DNA of 64,000 nt from Leptospirales bacterium (GTDB lineage: Bacteria > Spirochaetota > Leptospiria > Leptospirales > Leptonemataceae): assembly GCA_019694655.1 (NCBI GenBank), contig JAIBBN010000002.1:310001-374000 (forward strand), given 5' to 3'. How positions within the stretch are numbered: the stretch's first letter is position 1; each line of letters starts with the position of its first letter. The position numbers and the translations under genes are program-made. The notes under the pieces were generated by a model. The model saw only the letters and a list, made by a program, of their open reading frames with translations. It did no database searches and was not told the origin of the DNA. Below are positions 1 through 64,000 of the stretch, in pieces.

Positions 1-2954
1 CGGCGGCGTTTTGCAATGTAGCGATAGACAATCTTCTCTACCGCCTTTTCGATTTGTTCCGTCCGTGAAACCGCCGGCGCCGCTTCTTCGGCCTCGGCTG
101 CCTCTTCATCGTCGGTTTGAATATTCAAGGGCTGCGAGAGCTTTGAACCGTCGCGGTACAAAGCGACAGCTTTGATCATAAGTTGCCAGGAAAGCCAGTA
201 GGCGTTCTTCACATCCTCGACCGACGCCTCCATCGGCAAGTTGATCGTTTTAGATATGGCGCCCGAGAGAAAGGGCTGTGCGGCCGCCATCATTCGCACA
301 TGCGCCTCCCATTTCAGAAAGCGTTTGCCATAGCGACCACAGCGGTTGGCGCAATCGAAGACCGGATAGTGTTCTTCGCGCAGGTAGGGAGCTCCCTCAA
401 TAGTCATGGTTCCGCAAACAAAGTCATTGGCTTTGCGAATTTCTTCTCGGCTGAATCCCAGGCGCTCCAGCAGGTTGAAGTCAGCCTGGTCCGCTTCGGC
501 GCCAAAACCAAGCTTCCCCTTGACGAAATCTTCGCCGAGCACGAAGCGATTGAAGACAAAGCTGATATCAAAGGCCGTTCCCAGCGCCGCCTCAATGGCA
601 TCCAGCGATGCATCGGTAAAACCCTTTGCACGCAATGTTTCGTGATTGATGCCAGGTGCGTTACGCAGCGTACCGTGACCGACGCAATACTTTACAATCT
701 CCTCCGCTTGCATCGCGTCGTAGCCAAGACGAAGGAGCGCCGGCGGAATCGAGCCATTGATGATCTTGAAATAGCCGCCGCCCGCCAGCTTCTTGTATTT
801 TACCAGGGCAAAATCCGGCTCAATGCCGGTGGTATCGCAGTCCATTACCAGGCCAATGGTGCCAGTAGGCGCCAGCACTGTTACCTGAGCATTGCGATAG
901 CCGTGTTGCTCGCCCATGTGCAAGGCGCGGTCCGATTCCTCTCGCGCCGCTTTCAGCAAATACTCCGGGCAGTACTGAGGATTGATTGCCACCGGCGCAA
1001 CGCTCAACCCTTCGTAGTCCGCCGTTGGCGCGCCATAAGCAGCGCGGCGGTGGTTGCGTATTACACGCAGCATACTCTCGCGATTGCGGGTGAAGCCGGG
1101 AAAAGAACCCAGCTTTCGGGCCATCTCGGCGCTGGTGGCAAAGGCGTTCATATGCATGATCGCCGTAAGGGCGCCGGACCAGGCGCGCGCCTCTTCCGAA
1201 TCATAGGCGATGCCAAGTACCATCAGCAGGGATCCAAGGTTAGCATAACCCAGACCCAGCGTGCGAAAAACATAAGAAAGCTCCGCAATGCGCGCCGAGG
1301 GATACTGCGCCATTGTCACCGATACTTCCAGTGTAATAGTCAGAATGCGCGTTGTATGACGGTAGCCCAGATCATCGAATTGACTGCTTTCCTGATTCAG
1401 GAATTTCAACAGGTTCATAGAGGCCAGGTTACAGGCCGTATCATCCAGAAACATGTACTCCGAACAAGGATTGGAAGCATTGATGCGTCCATCTGCGGGG
1501 CAGGTATGCCACTCATTGATGGTTGAATCATACTGTACGCCGGGATCTGCCGATTGCCATGCGGCGTAGGAAATATCTTCCCATAGTTCGCGAGCCTTGA
1601 GGGTCCGGTGCGGACGCGGCAGCCGGTTTTCTGCGAGACTGCGCTCCCGCTCAGTCCGCCAGTAAAGCGACCAATCGGCATCGCTTTCCACGGCGCGCAT
1701 GAAGTCGTTTGTAATGCGTACGGAGTTATTCGAATTCTGTCCGGATACTGTGGAATAGGCGCGCGACTGCCAGTCCGTAGTAAGCTCTTCAAAAAGAATG
1801 GAAGTATATCCCTGACGCGCCAGATCGATGACGCGACGAATGTAGTTGTCCGGAATCTCGACCCGGCGCGCTTCCTTGATTGCTTTCTTAAGTTCGCTAT
1901 TGTGCGCCGGATCAAATCTCTTTTCCGGATCTTCGCCCTGCTGGGCAGCGTGCATGACGGCATTCAAACAGCGATTGGCCAGGCGCGAACCGGCAACCAT
2001 CGCTACGACCTTTTGCTCTTCCGCTGCCTTCCAATGGATGAACTCATGAATGTCTGGATGGTCCATATCCAGACTGACCATTTTTGCAGCACGACGCGTG
2101 GTTCCGCCGGATTTGATGGCGCCTGCCGCTCGATCTCCGATTTTCAGAAAACTCATCAATCCGGAACTCTTGCCGCCGCCCGATAGCGGTTCGCCTTCGC
2201 CGCGCAAATTGGAAAAGTTTGTGCCGGTTCCGCTGCCATACTTGAACAGACGGGCTTCGCGAACCCAGAGGTCCATGATCCCGCCTTCATTCACCAGATC
2301 GTCCTGAATCGACTGAATGAAACAGGCGTGTGGCTGAGGATGCTCGTATGCCGACATCGAACGTGTCAGAATTCCCGTCCGCGGATCTACGTAATAGTGA
2401 CCCTGGCCGTTGCCATCGATTCCGTAGGCCCAGTGCAAGCCAGTATTGAACCACTGCGGCGAATTAGGGGCGGCAATTTGTGCGGCCAGGATATAGCAGA
2501 GCTCTTCGTAATAAGCGCGGACATCGGTCTCGCTATCGAAGTAGCCGTGCTTGAAGGCCCAGTACGCCCAGCAACCGGCAAGGCGATGAAAAACCTGGCG
2601 GGCGCTTGTCTCACCGCCATAGCGCTCTTCCGGCGGCAGCTGCTCCAGAGCTTCGCTATCTGGAACCCGGCGCCACAACCACTCCGGCACACCGTCCTCT
2701 GCAACCGGACGGGTTCGCGAAGGGACGCCAGCCTTGCGAAAATACTTCTGAGCAATGATATCAACGGCAACTTGCGACCAGGCCTCGGGAGCATCCACGG
2801 CCGGCGCCTCAAATACGACTTTCCCGTCCGGATTTACGATTCGCGAAACGCGCGTAGCCCAGGGCAAAAGCTCCCAGACGGCCGTATTTTCGTGGGCGGC
2901 GCCAATCACCCCGCGATCTTCCAGGCTTGATGTGTAATAGCGTTTGATGCGCAT
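1..2954 (-). CDS. nrdJ: Adenosylcobalamin-dependent (class II) ribonucleotide reductase, N-terminal part
   Basis: Reduces ribonucleotides to deoxyribonucleotides with a B12-derived thiyl radical, independently of oxygen. Reading the minus strand gives 984 uninterrupted codons before the window ends, so the C-terminus is missing. The sequence begins [10 protein letters not shown]. It carries the family signatures [20 protein letters not shown] (about residue 225), [30 protein letters not shown] and [20 protein letters not shown]. This arrangement is that of the large NrdJ proteins (over 1,100 residues) rather than of class I or III enzymes. The ATG at 2954 is preceded by GGGAGA, which supports this start. 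The last visible part is an Ala/Glu-rich linker that normally precedes the cysteine-containing tail. The upstream 424 bases hold no gene. Confidence 0.95.
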
Positions 2955-3378
2955 CGTTATCTCCCGGACCAATCAGGAAGCAGAGGTTTACTATACATAG
3001 AACGGGCTTTCCCGTCGAATTGTAAAGAGGATTCCAGCGAAAAATTCAATCTGCGCCCGCAGTCCCCGCATTGCGGCGGCGCCGATCTTATGTCGCTCTG
3101 CTATCTGCCAGCGGCCCTTCCTCCTCAGAAATCGTTCCTCGCGGCTGCTTAATTATGTCACATTGACTCGGCCAGAATCAGCGTCATTCTTCAGTCGGGT
3201 CAACAGAAATTGGCCGACCGTTGCGCTGAAACTGATCCGGGTCCGCTCACTGCACAGTTGTGGCTCGTCGCGGGGAGGGCACGCTTGTCGCTCCGACCTG
3301 GATGGTCAACCTTCTCAGCGATGGCAAAGCCAGTTCCGCTGGGAAAAAAAAGGGTACCTCCTGGCCGGCGTTCCCGCT
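2955..3378. other. Long leader/intergenic region upstream of nrdJ
   Basis: This 424-base gap lies between nrdJ and the next minus-strand gene. No convincing ORF is visible on either strand. I looked for the conserved elements of a cobalamin riboswitch on the minus strand, because nrdJ needs B12, and did not find a clear match. A perfect short inverted repeat, ACGGG-CTTT-CCCGT, lies at 3002-3015. A possible minus-strand -10 element, TATAGT, lies at 2990-2995, without a good -35 partner. Confidence 0.5.
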
Positions 3379-4386
3379 TCAGCGCTGCTGGACGGGATTG
3401 CCGCCGCCATCCCGCTCCACACGTGCGTGAATAGCCGTGTATTCCGCGGAGCTGGGGCCAAAGGCCAGCAGGGCATATTTCAGTAGATGTTCGTTCTTTC
3501 TTCTTCTATATTCATCGCTCATGCGTAGATCCTGCATGCGGTGGGCAAGGGTCTCATTGCGGCGATAGCAGGCAGCGAGCAGTCGATGCGCTTCCGGGTC
3601 CTGGGCGTGTTCCGGACGAATCTTGAGATAGCGCTCCAGCACATCCTGACAGGCGCTGAAATTCTGAAGCCGAAATTGAAGTTTGACGTAGTTGCGGTAA
3701 ACCAGACTCAGCAATTCCTTAAAGGGCGCCGAAGTGGCAACCTCCGGATTGCCCACGGCATCCAGCTCGTTAATCGCCTTAACGAGGTGCGCCACAGCCT
3801 GCATTCTGGCACGATTGCGAATCTGTGCTTCGCGCCGCCGAATCGCCTCCTCGTAGTCCAGCCTTTGCCAGCCGCCCTGGGGACGACTTGCCTCCAGACG
3901 AACGCGTTCCTGGCCGGCCTCTCGCTCGGCAAGATTCAGCAGATTCTGCGCGTCCCGCAATGATCCGCGCGCTCGCTCCACTCGGCGCATGGATGCACCC
4001 GCGCTAACTTCATCTATGACGCGCAATTCCGGGAATAGATTGGAAATGTCCTGATCGATCCAGCCCGAGTCGGCCTGGCTTCCATCCTCGCGGATCCCGG
4101 AGCTTTCTGGATGATGATCGAATGCCGTTTCTGCCAGACGATCCTCAGCGGCTCGCTGCTCTGTACTCCCGCTCGCTCCAGTACCGAAGAAAAAATTCGA
4201 ATCGGACTCATCAAAGCGGTCGGAAACGGCCTGGGCGCGCGCCCCGGAAGGGCCGGCAAGGCCAAAGACCAGAGTGCAATAGACAAGCGCCAGGCGCCGA
4301 CCGCTTTGCCATGCTTTGCTTGTTAAGGCGGGCTGAGAACATTTGCTGACCCCGGAAAGAAGTCGGCAAGGAGACGATGAGGCCAT
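3379..4386 (-). CDS. Exported protein of unknown function with helical, TPR-like C-terminal half
   Basis: A 335-residue protein I do not recognise. The N-terminus has an unusually long n-region, then a hydrophobic segment (about residues 32-48) ending GARAQA, which looks like a signal peptide cleaved near residue 52. Residues 55-110 are acidic and low in structure. From about 125 to the end the sequence is charged and helical, and 215-300 reads like two or three TPR-type helix pairs (KELLSLVYRNYVKLQF, CQDVLERYLKIRPEH). The ATG at 4386 is the only in-frame start I found ahead of the hydrophobic segment. It overlaps the start of lysA on the other strand by 2 bases, so the two are divergent from almost the same point. 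Confidence 0.7.
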   Translation of the reverse strand: MASSSPCRLLSGVSKCSQPALTSKAWQSGRRLALVYCTLVFGLAGPSGARAQAVSDRFDESDSNFFFGTGASGSTEQRAAEDRLAETAFDHHPESSGIREDGSQADSGWIDQDISNLFPELRVIDEVSAGASMRRVERARGSLRDAQNLLNLAEREAGQERVRLEASRPQGGWQRLDYEEAIRRREAQIRNRARMQAVAHLVKAINELDAVGNPEVATSAPFKELLSLVYRNYVKLQFRLQNFSACQDVLERYLKIRPEHAQDPEAHRLLAACYRRNETLAHRMQDLRMSDEYRRRKNEHLLKYALLAFGPSSAEYTAIHARVERDGGGNPVQQR

Positions 4387-5698
4387 GGATATAGAGTCGG
4401 CAGACAGAGCGATGGCATTAACCGGAAGCCTGCCCGGGCCGCTGGCCTATTCAGGAGAGCATTTGCACTTTGGCGGATTGCCCGTAGCTGACCTTGCCGC
4501 TGCTTTTGGCACTCCGCTCTATGTTTACTCTGCTGCCTATCTCAAGGAACGTCTGGAATCCTACCGGCGCGGCCTGCGCGGCCGCAAACATCTATTGTGC
4601 TATTCGGTGAAAGCCAATAGCAACCTGGCAATCTTGCGACAGGTGGCCGGAGCGGGGGCCGGCGCAGATATTGTCAGCGGCGGCGAGTTGTATCGCTGCT
4701 TGCAGGCTGGTATGCCGCCCGAGCGTATCGTATTTGCCGGCGTTGGCAAAACGGAGCGCGAGATCGCCGAGGCGCTCAAGGCTGGCATCCTGCTATTCAG
4801 CGTTGAGTCGGTAGCCGAAATGGAGTCGATCCAGCGTTGCGCTGAGACCCTTGGTGCGCGCGCCCGGATCAGCATTCGGGTGAATCCCGACGTAGACGCC
4901 GCCACCCATCCCTACATCAGTACCGGTCTCAAAGAGAATAAATTCGGCATTTCACATCAAGCAGCGCGCGAGGTATACGCCCTGAGCCGGCAAATGCCGG
5001 CGTTACAGGCCAGCGGCATTGGCTTTCACATTGGTTCGCAAATGCTTGAATCGAGCGGGGTGCGCGATGCCTCTGCTGTTCTCTGCGCTCTGATCGAGCG
5101 GCTGAGATCAGATGGCTTTTCCTTCGAACACATCAGTATTGGCGGCGGCCTCGGCATTCGCTATGGGGCGGAGCAAGCGCCCGAACCTGCGGACTTTGCA
5201 GCCGAGGCAGCCGCCGCTCTGCCTTATCCGGATGCTACCCTCTGTCTGGAACCTGGCAGAAGCGTGGTTGGCAATGCTGGGATCCTGTTGACCAGGGTTC
5301 TTTACGCGAAGGAACAAGCCGACCGCCGATTTCTGATCGTTGACGCCGCCATGAACGATCTGATTCGTCCGGCGCTCTACCAGGCGGAACATGCCATTGT
5401 CAGCGAAAAATTGCAGGAGGCCGAGCAGGCGCAGCGCTGGGATATTGTCGGTCCAATTTGTGAGAGCGCTGATTTTCTAGGTCGCAACCGCTTGCTGAGC
5501 GCCGCGGCCGATGATCTACTCTGTATCTGCTCAGCCGGGGCTTATGGATTTACCATGGCCTCCAACTACAATTCCCGGCCTCGTCCGGCGGAGGCGCTGG
5601 TCGTCCCGGACAGCGAAGGGCGGCCCAGAGCCCTGGTGGTGCGCGATCGAGAGAATTACGAGGATCTGATCTATGGTGAAAATACAGGGGAAGATTGA
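4385..5698 (+). CDS. lysA: Diaminopimelate decarboxylase
   Basis: PLP enzyme that decarboxylates meso-diaminopimelate to L-lysine, the last step of lysine synthesis (cytoplasm). The 437-residue protein has a fold-type III alanine-racemase-like barrel. The PLP lysine lies in YSVKANSN (about K76). The glycine-rich phosphate loop is GGGLGIRYG, followed by EPGRSVVGNAG. The second-subunit active-site motif is GPICESADFLG, and the C-terminal signature is AYGFTMASNYNSRPRP. ATG 4385 is chosen because AAGGAG lies 11 bases upstream. The in-frame codons before it add 14 residues unlike the family. An unknown exported protein follows after about 36 bases. Confidence 0.95.
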   Translation: MDIESADRAMALTGSLPGPLAYSGEHLHFGGLPVADLAAAFGTPLYVYSAAYLKERLESYRRGLRGRKHLLCYSVKANSNLAILRQVAGAGAGADIVSGGELYRCLQAGMPPERIVFAGVGKTEREIAEALKAGILLFSVESVAEMESIQRCAETLGARARISIRVNPDVDAATHPYISTGLKENKFGISHQAAREVYALSRQMPALQASGIGFHIGSQMLESSGVRDASAVLCALIERLRSDGFSFEHISIGGGLGIRYGAEQAPEPADFAAEAAAALPYPDATLCLEPGRSVVGNAGILLTRVLYAKEQADRRFLIVDAAMNDLIRPALYQAEHAIVSEKLQEAEQAQRWDIVGPICESADFLGRNRLLSAAADDLLCICSAGAYGFTMASNYNSRPRPAEALVVPDSEGRPRALVVRDRENYEDLIYGENTGED

Positions 5699-5734
5699 GC
5701 TCCCGGACGCCGATATTGTACCCGGCGATTGACC

Positions 5735-6799
5735 ATGACAGGCACGTTGCTCAAATCAGGCCGCCGCGGCCGGCGTCGCGGATCGGTCGTTCTCTTGCTT
5801 GTACTGCTGCTGACATTGCCTGGCGTCGCCCTTCTTGCTCAATCGCCAGACCTGACCAACATGGGCGTGTTGCTGGAACAGAACCGCGGCGACATTCGCT
5901 TTTTTGACATCGCTCTTTCCAACATGAGCGACAAGAATCCCGACGGTTCGCCCAACTCCCTGCGCGCCGAGCTAATCGAACAGTACCGCGCCGCGCTGAC
6001 GCACGACTTTTACGCCAACCTGTGGTACCTGCAGGGACAGTACGGGCGAACACACCGCGAACTAAAGGAATCTCAGAACCAGCTGCAACAGGCGTACCGC
6101 AAAATCCTGGAGCGTTACCTGGAAACAACCTGGGCGCTGCTTGAGGAAAGCGCCCCGCTCATCGTCCGCTCTCGCGACCAAAGCGCTCGCGCTTTGCTGC
6201 GTCTTGGTTTTCGCGATCTGGAAACGACCCGACTGTTTCACGTGCGCGGGTCCAACATCCATCCCCGCTTGCACACCAATCAGATCCAGTACTATCGCGA
6301 GGGGCTCAAGCGAATTCGCCGCGCCCGTCGCTTTGCGCTGCTGGCGTTGGTTGAGGCCAAGTTGCCGCGCGAAGAACGACCGCAGTACCAGCTGGTTACC
6401 TACGATGACGTGCGCAATCCTGAGCCTGGCGAGCAAGACAATGACTTCCAGCGGGTGCTCAAGCTGTTGATCAATATGACCGGCCGCCGATTGATTCCGG
6501 ATGCCATTACCACTCGCAACCTTGCGCAGCCGGCCGAACTCAAGCTTCTTGAAATCCATCAGGACAATTACAATCGCCTGATCAGCGATCGCCGTTCAAT
6601 CTGGATGGAGGAGAGCGCCAAGCTCAATACAGACTCTTTCTACGAAGCTTATTCCTTGCCGCGACGTAACAGTCAAAACAAGGATGAAGTGCCGCGCGCA
6701 GAATCGGATCCGCGGCAACCGTCCGGCGCCGGCCAGAATCCAGGGCCTGGCGCTGCGCCGCAACCGGCTGGCGCTGCACCGGCCGGAAACGCCGGCTGA
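5735..6799 (+). CDS. Exported protein of unknown function, downstream of lysA
   Basis: About 354 residues, not recognised. The N-terminus is strongly basic (GRRGRRRG), then has a leucine-rich hydrophobic stretch ending in LLAQS, a typical signal peptide cleaved near residue 37. The mature part is almost all charged helix with many Arg/Glu/Gln and conserved-looking aromatic patches (HDFYANLWYLQGQYGR, HQDNYNRLISDRRSIWMEE). The last 40 residues are a Pro/Ala/Gly low-complexity tail. An in-frame TTG at 5729 is an alternative start, and no strong ribosome site is visible for either. It is probably periplasmic. Its position after lysA, with the other exported unknown on lysA's far side, suggests a lineage-specific cluster. 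Confidence 0.7.
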   Translation: MTGTLLKSGRRGRRRGSVVLLLVLLLTLPGVALLAQSPDLTNMGVLLEQNRGDIRFFDIALSNMSDKNPDGSPNSLRAELIEQYRAALTHDFYANLWYLQGQYGRTHRELKESQNQLQQAYRKILERYLETTWALLEESAPLIVRSRDQSARALLRLGFRDLETTRLFHVRGSNIHPRLHTNQIQYYREGLKRIRRARRFALLALVEAKLPREERPQYQLVTYDDVRNPEPGEQDNDFQRVLKLLINMTGRRLIPDAITTRNLAQPAELKLLEIHQDNYNRLISDRRSIWMEESAKLNTDSFYEAYSLPRRNSQNKDEVPRAESDPRQPSGAGQNPGPGAAPQPAGAAPAGNAG

Positions 6800-6808
6800 G
6801 CGTCGCTC

Positions 6809-7171
6809 CTATTTTTTCTCCGGCGGGCGTCCCAGCAGCATGTTCAACCCTTGCTCTACGATGCTGGTGCTGTTCTGGGCGGCTTTACGCGCCGCTTGTT
6901 CAATGATCTCGCCGCTGAGCGCCGAACCCATCGCTTCCTTAAATCCCTCGCGCACCTCGTCCCGAAAATCGGGCTTCAATTCGCGCCCGGCTTCGATAAC
7001 TCCCTCGCGCAATCGCGCCTTCATCAATTCCGCAAGTTCGTCAATCTCCTGGTAGAGCCTGGCCTTCAGGCTGGCGCGGAAGAGCAGGTAGCTTCCAAGC
7101 AGCGTAAAGCAACTTGCCAGAATGGCCGAGCCGACGCCGGACAGGATAATTGTCAGTGTCATATTATCCAT
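6809..7171 (-). CDS. Small single-span membrane protein with long cytoplasmic-type helix
   Basis: A 120-residue protein of unknown function. Residues 5-30 form one hydrophobic segment (LTIILSGVGSAILASCFTLL). The remainder is amphipathic and charged, with the periodicity of a membrane-anchored helical tail (EIDELAELMKARLREGV, EEIIEQ-type repeats). Its start overlaps the stop of the helicase gene by 8 bases, so translation is probably coupled. It converges on the exported-protein gene that ends at 6799, leaving only 9 bases between the stops. The sequence AGGA a few bases before the ATG can serve as ribosome site. Confidence 0.7.
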   Translation of the reverse strand: MDNMTLTIILSGVGSAILASCFTLLGSYLLFRASLKARLYQEIDELAELMKARLREGVIEAGRELKPDFRDEVREGFKEAMGSALSGEIIEQAARKAAQNSTSIVEQGLNMLLGRPPEKK

Positions 7172-9260
7172 TTCCTATTTCTCCCTCAGTCGCGCCGGGC
7201 GCCGAAGCGATAGTTTGCAATCCGGACAGGAAGTCCGTCAACGCGTTTTGGGAGTCCGGCGGCTGGGCCTCGCGTACCAGCCATTCTGGCTCGTCTTCCG
7301 GCAGCTCATCAAGGAAACGACAGGGGTTCTGAATTTGCGCTTCGCCGAAGCGACGTCGCGAGGCCGCGTAGCTGAGATAGAGTCGTTGCCGCGCGCGAGT
7401 CATGCCAACGTAGAACAGACGACGCTCCTCGGAAAGCGCCTCCTCCGGATCGCTGGACTCTTCGAGACTGCGCTGCGCGGGAATCACGCCCTCCTCCAGT
7501 CCAGTGAGGAATACTACCGGAAATTCAAGGCCCTTGGAAAGGTGCAGGGTCAATAGCTGAACGCGACCACGCGGGCTCTCCTCGTCTTGATCTGCGGCCA
7601 GCAGGCTGATGCGCGCCAAAAAATCGAAAATGCGCGGCGGCGTCGATTCCTCCCAGTTGTCCTCCAGAAACGAGAGCATATTGACCAGTTCGGAAAGATT
7701 CAACAAACGCGCCCGAACGGCGGAATCATTGTCGCCCTCGCGGCGGAACTCTGCCTCAAAATTCAGATCGCGAATCATATCGGCCAGCGCGGGCGCCAGG
7801 CGGCGGGCCTCGGCAAAACGACGGCGCTGTCGGCCCAGCAGCTCTTGAAATTCATACAGGGCGGCTACGACGTCCGCGCGTAGTCCGGGCACTAGAGCGG
7901 GTTCGGCCACGATGCGTTCCAGGGCTTGTTGAATATCGACCTTCTGCTGTTGCGCTGCCATCCACGCTCCGATCTTGCCGATTGCCGCCTCGCCAATGCC
8001 CCGCCGCGGACGATTGATGATGCGCAGCACGGCCGTTTCATCGCGAGGGTTGGCGATAGCTCTCAGGTAGGCAATGATGTCTTTTACCTCTCGTCGATCA
8101 AAGAACCGGTAGCCGCCTACTACATGATGTGGGATGCTACGCGTACGCAGCTCTTGCTCGAATGCTCGCGATTGAAAGTTAGTTCGAAATAGTATTGCAA
8201 AGTCCCCGGGCTGACGACCGCCGCGCAGCGTTTGATGGCGGATTTCTTCCGCCACCAGCGCCGCTTCGCGCTGTTCATCTTGCGCCTGCAGTCCATGCAA
8301 GCGTTCGCCTTCGCCAAGCGCGGCGCGCAAGACCTTGCCGGTGCGTACCGCATTGTTCTGGATTACGGCATTTGCCGCGCGTAAAATGCGCGCCGTAGAG
8401 CGATAGTTCGTCTCCAGCTTGATAATGCGCGCGCCGCTGAAGTGTCGATGGAAATTGAGCATCAAATCGACGCGAGCGCCGCGCCAGCCATAGATGGATT
8501 GGTCATCATCGCCAACCACGCAAAGATTCTTTTCAGCGCCGATCAGCTGTTTGAGCAGCTCAAACTGGACGGCATTGGTATCCTGAAACTCGTCGATCAA
8601 AAAATGCTTCCAGCGTCGACGGTACTTGTCGCGCATAGATTTACTGCCGCTCAGTAGTTTGAGCGGCAGTAAAATCAAATCGTCAAAATCTACTGCATTC
8701 AAATCGCGAAGCGATTCGGCATAGCGGCCGCAGATTTCTTCGAACAACGCTCCGCTCTGTGCAAAGCCCTGCCGCTCGGCAAAATCGCCAGCGGATAGTC
8801 CGCTGTTCTTAAACAGGGAGATCTTCCAGAGAATGCCATCGTTACGGATGTCCTCCACATCAAGCTTCAGAGATCTATAGATCTCCGCCATCACATTGCG
8901 CAAGTCATCCGGTCCAAGGATTGAGAAGGGCGCGCGATAGCCAGACAGCTGATCAATCTCCAGTTGTAAGATACGATTGCCCAGCGAGTGAAAAGTAGAC
9001 ATCACAATTCCACGACTCTTTTGTCGCGGCAGCAATTGTTGCAGGCGCTGCTTCATTTCGCGCGCGCTCTTGTTTGTGAATGTTACCGCGACGATAGACG
9101 CTGGCGCCATGCCAGATTCAATCATCCGCACAATGCGACGGGTGATCACCGTCGTCTTGCCGGAGCCGGCGCCAGCGAGTATCAGAACCGGACCGTGGAG
9201 GGCGGAGGCGGCGGCCTCCTGCTCGGGATTGAGGGCTGCTCGAGACACGGCAAGCGACAT
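7164..9260 (-). CDS. UvrD/PcrA/Rep-family ATP-dependent 3'-5' DNA helicase
   Basis: Superfamily 1A helicase for repair or replication restart. The 698-residue protein carries the ordered motifs: the Q-motif region LNPEQEAAA, Walker A AGAGSGKTT (near residue 32), TFTNKSAREM (Ia), DEFQDTN (II), GDDDQSIYGWRGA (III), ETNYRST (IV), TLHLSKGLEFPVVF (V) and FYVGMTRARQRLYLSYA (VI). The ATG at 9260 gives MSLAVSRAALNPEQ, matching the usual N-terminus. Codons further upstream read as non-family sequence. Length and motif spacing suit Rep/PcrA. I cannot choose between them, so I leave the symbol blank. The small membrane-protein gene follows with an 8-base overlap. Confidence 0.92.
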   Translation of the reverse strand: MSLAVSRAALNPEQEAAASALHGPVLILAGAGSGKTTVITRRIVRMIESGMAPASIVAVTFTNKSAREMKQRLQQLLPRQKSRGIVMSTFHSLGNRILQLEIDQLSGYRAPFSILGPDDLRNVMAEIYRSLKLDVEDIRNDGILWKISLFKNSGLSAGDFAERQGFAQSGALFEEICGRYAESLRDLNAVDFDDLILLPLKLLSGSKSMRDKYRRRWKHFLIDEFQDTNAVQFELLKQLIGAEKNLCVVGDDDQSIYGWRGARVDLMLNFHRHFSGARIIKLETNYRSTARILRAANAVIQNNAVRTGKVLRAALGEGERLHGLQAQDEQREAALVAEEIRHQTLRGGRQPGDFAILFRTNFQSRAFEQELRTRSIPHHVVGGYRFFDRREVKDIIAYLRAIANPRDETAVLRIINRPRRGIGEAAIGKIGAWMAAQQQKVDIQQALERIVAEPALVPGLRADVVAALYEFQELLGRQRRRFAEARRLAPALADMIRDLNFEAEFRREGDNDSAVRARLLNLSELVNMLSFLEDNWEESTPPRIFDFLARISLLAADQDEESPRGRVQLLTLHLSKGLEFPVVFLTGLEEGVIPAQRSLEESSDPEEALSEERRLFYVGMTRARQRLYLSYAASRRRFGEAQIQNPCRFLDELPEDEPEWLVREAQPPDSQNALTDFLSGLQTIASAPGATEGEIGNG

Positions 9261-9365
9261 AAGCAGCCTGCGGGCCTGAGCCGGCAAGCGATTCCGCCAG
9301 TACAGCGGCCGATTGAATTGGCGGCCGCGCTTGACCGGCAGCCGCCACGCACGGCAGCGTCTGAT

Positions 9366-10460
9366 GTGGCAAAACGCTGGATGATCTATGGCGCCACCGG
9401 CTTCAGCGGCGTGCTGATCGCCGAGCGCGCCGTCGAACTCGGATTGGCGCCGATCCTGGCCGGCCGTGACGAGTCGAAACTTGCGCCGCTGGCGGAACGT
9501 CTTGGCCTGCAGTACTGCGCCTTCTCCCTTGATGACTCGCAGCGTATGGTTCGCGAAATCGAGGCGACCGCTCTGGTACTGCACTGCGCCGGTCCATTCG
9601 TACGAACCGCTCGGCCGATGCTTGAAGCCTGCATTGACGCCGGCGCAAGCTACATCGATATTACCGGCGAGATTCCAGTCTTTGAAATGGCCGACAGCCT
9701 GCATGAACGCGCCCGCGATCGTGGCGTCATGTTAATGCCTGGCGCCGGCTTCGATGTCTGCCCGACTGATTGCGCAGCGCTACGCGCCAGGCGATTGCTA
9801 CCGGATGCCGCCGAGATTTCACTGGCCTTTGTCGGGCAGGGCAGTCTCAGCGCCGGCACGGCGCGCAGTGCGCTCCTGCAGCTGCCGGAGGGCGGAAGAA
9901 TCCGGCGCGGCGGTCGTCTGATTCAGACCCCGCTGATGGCCCTGTCACGCACCATTGCCTTTGGCGCCGCTTTAGAGGTGCGCTGCTATTCGATTCCGTG
10001 GGGCGATCTTTTTACCGCGTCACGCAGCACCGGCGCCCAGGATATCACCGTCTACACTCATGCACCGTTCTTATCCGTAACAGCGGCTCGCGCGATTTCG
10101 CCATTTCGTAAACTGCTATCCGGCCCATGGCTGAGCGCTTCCCTGGAGTCCTTGCTGGCAGCAGCCTTGCCGGGCCCGGACGCCAGGACCCGCGAGACCG
10201 GTCAGACGCTGGTCTGGGCCGAGGCGCGCAACATTGAGGGCCGCAGCGCCGAGGTGCGGCTGGTAACGCGGGAAGCCTATTCCTTCACAGCCAGCTCTGC
10301 AATTGAAGCGGTGCGGCGCACCTTAGGCGGCCAGTTTCAGCCGGGCTATAAGACTCCAGCAAGCGTCTGGGGCGATGAGTTTGTACTCTCGATCAACGGT
10401 TCGCGCTACTTTACAATGGGTGAAAAAGATGATCCTACGTTGCAGAGCGGCGTCCAATAG
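9366..10460 (+). CDS. Saccharopine dehydrogenase-like / trans-acting enoyl reductase-type oxidoreductase
   Basis: About 364 residues. The N-terminal Rossmann fold has MIYGATGFSGVLIAERAVE followed by ILAGRDESKL. This is the NAD(P)-binding pattern of the saccharopine dehydrogenase-like family, which includes enoyl reductases acting in trans on lipids. Family features continue in VLHCAGPF, YIDITGE and MPGAGFDVCPTDC. The substrate is unknown. The start is uncertain: GTG 9366 is taken, ATG 9381 is the simplest alternative, and no good ribosome site distinguishes them. It is transcribed divergently from the helicase, and 105 bases separate the two starts. Confidence 0.8.
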   Translation: MAKRWMIYGATGFSGVLIAERAVELGLAPILAGRDESKLAPLAERLGLQYCAFSLDDSQRMVREIEATALVLHCAGPFVRTARPMLEACIDAGASYIDITGEIPVFEMADSLHERARDRGVMLMPGAGFDVCPTDCAALRARRLLPDAAEISLAFVGQGSLSAGTARSALLQLPEGGRIRRGGRLIQTPLMALSRTIAFGAALEVRCYSIPWGDLFTASRSTGAQDITVYTHAPFLSVTAARAISPFRKLLSGPWLSASLESLLAAALPGPDARTRETGQTLVWAEARNIEGRSAEVRLVTREAYSFTASSAIEAVRRTLGGQFQPGYKTPASVWGDEFVLSINGSRYFTMGEKDDPTLQSGVQ

Positions 10461-10500
10461 AACTGTGCTTTCCCTTCGCCTGGGGCCGGTGTACTAAATC

Positions 10501-11583
10501 ATGAAAATTCGCTGCGCCCTGGGCCTATTGATCCTGCTCTCAGCGGCGGCCCAGTCAGCCCAGTCTGGCCCGCAGGTTGGAACGCCAGCAGAGCAGTCCC
10601 CCTCATCGCCCGCGGCGGACAGCAGCACCCCAGGCGAAAGCAATCTACCGCCACCGGGCTTTGCCGAACAGGGTCAATTTGGCGACTACCTGGTAACGGA
10701 AAGCTCGCACCAACTCGACCAGATCGCCTGTGAGGAAAGCAGTTGTACGAAGCTCTATTTTAGCCAGGCGCGAATCGTCTCGGAGCTGGAACCGTTATTC
10801 CGGCAGCGCGCCGGTAGGATCCTGATCGATTTCGATGTCAGCCGACCGCGCTTGAATGATCCAGACCTGGAGACGCTGCGACCATTTTTGCGCGAAATTG
10901 CCGCGCGCGGCGGCAGGGTCATCGTCGAGCCAATTTCTATTGGCGTACGTGATGAATCCGGCGTTACTTTGCCAGTTGCGGCGGACCTCTTTGGAGTGGG
11001 CTACAACCTCGTTCAACGCATTTACAACTACTTCCACTACGACGCGATGGATGACTACCACGCCAAGGCCTTGACCAGCCCCACAGACGGTCGACTGCTG
11101 ATGCTCTACTTTGTTCACCGTTCCCTGGGCGACCCCTGTACATCGCTCTACTCGCGCTGCGATGTAATAGAGTACTTTGACCAGCAAATCTTTGATGATA
11201 CGCTATCGCGAGCTCTCGAAGACGCCCGTCAGAGCGGAAAGAGTGTGCGCGTTTCCTTCGAGCATACCCCGGCCCTGCTGCCTGAGGCGACTCTCGACGG
11301 CGAAACACTGGTCCGCATCGGCGCTTCAGCCAGGCTCTACAAATGGCTGGTAGCCAGCGGAGAAAATGAAACGCGCGAGCTGCCGCCGCCTGGATCGCGC
11401 TTCCTGCCGCTGGCGGCCGCCGTCGGCGCCATCAAGTATTCGCTGCAGGCCTATGATCTGGTACAGGCGCTGCGAATGTACTGGCCGGCCCGGAGTATGC
11501 GCGCCGAGGTTTACTACCAGCAGCAGGATGGCGAACGGCGACTGCAAAGCGTTGTGTTTTCACCGGCGGCGACGGAGCAATAG
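10501..11583 (+). CDS. Exported protein of unknown function
   Basis: A 360-residue protein that I do not recognise. It opens MKIRCALGLLILLSAAAQSA, a clear signal peptide, followed by about 35 residues rich in Ser, Pro, Glu and Gln that look disordered. The rest is a mixed alpha/beta domain. Four cysteines near residues 78-84 and 216-223 could form disulfides in the periplasm (CEESSC, DPCTSLYSRC). No lipobox cysteine is seen. It follows the oxidoreductase by 40 bases on the same strand. The facing gene, cysN, ends 43 bases away. Confidence 0.65.
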   Translation: MKIRCALGLLILLSAAAQSAQSGPQVGTPAEQSPSSPAADSSTPGESNLPPPGFAEQGQFGDYLVTESSHQLDQIACEESSCTKLYFSQARIVSELEPLFRQRAGRILIDFDVSRPRLNDPDLETLRPFLREIAARGGRVIVEPISIGVRDESGVTLPVAADLFGVGYNLVQRIYNYFHYDAMDDYHAKALTSPTDGRLLMLYFVHRSLGDPCTSLYSRCDVIEYFDQQIFDDTLSRALEDARQSGKSVRVSFEHTPALLPEATLDGETLVRIGASARLYKWLVASGENETRELPPPGSRFLPLAAAVGAIKYSLQAYDLVQALRMYWPARSMRAEVYYQQQDGERRLQSVVFSPAATEQ

Positions 11584-11626
11584 AGTGATTGCCATTTGAG
11601 TTCGCGGCGCACGGCAGCGTTGCGGT

Positions 11627-12877
11627 TTAGAGCCCTTCGACGATCATTCCGGCAGCTTCCGTATTGTTGCTGCGTTCATCAATGAGAATGAAGGAACCGG
11701 TGCGACGGTTTTCGGCGTAGGCGTCGAAACACAATGGCTCGGAACAGCGGATTGTCACCGCGCCAAGATCATTCAGTCGCAATTCCTCAGAGCCTGGACC
11801 ATCGCGAAGCGCGTGCAGATCGACGGTGGAATCTATGGAGCGAACAACCGCTCGCACCCGGCGCGTAGTATGCTGCAGGAGAAAACGCGATCCAGGGACA
11901 AGGCGCTGTTCGCTCATCCAGCAGATGCGCGCCTGAAATTCCTGAGACACGACTGGCGGGCGAGCAGCTTCGGCTATCATCGCCCCGCGCCCGGCGTCAA
12001 TGTCGTCTGCCAGGCGCAATGCAATTGACTGAGGTGCGCGCGCTTCCGCCAGCTCGCTGCCAGAAAAATCAACCGACTCTACGGTGCTGGCAATTCCAGC
12101 CGGTAATACCACAACCGCATCGCCGGGGCGAAAGGCCCCGCCGGCAATGCGCCCGGCAAAGGCCCGATAGTCGCGGTATTCGGCGCTCTGTGGCCGAAGC
12201 ACATACTGCACTGGCAGGCGCGCCGCTTTCAGGCTCTCTTCATCTTGCAGTTCGACAGTCTCCAGGTGTTCCAGCAGCGCCGGTCCCTGATACCAGGGCA
12301 TTCGCGAGGAACGCGAGGCGATGTTTTCGCCGTCCACTGCAACAATGGGTATGGCCAGTACATCGGGAAGCCCCAGCGCTTCGCTGACTGCAGCAAATTG
12401 CTGCCGAATGGTCTGGAATTCGGACTCGCTGTAATCGACCAGATCCATCTTGTTCACACAAAGGACGAGGTGTCGGATGCCGAGCAACGCTGCGATGTAG
12501 GCGTGGCGCCGCGTTTGTTCGACGATTCCGCTGCGTGCATCGAGCAACAGCAGGGCGAGATGCGCAGTGGAGGCGCCGGTTACCATATTGCGCGTGTACT
12601 GTACATGACCTGGCGTATCGGCAATGATGAACTTGCGGCGCGGCGTTGAAAAATACTTATAAGCAACATCAATTGTGATGCCCTGTTCGCGCTCTGCGCG
12701 CAGCCCGTCGGTGAGCAGGGCAAGATTGACGCGCTCTTCGCCGGAGTGTTCTCGACTGCGCTCCAGCGCCTCAAGTTGGTCGGCCTGAATTGCCTGGGTG
12801 TCGTAGAGCAGGCGCCCGATCAGCGTGCTTTTTCCGTCGTCAACGCTGCCGCAGGTTAAGAATCGGAGCAATTCCAT
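11627..12877 (-). CDS. cysN: Sulfate adenylyltransferase, GTPase subunit
   Basis: GTP-hydrolysing subunit of ATP sulfurylase. With CysD it makes adenosine 5'-phosphosulfate (APS) from sulfate and ATP. The 416-residue protein has an EF-Tu-like G domain: P-loop GSVDDGKSTLIGRLL, switch II DTPGHVQYTRNMVTGAS and the guanine motif NKMD. Beta-barrel domains follow. It ends without an APS kinase domain, so it is a stand-alone CysN rather than a CysNC fusion. That fits the APS-reductase type of CysH next door. ATG 12877 lies 2 bases after the cysD stop. An in-frame TTG overlapping that stop is less likely. Confidence 0.95.
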   Translation of the reverse strand: MELLRFLTCGSVDDGKSTLIGRLLYDTQAIQADQLEALERSREHSGEERVNLALLTDGLRAEREQGITIDVAYKYFSTPRRKFIIADTPGHVQYTRNMVTGASTAHLALLLLDARSGIVEQTRRHAYIAALLGIRHLVLCVNKMDLVDYSESEFQTIRQQFAAVSEALGLPDVLAIPIVAVDGENIASRSSRMPWYQGPALLEHLETVELQDEESLKAARLPVQYVLRPQSAEYRDYRAFAGRIAGGAFRPGDAVVVLPAGIASTVESVDFSGSELAEARAPQSIALRLADDIDAGRGAMIAEAARPPVVSQEFQARICWMSEQRLVPGSRFLLQHTTRRVRAVVRSIDSTVDLHALRDGPGSEELRLNDLGAVTIRCSEPLCFDAYAENRRTGSFILIDERSNNTEAAGMIVEGL

Positions 12878-12879
12878 AG

Positions 12880-13782
12880 TCAAAAATACCCGCTGCGTTT
12901 GCGATCTTCCATCGCTGTTTCTGATCGGCGGTCATCGAGCCGGGCGCCGCGTTCGGTGATGCCCGAAGACAGGTTTTCGCGAATGATATCGTCCAGATCT
13001 TGAGCGTTGGACTCCACCGCCGCCGTGCAGGTCATGTCGCCGACCGTACGAAAGCGAACGCTTCGCTCCTCAACCTCATCGCCTGGATCAATCCGCACAA
13101 ATTCGCTGATCGGAAAGAGCTGGCCGTCGCGTCGAATTACCTGTCGCTTATGCGTGAAGTAGAGCGACGGTACGGCAATCCCCTCGCGCTGGATGTACAT
13201 CCAGACATCGAGCTCCGTCCAGTTGGATAGCGGAAATACGCGCACATTCTCGCCGGGATGCACCCGTCCGTTGTAGTTACTCCACAACTCAGGGCGTTGC
13301 AATTTTGGATCCCATTCGCCAAACTCGTTGCGTACCGAAAAAACGCGCTCCTTGGCGCGCGCCTTTTCCTCGTCGCGGCGACCGCCGCCCAGGCAGCAGT
13401 CCAGTCGCAGCTCTTCGATGGCCTCCAGCAGCGTAACGGCCTGGATGGCATTGCGACTGGGAAACTTGCCGGCTTCTTCTCGCGCTGTACCGCGATCGAT
13501 CGAGGCCTGCACCAGCCGAACCAGCAGACGGGCGCCCGACTCTCTGACCAGCGCGTCGCGAAATTCAAGGGCCTCGGGGAAGTTGTGGCCGGTATCGATG
13601 TGCAGCAGCGGGAAGGGAAAGGCCGCCGGAAAGAAGGCCTTCCGGGCAAGGTGGACCATGCAAATGGAGTCCTTACCACCCGAAAAAAGCAAGGCCGGTC
13701 GCTCAAACTGGGCCGCCGCCTCGCGCAAGATATGAATGGATTCAGCCTCAAGTAAATCCAGAGAACTCAGGCTACGGCCCAT
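12880..13782 (-). CDS. cysD: Sulfate adenylyltransferase, small subunit
   Basis: Catalytic ATP sulfurylase subunit, transferring AMP from ATP to sulfate. The 300-residue protein aligns by eye with enterobacterial CysD: LEAESIHILREAAAQF, the PP-loop LLFSGGKDSICMVHLARKAF, HIDTGHNFPEALEFRD, the RDE region GGGRRDEEKARAKERVFS, and LSNWTELDVWMYI. The ATG at 13782 is preceded by GGGGA at a good distance and gives the usual length. A GTG at 13809 would add nine residues. It is the first gene of a cysD-cysN operon driven from the divergent sulfur promoter at 13783-13943. Confidence 0.95.
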   Translation of the reverse strand: MGRSLSSLDLLEAESIHILREAAAQFERPALLFSGGKDSICMVHLARKAFFPAAFPFPLLHIDTGHNFPEALEFRDALVRESGARLLVRLVQASIDRGTAREEAGKFPSRNAIQAVTLLEAIEELRLDCCLGGGRRDEEKARAKERVFSVRNEFGEWDPKLQRPELWSNYNGRVHPGENVRVFPLSNWTELDVWMYIQREGIAVPSLYFTHKRQVIRRDGQLFPISEFVRIDPGDEVEERSVRFRTVGDMTCTAAVESNAQDLDDIIRENLSSGITERGARLDDRRSETAMEDRKRSGYF

Positions 13783-13835
13783 TGCAAGGTCCCCGATCAG
13801 TTCAGCCACGGTCCGACCAGCGTTTGCATGCGGAT

Positions 13836-13841
13836 ATTGTA
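13836..13841 (-). promoter_or_regulatory. cysD: Likely -10 element of the cysDN promoter
   Basis: On the minus strand the sequence reads TACAAT, five of six matches to the bacterial -10 consensus, about 54 bases before the cysD start. No good -35 sits at the standard distance. The conserved word ATTACCAGGAAT lies 20 bases further upstream, where a -35 element and a regulator would be expected. A promoter without a consensus -35 would suit an activator. Confidence 0.4.
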
Positions 13842-13860
13842 GTCAAACAATTCATACCAA

Positions 13861-13926
13861 ATTACCAGGAATACGCAATCGATCTCTTGACGGAGTCGCC
13901 ACCATTCCTGGTATGACACCAGGATA
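13861..13926. promoter_or_regulatory. Putative sulfur-regulon operator between cysD and cysH
   Basis: Three related elements lie in the divergent promoter region. ATTACCAGGAAT is at 13861-13872, its inverted partner ATTCCTGGTAT is at 13904-13914, and a third half-site ACCAGGATA is at 13918-13926. The first two are mirror images over 9 bases. The identical 12-mer recurs in front of the sulfite reductase gene at 42027-42038. Position over both promoters suggests a transcription factor site. The cognate protein is not encoded nearby. Confidence 0.6.
13887..13917 (+). promoter_or_regulatory. cysH: Possible cysH promoter
   Basis: TTGACG at 13887-13892 resembles a -35 element, and TATGAC at 13912-13917 resembles a -10, with a rather long 19-base spacer. 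The inverted operator copy ATTCCTGGTAT occupies the spacer and the -10, so a bound regulator would interfere with or remodel this promoter. The cysH ATG follows 26 bases later. Confidence 0.35.
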
Positions 13927-13943
13927 AGCGAGAAACTCAGGCC

Positions 13944-14660
13944 ATGCAAGGCAATGCCATCCACGACGTCGAGAGTTTGAACCAGCGCTTTCAAAAAGAG
14001 CCGCCACAGTCGCTGGTTGCCTGGGGCCTGGAGCAATTTGGTCGTCACATCTCCCTGGCCTGTAGCCTGGGAATGGAAGATGTCGCCCTGGTTCATATGC
14101 TCTGCAGCATTGACCGCACGGCGCGCATCTTCGTCCTCGATACGGGACGCCTTCATGAATCGACCTATGAGACAATGGAAGCTCTGCGCAGCAAGTACGC
14201 CATCGACTTTGAGCTTTACTTTCCAGAAGCGGCGGCCGTAGAGCAGCTGGTGCGCGAGAAAGGCGCCTATTCCTTTTACCAGTCGGTGGAAAATCGTAAG
14301 CAGTGCTGCCAGATTCGTAAGGTAGCGCCGCTGCAGCGAGCGCTACAGGGAGCGGAGGCCTGGTTCACAGGTCTGCGTCGGGAACAAAGTCAGGGCAGGG
14401 CTGAAACCTTGCTGGTGGAACGCGACGACGCTCATGGCGGAATTCTCAAACTCAACCCGCTTGCCTACTGGTCGCTGACGCAGCTCCAGCAATTCATAGA
14501 CGAGAATCGAATCCCGCTGCACCCCTTGCATCGTCGCGGATATCCAAGCATTGGCTGCGAACCGTGCACGCGGGCCGTAGAACCAGGCGAAGATCTTCGC
14601 GCCGGACGCTGGTGGTGGGAGTTGGACAACAAAGAATGCGGTTTACACACAAAAAGTTGA
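13944..14660 (+). CDS. cysH: Assimilatory adenylyl-sulfate (APS) reductase
   Basis: Reduces activated sulfate to sulfite with thioredoxin or glutathione electrons. The 238-residue protein shows the PP-loop-derived region SLACSLGMEDVALVHML, VLDTGRLHESTYETME, the substrate motif FTGLRREQSQGRAE and the C-terminal ECGLH redox cysteine. Two cysteine pairs, C121-C122 (KQCCQIRK) and C205-x2-C208 (GCEPCTRA), are the 4Fe-4S ligands that mark APS reductases. PAPS reductases lack them. The absence of an APS kinase domain in CysN agrees. It heads a cysH-cobA operon, and the cobA ATG at 14636 lies inside the cysH 3' end. Confidence 0.93.
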   Translation: MQGNAIHDVESLNQRFQKEPPQSLVAWGLEQFGRHISLACSLGMEDVALVHMLCSIDRTARIFVLDTGRLHESTYETMEALRSKYAIDFELYFPEAAAVEQLVREKGAYSFYQSVENRKQCCQIRKVAPLQRALQGAEAWFTGLRREQSQGRAETLLVERDDAHGGILKLNPLAYWSLTQLQQFIDENRIPLHPLHRRGYPSIGCEPCTRAVEPGEDLRAGRWWWELDNKECGLHTKS

Positions 14661-15472
14661 AAGCGCATCGGGAAACAAAAAGCTCCGGGCCGGCAGTAAG
14701 TCTGGTAGGCGCTGGCCCGGGGGACCCGGAATTGCTGACGCTTCGCGCGCTTCGCCGATTGCAGGAAGCTGATGTTGTGCTCTATGATCGACTGATTTGC
14801 ATCGATGTTCTGAAGCTGGCGCAACAGGCCACGCTGGTGCCGGTGGGGAAAAAGCCGGGCCGCGCCGGCGCCCTGCGGCAAGATCGGATCTGCCGACTGT
14901 TGATTCGCTATGCAAGCGCCGGTTTTCGCGTTGTCCGACTCAAAGGCGGCGATCCGTTTGTATTTGGGCGCGGAGGCGAGGAAGCGCTGGCGCTCAGCGC
15001 AGCCGGAATCGACTTTGAAGTGGTACCCGGCGTAAGCAGCTTTTACGCCGCACCGGCCGCCGCAGGCATTCCGATTACGCACCGCGGTCTGGCCGGAGGG
15101 TTTGCGGTCTTTACAGCTCAACAGGCCGAAGGCAATGCGGCGCCGCCGTGGCAGGCGGCCGTGCAGATGCCCACAGCGGTTTTCGTAATGGGCGCCACGG
15201 CGCTGTCGGAAATCACGCGGCAACTGATCCTGCACGGCAGATCCCCGGAAACGCCAGCGGCGCTGATATCACGGGCCACCTGGCCGGACCAAGAGGTGAT
15301 CTGCGGCAGTCTGGATACGATTGCAGCGCTGGCAGCAGAGGCGCAATCGCCGGCCTGCCTGATCGTTGGAGAGGTCGTTGCGCTGCGTGCGAAAATTCTC
15401 GGCCTCGAGGGCGAAAACGACATCGCAACGGATATCGCTCAAACCGGCGGCGGATACTTGTTGGGTGCGTAG
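14636..15472 (+). CDS. cobA: Uroporphyrinogen-III C-methyltransferase
   Basis: SUMT methylates uroporphyrinogen III at C2 and C7 with SAM to give precorrin-2, precursor of siroheme and B12. The roughly 278-residue protein has SLVGAGPGDPELLTLRALR, VLYDRLI, RLKGGDPFVFGRGGEEAL and VVPGVSSFYAAPAAAGIPIT, all diagnostic. It has no CysG-type oxidase/ferrochelatase domain, so those steps must be encoded elsewhere. It overlaps cysH by 25 bases. A TTG at 14657 is an alternative start. Siroheme is the cofactor of the reductase at 39689-41965, so this gene fits the sulfate pathway. The 3' end overlaps the convergent epimerase gene by 34 bases. Confidence 0.93.
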   Translation: MRFTHKKLKAHRETKSSGPAVSLVGAGPGDPELLTLRALRRLQEADVVLYDRLICIDVLKLAQQATLVPVGKKPGRAGALRQDRICRLLIRYASAGFRVVRLKGGDPFVFGRGGEEALALSAAGIDFEVVPGVSSFYAAPAAAGIPITHRGLAGGFAVFTAQQAEGNAAPPWQAAVQMPTAVFVMGATALSEITRQLILHGRSPETPAALISRATWPDQEVICGSLDTIAALAAEAQSPACLIVGEVVALRAKILGLEGENDIATDIAQTGGGYLLGA

Positions 15473-16455
15473 GATCTTATCAGAGCTTCGGCAGTTGCCA
15501 CCGGCGCCTGCCAGCCAAACTGACGACGAAATCGAGAATCATCAACCCACAGCGAATCGCAGAGTCGACGGATGGCGTAGTTGCTGAATGGGATACTGCG
15601 TCCGCTAAACTTTTCAAGCAGGTCGCCGGCGCGACCAAGCGTCCGCAGGCCAGGGGCGGGCAAAGGAAAGAGCCGGGCAGGACGCTGGAGAGCGGCAGCC
15701 AGCATTCGAATCAACTGTGGCGTAGAAAAGTCCTCCGCATCGCGCAACAGATACACCCCTGAGCCAAAGCGCGTCGCGCCCAGCAATGCAACCAATGCAC
15801 TGGCCAGGTTTTCTACGTAGAGCACAGAGCGCCTGTTGCGGATGCTGGCCAGTGGCAGCGGCAAACCGCGTTCAATCAACGAGGCCAAACGTTCCAGATT
15901 GCCGCGCCCGCCCGTTCCATACAACATCGGCGGACGAACGATCGCTACGGGCAGGCGACGCTTCTGCTGAAGTCGAAGGAGGATGCGGTCTGCGGCCAGC
16001 TTGCTCCGACCGTAGGCGCTGTCCGGATGTTCGGGATAGCGCTCATCAATTGCGACTTCGCTACTGGAAGCAGCGGCGTGCAACGAACTCAAGGCAGTGA
16101 AACGACCTACGCCGCTGCGAATGCTGGCCTGCGCAAGGAGTTCCAGGCCGTGCACATTGACCCGCTGAAAATCTGATTCCATGGACGCCGCGTCGCGGTC
16201 CAAAACATGAACATGGGCGGCCAGGTGCAATACCTGCTGGCAACCGCGCAGCAACGCACGGCCGTCGCGCAATTCCTCAAGCGGACCACAGTGGACAACC
16301 TCGATATCCGCCGGATATTCGCGCTCCGCCGGCCGGCGCAGGGCAAGGCGCAAACGGAAGCCGGCCCGCCAGAGCGCCGGCACAATGCTGCGCCCGACGA
16401 AGCCGCTGGCGCCGGTGATCAATACTCGATCGCTGCGTTTCGTCCGCTGTCCCAC
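15439..16455 (-). CDS. NAD-dependent epimerase/dehydratase (extended SDR)
   Basis: A 338-residue extended short-chain dehydrogenase/reductase. The N-terminal Rossmann motif is ITGASGFVGRSIVPAL. LHLAAHVHV, a serine-containing SSLHAAA and YGRSKLAADRILL (catalytic Tyr-x3-Lys) follow, then IVRPPMLYG. These are the hallmarks of nucleotide-sugar epimerases and related sterol/cinnamyl-type reductases. The substrate cannot be told from sequence. The C-terminus is variable and ends in a short Pro-rich tail. The last 34 bases overlap the end of cobA on the opposite strand. The rhomboid gene lies upstream on the same strand, with 47 bases between. Confidence 0.82.
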   Translation of the reverse strand: MGQRTKRSDRVLITGASGFVGRSIVPALWRAGFRLRLALRRPAEREYPADIEVVHCGPLEELRDGRALLRGCQQVLHLAAHVHVLDRDAASMESDFQRVNVHGLELLAQASIRSGVGRFTALSSLHAAASSSEVAIDERYPEHPDSAYGRSKLAADRILLRLQQKRRLPVAIVRPPMLYGTGGRGNLERLASLIERGLPLPLASIRNRRSVLYVENLASALVALLGATRFGSGVYLLRDAEDFSTPQLIRMLAAALQRPARLFPLPAPGLRTLGRAGDLLEKFSGRSIPFSNYAIRRLCDSLWVDDSRFRRQFGWQAPVATAEALIRSYAPNKYPPPV

Positions 16456-16502
16456 AGCGTCACAGGATCGACGACAGGTTATCTGTCAGCTTCATCGCCG
16501 AA

Positions 16503-17369
16503 TTAGCGGTAGATTACAATATAGCGTCCGCTGAGCGGATCAAAGTAGATGCGCTTGCGCGGCGACTGTTGCGGGCCGTCGCCTGGCATCGGGTTGATTA
16601 CCTTCTCATGGGGATGGGCGTTTTCGCGCCACGGATTGTTGCGCTGCCCAAAGCCCGCCCAGCCGTCGGCGCCTCGATTGCGCAGAATCTCCTCGCGCGG
16701 ATCAACGCCGCGAGCGTCATTCCACTGTCGATGTTGCGCTTCAATGCGTTCCTCCATCCAGCTGCGACTGATTGCCAGCCAGGTATAGATCGCTCCGCCA
16801 ATCAAGCCGCCGAGATGTCCCAGGTGGGAAATGCCGGGCAACATGCCGCTGAAGGCAAATCCGACGGAGAGCAAACCGATCAGCAGCGCGGCGGTGCGCG
16901 CCCGTACCGGGAAGAAAAAGACCAGCATCATCGAATTGGGGTGCAGAATTGCAATCGCGCCAAGCAGTCCAAGCAGGGCGCCAGAAGCGCCGACCGTCGG
17001 AACCTCAGGAAGGCTTCCGGAGAGCATCGGCTGAAAGAAGGCCACCGCAAGCGAGCCCAGAATGCCGGAGAAAAAATACAATCCCAGGAAGCGCGCCGTG
17101 CCAATTCCGCGTTCCAGCACGCTGCCAATGCTCCAGACGCCAATCATGTTAAAGGCCAGATGTAACAAGCCTCCATGCAGGAAGATGCTGGTCAAAGGTT
17201 GCCAGAAGGCGCCGCGCCAGAAGTGATCCGGGACCAGACCAAAGGTCTGAAATACGGCCTGGCCGCTTCCCGATGCGGGCGATAGGACCAGGAAGCTGAT
17301 CAAGAAGATCGCTACGTTCAGATAGACCAGTAGCCTGGTGGCCGGCGGAGCGCCCGAAAAGGATCGCAT
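16503..17369 (-). CDS. Rhomboid family intramembrane serine protease
   Basis: A polytopic protease that cuts transmembrane substrates within the bilayer. The 288-residue protein has about six hydrophobic segments between residues 10 and 200. The family motifs are all present: FLHGGLLHLAFNM in the TM2 region, the nucleophile in VGASGALLGLLG (the Ser of GASG) and the catalytic His in HLGHLGGLIGGAIY. The cytoplasmic C-terminal tail of about 85 residues is charged and Pro/Arg-rich, ending in FDPLSGRYIVIYR. Strong GAGGAG lies just upstream of the ATG at 17369. Its target is unknown. Confidence 0.93.
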   Translation of the reverse strand: MRSFSGAPPATRLLVYLNVAIFLISFLVLSPASGSGQAVFQTFGLVPDHFWRGAFWQPLTSIFLHGGLLHLAFNMIGVWSIGSVLERGIGTARFLGLYFFSGILGSLAVAFFQPMLSGSLPEVPTVGASGALLGLLGAIAILHPNSMMLVFFFPVRARTAALLIGLLSVGFAFSGMLPGISHLGHLGGLIGGAIYTWLAISRSWMEERIEAQHRQWNDARGVDPREEILRNRGADGWAGFGQRNNPWRENAHPHEKVINPMPGDGPQQSPRKRIYFDPLSGRYIVIYR

Positions 17370-17475
17370 AGTAACTCCTCAAAATACTAAAGCAAAACGT
17401 GCACCGAAGAGCAAGCGGCCAAATTGCGCTTTTCGCCGCCAATCAAGTCTGACGACCTGCAATTTTGTCTTTCAG

Positions 17476-18684
17476 ATGTCAAGCGACATGAATCGCTCCT
17501 CCCAACCCTACCTTGGCGCGCTGAGCGCTCTGGCCAGCGCTCCTCAGGAGCTGGGCCAGCGCATAGGATTGATTTGCAATCAGAGCTCCTGGCTGCGCGC
17601 TGCGCAAAGCTACTTGTTTCAATCTCTGGCGCAAAAAGGGATCCTCCGCCGCCTCTTTCTTCCAGAGCATGGACTTTTTGCGGAATTGCAGGATCAAGTA
17701 GCGCTCGATGATGTTGACCACTACCAGCGCCTGGCGCCCGGCGTGGAAATCATTTCGCTCTATGGCGCCACGGAGGCGGCGCTGCAGCCAGCATCGGATC
17801 AGTTGCTCGATCTTGATACGCTCTTGATTGATCTTCAAGACGTGGGCGCTCGCTACTACACCTTTGCAACAACCGTGAGCTATGCTTTCGACGTTCTGGC
17901 TCTCGCCCAAAAAAAACCGCGCATCATTGTTGTCGATCGACCCAATCCGGCCGGTCGTCTGGTGGAAGGCTCGCCGCTGCCGCCGTCCTACGCCAGCTTC
18001 GTCGGCCGTCCCGGACTGCCGCATCGTCATGGCTTGAGCCTCGGCGAACTGGCGCGCTTCTACGAGCGCCAGTGTGGCGTTGATCTTGATTTGCGCTTCC
18101 TCTACGCGGACGACAGTCCATGGGAAATTCCGCCATCGCCCAATATGCCCACAGCGCTTACGCCGCTGGTCTACAGCGGCCAGTGTCTGCTGGAAGGCAC
18201 CAATCTTTCCGAGGGGCGCGGAACAACCAGGCCGTTTGAGATCTTTGGCGCACCCTTCATGGATTTTGTTTTTCAACTTTCACCGCCGCTGCAGGCCGGG
18301 GCCGCCCTGCGCCCGCTGTGCTTTCAACCAACCTTTCACAAATGGGCCAACGAACTTTGCTACGGATACCAGATTCACCTTGATGGCGCTCCTTACCACT
18401 CGCTGGCACACAGCCTCAAGTTGATTCGCTGGATTCGCGAAAACTCCGCGCGCTTCGACTGGCGCCACGGAGTCTACGAATACCGCTCTGATCGTCCGGC
18501 CATTGAACTCTTGGCCGGCGATGCCATTTATACGGACTATCTGCTGGGTAAGAGGAACTATGCCGAAGTGCGCGAATTCATGGAACAGCAGGAAGAGGAG
18601 TGGCTGGCGACGGCGTCCTCGCTGCGTCTGGATGAACGGCCTCTGCGGCGCGCGGCGCAAGAACCTCGATTGGACTATTGTTGA
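17476..18684 (+). CDS. DUF1343 / NamZ-type exo-beta-N-acetylmuramidase
   Basis: The DUF1343 family includes NamZ, which releases N-acetylmuramic acid from peptidoglycan fragments. The 402-residue protein has the conserved blocks RIGLICNQSSW, LFLPEHGLFAE, DLQDVGARYYTFATT, VVDRPNPAGR, VEGSPL, LPHRHGLSLGELA and EGTNLSEGRGTTRPFE. The ATG at 17476 is used, and ATG 17488 is close behind. No signal peptide is evident, which points to a cytoplasmic cell-wall recycling role or non-classical export. No other muropeptide-recycling genes are adjacent. It is divergent from the rhomboid gene. Confidence 0.85.
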   Translation: MSSDMNRSSQPYLGALSALASAPQELGQRIGLICNQSSWLRAAQSYLFQSLAQKGILRRLFLPEHGLFAELQDQVALDDVDHYQRLAPGVEIISLYGATEAALQPASDQLLDLDTLLIDLQDVGARYYTFATTVSYAFDVLALAQKKPRIIVVDRPNPAGRLVEGSPLPPSYASFVGRPGLPHRHGLSLGELARFYERQCGVDLDLRFLYADDSPWEIPPSPNMPTALTPLVYSGQCLLEGTNLSEGRGTTRPFEIFGAPFMDFVFQLSPPLQAGAALRPLCFQPTFHKWANELCYGYQIHLDGAPYHSLAHSLKLIRWIRENSARFDWRHGVYEYRSDRPAIELLAGDAIYTDYLLGKRNYAEVREFMEQQEEEWLATASSLRLDERPLRRAAQEPRLDYC

Positions 18685-18706
18685 AGGAGACCGGGCGCAT
18701 TCCCAA

Positions 18707-19660
18707 TCAGGGCGCCACAGTGTTTTCTGCTTCAGGAATTTCACGCTCCGGATCTTTCTGTTGCAAACGAAAGTGTTCCTGGCGTTGCCGATGTGCGCGA
18801 AGCAGATCGAGCCGATCGCGTCGTATGGCGCGCAACTGTCGTTCCAGACTTTGGTCCAGTTGATCGGCCGAGTCCTCCAGCCTGGCGGCTTCAGCCGGGT
18901 CCGCTGGCGGCGCTGCAGCGCTGTCGCTTTGCGGCCCTCGTTGCGGCTGATACAGGTCGAGGGGCGGAAACCAGGACTCCTCGCCAGGCAGCTCCAGCCG
19001 ACAGGGATTGCAGCGACGATCAAAGTCAAAGAAGAGCAGGGCGCGGATCTCATCGCCGGGTTGCGCACTGCGCCAGCCCTCAAGCCGACGCTGTTCGTCT
19101 TGTAGCCAGCGCTGTAAGCGTTCGCTGCGCTCGCTGGCAGAAACGGTGTCTTCTGCCAGCGTCAGTTGCCAGTCCGGAAGATGCTGCAGAAAGTATCCGT
19201 TGCGTCGCGGCGCCCCAAAGGCAGACGGAACAAAGGGCGCCAGCGCCGGCGAATAAATCTCGCGGGCGTAGTCAGACAGCGAAGTAGCGCGAACGACCAG
19301 GTGGTCGGCTCGCCACAGCACTTGATCAATGGCAAGCTCTCGGGGGCGGCGGTCTACATTTAAAGCGCGCAGCAGCAACGGCCGTCCGGGCGGCGTTTCG
19401 CGCACTGCTGGTTTGTGCACATCAAGCAGGCCGGACAGGCGGCCGCATTCTTCAGCGCTGAGCCCGCGCAGCGTCAACTCAATGCCATCGCGGCGCGTGC
19501 GACGTTCCCAGCGACCGTCGCCGTCGCTCCAGAAATACTCTCCGCCGTGAAGATTTGCTTCGCCGCTATGCACCGCCTGTGGCAAGAGCACTGGCTGAAA
19601 GCAGCCGACGGTCAGAACCGTCGCCGCCAGTACAAAGTCCAGGAAGCGCCAGCGAAGCAT
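18707..19660 (-). CDS. Putative lipoprotein of unknown function
   Basis: A 317-residue protein. The N-terminus, a hydrophobic run ending LTVGC, is a signal peptide with a relaxed, spirochaete-like lipobox (Cys about residue 20), so the mature protein is probably lipid-anchored. The body has no motif I recognise. A second part from about 225 has two close cysteines (RRCNPCR). The C-terminal 80 residues are a charged Arg/Glu/Gln helix. Its ATG overlaps the stop codon of lepA (TGATG), so it is translationally coupled to lepA. A functional link is not implied. Confidence 0.65.
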   Translation of the reverse strand: MLRWRFLDFVLAATVLTVGCFQPVLLPQAVHSGEANLHGGEYFWSDGDGRWERRTRRDGIELTLRGLSAEECGRLSGLLDVHKPAVRETPPGRPLLLRALNVDRRPRELAIDQVLWRADHLVVRATSLSDYAREIYSPALAPFVPSAFGAPRRNGYFLQHLPDWQLTLAEDTVSASERSERLQRWLQDEQRRLEGWRSAQPGDEIRALLFFDFDRRCNPCRLELPGEESWFPPLDLYQPQRGPQSDSAAAPPADPAEAARLEDSADQLDQSLERQLRAIRRDRLDLLRAHRQRQEHFRLQQKDPEREIPEAENTVAP

Positions 19661-21471
19661 CAGGAGTCCGTTTTCAAGATGGCCAGAAAGGCTTCCTGCG
19701 GAATGTCAACATTGCCGATCGACTTCATCCGTTTCTTGCCTTCTTTCTGCTTCTCCAGCAGCTTCCGCTTGCGGCTGATGTCGCCGCCGTAACATTTTGC
19801 TGTTACGTTCTTGCGCAGGGCGCTGATATTTTCGCGAGCGATCACCTTGGCGCCGATGGCCGCCTGCAATGGGATCTGAAACTGGTGACGCGGAATCAAT
19901 TCTTTGAGTCGCTCTACAAGCGCGCGTCCGCGTTGTTCGGCGCGCCCGCGATGCGTAACCATGGCCAGAGCATCAACCGGCGCGCCGTTGACCAGGATGT
20001 CCACCTTGACCAGCTGCCCCTCGCGGTAGCCTTCCAGTTCGTAGTCCAGCGAAGCATAGCCCCTCGATATTGACTTCAATCGATCGTAAAATTCGAAAAT
20101 CAGTTCAGCAAGCGGCACCAGATAGAGCAGTTGCACCTTGCCATCTTCCAGATAGACAATATTGTCCTGGATTCCTCGCTTCTCCTGCAACAATTGCAAG
20201 ACGTTGCCGAGGTAATCCTGGGGCGTCATGATCGATGCCTTTACGTAGGGCTCTTCCATGCTTTGAATCGTCGCCGGATTGGGCCAGTGCGCGGGGTTGT
20301 CGATCTCCTGCACTTCGCCGCGCATATCCTGTATGCGATACTTCACAGTCGGCGCCGTAGAAATCAGGTTCAGGTCAAATTCGCGCTGCAATCGCTCCTG
20401 CACAATTTCCATGTGCAACAAACCCAGATAGCCAACACGATAGCCAAAGCCGAGGGCCGGGCTGGACTCCGGTTCAAATACCAGGGCGGCATCGTTGAGC
20501 TTCAGCTTGAGCATTGCGTCTTTCAGATTTGGATAGTCCTCGCCATTGACCGGAAAAAGGCCGGCAAAGACCATCGGTTTGGCTTCGCGATAGCCGGGCA
20601 GGGCCTCCGTGGCTGGCCGATCTTCGCGCGTCACCGTGTCGCCCACGCGCGTATCCTCCACCGATTTCACGCCGGCGATGATATAGCCGACTTCGCCTGC
20701 CGAGAGCCCTTCGCGCGGGACATTGACGATGGTATTGACGCCGAGTTCCGTGACCACAAAGCTCTTGCCGGTGCTGATCATCTGAATGCTGTCGCCCTTG
20801 CGCAGGCTGCCGTCAAATACGCGAACCTTCATGATCGCGCCAGCGTAGCTGTCGTAGTACGAATCGTAGATCAGCGCTCGCAATGGTCCGGCGAGGTCGC
20901 CTCCCGGCGGCGGGATCAGGCGGGCAATGGCGTGCAGGATCGCCTCTACATTGTGGCCGGTCTTGGCTGAAACCGGAATTGCCTCTTCGGGATCAAGGCC
21001 AAGCGAGTTCTCAATCAGTTTGAGCATGCGCGGCACATCGGCCGCTGGCAAATCGATCTTGTTGATGATCGGAATAATGCGCAGATTGTTTTCCATGGCC
21101 AGGTAGAGATTGGCCAGGGTCTGCGCCTCAACTCCTTGCGTGGAATCCACCAGTAACAATACGCCCTCGCAGGCTGCCAGCGAACGCGACACCTCGTAAG
21201 TGAAGTCCACGTGACCGGGCGTATCAATCAGGTTGTAGGTAAAACTCTGGCCCTCCGAGGAATAGTTGAACGTAGCCGAGTTGGATTTGATGGTAATGCC
21301 GCGCTCACGCTCGATATCCATCGTATCGAGGATTTGATCGCGTCGCGTGCGCTTGTCGGTCACGCCGGCGATTTCCAGCAGGCGATCGGCCAGAGTGCTC
21401 TTGCCATGATCGATGTGAGCGATGATGGAGAAATTACGGATGAATTTTCGTCGATCTTCCAGCTGCGCCAT
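19660..21471 (-). CDS. lepA: Elongation factor 4 (back-translocating GTPase)
   Basis: LepA/EF4 is a ribosome-associated GTPase that acts on mis-translocated or stalled ribosomes. The 603-residue length is typical of the family. It shows [17 protein letters not shown] (P-loop), the G3 motif [27 protein letters not shown] (G4) and the LepA C-terminal domain with [20 protein letters not shown] and [26 protein letters not shown], quoted here in parts. The start is placed at ATG 21471 ([16 protein letters not shown]), which matches family N-termini. Upstream in-frame codons do not look like protein. It forms a two-gene unit with the downstream lipoprotein. Confidence 0.96.
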
Positions 21472-21703
21472 GTCAGGGCTGCTCCGTCGGTCAGAAACGG
21501 CCAGGGCCGGTCGTCGCCCAGCGATTTTCCCGGCGCTCCGCGGGTCGCGCAAACGGCGGCGCCGCGGTTGACGGCAAGCGCAGCGGAGTTCCTGCGACGC
21601 GGCGCTGTTCTGGCCAGGTTCGACAATCGCCAGAATCAGTCTGCGATGCGCAGTGAACCCTAAAATTGCTGGCGGCGGGGCGGCAAATTCGTCCAATGCA
21701 ATC

Positions 21704-22630
21704 ATGCAGACTCGACACATCAAGTGGGGCGCTATCCTGCTGGCCTTGCTCTCTCTGGCGGTTTACTACTTTTCGGCGGAGACCTTTCGCAATCCGGTTA
21801 CTGGCGAAGAATCGCGCGTTGGCCTTTCACGGGACCAGGAACAGGCACTGGGGCTGCAGGGCTTCCAGGAGGTCATCTCCGGCGCTCGCACCATTGATAG
21901 CGGTCCGGAATACGAAATGGTGGGCCGTGTCGCACAACGGCTGACGCACGCCGTGGGACAGGACGGCGCGGATCTGGACTGGGAGGTAGCGCTGGTCGAT
22001 AGTCCGGAAGCCAACGCTTTCTGTTTGCCTGGCGGCAAGATCGTCATTTACACCGGAATTCTGCCGACAGCCCGAGACGAAGCGGGTCTGGCAACCGTGA
22101 TGGGCCACGAAATCGCCCACGCCATTGCGCGACATGGCGCGCAGCGCGTATTCGAACAGGGCGCCATACAGATTGCGGTTCAAGGATTGCAAGAAGGACT
22201 CAGTGATCTTTCAGCTGAGCAACGACAAACAATCATGGGGCTATTTGGCGCCGGCGCGCAATACGGCGTGGTGTTGCCCTTCTCGCGCGAACACGAACTG
22301 GAAGCGGATCGCATGGGACTTGTTTACATGGCCCGCGCTGGCTATGACCCGGAGCAGGCTGTTGATTTCTGGAAGCGCATGGCGGCCAGCGCCGGCGCCG
22401 GACGTCCGATCGAGTTAATGTCCACTCATCCATCGGATTCGCGGCGCATCCAGGCCATTGGCCAGCATATGGCGGAGGCGCTGGAGGAATACCGGCGCGC
22501 ACGTCAGCGCGATGGGGACCGTCACTCGGACTCCTCGCTTCTGGATTTTGGCCGCGTGGACAATGGACCGGAGGATGCGCCAGCTGAGGAAGAAACACAA
22601 AGTGCAGAATTGCGAGGCGCTGGCAAGTAG
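21704..22630 (+). CDS. M48 family zinc metalloprotease
   Basis: Peptidase of the M48 (Ste24/BepA/LoiP-like) group, 308 residues. An N-terminal hydrophobic segment ([16 protein letters not shown]) acts as signal or anchor. The zinc site is HEIAH in [17 protein letters not shown], and the third ligand is in [27 protein letters not shown]-like [18 protein letters not shown] closes the domain. Acidic residues dominate the last 40 positions. Relatives degrade misfolded outer-membrane proteins in the periplasm, so envelope quality control is the likely role. ATG 21704 places the hydrophobic segment at the N-terminus. It is divergent from lepA. Confidence 0.9.
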
Positions 22631-22699
22631 CTCTGCCAGCGGCGATCGCCTCTGACGCGCAGCGTGGAGCGAATTCGCCGCAATCAGCCCGTCTATACC

Positions 22700-22728
22700 T
22701 TGCTGGCGCCGCCCGTTTGTGACATAAG
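22700..22728 (+). promoter_or_regulatory. Possible promoter of the glutathione/GGT block
   Basis: TTGCTG at 22700-22705 and CATAAG at 22723-22728, with a 17-base spacer, resemble a weak sigma-70 promoter. An inverted repeat CTGCAGC...GCTGCAG follows further downstream, before the GGT start. The match is modest, and I see no better candidate in the 237-base gap. Confidence 0.25.
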
Positions 22729-22867
22729 ATAGATTATCGGAAGTAAGGGCGGGGTCTGCAGCTCATGGCGCTGCAGGATTCGTCGGCGCTTGATTGCGTG
22801 CACTTTGACTCAGATGGTTGAAGTATGGCCCGATGCCAGGATCAAGGCAGATCTCCGGAGGCAGACA

Positions 22868-24607
22868 ATGAACGAACTACAGCAAGCAGCGCTTTGGATT
22901 GCCCTGGCCGCAGGCAGCGTTGCCGGCTGTCGCCCGGCGGACCCGGTCGTTCTGGATGGACACAGCTATTCTGCCGCTGAATTGGTGCAGCCGCCAGAGC
23001 ATCGCAACTGGCAAGAGTACAGTGCAAGGGGTCGCCAGTGGGCTGTTGCGACCGATTCGCCTGATGCGACAGGGGCAGCGCTGCAGGTCTACAAGGCTGG
23101 CGGCAATGCGATTGATGCTGCCGTGGCCGCAAGCTTTGTGCTGGCCGTAGTACGACCGCAATCAACCGGCCTTGGCGGCGGAGGCTTCCTCATTTATCAC
23201 GATGCACGTCGTCGTCAAAGCTTTGCCTACGACTTCCGGGAGCGGGCGCCATCCTCGGCGCGCGCCGACATGTACCGGGACGCCGAAGGTCGCGTCGATG
23301 CGCGCGCTTCGCTCTTTGGTCCGCGGGCCATTGCTACGCCTGGCTTTGTTCCGGGGCTGCTTGAAATTCACCGGCGTCACGGCCGACTGCCGCTCTCTGC
23401 CATTCTGGCCCCGGCGCTAAGACTGGCGAGCAATGGATTTGTGATCTATCCCGATCTGGCCAGTTCAATCAGCGATGCCTTGCCTGATATGGACGAAGAA
23501 ATGCGCCAGACCTTTGCCGCACCGGGCGCGCGCGATAACGGCCAGCTACTGCGTCAGCCAATGCTGGCCAGAACTTTGCAGACAATTATCGAAAGCGGCG
23601 ACCGTGAATTTCGCAGCGGCACGGTCGCAAGGGCCATGGTCCGCAGTTCTGAAGGACAGCTGAGTCTTGCCGATCTAAAAAACTATCAGGTGCGTCGCAT
23701 GCCGCCGCTGCAAATGCAGATTGGCAATCAGCGATTGGAGACGATGCCGCCTCCATCCTCCGGAGTATTCTTGCTATTGATGGTGGCCGGCTTTCAACAG
23801 GCCGGAGGCCAGGCAATTTGCGGCAGCGACTCGCTGCATTGCGTGCACTTGAAAACCGAGCTATTGCGCCGGGCCTTTGCCGATCGAGCCCGCTATGGCG
23901 GCGAGGGTTCGGCAATTTCGCCTGGCGCGTTGCTTTCGCCAGCTCGAATTACACGCGTCGTTGCAGGCATCAATATGCAAAAAGCAACATCATCGCGACA
24001 GATCCTCGACGCCGAAAATCAATCTGCCGAATCGACGCAGACCACCCACGTCTCGCTCATGGATCAGAGCGGCGACGGCGTCAGCGTAACCCACTCAATC
24101 AACTATCGCTTTGGATCGCGGCGGATGGCGCCGGGGACCGGCATCGTAATGAACGATACCATGGACGACTTTGCCGTAGCGCCTGGCCAGGCCAACGTCT
24201 ACGGCCTTGTCGGCGATGCCGCCAATGCAATTGCTCCTGGCCGCACTCCGCTTTCCAGCATGTCGCCGCTGCTTGCCTATCAGGGGGGCCAGCTGCAACT
24301 GGCCCTGGGCGCGCCCGGAGGCTCGCGTATTCTGAGCACAATCTTTGAGAGCTATTTGCATGCCGTAGCCGGCGATCCAGCCTACGTTGCTGTAGCCCGC
24401 GGCCGCATCCATCACCAGTGGCAACCAGATACTCTTTTCTACGAGGCGCAAAGCGCCGCCAGCCGGGAACTGCCCGCATTGCAGGCAATGGGACACAAGC
24501 TTTCCCCGACGCAAATTCCGGCCAAAGCCTTCCTCACACTCCGACGCGGCGCCTACTTTGAAGCGGCCTCCGATCCGCGCGGCGATGGCCTCGCTGGCGC
24601 ACATTGA
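22868..24607 (+). CDS. ggt: Gamma-glutamyltransferase, probable lipoprotein
   Basis: Splits or transfers the gamma-glutamyl group of glutathione, normally outside the cytoplasm. The 579-residue precursor has a lipoprotein-type signal (residues 1-20, lipobox VAGC). The large-subunit region has GGNAIDAAVAASFVLAVVRPQ, quoted in part, and STGLGGGGFL. The autoprocessing site is TTHVSLMD, with T392 as likely nucleophile, then LSSMSP and the glycine-rich LGAPGGSRI that line the active site. A strong GGAGG (22857-22861) lies six bases before the ATG. The next gene makes gamma-glutamylcysteine, so synthesis and breakdown of glutathione are adjacent. Confidence 0.92.
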   Translation: MNELQQAALWIALAAGSVAGCRPADPVVLDGHSYSAAELVQPPEHRNWQEYSARGRQWAVATDSPDATGAALQVYKAGGNAIDAAVAASFVLAVVRPQSTGLGGGGFLIYHDARRRQSFAYDFRERAPSSARADMYRDAEGRVDARASLFGPRAIATPGFVPGLLEIHRRHGRLPLSAILAPALRLASNGFVIYPDLASSISDALPDMDEEMRQTFAAPGARDNGQLLRQPMLARTLQTIIESGDREFRSGTVARAMVRSSEGQLSLADLKNYQVRRMPPLQMQIGNQRLETMPPPSSGVFLLLMVAGFQQAGGQAICGSDSLHCVHLKTELLRRAFADRARYGGEGSAISPGALLSPARITRVVAGINMQKATSSRQILDAENQSAESTQTTHVSLMDQSGDGVSVTHSINYRFGSRRMAPGTGIVMNDTMDDFAVAPGQANVYGLVGDAANAIAPGRTPLSSMSPLLAYQGGQLQLALGAPGGSRILSTIFESYLHAVAGDPAYVAVARGRIHHQWQPDTLFYEAQSAASRELPALQAMGHKLSPTQIPAKAFLTLRRGAYFEAASDPRGDGLAGAH

Positions 24608-24722
24608 GTCCTGTGGACTTTCGAAAAATTGGCGCTGTCGATGAAAACGATTCGCCCGCCGAATCGACCGAAACTAAGCTGATTGCGGCGCCAGCCTCGT
24701 GGCGGCGCCGAAGCTTACAACT

Positions 24723-26306
24723 ATGACCCACAGCCTTCGTCCGATGCGTCTGCCCTCGCCAGAAATTATCCTGAACGAAGGCAGCTTGCACGGCCTGGAA
24801 CGGGAATGCCAGCGCGTTAGCGCGACTGGCGCTCTTTCCCGCAATCCACATCCCATTGCCCTTGGCAGTCCCCTCGCCCATCCGTTGATCACTACTGACT
24901 ACGGCGAGGCGCAGCTGGAGTTCACCACCGCGCCGCATCACTCAATGCAGGATGTGTTGAACGAGGTAAAACTGGCCGGGGCTTTCACTGCCCGCCACAT
25001 TGGCGATGAACTGCTCTGGCCGTTCAGCATGCCGCCGCGACTTCCCGAAGACGAAGCCGATATAGACATTGCGCGCTACGGAAAGTCGCGCAGCGGTCGC
25101 AACCGCGAAATCTACCGTCGCGGTCTGGCGCATCGCTATGGCCGGCGCATGCAAACGATCAGCGGCGTGCACTACAATTTTTCGCCGGGTCTGGAATTCT
25201 GGGAACGGTGGCACGGGCGAACTCTTCGCGAGCAGCCCGGAACGTTGCATTCCGATTCGTTGCGAACTCTGGTCGATGAGAGTTACTTTCACATCATCCG
25301 CAATTTTACGCGACGCGCATATCTACTGGCTTTTCTGTTTGGCGCCTCGCCAGCCGCAGACGCCAGTTTCGTAGAGCGCGCCGATCCGCGCTTGCAGCGT
25401 CTGGACCGCCACACCTGGCTCGGTCGCCACGCCACATCGCTTCGGCTGAGCGACCTGGGCTACAGCAATCGACGCTCGCCCGGCCTCCATATTTCGCTCA
25501 ACTCGGCGCGAGAATACATGCAAGATCTCTGCAACGCCGTCAGCTCTCCCCATCCAGCTTACGCAGCGTTTCGCAATCGTCCTGACGAAATGCTCAACGA
25601 CTTCATCCTCCAGAACGAAAACGAGTACTATGCGCCGATTCGCCCGAAACAGCCAATCATGGAAAATGAGCGGCCGCTCGACGCCCTCAATGCACGCGGC
25701 GTCCGTTATCTGGAAGTACGCACGCTCGATCTGGACCCGGAAAGCAACGGCGGAATATGTATCGAGCGGCTCAGCTTTATTCAGATGCTGCTGCTCCATG
25801 CGCTCTTTACGGAATCGCCGCCGCTTGGCGAAACCGAGGCCCGGCGCTGTCGGGAGCGGATGTTGCGCGTTGCCTGGGAGGGTCGGCGACGCGACCTGAG
25901 TCTCGTTGGCGAAAACGGACGGAAGTCGCTGCACGATGACGGGCTTCAGCTTTGCGACGAGCTACTGCCGCTGGCCGAGCGCCTTGACCAGGAGTGTGGC
26001 AGCCAGGACTATACTGAATCGCTGCGCTTGCAGGCGGCGAAATTTCGCGATCCGGAATTGACGCCCTCTGCGCTTCATGCTCGCGAACTGGACGCATCGG
26101 GTCTGTGCTACATTGACTTCGGCCTGCAGCGCGCGCGCCGCTTGATGGAGCAGCTGCAGAAGCGGGTCATCAGCGAATCAGAAATGCAACATATGCAGGA
26201 GTTGAGCGCCCGCTCGCTGGAAGCGCAGGCGCTTCTGGAACGGCAGACTGCGACCGATCCAGCGCCATCCGTTGCGGCGCGTCCGGCAGTTTGCGGTCAA
26301 CCATGA
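24723..26306 (+). CDS. gshA: Glutamate-cysteine ligase, enterobacterial GshA type
   Basis: Joins glutamate and cysteine in the first step of glutathione synthesis. The 527-residue protein resembles E. coli GshA: GLERECQRV, ALGSPLAHPLITTDYGEAQLEF (in part), ARHIGDELLWPFSMP, RYGRRMQTISGVHYNFS and YLEVRTLDLDP. ATG 24723 is chosen, and a GTG at 24699 is in frame. It overlaps the following ATP-grasp gene in the form ATGA at 26303-26306. The pair together has the parts of the bifunctional enzyme GshF (GshAB), but as two polypeptides. Confidence 0.93.
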   Translation: MTHSLRPMRLPSPEIILNEGSLHGLERECQRVSATGALSRNPHPIALGSPLAHPLITTDYGEAQLEFTTAPHHSMQDVLNEVKLAGAFTARHIGDELLWPFSMPPRLPEDEADIDIARYGKSRSGRNREIYRRGLAHRYGRRMQTISGVHYNFSPGLEFWERWHGRTLREQPGTLHSDSLRTLVDESYFHIIRNFTRRAYLLAFLFGASPAADASFVERADPRLQRLDRHTWLGRHATSLRLSDLGYSNRRSPGLHISLNSAREYMQDLCNAVSSPHPAYAAFRNRPDEMLNDFILQNENEYYAPIRPKQPIMENERPLDALNARGVRYLEVRTLDLDPESNGGICIERLSFIQMLLLHALFTESPPLGETEARRCRERMLRVAWEGRRRDLSLVGENGRKSLHDDGLQLCDELLPLAERLDQECGSQDYTESLRLQAAKFRDPELTPSALHARELDASGLCYIDFGLQRARRLMEQLQKRVISESEMQHMQELSARSLEAQALLERQTATDPAPSVAARPAVCGQP

Positions 26307-27340
26307 GTCAAGCTTTGCCGGCGCGCCGCGCTTTCCAGACTCCGGGCTTTGAAGATCTGGAAATCTCTACGCAGATTGTGGCAGCCGCTGCGCTGGCGCG
26401 CGGCTGTCGCGTGGAGACGCTTGATCGCAATGCGCAGCTGATCCTGATTGAACGCGATGGTCGAAGCGAAATCGTAAAAGAAGCCACCAAGACTGGCTGC
26501 GATTCCTATTTGAGCTTCCTGTTGATGGAAGACAAGCGACTGACTAAACTAATGCTGGGTCGAGCTGGACTGCGCTATCCCGCGGGCTGGGCTTTCAACG
26601 AAGCGGCGGATGCTGAGGCCATCTTCGGGGAAATAGCGCAGGCCATTGTTGTCAAACCGGCCACCACCAATTTTGGCGAAGGGGTCGTTGTTTTTGAAAG
26701 CAAGCCATCGCTGTCCAGATATCGCGCCGCCGTTCAAGAGAGTCTGCGGCTCAGCCCCACGGTTATTGTCGAGGAATTTGCTCCCGGTCCCGAGTTGCGC
26801 TTTCTGGTGATCGACGGCGAATGCGTCGCCGTCTGTAATCGTGTGCCGGCCAATGTATGCGGCGACGGACAGCACAGTATTGCCTGGCTTGTGCAGCAGA
26901 AGAATCAGGACCCCTGGCGCGGAACTGGCCACCGCAGCCCGCTGGAGAAGATTCAACTTGGCGCAGTCGAACTGGAACACCTCGCTCAGCAGGGGCTCAA
27001 TGCGGAGTCCATTCCAGCAGACGGCCAATGTATTTATCTGCGGCGAAATTCTAATATTTCCACCGGCGGAGACTCAATCGATCGCAGCGATGATGTCCAT
27101 CCCGGGTACAATCAGATCGCTGTGCGCGCGGCGGCCGCCGTTGGGGCGCGGATCTGCGGCGTCGACCTGATTCTTCCGGCGGCCGAGCTTCCGCCGGCGC
27201 AGGCTGGCTACCATATTCTCGAACTCAATTTCAATCCGGTGCTCTATATTCACGAGTTCCCACATCAGGGCCCTGGCCGATCGGTCGGCCCCCGGGTGTT
27301 GGATTTGCTTGGATTTGAAGCGATGGCTTCAGCAGGTTAG
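26303..27340 (+). CDS. ATP-grasp ligase, likely the glutathione synthetase partner of GshA
   Basis: A 345-residue ATP-grasp protein. Visible features are VKPATTNFGEGV (ATP-binding lysine and glycine loop), IVEEFAPGPELRFLVIDGE, and the metal-binding end HILELNFNPVLYIHEFP. The segment GGDSIDRSDDVHPGYNQIA and the following GARICGVDLI closely resemble the C-terminal half of GshF/GshAB and, more distantly, cyanophycin synthetase. Adding glycine to gamma-glutamylcysteine is therefore the likely reaction. Its start codon overlaps the gshA stop (ATGA), implying coupled expression. The 3' end overlaps a convergent methyltransferase gene by 12 bases. Confidence 0.82.
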   Translation: MSQALPARRAFQTPGFEDLEISTQIVAAAALARGCRVETLDRNAQLILIERDGRSEIVKEATKTGCDSYLSFLLMEDKRLTKLMLGRAGLRYPAGWAFNEAADAEAIFGEIAQAIVVKPATTNFGEGVVVFESKPSLSRYRAAVQESLRLSPTVIVEEFAPGPELRFLVIDGECVAVCNRVPANVCGDGQHSIAWLVQQKNQDPWRGTGHRSPLEKIQLGAVELEHLAQQGLNAESIPADGQCIYLRRNSNISTGGDSIDRSDDVHPGYNQIAVRAAAAVGARICGVDLILPAAELPPAQAGYHILELNFNPVLYIHEFPHQGPGRSVGPRVLDLLGFEAMASAG

Positions 27341-28192
27341 CGATAGTACCGCGCGCCATCCGCAACGTAAAGCAACGCCGGATTCGGCGCGCTCCTGCTG
27401 TTCTTCGACTTGTATGTTCTCGTCGGCAAAGCCAGCCTGCGCGCATAGATTTCGAAAACGCGACTCGTCCATTTCGGCGGCATGCAGCGACAACAGCGCC
27501 CGTCCGTTGGCATGCAGCAGCGCCCGGCAAATCTTGAGCAACGGGATCAAATCGCGCTCAAGTTTCCAGATCGCTCCGCCTGCGGCGCGGCCAAAGGCCG
27601 GCGGGTCGAGCGCTATGTAGTGGTAGCGCCGATTGCGCTTCAATTCGCGCGCTGCAAAGGCCATTGCATCATCGACGATGTAGCGAATTCGGTCCTCGGC
27701 AACGCCATTCAGCTGTGCATTGCGCCGCGCTCGATGTACAGCGCTTGATGAGGCATCAAGGTGAACGACGCGACAACCGCGCCTGGCTGCGGCGCAGCTG
27801 AGCATCCCGGTATAAGCAAAAAGATTGAGCAGAATGCAGTCAGCGCCAGAAGTTTGATTGGAAATCAGCTCGTCGTCCATCCAGCGCCAGAGTGGAGCAT
27901 GGTCGGCAAAAAATCCAAGCTGTCCGCCCTGCAACAGAGTCGCTTCGCAAATGAGGTCTTCCGGCAGCCGCGCCAACCAGGCTTCTTCCGGGCGCCCGGC
28001 TGATTCAGGTCCGCGTTCCCGAAGCCAGATCTTTCGTTCGGCGCTGTAGAAATAGTTTGCGTTTGACCAGGATTCAACCGCAGCTGCGGGGCCCCGGGCG
28101 GCCCCCGAGGGACGGTCGATCAGTAGCTCGCCAAGACGGTCCAGGCGCCGGCCGTTGCCGGCGTCCGCCAGCGACCAGCGAAGCACATTCAA
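27329..28192 (-). CDS. Class I SAM-dependent methyltransferase (RlmI/RlmK-like)
   Basis: A 287-residue protein of the COG1092-like group, many of which methylate rRNA cytosines. The SAM-binding motif I is LLNLFAYTGMLSCAAARRG, then VVHLDASSSAVHRARRNAQLNG (in part) and the catalytic-type motif IALDPPAFGRAAGG. The enzyme lacks an obvious PUA domain at the N-terminus, so the substrate is uncertain. It is the last gene of the minus-strand run that begins with ispH, overlapping the glutaredoxin-like gene before it by 4 bases. Its 3' end overlaps the convergent ATP-grasp gene by 12 bases. Confidence 0.8.
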   Translation of the reverse strand: MNVLRWSLADAGNGRRLDRLGELLIDRPSGAARGPAAAVESWSNANYFYSAERKIWLRERGPESAGRPEEAWLARLPEDLICEATLLQGGQLGFFADHAPLWRWMDDELISNQTSGADCILLNLFAYTGMLSCAAARRGCRVVHLDASSSAVHRARRNAQLNGVAEDRIRYIVDDAMAFAARELKRNRRYHYIALDPPAFGRAAGGAIWKLERDLIPLLKICRALLHANGRALLSLHAAEMDESRFRNLCAQAGFADENIQVEEQQERAESGVALRCGWRAVLSLTC

Positions 28193-28449
28193 GCCTGGGG
28201 AGCGCCAGCCGCAAAGCGCGTCTGAAGGTAAGAGACGATATCGTCCGATTCGTACATGCGCAGATCGCCATCCGTCAAAAACGGCACCTGACTCATACCG
28301 CCCAGTTGAATCACCTCGTCTCGCCCGGGCGTACCCCGACTGGCCTCCACCAGTTCATAGTCGCGGCCCTTCTGCATACCCAGACGATCGCAGGCCTGTC
28401 GCACGCGCTGGCAGTAAGGACAGGAGGCAAACTGATAGATGCGGATCAT
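28189..28449 (-). CDS. Dithiol glutaredoxin / GST N-terminal-like protein
   Basis: An 86-residue thioredoxin-fold protein. The active site is CPYC (residues 10-13) in FASCPYCQRVRQACD, the classic dithiol glutaredoxin site. The cis-proline loop is SQVPFLTDGDLRMYESDDIV. The YESDDI ending is typical of the glutathione-S-transferase N-terminal domain, so this may act as glutaredoxin with GST-like glutathione binding. It is preceded by the monothiol glutaredoxin gene (7-base gap) and overlaps the methyltransferase gene by 4 bases. Confidence 0.85.
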   Translation of the reverse strand: MIRIYQFASCPYCQRVRQACDRLGMQKGRDYELVEASRGTPGRDEVIQLGGMSQVPFLTDGDLRMYESDDIVSYLQTRFAAGAPQA

Positions 28450-28456
28450 GGTTCAG

Positions 28457-28768
28457 CTACCCGCTGATCTTCTTTTGCAACTCGCCTGATTGAGCCATCT
28501 GCACCACGATGTCATGCCCGCCAATGAACTCGCCATCAATATAGAGCTGAGGGATGGTAGGCCAGTTGGCGTATTCCTTGATTCCCTGGCGAATGCCCTC
28601 GTCCGCCAGAACGTTGCAGGATCCGTATTCGGCGCCCAGGCGGTTCAGAACTTGAACAACGCCAGCCGAAAAGCCGCACATCGGCTGCTGCGGCGTTCCC
28701 TTCATGAATAGGAATACTTTTTTGCTTTTGATCGATTCTTCGATGCGATCCTTCATTGCCTGTTCCAT
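28457..28768 (-). CDS. grxD: Monothiol glutaredoxin (Grx4/GrxD type)
   Basis: CGFS-type glutaredoxins bind a 2Fe-2S cluster with glutathione and deliver it to target proteins, often together with BolA. The 103-residue protein has KGTPQQPMCGFSAGVVQVLN with the CGFS site, then NWPTIPQLYIDGEFIGGHDIV, the cis-Pro and glutathione-binding loops. ATG 28768 is preceded by GGGAGA at good spacing, so upstream in-frame codons are excluded. A BolA gene lies 35 bases upstream, the pairing seen in many genomes. Confidence 0.93.
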   Translation of the reverse strand: MEQAMKDRIEESIKSKKVFLFMKGTPQQPMCGFSAGVVQVLNRLGAEYGSCNVLADEGIRQGIKEYANWPTIPQLYIDGEFIGGHDIVVQMAQSGELQKKISG

Positions 28769-28803
28769 TTCAATCTCCCTGCCCTCAAATAATGTGCTTC
28801 TGT

Positions 28804-29028
28804 TCAATCGGCGCGCGTTTCCAGCGCCAGGGCGTGCAATTCTCCCTTTAGTTCCTCGCGCAAGAGCTCATATACCATGCGGTGTTGCTCTAGCAGAGGG
28901 CGGCCAGAAAATCCGGCAAAGCGAACCACCGCCTTCAGATGGACGCCATCGCGCATTGGGTCCTGAATCTCAACGCGCGCCCCGGGAAGTCCCTGTTCAA
29001 TTCTGCTTTGCAACTCGCTGATTGTCAT
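28804..29028 (-). CDS. BolA family protein (IbaG/BolA2-like)
   Basis: A 74-residue member of the BolA fold. Conserved features include VEIQDPMRDGVHLKAVVRFAGF (in part) and the terminal block LLEQHRMVYELLREELKGELHALALETRA, quoted here by key parts, with the HR-x-VY and HAL pattern of the family. BolA proteins of this short type associate with CGFS glutaredoxins and sit on a shared 2Fe-2S cluster. The monothiol glutaredoxin gene immediately downstream makes that partnership likely. Confidence 0.9.
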   Translation of the reverse strand: MTISELQSRIEQGLPGARVEIQDPMRDGVHLKAVVRFAGFSGRPLLEQHRMVYELLREELKGELHALALETRAD

Positions 29029-29082
29029 GACGCCTCAACCATCGCCGGGTAACGCGGCCGCCGGTCCAGAAACAAAAAAAGA

Positions 29083-29352
29083 TCAGCTCGCGGCAAGATC
29101 CAGCGAAAGGGCATGCAGTCCGTCCTGAAATTCTGCCGCCAGGGCCTGATTGACGCGACGGTGCTGTTCGATCAGGCTGAGTCCAGCAAGGCTCGCAGCG
29201 CGCATCCGAATGTGGAAATGGGTCTCGCCGCCTGGCCGGGCGCCGGCATGGCCAGCGTGTCGGTCGCTGAGGTCGTCTATGAGCAGTTCCAGGGGCTCAA
29301 ACTGTCGCGTCAGTAGCTGTTGCATCCGTTCCCGGCGCTGGTTCATTGCCAT
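29083..29352 (-). CDS. bolA: Second BolA family protein (BolA1 type)
   Basis: An 89-residue BolA homologue of the longer class. DLSDRHAGHAGARPGGETHF is the characteristic loop of this class, and SLIEQHRRVNQALAAEF and GLHALSLDL complete the fold. ATG 29352 or 29346 fits the family start. The first 56 bases overlap the 3' end of truD in another frame, an unusually long same-strand overlap. Two BolA genes in tandem before a glutaredoxin pair suggest two different holdase or cluster-transfer complexes sharing one Grx. Confidence 0.88.
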   Translation of the reverse strand: MAMNQRRERMQQLLTRQFEPLELLIDDLSDRHAGHAGARPGGETHFHIRMRAASLAGLSLIEQHRRVNQALAAEFQDGLHALSLDLAAS

Positions 29353-30406
29353 GCTGTAGCTCCGACAGCAGTACGGTGGCATAGCATCCGGGCGGCAACT
29401 CAAACTGCATTTCCAGCCGATGAAGGTCGTTTGGCGCGGCATGCCACTGCAGGGCCGCAATCGGCATGATCGCCGGTCTTCGACTGCCTGGCAGCTCGCT
29501 TCGGTCGAAGTCGCGAAAACCGAGACCCGCCGAATCGAGGACCGCCTTTTCCATTTGCGCCGGCCGGCCCTCAGCGGCAGGCATCTTCTGGCCAAAGATT
29601 GGGCCACACAGATCTATCTCGCCGCGCAGGCGTCGCTGGTTTTCCAATTCGGGGTCCTGGACGACAAAGATCCCGCCGCTCTGGCGCTTGCGCGCAACGT
29701 CGCCTGCGAGCAGTTGAGGATAGCAAAGCATTTGCAGGCGACTTGCCAGCCAGCGGTTGAACAGGTCTGATTGCAGAGCGGAGAGCATGAAACGACGCAT
29801 CCAGCCGCGCGCTTTCTGACGCCCTTGAAGAATGGCCAATCCGCGCCCAGCGTTGTCGCCTTCGGCGCCAAAGCGCTGCTCTCCAAAGTAGTTGGGCGTC
29901 CCGACGCTGTCGAGAAAGGCCAGCTTGGCCTGCAGACGCGGCATCCATTGCGGATGCAGCTCGCGCAATTGCAGACGGAACCGATTTCCACGCAGGTGAC
30001 CGACACGCAGTTTGTTGCGGTGGCGATTGGCGGCAAGCACCTGTAGCGACGGCAATCTGGCTGCGATTCGATCAACAACGGACTGCAGCGCTACGCGCGG
30101 CATGTGCAAGGAGAATGTCTGCTCGCTCAGTGCGCGCCTGTCTTTCAATCCAGCATAGCCGATGGATGCTTCGGAAATGCTCAGCTCGCGAGCCAGCATC
30201 CCGACCAGCTCTCGAGTATTGAGCAGGCGACGACGCAAGCGCAGGTAGATATGCTCGCCCTCGCCACAGGCGTCATATAGCGGCAGTTCCTCGACTACGA
30301 AGTCCTCTGGATGCGCTTTGAACTGTCCGCCAATGCCTGGCAGGTTGGCGCTGACCAGCGGCAACACCCGCTGCGTCGCGAAGTCGCCAGCCAGACTATC
30401 ATTCAT
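29297..30406 (-). CDS. truD: tRNA pseudouridine(13) synthase
   Basis: Makes pseudouridine 13 in tRNA-Glu. The 369-residue protein has the TruD motif GYAGLKDRRALSEQ with the catalytic Asp, and an N-terminal GGQFKAHPEDFVVEELPLYD. HRNKLRVGHLRGNRF and PNYFGEQRFGAEGDN are also strongly conserved. The C-terminal 25 residues (Ala/Thr-rich) run into the bolA gene and may not be functional. ATG 30406 overlaps the gmhB stop by 8 bases. Confidence 0.94.
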   Translation of the reverse strand: MNDSLAGDFATQRVLPLVSANLPGIGGQFKAHPEDFVVEELPLYDACGEGEHIYLRLRRRLLNTRELVGMLARELSISEASIGYAGLKDRRALSEQTFSLHMPRVALQSVVDRIAARLPSLQVLAANRHRNKLRVGHLRGNRFRLQLRELHPQWMPRLQAKLAFLDSVGTPNYFGEQRFGAEGDNAGRGLAILQGRQKARGWMRRFMLSALQSDLFNRWLASRLQMLCYPQLLAGDVARKRQSGGIFVVQDPELENQRRLRGEIDLCGPIFGQKMPAAEGRPAQMEKAVLDSAGLGFRDFDRSELPGSRRPAIMPIAALQWHAAPNDLHRLEMQFELPPGCYATVLLSELQHGNEPAPGTDATATDATV

Positions 30407-30950
30407 TTTCCTGTAGCACTTGCCGGCAGGCGGCGTCAAGATCGTCGAAGATTCCAGCGGCCAGCCGGGCGCCGCCGGTCGCCTCCAGCTCCGCGCCGTT
30501 GCCGCTGCGAACCAGCAGCGCTCGAATCCCGGCCGCCTGCGCCGCCTCGAGGTCCCGCAAGCTATCGCCAATCATTACCGCCGCCTGTGGCGTAACTTCA
30601 GCGCGCATTAGCAACTCCAGCAGCATTCCCGGCGCTGGCTTGCGACACTGGCACTGATCTTCAGGACGGTGGGGACAGATCATGATCCAATCAATCTTGC
30701 CGCCTGCAGCATGGGCCTCGCTACGGAGTTTGGCGTGCATCTTCTCAACTTCTGCTGCCGTGGTCCGACCGCGCCCGATGGCTGCCTGGTTTGTAGCGAC
30801 GGCAACCAGAATACCGCTCTGACTCAAGGCGGCGATTGCTGTGGCCGCGCCAGGCAGCAGTTCAAACTCCTCCAGCTTCAGGATTGCATTCGGGCTGTCG
30901 AGATTGATCGTTCCGTCGCGATCCAATATCGCCAGGCGCACCGGTTTCAC
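30399..30950 (-). CDS. gmhB: D-glycero-D-manno-heptose 1,7-bisphosphate 7-phosphatase
   Basis: HAD-superfamily phosphatase of the ADP-heptose pathway for LPS core, acting in the cytoplasm. The 183-residue protein has the nucleophile motif ILDRDGTIN, VATNQAAIGRG (motif II), CRKPAPGM and the metal motif MIGDSLRDLEAA. A zinc loop is visible as CPH-x6-CQC (CPHRPEDQCQC), typical of GmhB and of histidinol-phosphatase HisB-N. With no his genes near, GmhB is preferred. Presence of GmhB argues for a diderm with LPS. It overlaps the ABC permease by 4 bases upstream and truD by 8 bases downstream. Confidence 0.87.
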   Translation of the reverse strand: MKPVRLAILDRDGTINLDSPNAILKLEEFELLPGAATAIAALSQSGILVAVATNQAAIGRGRTTAAEVEKMHAKLRSEAHAAGGKIDWIMICPHRPEDQCQCRKPAPGMLLELLMRAEVTPQAAVMIGDSLRDLEAAQAAGIRALLVRSGNGAELEATGGARLAAGIFDDLDAACRQVLQENE

Positions 30951-31720
30951 TGCCGCAAACCCCGTCCAACCTTAAGCAAGCGAACATTGATGAGGAAAAG
31001 CAGAGCCGCCGCTGCTGCAGCGGTCAGATAAGCCAGCTCTGGCGCGATGTCGCTATGGCCGGTCAATCCAAAGCGAAAGGCGTTGACCAGATACAAAATG
31101 GGGTTTGCCAGCGCCAGGCCGCGCCAGAAGGGCGAGAGCATATCGGCCGAGAAGAAGACGCCGCCCAGATAAGTGAGCGGCGTGAGGATAAAGGTTGGAA
31201 TCAAGCTGATATCATCGAATTTCCGCGCGTAGCAGGCGTTCAAAAAGCCGCCCAGTGAAAAAACAAAGGAAGCCAGTATGCAGGAGCTCAGCGCAGATAG
31301 CGGGTGCGGCGCCGACATCGGCTGAAAGATTGCCGCAATCAACAATACTACCCCGCCCACCATCAACGAGCGAACTACGCCGCCCAGGGAGTAGCCCAGA
31401 ACGATGATCCAGTTCGGCGTGGGCGATACCAGCAGCTCCTCGATGTTTCGTTGAAAGCGCGCGCTGAAAAAGGAAGACGAAACATTGGCATAGGCGTTGG
31501 TGATAACCGCCATCAGGATCAGGCCAGGCGCAATGAATCGCAGGTAGGTCATGCCCTGTACGTCGCCCACCCTGGATCCAATCAAGCGCCCAAATATCAA
31601 GAAATAGAGGGCCATGGTTATGGCCGGCGGAACAAGAGTCTGGATCCAGATGCGCAAAATTCGAACAATTTCGCGACGGACAATGGTGCTGAGCGCCACC
31701 AGCATTTGACGGCTATTCAT
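30947..31720 (-). CDS. ABC-2 type transporter permease
   Basis: A 257-residue membrane protein with six hydrophobic segments (starting near residues 25, 60, 115, 145, 180 and 230), the ABC-2 topology shared by DrrB, NodJ and YadH. The amphipathic opening (TIVRREIVRILRIWIQTL) and the QPMSAP/EELLVSPTPNWIIVLGY loop are family features. It forms an exporter with the ATPase encoded just upstream, which it overlaps by 4 bases. The exported substrate is unknown. The gmhB neighbour allows, but does not prove, a cell-envelope glycolipid role. Confidence 0.88.
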   Translation of the reverse strand: MNSRQMLVALSTIVRREIVRILRIWIQTLVPPAITMALYFLIFGRLIGSRVGDVQGMTYLRFIAPGLILMAVITNAYANVSSSFFSARFQRNIEELLVSPTPNWIIVLGYSLGGVVRSLMVGGVVLLIAAIFQPMSAPHPLSALSSCILASFVFSLGGFLNACYARKFDDISLIPTFILTPLTYLGGVFFSADMLSPFWRGLALANPILYLVNAFRFGLTGHSDIAPELAYLTAAAAAALLFLINVRLLKVGRGLRQ

Positions 31721-32652
31721 AGCCCGACTGCCTCCGTGCGGGCGGTCAGTCGAACAAACAACTCTTCCAATCGATTGACCTTGTTACGCATACTGACGAC
31801 GCGAATTCCTTCCTTGCTCAATCCTTCAAAAAGATCGTTCAGGCTGCGCCCCCGCGGCGCTTCAGCTTCCAACATACCTTCGGCAGTGCGACGCAACTGA
31901 AAGCCCTCGATGTTCGGAACTGCTCCGATGCTTTCGGCCAGATCCAGTACAAAGGTCTCAGAGTTCATCGTCTGGATTAGGTCGCGCACAGCGCTTTGAG
32001 CGACTATGGCGCCATGGTCTATGATTGCGACATTGCGACAGAGCTGTTCGGCCTCTTCCAGATAGTGAGTGGTCAGAATAATGGCGACGCCGCCGGCATT
32101 CAATTCCGTAAGAAATTCCCACATCGAGCGCCGCAATTCCACATCGACGCCGGCAGTTGGCTCGTCCAACACCAGCAGCCGAGGCTGGTGGACCAGCGCC
32201 CTGGCAATCAACAGTCGCCGCTTCATTCCGCCGCTCAACTGGCCGGCCGGAGTTTGGCGCTTATCCCAGAGCGACAGACGGCGCAAGAGCGATTCGGTTT
32301 GCACCTGAGCGACGCGCCGCGGGATGCCATAGAAGCCCGCCTGGGTGGTTACGATTTGTTCCACGGATTCAAAGATGTTGAAGTTGAATTCCTGGGGGAC
32401 AACGCCAAGGCCCATACGCGCCTGCGACCAGTCTCTTTCAATATCATGACCGAAGATGCTGGCTCGCCCGCCCGAAGGGCGCACCAGCGAAGAAATGATG
32501 CCGATGATGGTGGTCTTGCCGGCGCCATTGGGTCCAAGCAGTCCAAAGAAATCGCCGGCGCGAACCTCCAGATCCAGGTTGCGCAGCGCCTCGACGCCGT
32601 TGGCGTAGGTCTTCTTCAATCCGCTGATGGCCAATGCCGTTTCTTGCTTCAC
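31717..32652 (-). CDS. ABC-2 type transporter ATP-binding protein
   Basis: A 311-residue ATPase of the DrrA/NodI/CcmA group. It carries Walker A GLLGPNGAGKTT, the Q-loop VVPQEFNFNIFES, the signature LSGGMKRRLLIARALVHQ, Walker B LLVLDEPTAGVD and the switch His in LTTHYLEEAEQLC. A C-terminal extension of about 90 residues follows, as in drug and polysaccharide exporters. The ATG overlaps the ispH stop by 4 bases and the stop overlaps the permease start, so three genes are coupled. Confidence 0.93.
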   Translation of the reverse strand: MKQETALAISGLKKTYANGVEALRNLDLEVRAGDFFGLLGPNGAGKTTIIGIISSLVRPSGGRASIFGHDIERDWSQARMGLGVVPQEFNFNIFESVEQIVTTQAGFYGIPRRVAQVQTESLLRRLSLWDKRQTPAGQLSGGMKRRLLIARALVHQPRLLVLDEPTAGVDVELRRSMWEFLTELNAGGVAIILTTHYLEEAEQLCRNVAIIDHGAIVAQSAVRDLIQTMNSETFVLDLAESIGAVPNIEGFQLRRTAEGMLEAEAPRGRSLNDLFEGLSKEGIRVVSMRNKVNRLEELFVRLTARTEAVGL

Positions 32653-33902
32653 TTTTCCTGATCCTGCTTGGCAATCAGTTCGCGAAAGGGGGCCAGGGCC
32701 TGGTCCAATCGATTTTCGATGCCCAGATGCTGGCAGAGTCGAAACAAAACATCATCGACCATTGCATCAGGACAGCTGGCCCCTGCCGTCAGCAGGATTT
32801 CCAGCGGGCGATTCGGCGGGATCCATGATTCGCTTTCGGTCAGGCTGCCGGAATGCATATCAAGGTGCCGGATTCGATGATCGCTCAAAATTTCGTCAGC
32901 ATCCTTTATGTAGTATGTGGGATAGCGTTGTTCCAGCAGTTCCACCAGATGGGAGGTATTGGAAGAATTGTAGCCTCCCACCACTATCGCAAGATGTCCG
33001 CCAGCCTCAATCAGGCCTTTCGTTGCTGTCTGGTTTTCTTCGGTGGCATAGCATAGTGTATCGCGCGTGTCGGCGAAACGTTCGCCAAGCGCAGCCTCGC
33101 CGTAGCGCTGCGCGATGGCGCTGCGCAATTCGTCGGCGATGGACTGGGTTTCGCTGGCCAGCATAGTGGTTTGGTTGACCACGCCAATTTTTCCAAGGTC
33201 TCGCTCTGCTACGAAGCCGTCCGATACGCGAGGATTGAAATCCCGACCAAAATCGGTCCAGGGGCGATCGCCCCGCAAAAATTCAGCAAGCAGGCGCGCT
33301 TCTTTCAGATCGCGAATCACCAGGGAAGGCGCTGCCAGTCGGGCATGGGAGAAGGTTGCTCGCGTCTCTTCGTGGTCGGGTCGGCCATGAATGATCACGG
33401 TATAGCCCTGCTCGCCCAGCAACTGCGATCGATTCCAGACTTTCTCCACAAAGGGGCAAGTAGTATTGTATTTCTGCGTGTCGATGCCGCGATCGCGCAT
33501 CTCGTTCATGAGTTCCACAGGCGCGCCAAAAGCTGGGACGATGACTACATCCCCCGCTTGCAACCCGGACAATGGAATCAACGGCGCTCCATCAGTCCGG
33601 CATAGAAATTGAATGCCACGCCGCTGCAGGTCGCCATTGACCGCCGGATTGTGGATCATCTCGCTGAGCAAATATACGTTCTTGCCTTCGTTTTCGGCCA
33701 GTGCTCGATAAGCGATCTCGATTGCATTTTCCACTCCGTAGCAAAAGCCAAAATGCCGGGCCAGCTTGAATCGCAGCGAGCCCAGGTCCAGGATGGTGGG
33801 ACTGAGATCTTTCTTATATCGATCCTGCTTGCGCCGCGCCGTCTTCAGAATGGAAATGACTGGCGAGCGGTAGAAGGCCGGTATTTCGAATTGCCTGGCC
33901 AT
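32649..33902 (-). CDS. ispH: 4-hydroxy-3-methylbut-2-enyl diphosphate reductase, plant/cyanobacterial type
   Basis: Fe-S enzyme of the last MEP-pathway step, giving IPP and DMAPP. The 417-residue length and N-terminal extension match the plant/cyanobacterial form, about 100 residues longer than E. coli IspH. Cluster cysteines appear in FGFCYGVENAIEIAY, NTTCPFVEKVW and TAGASCPDAMV. VNQTTMLASET, YATEENQTA and GGYNSSNTSHLVEL are also as in that clade. ATG 33902 fits (MARQFEIPAFYRSP). Longer in-frame codons upstream overlap a divergent gene. It heads the ten-gene minus-strand run. The iron-sulfur assembly genes further along could serve it. Confidence 0.94.
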   Translation of the reverse strand: MARQFEIPAFYRSPVISILKTARRKQDRYKKDLSPTILDLGSLRFKLARHFGFCYGVENAIEIAYRALAENEGKNVYLLSEMIHNPAVNGDLQRRGIQFLCRTDGAPLIPLSGLQAGDVVIVPAFGAPVELMNEMRDRGIDTQKYNTTCPFVEKVWNRSQLLGEQGYTVIIHGRPDHEETRATFSHARLAAPSLVIRDLKEARLLAEFLRGDRPWTDFGRDFNPRVSDGFVAERDLGKIGVVNQTTMLASETQSIADELRSAIAQRYGEAALGERFADTRDTLCYATEENQTATKGLIEAGGHLAIVVGGYNSSNTSHLVELLEQRYPTYYIKDADEILSDHRIRHLDMHSGSLTESESWIPPNRPLEILLTAGASCPDAMVDDVLFRLCQHLGIENRLDQALAPFRELIAKQDQEK

Positions 33903-33948
33903 AGTGCGATTCCCGGGCAGGCTCATGTGCTGCCAACAGGAAATCAGA

Positions 33949-34236
33949 ATGACCGAGTCGGGCTCACAACATCCCATTGCTCCCGGGCGGGCGCTGCAAC
34001 GCCTCGCAGGCAGACTCGCGACCGCAGCCTTGATTGCCGTCAGCTCCTCGGGCTGCTTGATGGTAAAACGGGGCCTTCGCGACTCAGAGTCGCTGCTGCT
34101 GGGCCTGTTTGGCTTTGCCATGTTGTATGCCGGTTTGCGCTTCTTGATGGCTCGCTTTGGCAAGAGTCAGACGGAGCCGGCCTGGCTGCGGGCCATCGGC
34201 GGAGTTGTTGCCGGCGTTTTGATTTTTCTCGCCTGA
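33949..34236 (+). CDS. Small membrane protein of unknown function
   Basis: A 95-residue protein. ATG 33949 is preceded by AGGAA. Two hydrophobic segments lie at about residues 24-38 (ATAALIAVSSSGCLM) and 75-94 (IGGVVAGVLIFLA), with a third moderately hydrophobic stretch around 52-65. The SSGC near residue 35 could be a lipobox, but the preceding segment is short. The gene is divergent from ispH, with 46 bases between starts. No relatives are recognised. Confidence 0.55.
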   Translation: MTESGSQHPIAPGRALQRLAGRLATAALIAVSSSGCLMVKRGLRDSESLLLGLFGFAMLYAGLRFLMARFGKSQTEPAWLRAIGGVVAGVLIFLA

Positions 34237-34275
34237 GCGTCCGTTGTTCTGCATCCTGTTGTCTGGAGATCTGGC

Positions 34276-34878
34276 TTGAAGCTCTTTTATCATCCCAACT
34301 CGACTTACAGTCGCCGCGTGCGCATCGCCGCCCTCGAGAAGTCCATCGAGCTTGAACTGGAAAACGTACGCATGGAACGCCTGGCGCATCGACGCAAGGA
34401 GTATCTGGCCTTGAATCCGATGGGTCGTGTGCCATGTTTGCAGGATGGCGATCTGGCGCTCTACGAGTCGCTGGCCATTCTCGAATATCTCGAAGAATTG
34501 CAGCCGCAACCGCCGCTGATGCCCTCGGGAGCTGCAGCCCGAGCGCGAGTCAGAATGTACATGCAGCTATCCAACGTCGATTTTGGCATTCCTGGTTCGA
34601 CAATTTACTTTCCTCGTCGCTTTCTGCCTGAATCGCGCTGGCCGCATGAGGCGATGAAGAAGGCCGCCGAGCATCTGGAGCGCCATCTGGCAGCGCTGGC
34701 CAAAGACCTGCAGGGACGCGCCTACCTTTGCGATGAATACAGCCTGGCCGATGTCAGCTATGCTCCCTTTCTGGAGTTTCGCTCGCTTTTGGGCCTCGAA
34801 ATTCCGCCGGCTGTCGAGGACTGGTCGCGACGGCTGCTGGAGCGGCCAGCAATGCTGGAAACCAGGCCGCCAGCGTGA
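34276..34878 (+). CDS. Glutathione S-transferase family protein
   Basis: A 200-residue two-domain GST. The thioredoxin-like N-terminal domain opens MKLFYHPNSTYSRRVRIAALE with Ser as probable catalytic residue. LNPMGRVPCLQDGDLALYESLAILEYLEE (in part) is the cis-Pro and glutathione-binding Glu-Ser block. The helical domain has LCDEYSLADVSYAPFL, the usual N-capping motif. The start is TTG at 34276, supported by GGAG (34264-34267) eight bases upstream. The substrate is unknown. A glutathione-making organism, as the gshA region implies, is a natural host. Confidence 0.9.
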   Translation: MKLFYHPNSTYSRRVRIAALEKSIELELENVRMERLAHRRKEYLALNPMGRVPCLQDGDLALYESLAILEYLEELQPQPPLMPSGAAARARVRMYMQLSNVDFGIPGSTIYFPRRFLPESRWPHEAMKKAAEHLERHLAALAKDLQGRAYLCDEYSLADVSYAPFLEFRSLLGLEIPPAVEDWSRRLLERPAMLETRPPA

Positions 34879-34893
34879 TCCAGCGCGCGGCGA

Positions 34894-36159
34894 TCAAACG
34901 CTGGCGCGAATCAATTCCTCGGCAACGATCTTCATTCCGCGAGCGACCAGCTCCGGGTCCTGGGCATAGCTCAGTCGCAGCGTCTGCTCCGCTTCCGCTG
35001 GCATCGATTCCTGCCCGTAGTAGAAATAGCGGCCCGGCGTTACCAGCACGCCGCGGGCGGCAATTCGGCGGTAGAGTTCGCTCCCGTCGATTGCCAGGTT
35101 CCCGGCGCGCACCCACAAAAAGAAGGCGCCCTCGGCTGCATGGACTGCAATGCCCGGAGCATTGCCCAGAGCGCCCAGCAGCGCGGCTTCCGCCCTTTTT
35201 CGACGCTCTTCATAATATGGTAATACGTATTGTTTAGAAATAGTAATTAGATCGCCGCTCTGCATCAAATGCATCGCCAGTTCCGGTCCGCAGCGACCAG
35301 GCGCCAGACTCAACATGGCGCCAAGTTTTTCCAGAGATTGGACAGTTTCTTCGTTCGCAATTACAATTCCCGTACGCAATCCAGGCATCCCCGCCTTGGA
35401 CAGACTCAAACAGAGCACGATGTCCGGCGCCCATAGCGGAGTGGCGTTGCCGTAGATCAGCCCCGGAAAAGGTTGCCCATAGGCTTGATCAATGACCAGC
35501 GGCGCTTCAAGCTGTCGCGCCAGTTGCAGGCAACGCTGCAATTCCTGATCGCTGCAAACCCCTCCAGTCGGATTGCAGGGCCGCGAAAGCAGGACCGCGC
35601 CAATCGGACCGCAGCGCAAGGCCAGCGATTGCAAAGCCTCAAAGTCGATCTGATATCGAAAGCGAGCGCCATCCAGATTTCTGGATTGTGGCGGCGCTTG
35701 CAGCAGCAGGCCTGGATCGAGCGGAGCATCGGCATAGCCAATGTACTCCGGACATTGTGGAAGAAGGATTCGCTGCAGTCCGCCGCCAGCATCGCGGCCG
35801 GCGAAGAGCAAGAATAGCAGATGGAATGCACTCTGGCTGCCATTGCAGAGAAAAACGTTTTCACTGTTCAATGGCCATCCGTACAAATCGGAAAGCAAGC
35901 GGGCCGTGGCGCGGCGAAAGGACAATGAGCCGGCCGGCCCGTCATACACTCCCATCGCTCGCTCAAAGCGATCGGAATCAGCCAGCAGACTCTCCATCTC
36001 TTGCCGAAGTCGCTTTTCAACATCTGGAACCCGCGCCGGATTTCCGCCGCCCAGCAAGATCAGGTCCGGTCTCTGGTTCAGAGCCCGATCTAGATCTTGC
36101 ATCAGTTCACAGATGCCAGAAGGATGCGAAAGTAGCTGGGCGATGCGTGTTTGTTTCAC
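34894..36159 (-). CDS. avtA: Valine-pyruvate aminotransferase-like PLP enzyme
   Basis: Class I/II aminotransferase, 421 residues. The N-terminus (SHPSGICELMQDLDRALNQRP, in part, then LLGGGNPARVPDVE) is characteristic of AvtA, which exchanges amino groups between valine/alanine and pyruvate/2-oxoisovalerate. The PLP lysine lies in SLSKAGMPGLRTGIVIA. NPTGG and LRLSYAQD complete the cofactor site. Substrate range is inferred from similarity. It follows the aldolase gene by 9 bases on the same strand and converges with the GST gene, leaving 15 bases between. Confidence 0.85.
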   Translation of the reverse strand: MKQTRIAQLLSHPSGICELMQDLDRALNQRPDLILLGGGNPARVPDVEKRLRQEMESLLADSDRFERAMGVYDGPAGSLSFRRATARLLSDLYGWPLNSENVFLCNGSQSAFHLLFLLFAGRDAGGGLQRILLPQCPEYIGYADAPLDPGLLLQAPPQSRNLDGARFRYQIDFEALQSLALRCGPIGAVLLSRPCNPTGGVCSDQELQRCLQLARQLEAPLVIDQAYGQPFPGLIYGNATPLWAPDIVLCLSLSKAGMPGLRTGIVIANEETVQSLEKLGAMLSLAPGRCGPELAMHLMQSGDLITISKQYVLPYYEERRKRAEAALLGALGNAPGIAVHAAEGAFFLWVRAGNLAIDGSELYRRIAARGVLVTPGRYFYYGQESMPAEAEQTLRLSYAQDPELVARGMKIVAEELIRASV

Positions 36160-36168
36160 ATCCGGCGC

Positions 36169-37191
36169 TCAGGCCGCCTGTTCCATTGCGGAAGAATAGT
36201 CGCCGCGGCAGGCGGCGCTGTTGAGTCGAGCGCGATGCAAGAAGGCCTTTTGTGCGGCATCCACGTTTTGCGATTTTCCGGCCCACGATTTGAGCGCCGC
36301 GGCCTGCAGAGCGCGCCCGTAAGAAAAGCTGAGCAACCACGGATGCGATCCAGATTGGTTCATACGATTCAGGTGGGCCGTAGCAAGCTCATCGGACTGG
36401 CCTCCAGAAAGAAACACAATGCCCGGCACTGCCGCCGGCACCGTATGGCGCAGAGTCCGAAGCGTCTCCGTAGCAACCTCTTCCACCGTGGCCTGGACGC
36501 TGCATTTCTTGCCGGCAATGACCATGTTGGGCTTCAGCAACATTCCTTCGAGCATGACACGGTGATCGTAAAGGGCGTTGAAGACCAGGTGCAGCGTATG
36601 TTCCGTAACCTCCTGGCATCGCTGCAAATTGTGCGCGCCATCCATCAGCACCTCAGGCTCGACAATCGGAACCAGTCCATTTTCCTGGCAAAGCGCTGCG
36701 TAGCGAGCAAGAGCCTGAGCGTTGGCAAGCAAGCAATACTCGCTCGGTAGAACGGAATCGACCTCGATCACCGCACGCCACTTGGCAAAGCGCGCGCCCA
36801 TTGAGTAGTACTCCTGCAGCCGCGCGCGAAGTCCATCAAGGCCCTCAGTTATTTTCTCCGCCTCTGACCCAGGCAGGGTTTTTGCGCCTGTATCAACCTT
36901 AATTCCCGGAATGACGCCCAGGGATTGCAGCAGTTGTGGAAAGGGCTGCCCGGACGCAGATTTCTGGCGAATCGTTTCGTCGTAGAGTATTACGCCGCTT
37001 ACAAAACGCGCCATCTCCGGCGCCGTAAACATCAGATCGCGAAAGGCGCGCCGATTTTCCTCGGAATTGACAGCGCCCGCGCTTTCCAGACGCTTACCCA
37101 TCGTTGCGTTGCTTTCATCGGCGGCGAGAATACCGCGGCCATCGGCAGCCAGCTTCCGTGCGTTGCTTTCCAATTCCTGACGAAATGACAT
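36169..37191 (-). CDS. Class I fructose-bisphosphate aldolase
   Basis: Cleaves fructose 1,6-bisphosphate to two triose phosphates by a Schiff-base mechanism. The 340-residue protein resembles the animal/plant form: GRGILAADESNATMGKRLES (in part), ILYDETIRQK, VPIVEPEVLMDG, the Schiff-base lysine in MLLKPNMVIAGKKC, and GIVFLSGGQSDELATAHLN. This family is sporadic in bacteria and does not depend on a metal. The ATG at 37191 gives the typical N-terminus. It is likely co-transcribed with avtA. It is divergent from the PhoX-like gene, with 95 bases between. Confidence 0.94.
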   Translation of the reverse strand: MSFRQELESNARKLAADGRGILAADESNATMGKRLESAGAVNSEENRRAFRDLMFTAPEMARFVSGVILYDETIRQKSASGQPFPQLLQSLGVIPGIKVDTGAKTLPGSEAEKITEGLDGLRARLQEYYSMGARFAKWRAVIEVDSVLPSEYCLLANAQALARYAALCQENGLVPIVEPEVLMDGAHNLQRCQEVTEHTLHLVFNALYDHRVMLEGMLLKPNMVIAGKKCSVQATVEEVATETLRTLRHTVPAAVPGIVFLSGGQSDELATAHLNRMNQSGSHPWLLSFSYGRALQAAALKSWAGKSQNVDAAQKAFLHRARLNSAACRGDYSSAMEQAA

Positions 37192-37286
37192 CCCGCATCG
37201 GAAATCGAGCTGGAGCTATGCAGCAAGCTAATTTTGGACGATTGACATGATTGCCAGACTGATGCCGGCCTGGCGGGATTCTAAAA

Positions 37287-38687
37287 ATGAAGCGATCGCA
37301 GAATAAGATTTCACGGCGCGAGGCGATACGCACGCTGGGCGCTACCGGCGCCGCCTTCCTTGGACTGGCCAGCGTAGTCCAATGCGATTGGCGACTCTTG
37401 CGTCAACAGTCGGATCCATTGCTGCAACGAGATCCGGCAGGTCGACTGGATCTGCCGCCAGGCTTTCGCTACCGCATTCTTGCCAGCGCCGGGGACGCGA
37501 TGGATGACGGTTGCTTACGACCTAATAACCCGGACGGAATGTTTGCCTTCCCACTGGAAAACAAAATCTTGCTGATGTGCAACCATGAGTTGGGTCGCAG
37601 TTCCGATTGGATGGCTCGACCGGGCGCTTTTGGCAGCAACAATCGGCTGTGGCGCGAATCGGTCGGCGCGCCTTGCTATGATCCAGGCCAGGTCAATGGT
37701 AAAGCGCCGCTGGGCGCAGTAACGGCCTTACTGCTGGACGCCGCATCGCTGCAGCCGCTGGGCAGTCGACTGGCGCTCTATGGAACGCTGCGCAACTGTG
37801 GCGGCGGAGCAAGCATTCGACAGAGCTGGATCAGCTGTGAGGAGGCCGTGGATCGAAGCGATGCGGAGCTGGCCAGAGACCATGGCTACGCCTTTGAAAT
37901 TTCGGCAAGCTGGCCTCCGCCCTCCGGACCAGCGCGACGCCTGGAGCAACTTGGCCGCTTTCATCGCGAAGCAATCGTCTGGGATCAATCGAGCGATGCG
38001 ATCTACCAAACGGAGGACCGTGAGGACGGCTTGTGGTATCGCTTTCTGGCAACTCGGCGCGGCCAACCGGAAAGTGGCGGACGATTGCAGGCCCTTGCTC
38101 TGGTCGGCGAAGACCGCGACCTGCGCAACCAGGAGCGCATCCAGATCGCTGTGGGCGAGGAACGAACAGTTCGCTGGATCGAACTTCAAGACGTGGAAGC
38201 CCCGCAAGACGACCTGCGACATCGCGGCCGACGCAAGGGCGCCTTAGCCTTTGCCAGAGGCGAAGGAATGTGGCAGGCTCAAGACCGCAGCATCTACTTC
38301 AGCGCAACAAGCGGCGGTCCCCGAAGAATTGGTCAGATCTGGCGTTACCGCCCCTCGCCCTATGAGGGAATTTCGCGCGAACGCGAAGCGCCTGCCCGCC
38401 TGCAGTTGTTCTATGAATCGCAGGATGAAAGCCAGCTCGATAGCCCCGACAATCTCTGCGTTGCACCGTGGGGCGACCTTCTGGTTTGCGAAGACGGCGG
38501 CGGCATTCAATGGCTGCGTTCTATTGCCCCGGATGGCAGCGTCCGCAATCTGGCCCGCTACCCTACGCTTTTCTCTGAATTGGCCGGGGCCTGTTTTTCG
38601 CCTGATGGCCGGGCGCTCTTCCTCAACCTTTATCGTGAAGGTCTGACCATTGCCATTGAAGGCCCCTTCCCATCGGCAGCCGGCTGA
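37287..38687 (+). CDS. PhoX-like (DUF839) protein with Tat signal
   Basis: A 466-residue protein of the DUF839 family, which includes the calcium/iron alkaline phosphatase PhoX. The N-terminus SRREAIRTLGATGAAFLGL has the twin-arginine motif, and a cysteine at about residue 33 (SVVQC) may be lipidated. Family blocks are FPLENKILLMCNHELG, SWISCEEAVD (in part), YAFEISA, GRFHREAIVWD, IYQTEDREDGLWYRF and SPDNLCVAPWGDLLVCEDG. It is exported folded, probably with metal bound. Phosphatase activity is inferred from the family, and some members have other roles. No pho regulatory box is evident in the 95-base gap. Confidence 0.83.
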   Translation: MKRSQNKISRREAIRTLGATGAAFLGLASVVQCDWRLLRQQSDPLLQRDPAGRLDLPPGFRYRILASAGDAMDDGCLRPNNPDGMFAFPLENKILLMCNHELGRSSDWMARPGAFGSNNRLWRESVGAPCYDPGQVNGKAPLGAVTALLLDAASLQPLGSRLALYGTLRNCGGGASIRQSWISCEEAVDRSDAELARDHGYAFEISASWPPPSGPARRLEQLGRFHREAIVWDQSSDAIYQTEDREDGLWYRFLATRRGQPESGGRLQALALVGEDRDLRNQERIQIAVGEERTVRWIELQDVEAPQDDLRHRGRRKGALAFARGEGMWQAQDRSIYFSATSGGPRRIGQIWRYRPSPYEGISREREAPARLQLFYESQDESQLDSPDNLCVAPWGDLLVCEDGGGIQWLRSIAPDGSVRNLARYPTLFSELAGACFSPDGRALFLNLYREGLTIAIEGPFPSAAG

Positions 38688-38778
38688 GATGAGATTCAAT
38701 TTCCGGTTGACGTTTTTGCAGCGCACAATAACTATGGCGCAACGCACCATCGATCTGGATGTCGTGCGGGAGGAAAAA

Positions 38779-39027
38779 ATGGCACTGTCCCCGAATATTG
38801 AAAATAGCCTGCGTGACGCAGTCAATGCCGGCCTGGGCGCCTTTAAGGCTGCGCAGGAAAAGCTGAATGATATTCAAAGCCAGCTGAGCAAAGGCTATTC
38901 CGATCTGGTCAGCAAGGGAGCTGCCGATCAAAGCGCCGAGGTTTCCCAGCTGCGCGGACTGCTGGAGCAAGGTTTGGGCTCGCTCAAGGAAGCGCAAACT
39001 CGACTGGAAACGCTGCTGAAAAAGTGA
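38779..39027 (+). CDS. Phasin-like protein
   Basis: A helical 82-residue protein (MALSPNIENSLRDAVNAGLG onward) with heptad-like Ala/Gln/Leu spacing and C-terminal QTRLETLLKK. It resembles the short phasin-related proteins seen in spirochaetes and in polyhydroxyalkanoate-accumulating bacteria. No PHA synthase is in the window, so the granule role is only suggested. The ATG at 38779 has an excellent ribosome site (GGGAGGA, about 5-10 bases before). In-frame codons further upstream are ignored for that reason. A strong terminator follows. Confidence 0.7.
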   Translation: MALSPNIENSLRDAVNAGLGAFKAAQEKLNDIQSQLSKGYSDLVSKGAADQSAEVSQLRGLLEQGLGSLKEAQTRLETLLKK

Positions 39028-39057
39028 GTCCAGCAAAAGACTCCTGCGAGTCAAAGC

Positions 39058-39086
39058 AGCCCGCCTTTAGAGGCGGGCTTTTTTTT
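39058..39086 (+). terminator. Rho-independent terminator after the phasin-like gene
   Basis: A perfect 8-base-pair stem, AGCCCGCC (39058-39065) and GGCGGGCT (39072-39079), with loop TTTAGA, runs straight into eight T residues. It is the best classical terminator in the window. It lies just before the stop of the convergent gene at 39099. Confidence 0.9.
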
Positions 39087-39098
39087 GCGGCGATACGA

Positions 39099-39677
39099 TC
39101 AGCGCAGGGCGCTCAGTACTGCGTCCAGCGCAACAGGCGCGCCACAAGCTACCGAAAGCGTCAGACGACTGCGCGAATCGGTGGAAGCAACTTTTGTCTC
39201 AACCGACGCTATGCCCAGTACTTTGAGGGCTCCCTCCAGTTCTTGCCGGAATACTGCCGCATGCTCGGCATTGTTGCGGGCCAGCAATCGATCGCCAGCG
39301 CAGACCAGCAATTGACCGGCGTCAAAGCTCAATCGTCCTGCAAATTCTGGCGCGGCGCTCAGCAATAGAGCGGCGCGAAATGCAAACCCAAGAGCGTGCA
39401 GCAGGCGAGCATGATTGTCGCCGTCGCGAATCTCGCGCACCTCAAATACGATTCCCAGGCGCTCTTCCGCGCCCTGCTCCAGACGGATATAGGCCTCGTG
39501 TCCAATCAGTTGTATGCCGGGACCGGCGGGCACATGGCTGTAGTCAGCTACGTCGAGCCACAGTCCAGGCAGCGCCTTTTCCTGAATCCAGCGGTGAAAT
39601 ACAGGAATGGCGTCAGCCACTTCCGGCGCGCTCGGAGCCAGGGAGTAAACCTTTACACTGAGGTGCTGCAGTTCCAT
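39099..39677 (-). CDS. Conserved-looking protein downstream of sulfite/nitrite reductase, function unknown
   Basis: A 192-residue protein. It begins MELQHLSVKVYSLAPSAPEV and contains a well-formed block VFHRWIQEKALPGLWLDVAD, then YSHVPAGPGIQLIGHEAYIR. These have the look of a conserved family, but I cannot name it. It has no signal peptide or membrane segment. Only 11 bases separate it from the stop of the reductase gene, and both share one strand and probably one transcript. A role with sulfite or siroheme chemistry is inferred from position alone. Confidence 0.68.
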   Translation of the reverse strand: MELQHLSVKVYSLAPSAPEVADAIPVFHRWIQEKALPGLWLDVADYSHVPAGPGIQLIGHEAYIRLEQGAEERLGIVFEVREIRDGDNHARLLHALGFAFRAALLLSAAPEFAGRLSFDAGQLLVCAGDRLLARNNAEHAAVFRQELEGALKVLGIASVETKVASTDSRSRLTLSVACGAPVALDAVLSALR

Positions 39678-39688
39678 GTTTCCTCGAC

Positions 39689-41965
39689 TCAGGTCGCCGC
39701 AGCAAGTCCCGATTGTGCAATTCGGTCGCCCTGCCGCAAATTGCAGGCGTGCGCCGCTTCAACAAATAGTCCCGCTTCTTCCACGCGGTGGTGGGCGCTG
39801 CGCTGATCCGCTGGCTCGTCTGCCCGTTCAAAGGCTGAGAACAAGAAGTGCGCAAATTTTCCGCCGGCAAAGGGATCAAAGAACAATTGCGTATCGTAGA
39901 GGCGTTTGCGAAATTCTTCGATGATCACCGCCGGAGTCTCGGGAACATCCAGATAGCTGAGCCGCACAAGGCCCCGCGCCGCCTGCAGCATGGCGCGCAA
40001 AGCGCGTTTAGCCGCCGCGTCATTGTTGCCGCTATCCAGCAGCAGTTGCGCTTCAAAGACCTCGCGCTCCGCAGCCGCCAGATCGAAATCAATCCTTGTA
40101 ACGACCTCGCCAGCGCATTCGCCCACGCCCATATCGCCGGTGCTGTACTCGCGCGGATCGCGCCAATCGGAATAGAGGCTGCGATCGGAAGCATGCTCCG
40201 GCACTGCCGTCAAATCATCCAGCATCTGCTTGATGGAGACCTTGCCAATGCGCTTGATGAAAAGCTGAAATGTTTCGCCTGCCTGACGCTCTTTGCGGAA
40301 GCGATCGGCAATCCTTTCAATCACCTGCGGAATGCGGCGCGAGGGGACAGCCAGAATGGGCAGACCATAAGCGCCGCCGTTTTCGCTCCACTGACCGCCC
40401 AGCACCACCTGGAAATGGGGAACAGTATGCGCCCCAACCTTGCGGGCCACGCCATAGAAGCCGAGATCCGCCAGGTGGTGCTGACTGCAGGAATTGAAGC
40501 AGCCGCTAATCTTAATCTTCAATCGTTCAATGGTCTCATCGATAGCCATATCTCCTGAAGAAAAGCGGCGCATCAGTTCGCCCGCCAATCCGCGCGAGGC
40601 GGATATGCCCAGCTTGCAGGTGTCGGTGCCAGGGCAGGCAACCACATCGCGAATCCCCTCGGCCCCTGCGCCGGCCAACTTCGCCGCCTGTAGCTCGGCA
40701 AATAGCGCTGGCAGATCGGAATTGCTGATCCAGCGCAGGACCATATTTTGCTCCACTGTCGTTCGGATTGCGCCGGGCGTATAGCGGCGCGCGATGTCAG
40801 CTAGAGCGCGCAATTGCGCAGCGGTAATATCGCCCAGGGGAAGCTTAACGGTAACGGTAGAGTAGCCCTCTTGCTTCTGCGCATAGACATTGGATTTTTG
40901 CCAGGGCAGCATTTCGGGATTGGTTGTGCTGGCAAGCGCCGAGCCAGGCTTCGAAGGTTTCTCCTCCGTCGCCTCTGGCAGGTCCGTCAAATAGGCTGTC
41001 CATCGCGGATCCGACGGCAGAACCTTGCGCTCCTCCTGCACCAGGCGGCGGAATTCCTCGTCGCCCAGCTTTGCAACCAGGAACTTGACTCGCGCTCTGG
41101 CGCGGTTTTTCTTTTCGCCCAGTCGAGCAAACACGCGGCTAACAGCCTGAGCCATCGGCAGCAGTTCTTCTACAGGCAAGAAATCGTACAGGACGCGCGC
41201 CGAATGCGGTACGGCGCCAAGGCCGCCGCCAACGAAAACCTGAAAGCCGCGTTGCGTCAGACCATCAACGACGCGAGTTCTGGCGACCATTCCCAGGTCG
41301 TGCATATTTGCCAGGCCACAACCATTGTGTGCGCAGCCGCTGAAAGATATCTTAAATTTACGACCGAAGTCCTGCACATCCTGGTGACCGAGCAAAAAAA
41401 ATGTCAGGGCGCGGGCGTACGGCGATATATCGAAGGCTTCTTCGCGACAGACTCCGGCGATGGCGCATCCGGTGACGTTGCGCACGGAATTGCCGCAAGC
41501 CTCGCGCGTTGTGATTCCAACCGCCGCCAGCCGCCGCATCAAAGCCGGAGCATCTTCAATCAGCACAAAGTGCAGCTGGAAATCCTGGCGTGTGGTAACA
41601 TGGGCGATGCCATCGGAATAGTCTTCGGCCAGCTCGGCCATTGTTTCCAGCTGTTGGGGAGTCAATCCGCCGTAGGGAACTTTGATGCGCATCATGCCCG
41701 GCGCATACCACTGGGTCATCGGCCCTTTGGTTGGCGCCTCTGGAAATGCCAGGTTTTGCTGAGCGATGCCATCGTGTCGCAGGCCGTTGTCATAGCGCTG
41801 GCCGTAGGCGCCGCGTCGCAGACGCGTCTCAGCAAAGAGCTTCTCGTCGAACTTGCCCTGCTTGCGCAAACGAAGCTCAGTCTCAAAGATATCGATCTCT
41901 CTGGCCCAATCCTCGCGGATCATTGGGCCCAATTCCTGGGACCACGCGTCATTCGATGCTTTCAT
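39689..41965 (-). CDS. Siroheme-dependent sulfite/nitrite reductase with a C-terminal helical extension
   Basis: Reduces sulfite to sulfide (or nitrite to ammonia) with siroheme and a 4Fe-4S cluster. The 758-residue protein has two repeats of the ferredoxin-like/siroheme domain. Cluster ligands are CPGTDTC and CFNSC (C-x5-C and C-x3-C), with RQDFQLHF in the substrate site. After about residue 600, some 150 residues are added that read as a HEPN-like helical domain (AAAKRALRAMLQAARGLVR, AFERADEPADQRSAHHRVEE). ATG 41965 gives MKASNDAWSQELGPMIREDW. Sulfite is the likely substrate because the shared operator links it to cysDNH. The sir/nir choice is not settled by sequence. Confidence 0.88.
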   Translation of the reverse strand: MKASNDAWSQELGPMIREDWAREIDIFETELRLRKQGKFDEKLFAETRLRRGAYGQRYDNGLRHDGIAQQNLAFPEAPTKGPMTQWYAPGMMRIKVPYGGLTPQQLETMAELAEDYSDGIAHVTTRQDFQLHFVLIEDAPALMRRLAAVGITTREACGNSVRNVTGCAIAGVCREEAFDISPYARALTFFLLGHQDVQDFGRKFKISFSGCAHNGCGLANMHDLGMVARTRVVDGLTQRGFQVFVGGGLGAVPHSARVLYDFLPVEELLPMAQAVSRVFARLGEKKNRARARVKFLVAKLGDEEFRRLVQEERKVLPSDPRWTAYLTDLPEATEEKPSKPGSALASTTNPEMLPWQKSNVYAQKQEGYSTVTVKLPLGDITAAQLRALADIARRYTPGAIRTTVEQNMVLRWISNSDLPALFAELQAAKLAGAGAEGIRDVVACPGTDTCKLGISASRGLAGELMRRFSSGDMAIDETIERLKIKISGCFNSCSQHHLADLGFYGVARKVGAHTVPHFQVVLGGQWSENGGAYGLPILAVPSRRIPQVIERIADRFRKERQAGETFQLFIKRIGKVSIKQMLDDLTAVPEHASDRSLYSDWRDPREYSTGDMGVGECAGEVVTRIDFDLAAAEREVFEAQLLLDSGNNDAAAKRALRAMLQAARGLVRLSYLDVPETPAVIIEEFRKRLYDTQLFFDPFAGGKFAHFLFSAFERADEPADQRSAHHRVEEAGLFVEAAHACNLRQGDRIAQSGLAAAT

Positions 41966-42014
41966 GCCTTCAGACTCCGGGTCAAGGAAACGACCTCCAG
42001 AGTGGCGTCCATTC

Positions 42015-42038
42015 ATTTCCTGGAAGATTACCAGGAAT
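42015..42038. promoter_or_regulatory. Putative sulfur-regulon operator upstream of the reductase
   Basis: A perfect inverted repeat TTCCTGG-(7 bases)-CCAGGAA at 42017-42037. Its right half with flank, ATTACCAGGAAT (42027-42038), is identical over 12 bases to the site between cysD and cysH. It sits 50-75 bases before the reductase ATG and also upstream of the divergent TPR gene at 42152. Either gene or both could be regulated. Confidence 0.6.
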
Positions 42039-42151
42039 CCGATTTTGAAGTTCGACTGACGCCTGGCCGAGTCTCGCCTTCGGTCTCGGACAAACAGGGG
42101 ACCGCAAAAAAACGGCTTCGCAAGCGCTCCCGCACATGCCCACCTGGCTGG

Positions 42152-44566
42152 ATGCCAGCCCACGGCGCCTGCAGGGCGCATCCGACCTTGCGATCCGTGT
42201 CGGCGCTTTTGATTTTGTTCCTTGTTGCGGGGCCGCAGCTGCAGGCGCATCGCCGCGGCGCCGCCGAACGCGCAGCCCCCTACAATTTTCCCGTAGCGCG
42301 GTTGCTGCCGCCTGAATTTGATGAATCCCCGGTCGATCAAAATATTGCCTTCGCCCTTGCCCACTCTGCGGCCTACTATCTCAGCGCTTCGCGCAATCTC
42401 GCACTGCAGCAGGCGCTGTTGCTGAGAGCCGAAGCTCCGATCGTGGATGAGACAGGTTCCAGCGGCGACGCCGACCTTGCCCTGCGCTGGCGCTATTCGG
42501 AAGATGGACAGCGCGTCCGGGCAGAGCTGCAGATCGTCGACCTGCGTCGCGATCGTAGCTGGAGCGCCGGCCGGGTAGAAGGACTGCGATCGGCGCCCGG
42601 CGAGATGGCATACCAGATGGCGCGCGCCTGGCTGGAGGCCATCGACGAACACGAGTTGAACAGCCGCGCTCTGGACGCAGAGGACCGTCGCGAGATGGAT
42701 CTACGTTTCCGTCCCTCGCTACAACCTTACGAACTGTTCGCGCGTGCGCTGACGGTTGAGGAACAGCAGCCGCTTCTGGCGCTGGCGCTCTATCGACGCG
42801 CACTTGCGATGGAACCCTACTTTTCCGAAGCCCGCGACCGAGCAGCGGTGGCGGCCTATCGCGGCGGCCCTTTCGCCTACCGTCAACGTCGAGACCTGGA
42901 ATTTGATTTAAAGCGCCAGCTGCGCAGCGGGCGCCGCGATCTCAGCCACTACGCGCAGCAACTGGGCGCAGTCGGACTTTCGCGTGATCGACAGGGGGAT
43001 GCGGCCGGAGCGCAGTACCTGTTGATGCAAGCCCTGCGCTGCTGGAGCGCTGCGGGCAGACTGCAGAGTTTCGAGTCGTTGCGTATGCAAAACGAACTGG
43101 GACGATTGCAACTTGAAGTCCAGTCCTCCGCAGCGGCCTACCGCCAGCTGGCCGAAGTTCGACGGGGACTGGATCGCGCCGGCTTTCACGTCGGACCAGT
43201 CAGCCGTCTGAATTTGCAGCTGCTGGCCTCGGCGGCGGCCGCAACCGGCCGTTATAGCGAGGCGCTGGAACATTTTGATCGTCTGGCGGAGGAAGCCGCT
43301 CCCGAATCAGCAGAAGACGGATTGCAAAGCGCGTTGCTCGATTACAATCGCGCGGCCATGCGCGCAGCGGCCTCGGGCGGAGATTTGCAAATGGCGCTGA
43401 TCGAATCGCGGCGCGCAGCCGCTGTCTTTCACGAGCGGGGCTGGGACAATTCGGAACTGGCTATTGAGAACCTGAATAATCAGGCTGCTATCCTGCGACG
43501 CCTGAATCAGTGGGATCAGTCAGAGTCGCTTTTCGAAAAGTCCAGGCAACGATTGCGAATGCTTGGCCTCGAAAACGCCTCCATCTATCCGTCGGTCATT
43601 CGCAATCTTTCGCGCCTGCGTGCGCTGCAGGGCGATTCCTACAATGCACAGCGCCTGGGTCGCCAGGCGCAGCTGGCGGCGCGTCATGACTACCAGCGGC
43701 GCTGGACGCGCGTCCGCAGCGTATTGCAAAGCGGCGACCTGAGCGTCGCCGGCGTGCGCACCAGCCTGCAAACGCCTTCCGGCGCTGACTCGTTTTTTAC
43801 TGCCGACGAGGAGGATCAGGTTCGCAGCTTTACCGGCGCCTTTCGCGCCGATCGCCACCCCCAGCACATTCTTTCGCGCACCTATGCCGGTCGGCTCGAT
43901 GATACCAATGTCTTCCTGTTCGATTTACTAAACCGCAGCGGGGATTCAGCGCCCATGCAGGCCTTGCGCAAGGTAATGATCGCTGGCGGCGACAGCGATG
44001 GCCGCGGACTGCTCTTTGTTGACATCGGTCCGGCCATCGCCAATGCCACGGAGCCAGCGGTTACAACTCGCAGCCTGGCCCGCGATTTTCCAGCAATGCA
44101 AGTCGTCGCCCTGGATTTGCCGGAACAGGTTTCGATCTTCGAATTTCGCCTGCCTGAGGCTCAGCGACGCCTGGTACTGCAACATCCCAACCTGCAGGTG
44201 CTCGCCGCCAATGGTTTCGATCCCTTGCTGTCACAGATGCGCATTCCTGCGCGCTGGCGACGAAGCGACCGGCAAGCGATGATTCCGTCCGAAGGCCAGG
44301 CGATCGTTTTGCGCGCGGCCAATTCGATCGACATTTACGGACAGTGGTCGCAGATTCGCGGCGTATTTTCATCGCTCGGTCAGGAATTTGAAGAGTCGCC
44401 GGTGCTGTTCTTCTTCAATCAGTCGATCCTCTACAAGGCCCCCGACCAGCGCCGCTTTGCCATCATTGGATTCCTATCGGTTCGCGGCTTCCATCACAAT
44501 GTTAACAGCCTGGATCGCGGCGGAGACCCGCCTTACACTCTGGCCGCCGAGTGGATCGAGCCCTGA
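42152..44566 (+). CDS. Exported TPR-repeat protein with a C-terminal methyltransferase-like fold
   Basis: An 804-residue protein not recognised as a whole. Residues 1-31 look like a signal peptide (SALLILFLVAGPQLQA). Residues about 170-560 are helical repeats of TPR type (YELFARALTVEEQQPLLALALYRRALAMEPYF, seen in parts, and AAATGRYSEALEHF). The last 240 residues differ. LLFVDIGPAIANATEPA (about 620) and MQVVALDLPEQ (about 648) resemble motif I and the acidic post-I strand of class I SAM methyltransferases, though no catalytic motif is obvious. ATG 42152 has a poor ribosome site, and the start is uncertain. It is divergent from the reductase. Confidence 0.62.
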   Translation: MPAHGACRAHPTLRSVSALLILFLVAGPQLQAHRRGAAERAAPYNFPVARLLPPEFDESPVDQNIAFALAHSAAYYLSASRNLALQQALLLRAEAPIVDETGSSGDADLALRWRYSEDGQRVRAELQIVDLRRDRSWSAGRVEGLRSAPGEMAYQMARAWLEAIDEHELNSRALDAEDRREMDLRFRPSLQPYELFARALTVEEQQPLLALALYRRALAMEPYFSEARDRAAVAAYRGGPFAYRQRRDLEFDLKRQLRSGRRDLSHYAQQLGAVGLSRDRQGDAAGAQYLLMQALRCWSAAGRLQSFESLRMQNELGRLQLEVQSSAAAYRQLAEVRRGLDRAGFHVGPVSRLNLQLLASAAAATGRYSEALEHFDRLAEEAAPESAEDGLQSALLDYNRAAMRAAASGGDLQMALIESRRAAAVFHERGWDNSELAIENLNNQAAILRRLNQWDQSESLFEKSRQRLRMLGLENASIYPSVIRNLSRLRALQGDSYNAQRLGRQAQLAARHDYQRRWTRVRSVLQSGDLSVAGVRTSLQTPSGADSFFTADEEDQVRSFTGAFRADRHPQHILSRTYAGRLDDTNVFLFDLLNRSGDSAPMQALRKVMIAGGDSDGRGLLFVDIGPAIANATEPAVTTRSLARDFPAMQVVALDLPEQVSIFEFRLPEAQRRLVLQHPNLQVLAANGFDPLLSQMRIPARWRRSDRQAMIPSEGQAIVLRAANSIDIYGQWSQIRGVFSSLGQEFEESPVLFFFNQSILYKAPDQRRFAIIGFLSVRGFHHNVNSLDRGGDPPYTLAAEWIEP

Positions 44567-44577
44567 ACAAGGACGGA

Positions 44578-45180
44578 TCAAGCTTCGGCCGGATTGCCGC
44601 TGGCACATTGTAGCCAGATTTCACGAACCGCGGCGGGCATGGGCCATGCAAGAGCGCGTTCGCGACCGGCCAGGGACATCTTGGCGGCCGTCTTCCTTAA
44701 AATGTCCGCGGTTTTTACCGGATCATGTTGCGCGGCAAACTCCAGCGCATAATGACTCAAGAAAACCAGACAGATAACATCCTCCAGCAGCTGCACCTCG
44801 CTGTCCTGGCGCAGATTCCTTTTTTGGACCAGCGCCTCGACTCTTAGTATCAGCTCTTCCGCAAATTGCAGCGCTGTCAGAATCTCCCGCAGTTCGGCAG
44901 CGTGAAATCGCTGTAGATCAGTTCGCCAGCGATGGTAACCGGCGCGGTCACGCGGATAGGTATCGCGCGGAATTTTCCACCTTCGAATGTGCTGACCGCG
45001 TGCGGCGATGCACAGGGCGAGGTTGGCAGCCGGTTCGATGGCAAGCAACGTGGTCGTCATCCTTCGCCCGTAGAGCAGCGCCTTTGCGCTCCCATCCTCT
45101 CCATCTCGCTGTGGATCCTCGCTGTTGGCGCGATCAATTGCAGCGTGGACCGCCTTTAGCATTTCTTCGCGATCTTGCAT
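44578..45180 (-). CDS. DUF4202 family protein
   Basis: A 200-residue soluble protein that matches my memory of DUF4202: an ARGQHIRRWKIPRDTYPRDR core followed by GYHRWRTDL, with LQLLEDVICLVFLSHY-type QLLEDVICLVFLSHYALEF in the second half. Conserved His, Glu and Asp residues suggest a metal site of HD-like type, but that is inference, and no activity is known to me. ATG 45180 (MQDREEMLKAV) is used, and a longer start at 45228 would overlap the divergent aminoacylase gene. It converges with the TPR gene, leaving 11 bases between. Confidence 0.75.
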   Translation of the reverse strand: MQDREEMLKAVHAAIDRANSEDPQRDGEDGSAKALLYGRRMTTTLLAIEPAANLALCIAARGQHIRRWKIPRDTYPRDRAGYHRWRTDLQRFHAAELREILTALQFAEELILRVEALVQKRNLRQDSEVQLLEDVICLVFLSHYALEFAAQHDPVKTADILRKTAAKMSLAGRERALAWPMPAAVREIWLQCASGNPAEA

Positions 45181-45203
45181 TGCACCCAGCGAAAGTCCCC
45201 GCC

Positions 45204-46931
45204 ATGCCCGGGACAATCTTTTCTGCAATCTGCTGGGCGGCTCCTATTGCCAGTCGCAAGCTGTCCGCAGTGGGCGGATCCTTGATTACTCGAAGGCAGG
45301 CCTTAGCGGCCGGCGCCGGGCTGCTGGGCGCCGCCGCAGGAGTTGTGGCACAGGGCAGCGACCAGGCGGATTGGTTGCTACAAGGCGGCCAGCTCTTCGA
45401 TGGCAGCGGCGCAGCGCCTCAACAGGCGGACCTTGCCATCAAAGATGGACATATCCTCGCCATCGGCGGCCTTGAGGGAATGGCGGCGAAGCGTCGCCTC
45501 AATCTGCGCGGTCTGGCCGTAGCGCCGGGCTTCATTGATTTGCACAGCCACAGTGATCTTGCGCTCCTGCAGGGCGGACGCGCGCTTTCCAAGCTCTACC
45601 AGGGCGTCACCACAGAAGTGATCGGGCAGGATGGCCGTAGCCTTGCACCGCTCAGTTCTGAACAGGCTTCAGCAAGCAACCGACGTCTGGAGGCCATGGG
45701 AATTGCCGGCGCGAATTGGCTCGATTTCGCGGGGATGGTGCAGCGCTACGACGCAGCGCCGCTCTATGCCAATGTAGTCTTCCTGGCGGGCGCCGGTCAG
45801 TTGCGCCGCCAGATCCTGGGCGATCAGTTTCGTCCGGCCGCGCCGCTGGAGCTGGCGCGCATGACTGCCGCCGGACGCGCTGCGCGTCAGGCGGGCGTCG
45901 CCGGGCTCAGCAGCGGACTGGAATATCCGCCGGGCGCTTATGCAACCAGGCGCGAGCTTATCGCTCTGGCCCGCCAGATGGGGTTATACGTTACACATAT
46001 GCGCAACGAAGATGACCGGGTGCTGGAAGCGCTGGACGAGGCATTATCCATCGCCCAGAATTCTGGCGCGCGATTGCACGTCAGTCATCTCAAGGCGCAA
46101 GGGCGGCGCAACTGGCCAAAGCAAGCGGAGATGCTGCGTCGCCTGGCGGTCGACCGCAACGCCGGCGCATGGCGCAGCTTTGACGCCTATCCATACAATG
46201 CCTACAGCGTTAGCCTGATCTCATTGCTGCCAGTCTGGGCCCGACTGGATCCGGCGCAGCCACTGGGCGAGCGTTTGCACAATGCAAGCTTGCGCGAGCG
46301 GATGGCTGCCGGCTTTGAGCGAAAGATTCAGTCGCTTGATTCCTACGATGCGGTCCTGCTGTCCGATCTGCCTCATCCCGACTACCGGCGCTATGAAGGC
46401 GCCCGGCTGGGACAGCTGGCCGCCGCATTGGATAAGAGCCCCTTTGATCTGGTAGTAGAAATCCTCGATGCTCTTGGTCCGCGCGCCGCAATGATTGGCT
46501 TTGCAATGAGCGAGCAAAATGTAGCGGCGCTGATGTCCGAAGCCTGGTGCGCCATTGCCTCCGATGGCGCCGCCCTGCCCTTTGAGGGCGAGGGTCGTCC
46601 TCATCCGCGCAATTTCAGCGCCTTTCCACGCGCCATTCGCTTTGCGCGGGATGAGGGCGCAGCCAGCATGCAGGAAATGATCCGACGCATGACTTCGCTT
46701 CCAGCCGCCATTGTCGGCCTGCAGGGACGCGGACTGCTGTCGACCGGCTTTGCCGCCGATATCGTCGCCTTCGATCCGCTGCACTTTCGTGATCGCGGGG
46801 ATTACCTGCATCCCCGGCAGAAGCCCGAAGGACTGGCGCATGTATTCGTGAATGGCGCGCCGATGATCCTCAACGGCAATCTGGTCGCGGAGGGGCGCGG
46901 CCGGCCGCTGCGCGGAGCACAGTGGCAATGA
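45204..46931 (+). CDS. D-aminoacylase / N-acyl-D-amino-acid deacylase family amidohydrolase, probably Tat-exported
   Basis: A 575-residue amidohydrolase. Metal-binding motifs GFIDLHSHSDLALL, SSGLEYPPGAYATRRELI and ARLHVSHLKAQGRRNW are those of D-aminoacylases and dihydroorotase-like N-acyl amidases. The C-terminal PFEGEGRPHPRNFSAFPRAI block and ADIVAFDP also fit. Near residues 30-50 TRRQALAAGAGLLGAAAGVVAQG (in part) is a twin-arginine signal, so the enzyme is likely periplasmic. A GTG at 45270 would place this signal at the very N-terminus and is a good alternative start. Its stop overlaps the acyltransferase start (ATGA), suggesting coupled function. Confidence 0.82.
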   Translation: MPGTIFSAICWAAPIASRKLSAVGGSLITRRQALAAGAGLLGAAAGVVAQGSDQADWLLQGGQLFDGSGAAPQQADLAIKDGHILAIGGLEGMAAKRRLNLRGLAVAPGFIDLHSHSDLALLQGGRALSKLYQGVTTEVIGQDGRSLAPLSSEQASASNRRLEAMGIAGANWLDFAGMVQRYDAAPLYANVVFLAGAGQLRRQILGDQFRPAAPLELARMTAAGRAARQAGVAGLSSGLEYPPGAYATRRELIALARQMGLYVTHMRNEDDRVLEALDEALSIAQNSGARLHVSHLKAQGRRNWPKQAEMLRRLAVDRNAGAWRSFDAYPYNAYSVSLISLLPVWARLDPAQPLGERLHNASLRERMAAGFERKIQSLDSYDAVLLSDLPHPDYRRYEGARLGQLAAALDKSPFDLVVEILDALGPRAAMIGFAMSEQNVAALMSEAWCAIASDGAALPFEGEGRPHPRNFSAFPRAIRFARDEGAASMQEMIRRMTSLPAAIVGLQGRGLLSTGFAADIVAFDPLHFRDRGDYLHPRQKPEGLAHVFVNGAPMILNGNLVAEGRGRPLRGAQWQ

Positions 46932-48175
46932 ACAACTGGATCAATGCGCGGCATTGCAGCGATCGAGTCTTTCAGCGGCCGTCGCTTCTGACCGGCCTGA
47001 TCAACAAGGACATGATCCGCTGGGCCGGGCGTTTTCACGCCCTCGGAAAGCTTCCAGGCATGATCAGCAATGTTCACGTCAGCGGCTACGATCGCTTGCC
47101 CCTTCGCGAACAGCCGGCCCCGATACTGAGTTTCTCGCACAAGAAGTTGCACGACGTCTTTACCATAGTAGACTATATGGCCGGGCGGCCGCTGGATCGC
47201 TTTCATGAACCGACTATCGTTGCTATGGCCGGTCTCTTCGACGGCTTCTACGCCTACCGTGATCTGCTGCCGGATATCCTGAAAATGGCGCCGCTGCGCC
47301 CGGCCGCGGTGTTGCTGGGCCGCAGCCTGGGTCGCAGCATCCGCAGCATTTTTGAGTCGCTCAATGCTCATCCGGTCTATCGCGACGGCAGCGACATCCC
47401 GACGCGCGAACAGTACGAAAGCGCACAATATTCCGGGAGGTCGCTCACCGGCATGAACTATGATGACTTCTTGCGTCGCGCCGCAAAAGAGACCTTGAAC
47501 TCAGTTGTTGCCGTGCAGCGCGAACTCGCCGAGAAAAACCGAACCTTCTTGATATTGCCCGAGGGGCGCTACCTCCATGATGGACAGGTGGCGGAGTTTC
47601 GTGATTTCGTGGGCGTGATGGCCTTTCGAAAAAAGCGCGCCCTGGCGCTTTGCGGAATCAGCTATGACGAGTTCTGCCCCGATGCCCTTGGGCGAGTGGA
47701 AGCGTGGGTCCATACAATGTCGCCGCTGGCGCCTCCGGAAAGTAGATCGGCGATTCCGACTTTTCTAAATGAGGCGCGCGATTGTCTGCAAAGCGCCGCG
47801 CCGCTGCTTGCGACTCACGCCATTGCCGCCGCCCTCAAACCGCTGCTGGATGGACGCGAGTTTCTGCTCGATGATGTGCAATTGGCGGCCAACGAACATA
47901 TGCAGCGCTTCGCCGCCGCTTTGCTGCCAAAGGACCCGGCCCTGCAGGAGGAAGCGCGGCGCGCGGAACGCTGGCGAAGCTTTTTACGAGCGCGCCAATC
48001 GCAATGGATGGAAGCGTGCGCCGGCAATCGCTGGCGGCTGCGGCTTTCCTCGATTGATCGCTTTGCCAGAACGGAGCGAAGCGTAAACGATATCTTATGG
48101 AACTACAACTGCGTGGCGCACTTCTGGGATGAATCGTGGCGCAGCCGCGCCATGACGCGCGCCGCCGGGGAATAG
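46928..48175 (+). CDS. PlsC-like acyltransferase, atypical
   Basis: A 415-residue protein with two signatures of glycerophosphate acyltransferases. One is HKKLHD at about residue 75, an H-x4-D catalytic motif. The other is LPEGRYLHDG near 215, in the place of the usual FPEGTRS. The remainder, including a long helical C-terminus, matches no family I know. It may acylate a lysophospholipid or another acceptor. ATG 46928 overlaps the stop of the D-aminoacylase gene (ATGA). The thiolase gene lies 38 bases downstream. Confidence 0.7.
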   Translation: MNNWINARHCSDRVFQRPSLLTGLINKDMIRWAGRFHALGKLPGMISNVHVSGYDRLPLREQPAPILSFSHKKLHDVFTIVDYMAGRPLDRFHEPTIVAMAGLFDGFYAYRDLLPDILKMAPLRPAAVLLGRSLGRSIRSIFESLNAHPVYRDGSDIPTREQYESAQYSGRSLTGMNYDDFLRRAAKETLNSVVAVQRELAEKNRTFLILPEGRYLHDGQVAEFRDFVGVMAFRKKRALALCGISYDEFCPDALGRVEAWVHTMSPLAPPESRSAIPTFLNEARDCLQSAAPLLATHAIAAALKPLLDGREFLLDDVQLAANEHMQRFAAALLPKDPALQEEARRAERWRSFLRARQSQWMEACAGNRWRLRLSSIDRFARTERSVNDILWNYNCVAHFWDESWRSRAMTRAAGE

Positions 48176-48213
48176 CTCTTGACCGGTTGAAGGCGCCGCG
48201 CAGCTTCCCGCGC

Positions 48214-49392
48214 ATGTCTGATGCCTATATCCTTGACGGTCGACGCAGCGCCTTTGGCGCATTTGGCGGGGCGCTGCATCAATTGCATCCTGTTGAACTT
48301 GCCGTTCACGCTTCCACGCAGGCGTTGCTGGCCGCCGGCGTTGCAGCTTCGGCCGTAGACGAATGCATCTTTGGCAATGTCCTACTGGCCGACAGCCAAT
48401 CGATCTACTTTGCGCGGCATGTTGCTTTGCGTAGCGGCGCGCCAGTCTCCGCGCCCGCCCTGACGGTGAACCGACTTTGTGGATCGGGCCTGGAGGCAAT
48501 TGCCCAGGCGGCCCAGCAAGTGCGCTCCGGCGTCAGTCAGTGCGTTCTGGCCGGCGGCGCCGAGAGCATGAGCCATGCGCCTCATCTGCTGCAAAGCGCA
48601 CGCTGGGGTCAGAAACTTGGCGGCCTGGCGATGGAAGACAGTCTGCTTTCCGGTCTGACCGACGGCTACAGCGGTTTGCCGATGGGCATGACCGCCGAAA
48701 ACCTGGCCCGCGATTTTTCGATCAGTCGCGAGGACCAGGATGCGTGGGCGCTGCGCAGCCAAACGCGCGCCGAAGGCGCCTCCGACAGCGGTCGCATGGC
48801 ACTGGAAATCGCTCCGCTGCGACTCAGGCAGCGCAAGGCAGAAGTCAACTTTGACCGCGACGAGTTTATCCGCGGGGCCGCGTCGGCTTCGGCTCTGCCG
48901 GGCCTGCCGCCAGCCTTTGATCCACAGGGAACTGTCAGCGCCGGCAACTCCAGCGGCATCAACGACGGCGCCGCGGCGCTGCTGGTCGTTTCGGAAGCGT
49001 TCCTCAAGAACTCGGGGCGAAAACCGCGCGCCCGCATCCTGGGCTGCAGCGCGGTGGGTTGCGATCCTTCGCGCATGGGCATTGGACCGGCGCTCGCTAT
49101 TCCTCGCCTGCTTGCCAGGCATGGGCTGCAACAAAGTGATATTGATCTGTTCGAAATCAATGAGGCCTTTGCGGCGCAGACCCTGGCTGTTATCCGGCAG
49201 CTGAAGCTGGATCCGGAGCGAACCAATGTAAACGGCGGGGCAATTGCACTGGGCCATCCACTGGCAGCTTCCGGCGCCAGACTGGCTCTGAGCCTCGCCA
49301 TCGAGCTGGAACAGCGCAGTCTTCGCTACGGAGTAGCATCGCTCTGCATTGGCGGCGGCCAGGGCATCGCCATGCTGCTGGAAGCCTGTTGA
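48214..49392 (+). CDS. Acetyl-CoA C-acyltransferase (thiolase)
   Basis: Condenses or cleaves acyl-CoA thioesters, either as biosynthetic acetoacetyl-CoA thiolase or in fatty-acid beta-oxidation. The 392-residue protein has the acyl-accepting Cys in NRLCGSGLEA (C89), the catalytic His in GHPLAASGARL (H348) and the second Cys in SLCIGGGQG (C378). NEAFAAQTLAV and GGAIALGHP are typical. The sequence alone does not distinguish the two roles. ATG 48214 gives the typical MSDAYILDGRRSAFGAFGG start. No partner dehydrogenase is adjacent. Confidence 0.93.
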   Translation: MSDAYILDGRRSAFGAFGGALHQLHPVELAVHASTQALLAAGVAASAVDECIFGNVLLADSQSIYFARHVALRSGAPVSAPALTVNRLCGSGLEAIAQAAQQVRSGVSQCVLAGGAESMSHAPHLLQSARWGQKLGGLAMEDSLLSGLTDGYSGLPMGMTAENLARDFSISREDQDAWALRSQTRAEGASDSGRMALEIAPLRLRQRKAEVNFDRDEFIRGAASASALPGLPPAFDPQGTVSAGNSSGINDGAAALLVVSEAFLKNSGRKPRARILGCSAVGCDPSRMGIGPALAIPRLLARHGLQQSDIDLFEINEAFAAQTLAVIRQLKLDPERTNVNGGAIALGHPLAASGARLALSLAIELEQRSLRYGVASLCIGGGQGIAMLLEAC

Positions 49393-49455
49393 AATTGCAG
49401 TCAAGCTTGTGCCAGGCATCTATATTTTCTGGAGGGGCGTCCCCTGCCGCTGCCT

Positions 49456-50661
49456 GTGAGCCGCACTGAAGATTTCATCGTAGCCGAGTCCCTGGCTGAT
49501 ATCGACCCCGCGCAGTGGGACGATCTCAATCTCGATCGCAATCCGTTTATGGAGTACGGCTTCCTGCAAGCGCTGGAGGATAGCGCCTGCGTTGGACCAG
49601 ATACAGGCTGGCATCCGCGCTACCTGCTTCTTTATCAAGAGGGCCGGCTGCTGGGAGCGGCAGCCAGCTACTTGCGGGAAGATTCCATGGGCGAATATAT
49701 TTTCGATCATGGCTGGGCCGATGCCTACGCTCGATCAGGCCTGGCTTACTATCCGAAACTGGCAGTGGCAGCGCCATTCACTCCGGCCAACGGACAGCGA
49801 CTGCTGAGCGCGAGGCATCTGTCGCCGGAAGAAAGCCAGCAACTTCGGCGACGCCTGGCCGTCGGCCTTTGTGAACTGGCAAAGGCCCAGGGCTGCAGCG
49901 GCGTGCATGTTCTTTTTCACAGCGCCGAGGAGCTGGAAGCGCTTCGCCTGGAAGGCTACCTGCCTCGCTTCACGCTGCAATTCCACTGGCACAACCAGGG
50001 CTACGCCGAGTTTGACGATTTCCTGGGCGCATTGCGGTCCTCACGTCGCAAGCTGGTTCGCAAAGAACGTGAAAGCGTCGGTCGCCTGGGCCTTGAGATT
50101 CGACGGCTGCAAGGCGCACAAATTGAAGAGCAGCATATGGATGCGATGTACGCATTCTACCAACACACCGGCAGCCGCAAGTGGGGGCGTCCCTATCTCA
50201 ACCGAATCTGGTTTCGCAAAATCCTTGAGCTGCAACGCGATCGTCTGTTACTGGTATTCGCCTATCGTGATGCCCAGCCCATTGCCGGCACGCTGAACTT
50301 TATGAAGGATGATGCCATCTTCGGGCGCTACTGGGGGGCTCTGCAGGACTATCCCGACCTGCACTTCGAACTGTGCTATTACCAATTGATCGAAGAGGCG
50401 ATCGCAAAGGGCGCGGCGCTGGTGGAAGCGGGCGCCCAGGGCGAGCACAAGTTTCTTCGCGGCTTTGGCGCGGAAATTTGCCTGAGCTCCCATTTTCTCT
50501 TGAATGCCGGCGGACGCGAGGCTATAGGACGATTCTTGCAGATGGAACAGACTCAAATCGAACGAACGCAGCTGGAGTACAATCGGCAATCGCCGCTCAA
50601 AGCCCTGCGAGCCGACGCACAGTTGACGATTGCGCAATCTACTGACGGCGCGGCGCTATGA
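49456..50661 (+). CDS. GNAT-fold protein of the DUF482 / peptidogalycan-like family
   Basis: A 401-residue member of the DUF482-type group, related to the GNAT/FemABX fold. Key blocks are NPFMEYGFLQALEDSACVG, YLREDSMGEYIFDHGWADAY, YYPKLAVAAPFTPANG, the linker block RRKLVRKERE and the C-terminal FMKDDAIFGRYWG with EAGAQGEHKFLRGF. The activity is unproven. The relatives suggest transfer of an acyl or aminoacyl group. The start used is GTG 49456. A strong GGAGGGG ends 18 bases before it, so a nearer non-AUG start (CTG 49444, in frame) is possible. It overlaps clpS by 4 bases (ATGA). Confidence 0.8.
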   Translation: MSRTEDFIVAESLADIDPAQWDDLNLDRNPFMEYGFLQALEDSACVGPDTGWHPRYLLLYQEGRLLGAAASYLREDSMGEYIFDHGWADAYARSGLAYYPKLAVAAPFTPANGQRLLSARHLSPEESQQLRRRLAVGLCELAKAQGCSGVHVLFHSAEELEALRLEGYLPRFTLQFHWHNQGYAEFDDFLGALRSSRRKLVRKERESVGRLGLEIRRLQGAQIEEQHMDAMYAFYQHTGSRKWGRPYLNRIWFRKILELQRDRLLLVFAYRDAQPIAGTLNFMKDDAIFGRYWGALQDYPDLHFELCYYQLIEEAIAKGAALVEAGAQGEHKFLRGFGAEICLSSHFLLNAGGREAIGRFLQMEQTQIERTQLEYNRQSPLKALRADAQLTIAQSTDGAAL

Positions 50662-50990
50662 GCTCGCCAACCAGACGCCAGCAAGAAGAGGGAGCGCTGC
50701 TGGCAGAGGAGCGCGTTCGGCCGCGGCGACCATCGCGCTATCTGGTCATCATGCTCAACGATGACTATACTCCTATGGAATTTGTGGTCTGGGTATTGCA
50801 GCGCGTATACCACAAGGCTATGGAGGAGGCGACCCGTCTCATGCTTGAGGTACATACGCAGGGAAAAAGCATCGTCGGGGCCTACACCCATGATGTCGCC
50901 CGCAGCAAGATCCACCAGACGCATGAACTGGCCAAAAAGCATCAGCATCCTCTGACCTGCGTGCTGGAAAAGGAAGACGGCGATGAGTGA
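50658..50990 (+). CDS. clpS: ATP-dependent Clp protease adaptor ClpS
   Basis: ClpS binds N-degron substrates (proteins with bulky N-terminal residues) and hands them to ClpA. The 110-residue protein has the canonical core YLVIMLNDDYTPMEFVVWVL, with acidic and hydrophobic pocket residues, followed by HKAMEEATRLMLEVHTQGKSIVGAYTHDVA, quoted by parts, and the His pair in the middle helix. The N-terminal 20 residues are charged and flexible. It overlaps the preceding GNAT-like gene by 4 bases and clpA by 8, so the three are one unit. Confidence 0.96.
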   Translation: MSSPTRRQQEEGALLAEERVRPRRPSRYLVIMLNDDYTPMEFVVWVLQRVYHKAMEEATRLMLEVHTQGKSIVGAYTHDVARSKIHQTHELAKKHQHPLTCVLEKEDGDE

Positions 50991-53295
50991 AATTCTGAGC
51001 GCAGAGTTGCAGAAAACGCTGGAGCGCGCCTATCGCGAGGCCGCTCAACGTCGCCATGAGTTTGTAACTGTTGAACACTTGCTCTATGCCTTAACCTTTG
51101 ATCGTAGCGCCTGCGATATCTTGCTGCAATGCGAAGTCGACATTGAAGCGCTGGGCAAGGATCTAAAACTCTTTCTGGACAAGGATATGGAGGCCCTGCC
51201 GGAAGCGGATCAGGCCGAGCCGCAATACAGTTTGGGCTTTCAGTACACTTTGCAAATTGCCATCGCCCATGTGCAGAGCGCCGGCAAGTCAGAAGTGCAG
51301 AGCGCCAATGTCCTTGCAGCTATCTACCGCGAGCGAGAAAGCCACGCTGTATACTTCCTTGAAAAATACGGCGCCACTCGCTATACCGTGGTGCGCGCAA
51401 TTGCGCACCCGCCAGCAGAAGCTGGCGGCGCCGAAGGCGCCGCCCAGGACGACAGCGAGGCCGAAGGCGAAGCGGAGCGCGGGCCCGCTCGCGATCCGCT
51501 TGGCAGATTCTGTGTAAACCTTAACGATCGCGCTGCAAAGGGCGGGATTGATCCGCTGATTGGACGGGAAAGCGAACTGGAACGTCTGGTGCACATTCTG
51601 GCCCGGCGGCGAAAGAACAATCCGGTACTGGTGGGCGACGCTGGCGTTGGCAAGACGGCCATTGTCGAAGGTCTGGCCTATCGCATTCAGCGAGGCGAGG
51701 TTCCGGAGAGCCTGCGAGGCCGGATCATCTTTGCCCTCGATATGGGCAGCCTGCTGGCCGGAACTCGTTTCCGTGGCGACTTCGAAGAGCGACTGAAGTC
51801 CGTTGTAGATGCGCTCAAGAATCAACCAGGCGCCTCGTTGTTTATTGATGAGATTCATACAATCATTGGCGCCGGCGCAGTGGCTGGCGGCGCTCTGGAT
51901 GCCTCGAATATTATCAAGCCGGCGCTTGCCTCCGGCGAGATTTCCTGCATTGGCGCCACGACCTATAAAGAATATCGCAGCATATTTGAAAAGGATCACG
52001 CCCTGGCCCGTCGTTTCCAGAAGATTGAAGTCGGCGAACCTTCGCTGGAAGACTGTGTGGCCATACTCAACGGTCTCAAGAAGACCTACGAGGAGTTCCA
52101 CCGCGTAACCTACTCTGCATCGGCAATCCAGGCTGCCGTCGATCTCAGCGCCCGTCATATCACCGACCGATTTCTGCCGGACAAGGCCATTGACGTGCTC
52201 GATGAATCCGGCGCTCGCTTGAAGCTGAAGTCCCCCGCGCCTGAAGATTCAGAGCGCAGCCAGTGGCCGGCCGTAGCGCCGCGCGATATCGAAGAACTGG
52301 TAGCCAGGATTGCTCGCGTTCCGGCGCGCACGGTACGCGGCGGCGATCGCAATCGACTGCGCGACCTCTCCGACCGAATCAAAAGCAAAGTCTTTGGACA
52401 GGATGCGGCCGTCGACCAGGTGGTGCGCGCCATCCAGCTGGCGCGAGCCGGTCTGGGCGAGGCCGACAAGCCAATGGGCGCCTTCCTGTTTGCCGGACCA
52501 ACTGGCGTCGGCAAGACGGAGCTCTCCCGACAGCTGGCCGCAGAGATGGGCGTTGAATTCATTCGATTTGATATGTCAGAATATATGGAGAAACATACTG
52601 TTTCAAGACTGATCGGTTCGCCGCCAGGCTATGTAGGATTTGACCAGGGCGGCCAGCTTACCGATGCTATTATCCGGCACCCGCACAGTGTGCTGCTACT
52701 GGACGAAATTGAGAAGGCCCACGAAGATCTCTACAATATTCTACTGCAGGTCATGGACTATGCAACCCTGACCGACAACAGCGGGCGCAAGGCGGACTTC
52801 CGGCAGGTCATTGTTATCATGACCACCAACCAGGGAGCGCGCGAGGCGCAGCAGCGGGCGCTCGGCTTTGCCCAGGATCACGACGCCAACCGCTCAGAGC
52901 GCTCGTTGCGCTCCATCGAACGGGCCTTTTCTCCCGAATTCCGCAATCGCCTGACGGCTATCGTGCAGTTTCAATCCCTGGCCCGGGAGCAGACTCTACG
53001 CATCGTTGATCGTATGGTTGGCGAGCTGGCCGAGCGCTTGAAGGCCCGCAAAGTACAGTTGAAACTGGAGGACAGTGCACGGCAGTATCTGGCTGACCGC
53101 GGCTTTGATCCGCTGTTTGGAGCGCGACCAATCAGACGCACCATCGAGAGCGAGATTTCACACGCGCTTTCATCGGAGATTCTTTTCGGGCAGCTGGCGC
53201 ACGGCGGAATAGTAGTAGTCCGGGCGGAAGAGAACGCATTGCATTTCCGCTTCGAGAGCAGACCGGGCCGCAAGAAGGCGGCGAACAAAGCCTGA
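50983..53295 (+). CDS. clpA: ATP-dependent Clp protease ATP-binding subunit ClpA
   Basis: AAA+ unfoldase that pairs with ClpP. The 770-residue protein has the ClpA N-domain (residues 1-150, [19 protein letters not shown]), a charged linker, then D1 with GDAGVGKTA and SLFIDEIHT, and D2 with [44 protein letters not shown]-like [17 protein letters not shown] and sensor regions. It lacks the long middle domain of ClpB. The terminal [10 protein letters not shown] block is typical. The immediately preceding clpS and ATGA-type overlap support ClpA rather than ClpC. No clpP is nearby. Confidence 0.95.
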
Positions 53296-53302
53296 CAGGC
53301 CT

Positions 53303-54103
53303 TCACCAGGCATCGCGCAGTCGACGCAAGGCCAGAAACACCTGCTCGTCGCGCGGCGCCGCGGCGGAAATCTCGCCGCGAGAGCGCAGAGCGGCAAGAA
53401 CGGCGGGGCTCTGTAGCCGGAAGAAAAGATTGATCTGGCGCTCTAGACCGACGCTGAGCGTCTGCTCGCTGGATTGGCGCCGACCGCCTTCCAGCTCGCC
53501 GAGCAACGACGCTGCGATAGCATTGTCTTTTTCCAGGGAAAGCGTGAAGCGCAGATTGTTCAGCAAGTAGTCGTGTCCGGGATAGAGCAGCGCTGCATCA
53601 GGCAGCGGAACAAAGTGCTGCTGCAGCGTGCGAAAAAGCAGGGATGGACTTCCGCTGCGGCAGTGGCCTACGCCCGCCTGAAACACTGTATCCCCGCAAA
53701 GCACAGCGGCGACCTGGCCCAATTGAAAGAGAAATAAGGACATATGGTGCGGAGTATGGCCTGGCGTCGCCCGGCAGATAAGCGAGCAATCCCGATCAGC
53801 ATAAAGGGTTTCACCGTCGCTCAGCGGACGCGGGCAGCCGGCAATGACGCCAGTCGCGCCCGGCATGGCCAGAGACTGCGCCGGGTATCGCCGCAGGAGC
53901 TCCGCCGTTCCTCGAATGTGATCGTGGTGTTCGTGCGTATGTAGCACATGACTGAGCCGTAGCCCGAGCGACTGAAGCCACTCAGCAACGCCCGCCCCGT
54001 CCCAGGGGTCTACGGCCGCCGCAAAGCTGCCATCCGTAGCGTACAAAAGATGTTCAAAGTTGCGCAGCGGACTGGCGCTCATGCGACGTTCAATTTTCAG
54101 CAT
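53303..54103 (-). CDS. Metallo-beta-lactamase fold hydrolase, hydroxyacylglutathione hydrolase-like
   Basis: A 266-residue protein of the glyoxalase II-like MBL group. The metal motif is LHTHEHHDH, with further ligands in ATPGHTPHHMSLF, VLCGDTVFQAGVGHCR and YPGHDYLLNNLRF. The glyoxalase II signature (THxHxDH, GHT and GD, YPGH) is complete, with an extended C-terminal helical tail. In a glutathione-producing cell, hydrolysis of S-lactoylglutathione is plausible, but other thioester or persulfide substrates are possible. ATG 54103 has AGGA a few bases upstream. It lies tail-to-tail with clpA, 7 bases apart. Confidence 0.85.
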   Translation of the reverse strand: MLKIERRMSASPLRNFEHLLYATDGSFAAAVDPWDGAGVAEWLQSLGLRLSHVLHTHEHHDHIRGTAELLRRYPAQSLAMPGATGVIAGCPRPLSDGETLYADRDCSLICRATPGHTPHHMSLFLFQLGQVAAVLCGDTVFQAGVGHCRSGSPSLLFRTLQQHFVPLPDAALLYPGHDYLLNNLRFTLSLEKDNAIAASLLGELEGGRRQSSEQTLSVGLERQINLFFRLQSPAVLAALRSRGEISAAAPRDEQVFLALRRLRDAW

Positions 54104-54150
54104 TTGAAAAAATCCTCAATCTCTCGCCGTCCTGGTCGATGCAGTAAACG

Positions 54151-54492
54151 ATGGCCTCAAGCTCATTGCTGGAAAGAAAAACTCCATCGGCGCCAGGCGC
54201 TGTACGCCGCCCCTCGCAGTGCGCCGGAGTGCTCTGGCTGCTCGATGAAATTGAGCGTCGCGCAGAAGATGTCATCGATCGCGAAATTGCGCGCCGGCTG
54301 CGACAGTTCGTTGATCGCGTGCAGGAAGACATTCCGCGCGATGTCCTGGAGCAGATTCGCTCCCGACGCAGTGCCATTGACATCAATCGCATCCCGGAAG
54401 CGCTCACGCCTTTCTATCGCCACTACGCATTCATGCTGAAGCGCAGCTCGCGCCGCAAGGCGGATGATCAGCTGAGCGGCGAACTCGACTGA
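54151..54492 (+). CDS. Small hypothetical protein
   Basis: A 113-residue ORF filling the gap between the MBL hydrolase and cyclase genes. Its composition is that of a real, mostly helical protein (LLDEIERRAEDVIDREIARR, VDRVQEDIPRDVLEQIRSRR, ALTPFYRHYAFML), unlike the Ser/Arg-rich alternative frames. It has no signal peptide, membrane segment or motif I know. The ATG at 54151 lacks a good ribosome site. Its last 25 bases overlap the end of the adenylate cyclase gene on the other strand. Existence is moderately supported. Confidence 0.5.
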   Translation: MASSSLLERKTPSAPGAVRRPSQCAGVLWLLDEIERRAEDVIDREIARRLRQFVDRVQEDIPRDVLEQIRSRRSAIDINRIPEALTPFYRHYAFMLKRSSRRKADDQLSGELD

Positions 54493-55838
54493 AGCGAAGT
54501 CTCCTCGGCCAGTTTCGCAAGCCGAAAGACCTGCAGCGGCGCGCTCTTTCCCTTGACCATCACACGCGGCATTCTTTCGCCTTCCACGCCGCCAGCCTCC
54601 AGCATTGTGGCCTCCGAAGCCAAGAGCGTCGCCTGAAACTTTTTGCATAACGACTCAATACGAGAGGCCGTGTTCACGGCGTCGCCAATAACGGTATACT
54701 CCAGGCGGCTGCCCTGCCCAACATTGCCGGCAAATACCTCTCCGCTGTGCAGACCGATGCCAATTTGTACTGCCGCCAGCCCGCGCCCTCTGCGATCTTC
54801 ATTAAATGAATGAAGGGCCTCAAGCATGCCGCGCGCTGCGTGCAGGGCGGCGCGTGCATCGCCGCCCTGCTCTGGCAGAGAACGCGGCGCGCCAAAGATA
54901 GCCATGATTGCATCGCCGACGAACTTATCCAGGGTGCCGCCTGCGGCGAAGATCACTTCGGTCATCCGCTCCCGAAACTCTCCCAGAAACGCGGCCAACT
55001 CCTGCGGATCCATATCCTCCGACATGCGCGTAAAATTGCGAATGTCGCTGAAGAGTATCGTTACCCGCCGACGGCCGCCAGAGGCCAGCGTCTCGCCATT
55101 TTCGGCAAGTTCCGCCACAATTTGCGGCGAGAAATAGCGCGCCAGATTCTGACGCTGGATCTCCGCGGCGCCAATTCGCTGTACCATCTGCAGAGCTCTA
55201 GCGATGATATAGGCAAGCAGTACGCCGGCGCCGGCAAATACGATCGGGCGAGACAGAATCAGATCGCCGGGAATTACCTCCGGCCCCATGACGTATTTGA
55301 ACCAATCGTCTGTCAGAATAATTGGCTGCCGGAAGGTAATCACAATCAGGGATGCCAGGGCGCCAAGATGGACGAGGAGTGCGAGGAATAGCAGGCGAAA
55401 TTGGAACTGCAGGGCCGTAGTCAATAGTGGAAATAAAGTGATCAGCAGCACCGGATTCTTGATTGCAAATGAATAGTTGTCCGACGATGATATGAATGTA
55501 TAGTACATCAATACGGCATAGATTAGAACGTAGTCAAATACGATGGTAAAGGCCGAAAAGGCAGTCTGCAGAGCTGGCCGGTAAGGTCGCGTCAGCAAAT
55601 AGCTGTGCACCAGCGTAATGGCAATATAGAGGCCGAGCGCAGTAGAATTCACCAATGGCGAAAATTTCGCATTGCGCAGGCTTAGCGCCAGGATTGTGAG
55701 CAAGAGCCAGACAATATAGCGAAAGCGATTGGCAAAGCGCGCTCCATTGTGTTCTTCCTCGGATAGCAACGTGCGCATGGCCGGCGACATGCTGGATCGC
55801 TGCAAGGTGCGTAGAAAACTCAGTGGTGAATTTGTCAT
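54468..55838 (-). CDS. Membrane-bound class III adenylate cyclase
   Basis: Makes cyclic AMP from ATP. The 456-residue protein has five or six membrane spans between about residues 35 and 230 (YIVWLLLTILALSL, LGLYIAITLVHSYLL, VLIYAVLMYYTFI, LLFLALLVHLGALASL), then a cytoplasmic catalytic domain. Metal aspartates are in ILFSDIRNFTRMSE and in DKFVGDAIMAIFG. The second set, YTVIGDAVNTASRIE, supplies the transition-state Asn and Arg. The enzyme should act as a homodimer. Sensing is presumably by the multi-span region. ATG 55838 comes one base after the stop of the panE-like gene. An upstream start would lie inside that gene. Confidence 0.93.
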   Translation of the reverse strand: MTNSPLSFLRTLQRSSMSPAMRTLLSEEEHNGARFANRFRYIVWLLLTILALSLRNAKFSPLVNSTALGLYIAITLVHSYLLTRPYRPALQTAFSAFTIVFDYVLIYAVLMYYTFISSSDNYSFAIKNPVLLITLFPLLTTALQFQFRLLFLALLVHLGALASLIVITFRQPIILTDDWFKYVMGPEVIPGDLILSRPIVFAGAGVLLAYIIARALQMVQRIGAAEIQRQNLARYFSPQIVAELAENGETLASGGRRRVTILFSDIRNFTRMSEDMDPQELAAFLGEFRERMTEVIFAAGGTLDKFVGDAIMAIFGAPRSLPEQGGDARAALHAARGMLEALHSFNEDRRGRGLAAVQIGIGLHSGEVFAGNVGQGSRLEYTVIGDAVNTASRIESLCKKFQATLLASEATMLEAGGVEGERMPRVMVKGKSAPLQVFRLAKLAEETSLQSSSPLS

Positions 55839-55839
55839 C

Positions 55840-56886
55840 CTAATTGACTTCCGAGAGGCCAATTTCCCTGGCCAATTGTACTGCAGATAAACCTGGCGAG
55901 CCGGCGGCGTGCTCTTCCGCCTTGTGAACCAGGCGACAGATTGCCGCATTGAGCGGCGCACTGGCGCCCGCTTGCCGGGCAACCTCCACGATCTCGCCAT
56001 TGATCAAGTCGATCTCCGTTGGACGACGGGCCTGCAAATCCTCCCACATTGAAGATCGCGCCTGCGGATCGATGCGTATCATCGTAGCGGCAATCCGAAA
56101 GAAGAGCAGGTCGGGGAGCCCCAGCGCCCACGCCGCAAGGCGCGGCCGCAATTTGCCGGCGGCCTCCACGCGAATGCCAGCAGCGCGCAGAGCCTGCAGG
56201 CCTTCGCCAATCAATGCCGCCAAAATTTTCCGAAACGCGCGCTGCTTGAGCTCCTCAAGCAGCGGAATGTTTGCCAGGGCATTGATCGAATTGTTCAGAT
56301 TCAACAACAGTTTTCCCCAGAGCACGCCTGGCAGATTGCGATGAGCGGCGGCCAGCAATCCGGCGGACTGCAGCAGTTGAGCTACGAGGGCGCCTCGTCC
56401 CGCGGGATCCTGTTCGATCAAGAGTTGTCCGGTCGTTCCGCAATGAAAACTGCCAGCGCCGCGATGCACAACATTGAACGGCACCATGCCCGCCAGCGCT
56501 ATCGCGCCCGATCCATCGAGGCCCTGGGCCAGCAGCGATTGATTGCGGACTCCATTTTGCATACTGACTACGACTGTTTCGGCCGCAATTCGTCCGCGCA
56601 GGGATTGCGCAGCCGCCAGCGTTCCGCCTCCCTTTGTGCAGACCAGGATGACCGGGCAATCCCTGAGTCCCTCTGCCTCTTCAAAGAATTGCAGTTGTTC
56701 AGGTCGCAGATGCCCCTCTGCTCCCTCCAGATTGCTCCAGTGCAGGCCGTTTGCCTGCAGCTCGGCGCCGATCCGCGCTCGACCCACAAAGCGGACCTGA
56801 TAACCGGCGCTCAAAAGCCGGGCGCCGATGTAGCAACCGATGCTGCCGGCGCCGAGTATTCCGACCGTGTCAATTTGCTCGAGCAT
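55840..56886 (-). CDS. panE: 2-dehydropantoate 2-reductase family protein
   Basis: NADPH-dependent ketopantoate reductase family, normally the second step of pantothenate synthesis. The 348-residue protein has ILGAGSIGCYIGARLLSAGYQVRFVGR, quoted in parts, as nucleotide fold, VVSMQNGVRN, and the helical domain with the family pattern LWGKLLLNLNNSINALANIP, then RRPTEIDLINGEIV. It is about 40 residues longer than E. coli PanE. Homologues of unclear substrate exist, so the pathway is a family-based guess. The start overlaps the CrtI-like gene by 17 bases, and its stop is one base from the cyclase start. Confidence 0.82.
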   Translation of the reverse strand: MLEQIDTVGILGAGSIGCYIGARLLSAGYQVRFVGRARIGAELQANGLHWSNLEGAEGHLRPEQLQFFEEAEGLRDCPVILVCTKGGGTLAAAQSLRGRIAAETVVVSMQNGVRNQSLLAQGLDGSGAIALAGMVPFNVVHRGAGSFHCGTTGQLLIEQDPAGRGALVAQLLQSAGLLAAAHRNLPGVLWGKLLLNLNNSINALANIPLLEELKQRAFRKILAALIGEGLQALRAAGIRVEAAGKLRPRLAAWALGLPDLLFFRIAATMIRIDPQARSSMWEDLQARRPTEIDLINGEIVEVARQAGASAPLNAAICRLVHKAEEHAAGSPGLSAVQLAREIGLSEVN

Positions 56887-58471
56887 TCTTCAGTTCCTTA
56901 AACAATCGAAGCACACCTGGAAAATCCAGTAAGGCGGCGGCGGACATGACGCCGCCCATCAAAGCGCCAGCGACCCCCGGCGAGGAGGCGTCGGCGCCGG
57001 TCAGATACAGACCCTGGACCGGCGTTCGAACGCCCAACCATTCGAGCTGAAAGCGCTCTGGCGTGCACGCCAATCCATAGATTGATCCCTGCGGATGTGC
57101 CGTAAAGTATTCATTGCTCAGCGGAGTGGATAGTTCCTGGTACACGACCCTGCTTTTCAGCCCAGGCAAATGCCGCTCCACGAAATCAAGCAGGCCATCG
57201 GCGATCCGTTGTTTGAGGGCTTCGTACTCCGCCCCGCGATTCTTCCACGCTTCCCCACTCCAGGCCTGAAATGGAGCATAGTCGCAAAAGGTGATGATCT
57301 CTGCCGTGTGGGCCTGAGCCATCGGGTCTTTCAGCGAAGGAAAGGAAAGATAGGCCGCGGATATTTTTCCCTGCAGTACATCCTGGCGGCGCGAAAAAAT
57401 GGCATCATGGTCGTAGTCGTCGTAGATCCAGTAGTTCTCGCCTTGAAAGCCCAGGCGGCGCGGATCTTCGTCAAATCCAAGATAGAGCGTAACACAGCTG
57501 ACGCCCTGGCGCAGCTCAGCCAGCGCCGATCGAAAGGGGATTTCCACAGCTGGCGGAAGCAGTCTCAAGAAAGTATTGTAGGCGCCAGCGTCGGAAATGA
57601 CTCGCGGCGCGCGAAAGGTATGCTCGCTTTGCCTTTCGCCGACAATCTTTCTCGAACGCACCCCGCAGACGCGGCCATTCTCGATCAGAATTTCCTCAAC
57701 ATGGTGATTGAGCCTGATAGAGCCCCCGTGATCCTGGATGATTGGCTCGATGCTGGCGGCAATGGTTCCGGCGCCGCCAATCGGATAGTAAGCGCCTCCA
57801 AAGTAATGCGTTGCGATCAGAGCGTGAATGACAAAGGCGCTCTCCGCGGGAGGCAAACCATAGTCGCCCCACTGTGAAAGAAGGATCGCTCGCAACTTTG
57901 GATCGCGAAAGTTCGACTCCATGTACTCTCTGGTAGTCATCAGCGCGTGACCGCGGCCGATCAGCTTCAGCAAGCCGGCGACTCGTTGCAGCGCCGCCGG
58001 CAAAGCCTTCAACGAAACATGGCGACCAAACCAGCTTGCGGTCTGCCGGACGTCCTGAAAATAGGCGGCGATTGCACCTCGTTCGCCAGTGAATTGTTGT
58101 TCCAGCAGCGCTTGAAATTCGGCGGGATCATCTGGAATAGCAAAGGTAAATTCGGGATAGATAAACTTCTCAAATGGGTCCGGCATCTTTTGCCATTGGA
58201 CCGCGCCGCCGCTGATCCAATCAAAAATCTCACGCAACATCGACCCGGGCTGCAAGCCGCCAATGTAATGCACGCCGACATCCCAGCGAAACTTGCCTTC
58301 GCGCCTAAAAGCGTGGGTGAAGCCGCCAGCCTTGAAGTGGCGTTCCAGTACCAGGACGCGCCAATTCTTGAGCTGGGCCACTATGCTGGCCGTTGCCAGT
58401 CCGCCGATACCGGAGCCGATGACAATTGCGTCCCATTCCTCACCGTCCATTGCTTGAGCTTCCGCCGTCAT
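56870..58471 (-). CDS. CrtI/retinol-saturase-like FAD-dependent oxidoreductase
   Basis: A 533-residue flavoprotein of the phytoene desaturase superfamily. Dinucleotide-binding GSGIGGLATASIVAQL is followed by VLVLERHFKAGGFTHAFRREG. FAD-domain features at the end (LYLTGADASSPGVAGALMGG) match the all-trans-retinol 13,14-reductase branch rather than classic CrtI. The central IPIGGAGTIAASIEPII-type YYPIGGAGTIAASI block is also typical. The substrate is probably an isoprenoid or other long polyene. No carotenoid gene cluster is present. The start overlaps a short upstream ORF (58468-58626) in ATGA fashion and the end overlaps the panE-like gene by 17 bases. Confidence 0.84.
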   Translation of the reverse strand: MTAEAQAMDGEEWDAIVIGSGIGGLATASIVAQLKNWRVLVLERHFKAGGFTHAFRREGKFRWDVGVHYIGGLQPGSMLREIFDWISGGAVQWQKMPDPFEKFIYPEFTFAIPDDPAEFQALLEQQFTGERGAIAAYFQDVRQTASWFGRHVSLKALPAALQRVAGLLKLIGRGHALMTTREYMESNFRDPKLRAILLSQWGDYGLPPAESAFVIHALIATHYFGGAYYPIGGAGTIAASIEPIIQDHGGSIRLNHHVEEILIENGRVCGVRSRKIVGERQSEHTFRAPRVISDAGAYNTFLRLLPPAVEIPFRSALAELRQGVSCVTLYLGFDEDPRRLGFQGENYWIYDDYDHDAIFSRRQDVLQGKISAAYLSFPSLKDPMAQAHTAEIITFCDYAPFQAWSGEAWKNRGAEYEALKQRIADGLLDFVERHLPGLKSRVVYQELSTPLSNEYFTAHPQGSIYGLACTPERFQLEWLGVRTPVQGLYLTGADASSPGVAGALMGGVMSAAALLDFPGVLRLFKELKNARAN

Positions 58472-58626
58472 AGATTTGCTCCCTTCCAGTTGCGTTCGGC
58501 CAATCTGCAGCGCTGCCTTTGCGCAATGCCGCGAAAGCTGAGCTGCGCCGCAAGGGCGCCAAGTCCGAATCGATCGATTAACCTGCGCTGCGTTTCAGGC
58601 GTCCAGGTCAGGGCACAGACGGGCAT
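58468..58626 (-). CDS. Possible 52-residue ORF overlapping the CrtI-like gene
   Basis: Read on the minus strand, an ATG at 58626 opens 52 codons whose TGA (58468-58470) overlaps the ATG of the CrtI-like gene, as in translational coupling. The sequence starts MPVCALTWTPETQRRLIDRF and is basic and slightly hydrophobic, with no signal peptide or recognisable domain. An in-frame stop lies a few codons upstream of the ATG. It might be a small real protein or the fortuitous end of a remnant. Without homology evidence the call is weak. Confidence 0.3.
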   Translation of the reverse strand: MPVCALTWTPETQRRLIDRFGLGALAAQLSFRGIAQRQRCRLAERNWKGANL

Positions 58627-58795
58627 GCGGATGCTCCATGCCGCGCCGCTCAGGCGTCAGAGGCGATCGGCAAGCAGGACCGCAGGCGGTCGACCTTAGA
58701 ATCAGGTAGTCATACCTGGCTTTCGGCCAGCGAAATGCTGCCAATCAAAAGGCCGCGCTTTTGCTTGCCCTCCAGCAGGCTTCAGGCATTCTCCA
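58472..58795. other. Region between the CrtI-like gene and the second cyclase
   Basis: A 324-base gap apart from the short minus-strand ORF ending at 58468. The remaining part (58627-58795) should hold the promoters of two divergent genes. I see no clear consensus promoter, operator, terminator or RNA gene there. Confidence 0.45.
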
Positions 58796-61700
58796 GTGGT
58801 GAAGCCCAAGCCGTTGCAAGTCTTGATCCGAGCCAGGGACGCACTCCTGTCCTCATTTCGTCGCTGGCAGAGCGCCTATCGACAATCCGCAGTCGCCGGC
58901 CGTTTGCGCCAATGGACCGCGGCCATAGAGCGCCGCTTTGGACCGCTGGCGGCGGCGCTCTGGAGACAGATCGCTCCCTTGCTGGATACTCCGCGCCGAA
59001 TCCTTGCCCTGCTTGTCTCCGGGATACGCGCCAAGCTTGCCTGGTTTACAGCATTTTTGATTCTGGTTACAGTTCTATTCCTTTCCATCATCTATCTGCA
59101 ACAACAACAATCCATCCAAACTGAAAGCTATGACCGTGAGGCGGCCATCTCCCGCCGCTATATTTCCGCTCTGGTGCTGGAGATCGATAATATCTCTCAG
59201 AGCCTTGTACGTACCGAGGAATTTCGCATTCGCATCCGAGAACAGCGCGAGGCGCTCAAGCGCTACCGCAGCACGCGTATTGTCAGTCAGGAAAAGGAAG
59301 TCTCTCTTTTTGGGATTCGCACTTCGCTGTTTGGAGCGCTTGGCCGCCAGAATGTTCGGCGAACTGCGGAGACCTACTACTCTGCCTATCTTTCCGACGA
59401 CGAGGTCGATGCACTGGAAGCAAGCTCGCGCGCTCAACTGCAGGGCTCCGGCGGAGAGGGTATTTCCGACCTCGACTTTAGCCGATTGCAGGCGCTGGCG
59501 AAAGACTACGTTACAGCGGAAAACAACGTACAGGATGCGCGTCGTGCGCTCCAGGAAGCCGAGCAACGCGCAACGGAGACGCTACAGGGTGCGGCGACCG
59601 GCGGCGGCGCTCAGCCATCGATCAATCCGGCCCTGGCCCAGAAGGTCAAGGAAGGCATGGACCGCGCGCGGCAAGCTCGGCTGAGGCTTGATTCGCGCAT
59701 TGCACAGCTGATGGCAGGCTCCCGAAAGCGAAAAATCAAGGAACTTGGTCTTGATACGGGACGTTTTCGAATCCAGACCTTCCCTACCGGCGCCATCACC
59801 GGCAGCGAAAGCTCGCAGCCTACGCTGGATACCAGTCTCTTTGATCCGGAGAGCAAGCTGAATCAATCTCTTGCCGATCCTGATCTTGAAAGTTCCTTGA
59901 GCGCCGCACTGGATTCGCTTTCGCAGACTCTTGGTCTGGATTCGTCGTTGACTCCAACCCAGCTGGAGCTGGGCGAGATGCAGCTGCAAGCGCTCTATTC
60001 TCCGTACTTTCGCAACCCACAGTCCACCGAGCGCGCCCGCTCCGTAGAAACGCTGCGTGCAGAAGCGCACGAATGGCAGCATTACCTGGAACTGGATGCA
60101 AACTACGCAGCCAAACTTGGCGATCTGAGCAAGAAAATCGCTCAGCGCCTGGAAGAATTGCGCAAGCAACGGCCGCCCACTCCGCCCTTTCGCGACACGC
60201 AATTCAGGCAATTGTATAGCTCTTATGCCGCTATCGTAGCCGAGCGCAATAAGGCCTTTGCGCAGCAGGCTGCAGCCGAAAGCAGCGCGGATGCCGCCGC
60301 GCCGGTTGACCGCCTGGCGGATGCCGTAGGCAATTTGCGCGAGGCTGCGCTGGAGGACGGCGTCTTGCTACGGTTTCGTGAAGACAGCGCCGCCTACGAC
60401 AGCTATCTACGAGATGCGCTCCTGCGCCAGTCCCAACAAGAACGCTGGCAAAAACTGCGTCAGTGGATTTATGCCGGCGAAAGCGAGACGCCCGACAGGG
60501 GTTTGAGTCGCGCCTACAGCGAAGGCATCATTGGCAATAGTCGTACTGAGGCGGAGCAGATCATGTGGCGGCTGGATTCTTCGCCGCTGCTTGCTTCCGA
60601 CTCCGAAGATGTGAGCCAGCAGGTTCTGGGCCGAAATTTTGCGGGGGTCATTCGAACGTTGGTGGACCGAACTCGCGGGTTGGAAGAAATCAAGCAGAAT
60701 CGCAATCGCGCCATCCTCTATGCATCAGGTATCGCTGCGCTTTCGATTCTTTTTGCAATCTTCATTTCTGGATTTGTCGTCCAGAAGATCAAACGCATCA
60801 TTAAGAGCGCCGAGGACGTTGGGCGGGGAAGCCTGAACGTTCAATTCGAGCACGGCGGCAACGATGAATTCGGAAATCTCACGATAGCCCTGAACTCCAT
60901 GGTCAGCGGCCTGCGCGACCGTGAAAAGATCAAGGGCATCCTGGGCAGCATGGTCGATCCGGTGGTTGTGACCGAGGCGATGAAGGACCTGCAGGCGCTG
61001 AAACGCGGCAGCGAAAAGCGAATCACCGCTTTCTTCTCCGATGTCGCCTCCTTTTCTACTATCAGTGAAAAGCTCAGTTCAGTAGAACTCGCCGCGCTGC
61101 TCAATGAATACCTATCAGCCATGACCCTGATCCTCAAGGAGCACGAGGGCGTTCTGGACAAATACATTGGCGATGCCATTGTCGGTATCTGGAACGCGCC
61201 GGTTGATGTGGATCACCATTGCCTGAAGGCAGTGCAGGCCACGCTGCGCATGGTTGATTGCATGATCGAAATGCGAGCCAGGTGGACCAAAGAGCAGAAA
61301 TACATTCCTGAGGCGCGCACCATGCGCTTCCGCGTTGGGTTGAATACGGGCCTAGCCAAAGTAGGCTTCATGGGCACGGATGCGCTGGCAGCCTATACCA
61401 TGATGGGCGATACAGTGAATCTGGCGGCGCGACTCGAAGCGGCCGGCAAGGACTACGGCATCGAGCTGCTGGCTTCCGAAGCAGTCTACCGCGAAGTATC
61501 GGACAAGATTTTTGCCCGAAAACTGGATCTTGTTCGCGTCAAAGGTAAGACGGAGCCTGTCGCCCTGTACGAGATCATCAGCGATTCCCCTCGACCGCCA
61601 GAGGCGCGGGCGCGCTGCGCTGAGCAATACGAAGCGGCCTTTGCTTTATACTTAAAGCGTCAGTGGCGGCCGGCGATTGCCGGATTTGAGCAAGCGATTG

Positions 61701-61816
61701 TTGCCAGCGGCGGTAAGGATAAGGCAGCGGACCTGTTGATCCAGCGTTGTCGCATGTATGAGGCCGCGCCGCCGCCTCACGATTGGGACGGAGTCTACAC
61801 GCGCGAGCACAAATAG
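58796..61816 (+). CDS. Receptor-type class III adenylate cyclase with large N-terminal sensor
   Basis: Makes cyclic AMP, probably in response to an external signal. The 1006-residue protein starts with about 80 mostly cytoplasmic residues, then a first membrane span (AWFTAFLILVTVLFLSIIYL). About 530 residues of likely periplasmic, coiled-coil-rich sequence follow, with disordered Ala/Gly/Ser stretches. A second span (ILYASGIAALSILFAIFISGF) leads to a HAMP-like segment and the cyclase domain with FFSDVASFSTISEKLSS, VLDKYIGDAIVGIWNAP and YTMMGDTVNLAARLE. It ends in a TPR-like tail. The start is GTG 58796. The periplasmic part is not a known CHASE domain by eye. Its ligand is unknown. Confidence 0.9.
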   Translation: MVKPKPLQVLIRARDALLSSFRRWQSAYRQSAVAGRLRQWTAAIERRFGPLAAALWRQIAPLLDTPRRILALLVSGIRAKLAWFTAFLILVTVLFLSIIYLQQQQSIQTESYDREAAISRRYISALVLEIDNISQSLVRTEEFRIRIREQREALKRYRSTRIVSQEKEVSLFGIRTSLFGALGRQNVRRTAETYYSAYLSDDEVDALEASSRAQLQGSGGEGISDLDFSRLQALAKDYVTAENNVQDARRALQEAEQRATETLQGAATGGGAQPSINPALAQKVKEGMDRARQARLRLDSRIAQLMAGSRKRKIKELGLDTGRFRIQTFPTGAITGSESSQPTLDTSLFDPESKLNQSLADPDLESSLSAALDSLSQTLGLDSSLTPTQLELGEMQLQALYSPYFRNPQSTERARSVETLRAEAHEWQHYLELDANYAAKLGDLSKKIAQRLEELRKQRPPTPPFRDTQFRQLYSSYAAIVAERNKAFAQQAAAESSADAAAPVDRLADAVGNLREAALEDGVLLRFREDSAAYDSYLRDALLRQSQQERWQKLRQWIYAGESETPDRGLSRAYSEGIIGNSRTEAEQIMWRLDSSPLLASDSEDVSQQVLGRNFAGVIRTLVDRTRGLEEIKQNRNRAILYASGIAALSILFAIFISGFVVQKIKRIIKSAEDVGRGSLNVQFEHGGNDEFGNLTIALNSMVSGLRDREKIKGILGSMVDPVVVTEAMKDLQALKRGSEKRITAFFSDVASFSTISEKLSSVELAALLNEYLSAMTLILKEHEGVLDKYIGDAIVGIWNAPVDVDHHCLKAVQATLRMVDCMIEMRARWTKEQKYIPEARTMRFRVGLNTGLAKVGFMGTDALAAYTMMGDTVNLAARLEAAGKDYGIELLASEAVYREVSDKIFARKLDLVRVKGKTEPVALYEIISDSPRPPEARARCAEQYEAAFALYLKRQWRPAIAGFEQAIVASGGKDKAADLLIQRCRMYEAAPPPHDWDGVYTREHK

Positions 61817-61835
61817 AGCCGACAGTACGCTTAGC

Positions 61836-61870
61836 CTTCGGAGCGCGATCCTCAAGATTGCGCTCCGAAG
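61836..61870. terminator. Strong hairpin between the convergent cyclase and sucD genes
   Basis: Arms CTTCGGAGCGC (61836-61846) and GCGCTCCGAAG (61860-61870) are perfectly complementary over 11 bases. Since no T-run follows on either strand, intrinsic termination is only likely by analogy. It could also work as a mRNA-end stabiliser. It lies just after the stop codon of the cyclase and 17 bases from the sucD stop. Confidence 0.5.
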
Positions 61871-61887
61871 TCATGCCTGCCTTGATT

Positions 61888-62757
61888 TCAGCCGACCAGC
61901 TTTTTCATCGCCACGCCAATTTCGGCCAGCGAGTTGACGACATGGATTCCGGCGTCGCGCATCGCCTCCATCTTGGAGGAAGCAGTGCCCTTGCCGCCGG
62001 AGATAATAGCTCCGGCGTGACCCATGCGCTTTCCGGGAGGCGCAGTCTGCCCCGCGATAAAGCCAACCACCGGCTTTTTGACATGCTGCTTGATCCAGCT
62101 GGCGGCATCCTCTTCGTCCGTTCCGCCAATTTCGCCGATCATAACAATCCCTTTGGTATCGGGATCATTGTTGAGTAGTTCTATAGCATCGCGATGTTTG
62201 GTGCCGATGACCGGGTCGCCGCCAATGCCGATGCAGGTCGTTTGGCCGAGGCCCTGACTGGTAAGCTGATGAACGGCTTCATATGTCAGCGTTCCGGATC
62301 GAGAAACAACGCCAATATTGCCCGGCTTATGAATGAAGCCCGGCATGATCCCGATTTTGCACTGACCCGGCGTAATCACCCCCGGACAGTTTGGGCCAAT
62401 CAAGCGCGTGCTGGATTCTTTCAACACCGGCCAGACGCGGGCCATATCCTGCACCGGGATGCCTTCCGTAATACATACAACCAGTGGGATTCCGGCGCCT
62501 ACACACTCCAGGATTGCATCGGCAGCAAAGGCCGGCGGAACAAAAATTACAGATGCATTTGCACCTTCCTTGTCCATGGCTTCCGAGATAGTATTAAAGA
62601 TCGGCGCATTGTGATGGCTCTGGCCGCCCTTGCCGGGGGTAACGCCGGCCACAACGTTTGAGCCATATTCAATCATCTGCGCGGCGTGAAAGGACCCTTC
62701 CTTTCCGGTAATTCCCTGCACGACGACGCGGGTGTTTTTATCTACGAGTACTGACAT
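61888..62757 (-). CDS. sucD: Succinate-CoA ligase, alpha subunit
   Basis: TCA-cycle enzyme subunit that binds CoA and is phosphorylated on His during conversion of succinyl-CoA to succinate with ATP or GTP synthesis. The 289-residue protein shows [33 protein letters not shown]-like [21 protein letters not shown], the phosphohistidine loop [20 protein letters not shown] (in part) and [19 protein letters not shown] (in part). The order sucC-sucD on the minus strand is canonical, with 27 bases between. AAGGAAAA precedes the ATG. Confidence 0.97.
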
Positions 62758-62784
62758 TATGTTTTTCCTTTGCCTATGGCCGTA

Positions 62785-63996
62785 TCAGGCTTTGAATACC
62801 TTGCGAATTTGGTCCACACACTGATCCAGCGTGTCGGCGGCGATGATGCCCAGATTCGCCTCATCGAGAATCTTGCGCGCTACTTCGGCGTTTGTGCCCT
62901 GCAAGCGAACAATAAGCGGCACTGATATTTTCACTTCTTGCGCCGCCTGCATGATGCCATGTGCAACCCTGTCGCACTGAACAATGCCGCCAAAAATGTT
63001 CACAAAGATGGCCTTTACATTGGGATCGCCCAGAATGATGCGAAAGCCGTTAGCAACAGTGGTAGGATTGGCGCCGCCGCCCACATCGAGAAAGTTCGCC
63101 GGATCCGCGCCGGCCAGCTTGCAAATGTCCATGGTCGCCATGGCCAGGCCTGCGCCGTTCACCATACAACCAATATTGCCGTCCAGTCGAACGTAGTTGA
63201 GATTGAACTCGGAGGCCTTGACTTCCAGCGGATCTTCTTCGGTGATATCGCGATAGGCTGCCGAATCGGGATGCCGGTAAAGTGCGTTGTCATCGATCTG
63301 CAGCTTGCAATCCAATGCGATCAGCGTGTTTTCTTCGGTAAGCACCAGCGGGTTCACCTCCAGCATGCTGGCGTCCTCTTTCGCAAAAGCCGTCCAGAGC
63401 TTCATCAGGAAGTCGACGCCCTGCTTCATGACCTCGCCCGGCAAACCCAGCCGAAAGATCAATTCTCGGGCCTGCCAGGGCTGCAATCCCAGATTCATTT
63501 CCACCGGCAATTTGATGATCTTGTCCGGATGCTTGGCCGCCACCTCTTCGATGTCCATCCCGCCTTCGGTGGAAACCATGATGATCGGCTTTTGCAGGGC
63601 CCGATCCATGAGAATGGAAAGATAGAGTTCGCGGGCAATTCGAGTTCCCTTTTCCAGATAGACCTTCAATACCTGCTTGGCAACGCCGCCGGTCTGAATG
63701 GTATGAAGGTACTTCTCCAGCATGTTGCCGCCAAACTGCAGCGCTTCTTCTCGGCTGCGCGCAACCTTGACGCCGCCATCCTGGACCTTTTTGGCCGTAG
63801 CCGGATCGGGGCCGTCATAGAGCGCGCCCTTCCCCCGCCCGCCGGCATGGATTTGACTTTTCACGGCGACGATCTCGGCCTTGAGGGCGTCATAGGCTGG
63901 ACCGAGCTCATCCATCCTGGAGGCCACGCGACCCTCGGGCACGTTAACGCCGTGCTTGCGCAGCAATTCCTTTGCCTGATACTCGTGAATTTTCAT
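62785..63996 (-). CDS. sucC: Succinate-CoA ligase, beta subunit
   Basis: ATP-grasp subunit that binds the nucleotide and succinate. The 403-residue protein starts [20 protein letters not shown], the standard N-terminus, and continues with [33 protein letters not shown], the metal and substrate block [19 protein letters not shown] (in part), [24 protein letters not shown] and [16 protein letters not shown]. Its start lies four bases inside the window edge, so it is complete. It is coupled to sucD. The nucleotide preference cannot be read reliably. Confidence 0.97.
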
Positions 63997-64000
63997 AGAA

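Follow-up and report, generated by a model that had tools for sequence, protein, structure and literature searches.

The window analysed here is a stretch of 64,000 nucleotides (G000:C2:310001-374000) from a draft genome of 3.92 Mb, G000, and it contains a divergent cysD/cysH region as well as a gene for a sulfite reductase hemoprotein, whose product is 61-69% identical in seven relatives (Table 1). The real start of the cobA/cysG-type reading frame downstream of cysH probably lies further in than position 14564. Near the sulfite reductase gene is a DUF4202 gene (44578-45228), and in the relative G011 a similar gene (L123 5170-5808) stands directly upstream. An uncharacterised protein that has no Pfam match is encoded after the sulfite reductase gene both in the window (39099-39677) and in G011 (L123 8522-9103), the two proteins starting with MELQHLSVKVYS and VELQHVNVKIYS.

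Table 1. Genes, promoter elements and predicted operators in the window (window positions).
Feature	Position	Strand	Remarks
cysN, sulfate adenylyltransferase subunit 1 (GTPase)	11627..12883	-	overlaps cysD end; ORF and translation, assigned by inspection
cysD, sulfate adenylyltransferase subunit 2	12880..13809	-	NCBIfam CysD TIGR02039 above cut-off
Operator 1 (predicted)	13851..13871	-	TTCCTGGTAATTTGGTATGAA on minus strand, TTCATACCAAATTACCAGGAA as window letters; cysD-cysN promoter
-35 hexamer TTGACG	13887..13892	+	inferred cysH promoter; matches layout of relatives' cysK promoters
Operator 2 (predicted)	13905..13925	+	TTCCTGGTATGACACCAGGAT; cysH promoter
-10 element TATGAC (inferred)	13912..13917	+	within operator 2; 19-bp spacing from -35; by analogy with relatives' cysK promoters
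cysH, adenylyl/phosphoadenylyl-sulfate reductase	13944..14660	+	NCBIfam TIGR02055 and PRK02090 above cut-off
cobA/cysG-type uroporphyrinogen-III C-methyltransferase (siroheme)	14564..15472	+	downstream of cysH; NCBIfam TIGR01469 above cut-off
Sulfite reductase hemoprotein (NIR_SIR / NirA-like; called cysI)	39689..41962	-	Pfam PF01077 and PF03460
Operator 3 (predicted)	42017..42037	-	perfect palindrome TTCCTGG-N7-CCAGGAA; sulfite reductase gene

A preliminary description of this DNA had singled out a 12-base word with a mirror copy in the cysD/cysH promoter region and the same word before the sulfite reductase gene, and had proposed from them a sulfur regulon. The words are present as described: ATTACCAGGAAT at 13861-13872 with its partner ATTCCTGGTAT at 13904-13914, and an identical 12-mer at 42027-42038 within the perfect TTCCTGG-N7-CCAGGAA. 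The 12-mer and its mirror copy do not form a unit, however, as the "mirror copies" are halves of two 21-bp palindromes. It is the 21-bp palindrome TTCMTRK-N7-MYAKGAA that is the real unit, with three copies in the window, and the divergent cysD/cysH region contains two separate palindromes, one per promoter. Scored with a matrix trained on cysK promoters of relatives, operator 1 is the best site of the window (about 30.4-30.8 bits) and differs by one base from the box preceding cysK in the relative G012. Operator 3 ranks second (about 21.3-21.5 bits); it lies some 50 bp before the ATG of the sulfite reductase gene and is the sole zero-mismatch copy of the palindrome genome-wide. Operator 2, which sits 12 bp behind the TTGACG hexamer and has one mismatch against the perfect palindrome, ranks third at 10.1 bits; because such a score is expected about 1.3 times per 64 kb, the site is weak and not significant by score alone, and the case for it is made by its location and symmetry.

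The sharing of the 12-mer had been judged hard to explain by chance, and as a count of words this judgement is weak: allowing two mismatches, we saw 4 near-copies where 2.3 are expected, which is chance level. In the rest of the genome the palindrome is matched mostly within coding DNA, so that genome-wide counts of the 12-mer or of the strict TTCCTGG palindrome are uninformative, and a strict TTCCTA-N9-TAGGAA pattern had no match in G000 at one mismatch. Near-copies at chance level and matches mostly within genes are compatible with a coincidence of words or a coding-sequence bias (CTGGAA/TTCCAG codons), but the motif scores lie far beyond chance. A weight matrix built from 14 cysK sites of relatives, with the G000 sites left out, placed operators 1, 3 and 2 as ranks 1-3 in the 64 kb. 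None of 1000 matrices obtained by symmetric column permutation put its top three sites in the two cys promoters, and the maximum over 200 random 64-kb sequences was 20.0 bits, below both best window sites. The first training sites had been chosen with a pattern partly derived from the window palindrome, a dependence that is removed by a de novo expectation-maximisation run on 160-bp cysK promoters; this run yielded TTCCTACAAAnTTTGTAGGAA, still palindromic without imposed symmetry, with the window sites at ranks 1, 2 and 4. Finally, a sequence profile built from 21 relatives' sites, none from G000, had a single match at E<=10 in the 3.92 Mb of G000, at window 13849-13872 (E 0.038) in the cysD/cysH promoter, which excludes a random genome-wide frequency. 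The matrix ranking, the permutation and random-sequence controls and this single match, together with conservation before orthologous genes, refute chance coincidence, to which we assign a negligible probability.

The box is conserved in relatives, other genera included, where it occupies promoters and is associated with sulfur genes. A pattern search found boxes immediately before cysK in two genera, and most cysK promoters of the family have one, usually behind a TTGAC -35; the cysH and sir/cysI promoters of the same family have comparable boxes that keep the 21-bp register, and the box also precedes cysD. A profile scan of 22 family genomes, in which the best <=150 candidates per genome were scored, placed boxes before cysK, sir, cysH, metY, a metB-like gene, sbp and DUF2061 genes. 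Many of these matches were outside the training set, including those before sir in G016, G019, G002 and G020 and before cysH in G016, G019 and G010, as well as others before metY, sbp, the metB-like gene and DUF2061. The box precedes metY in G016 and G001, DUF2061 in G001, G013, G016, G019 and G021, and, in G006, the sulfate permease gene sbp together with a related porin-like gene.

Occurrence before cysH, cysD, sir/cysI, cysK, metY, a metB-like gene and sbp in other genera supports the proposal of a sulfur regulon. The preliminary description had advised a search before cysK, metB and sulfate-permease genes; boxes stand before such genes in relatives, but in G000 the sulfate-reduction core alone has a detectable box, the two cysK-like genes and the sulfate permease operon having none. 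A few profile matches, some of them coding, have no evident sulfur link. Outside the family, none of 12 inspected matches, from the best <=150 candidates per genome, lay before a sulfur gene, which is weak evidence of absence. That the operator is real and marks a family-wide sulfur-assimilation regulon is highly probable. Among further perfect boxes, one (L156 4985-5005; G008:C33:6484) lies 53 bp before a gene for a 2-oxoacid:ferredoxin oxidoreductase, and another (L157 4923; G012:C80:14922) has no clear target.

In most of the relatives' promoters the box begins 6-11 bp behind the -35 hexamer (12 bp for cysH of G000) and spans the -10; in G004, G012 and G011 its end is 2-9 bp from the start of the ATG (2 bp in G012 and G004). 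A clear -35 was looked for before cysD and cysI of G000 and was not found. As it sits between the -35 and the transcription start and ends near the ATG in these relatives, the box is largely outside the transcript; and because it covers the -10, overlapping the core promoter as a repressor's operator would, we read it as a repressor operator acting as DNA and think it very likely that it works in this mode. The inverted repeats could otherwise be RNA hairpins in the mRNA leader, serving as an attenuator or in translational control, and read as sequence, operators 2 and 3 could each pair into a stem of 7 bp closing a loop of 7 nt, within 75 bp of a start codon. A leader hairpin would need to be transcribed in full, however, whereas much of the box is untranscribed in relatives, and the cysD site, being only partly palindromic, would make a poor stem. 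Given the position of the box, we disfavour the RNA hairpin as highly improbable.

In agreement with the preliminary description, we saw no gene for a regulator next to the sites, and among the regulator classes that it had put forward Rrf2 is the best supported. Outside the window, at G000:C1:91476-91892, lies a gene for an Rrf2 protein whose best match among solved structures is Staphylococcus aureus CymR (E 8.5e-20). It scores 103.9 bits against TIGR00738 rrf2_super (cut-off 73.3), which places it in the Rrf2 family, and 97.4 bits against the CymR equivalog NF047409 (cut-off 195); because it falls short of the latter cut-off, we call it CymR-like and not CymR. Twelve orthologues share no conserved cysteine column that could supply Fe-S ligands. 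An orthologue was found in 19 of the 22 family genomes, the others being 50-72% identical to that of G000, and nearly every box-bearing genome has one. The near-complete genome G005 has none, its best relative being 28% identical, and no box is present in the promoters of its cysH, cysI and cysK. In G010 no Rrf2 gene other than the CymR-like one was found, and a box precedes the DUF2061-cysH operon. Two genomes are exceptions: G019, at 78% assembly completeness, has many boxes and no CymR-like gene was found in it, and G007 has the gene and a cysK without a box. The CymR-like gene adjoins no box, and its own promoter has none, so that autoregulation was not seen. We consider this protein the probable regulator of the 21-bp box.

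The same operator and regulon might instead be read by another protein, either a second Rrf2 (G000:C3:97177) or one of the LysR or TetR type. The second Rrf2 gene adjoins sbp-porin-cysTWA and in G003 and G015 lies about 9-11 kb from cysH, and since our regulator survey covered the Rrf2 family, LysR- and TetR-type readers remain candidates. Yet this second Rrf2 has a box of its own around the permease operon, the different 23-bp sequence ATAACGACTAnnTTAGTCGTATA, which speaks against the permease-linked protein, and the CymR-like Rrf2 alone is common to nearly all box-bearing genomes. A different reader therefore seems unlikely to us. The second Rrf2 gene and its box are at L115 6178-6642 and 6686 (G000:C3 about 97177), L119 5432 and 5506, and L120 5998 and 6073. 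The protein has three cysteines (CVSVAAYRRCSQESVC), possibly Fe-S ligands, and in these genomes a different Rrf2 operator seems to govern the sulfate permease, which in G006 is under the TTCCTA box.

With the CymR-like Rrf2 as the favoured reader, we propose that a dimeric repressor, most probably this protein, would bind the 21-bp box where it overlaps the -10. With cysteine or reduced sulfur in ample supply, the bound repressor would block RNA polymerase; under sulfur limitation it would depart, and cysDN, cysH-cobA and the sulfite reductase gene would be transcribed together. By analogy with CymR-CysK, the effector may be cysteine or O-acetylserine. We put the probability of this explanation as a whole, comprising family-wide operators, a CymR-like Rrf2 repressor and sulfur-responsive release, at roughly 0.7.

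In enterobacteria, the LysR-type regulator CysB activates cysDN, cysH, the sulfite reductase genes and cysK. The physiological targets are alike, but the box described here overlies the -10, a position that would suit a repressor. In Bacillus and Staphylococcus, CymR is an Rrf2 repressor without an Fe-S cluster, and cysK is among the sulfur genes under its control (PMC3828012, PMC9338935). The proposed regulon would operate much as that of CymR does in Firmicutes. The candidate resembles it in having no conserved cysteines and in that the box precedes cysK in most relatives, though not in G000; it differs in phylum, in reaching half the NCBIfam cut-off and in a regulon centred on sulfate reduction. 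The Fe-S proteins IscR, NsrR and RirA belong to the same family, and the 23-bp NsrR site with its central 7-bp region (PMC9338935) resembles the N7 spacer in geometry, but the CymR-like protein has no conserved cysteine in the 12 relatives, and the targets are sulfur-assimilation genes. SifR/HypR, also of the Rrf2 family, has a near-palindromic 19-bp operator, TGTAA-N9-TTACA (PMC9218516), similar in length but with the half-site TGTAA against TTCCTA and with different targets.

Searches of the open-access literature brought up neither this operator nor an account of sulfur regulation, sulfate-assimilation control included, in Leptonema-like spirochaetes. We find it fairly likely that these spirochaetes have a previously undescribed regulon with a distinct Rrf2 subfamily, an operator of its own of 21 bp, and a member, DUF2061, that probably takes part in sulfate assimilation. 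For these organisms the operator provides a map of the regulon and a leading candidate for its regulator, and it suggests a use of Rrf2 repressors in cysteine control well past the Firmicutes.

In a sister family, f4 (G034 and G040; L425 and L426), a more distant Rrf2 gene heads a long sulfate-assimilation operon comprising, by names assigned on inspection, genes for DUF2061, cysK, metY/metB-like, ThiF-like and JAMM-type proteins, sir, cysH, cysD and cysN. The operon has its own conserved promoter element, ATAACCTGATAAGGAA-GTAAGGTAT, and its DUF2061 gene (L426 10978-11232) lies between rrf2 and cysK. An Rrf2 gene at the head of such an operon adds to the case for an Rrf2 repressor of the CymR type as the best candidate for reading the 21-bp box. 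DUF2061 (PF09834) membrane proteins have the sulfur box in one genus (L358, L359, L356, L350 and L354), and in other genomes their gene precedes cysH (L348 and L346). Two independent lines, the operator in one family and the operon in another, thus tie DUF2061 to sulfate reduction, and it is likely an unrecognised sulfate-assimilation protein. A box also stands before a DUF4395 gene (PF14340) at L351 2602 (G019:C321:6601), possibly a further member of the regulon.
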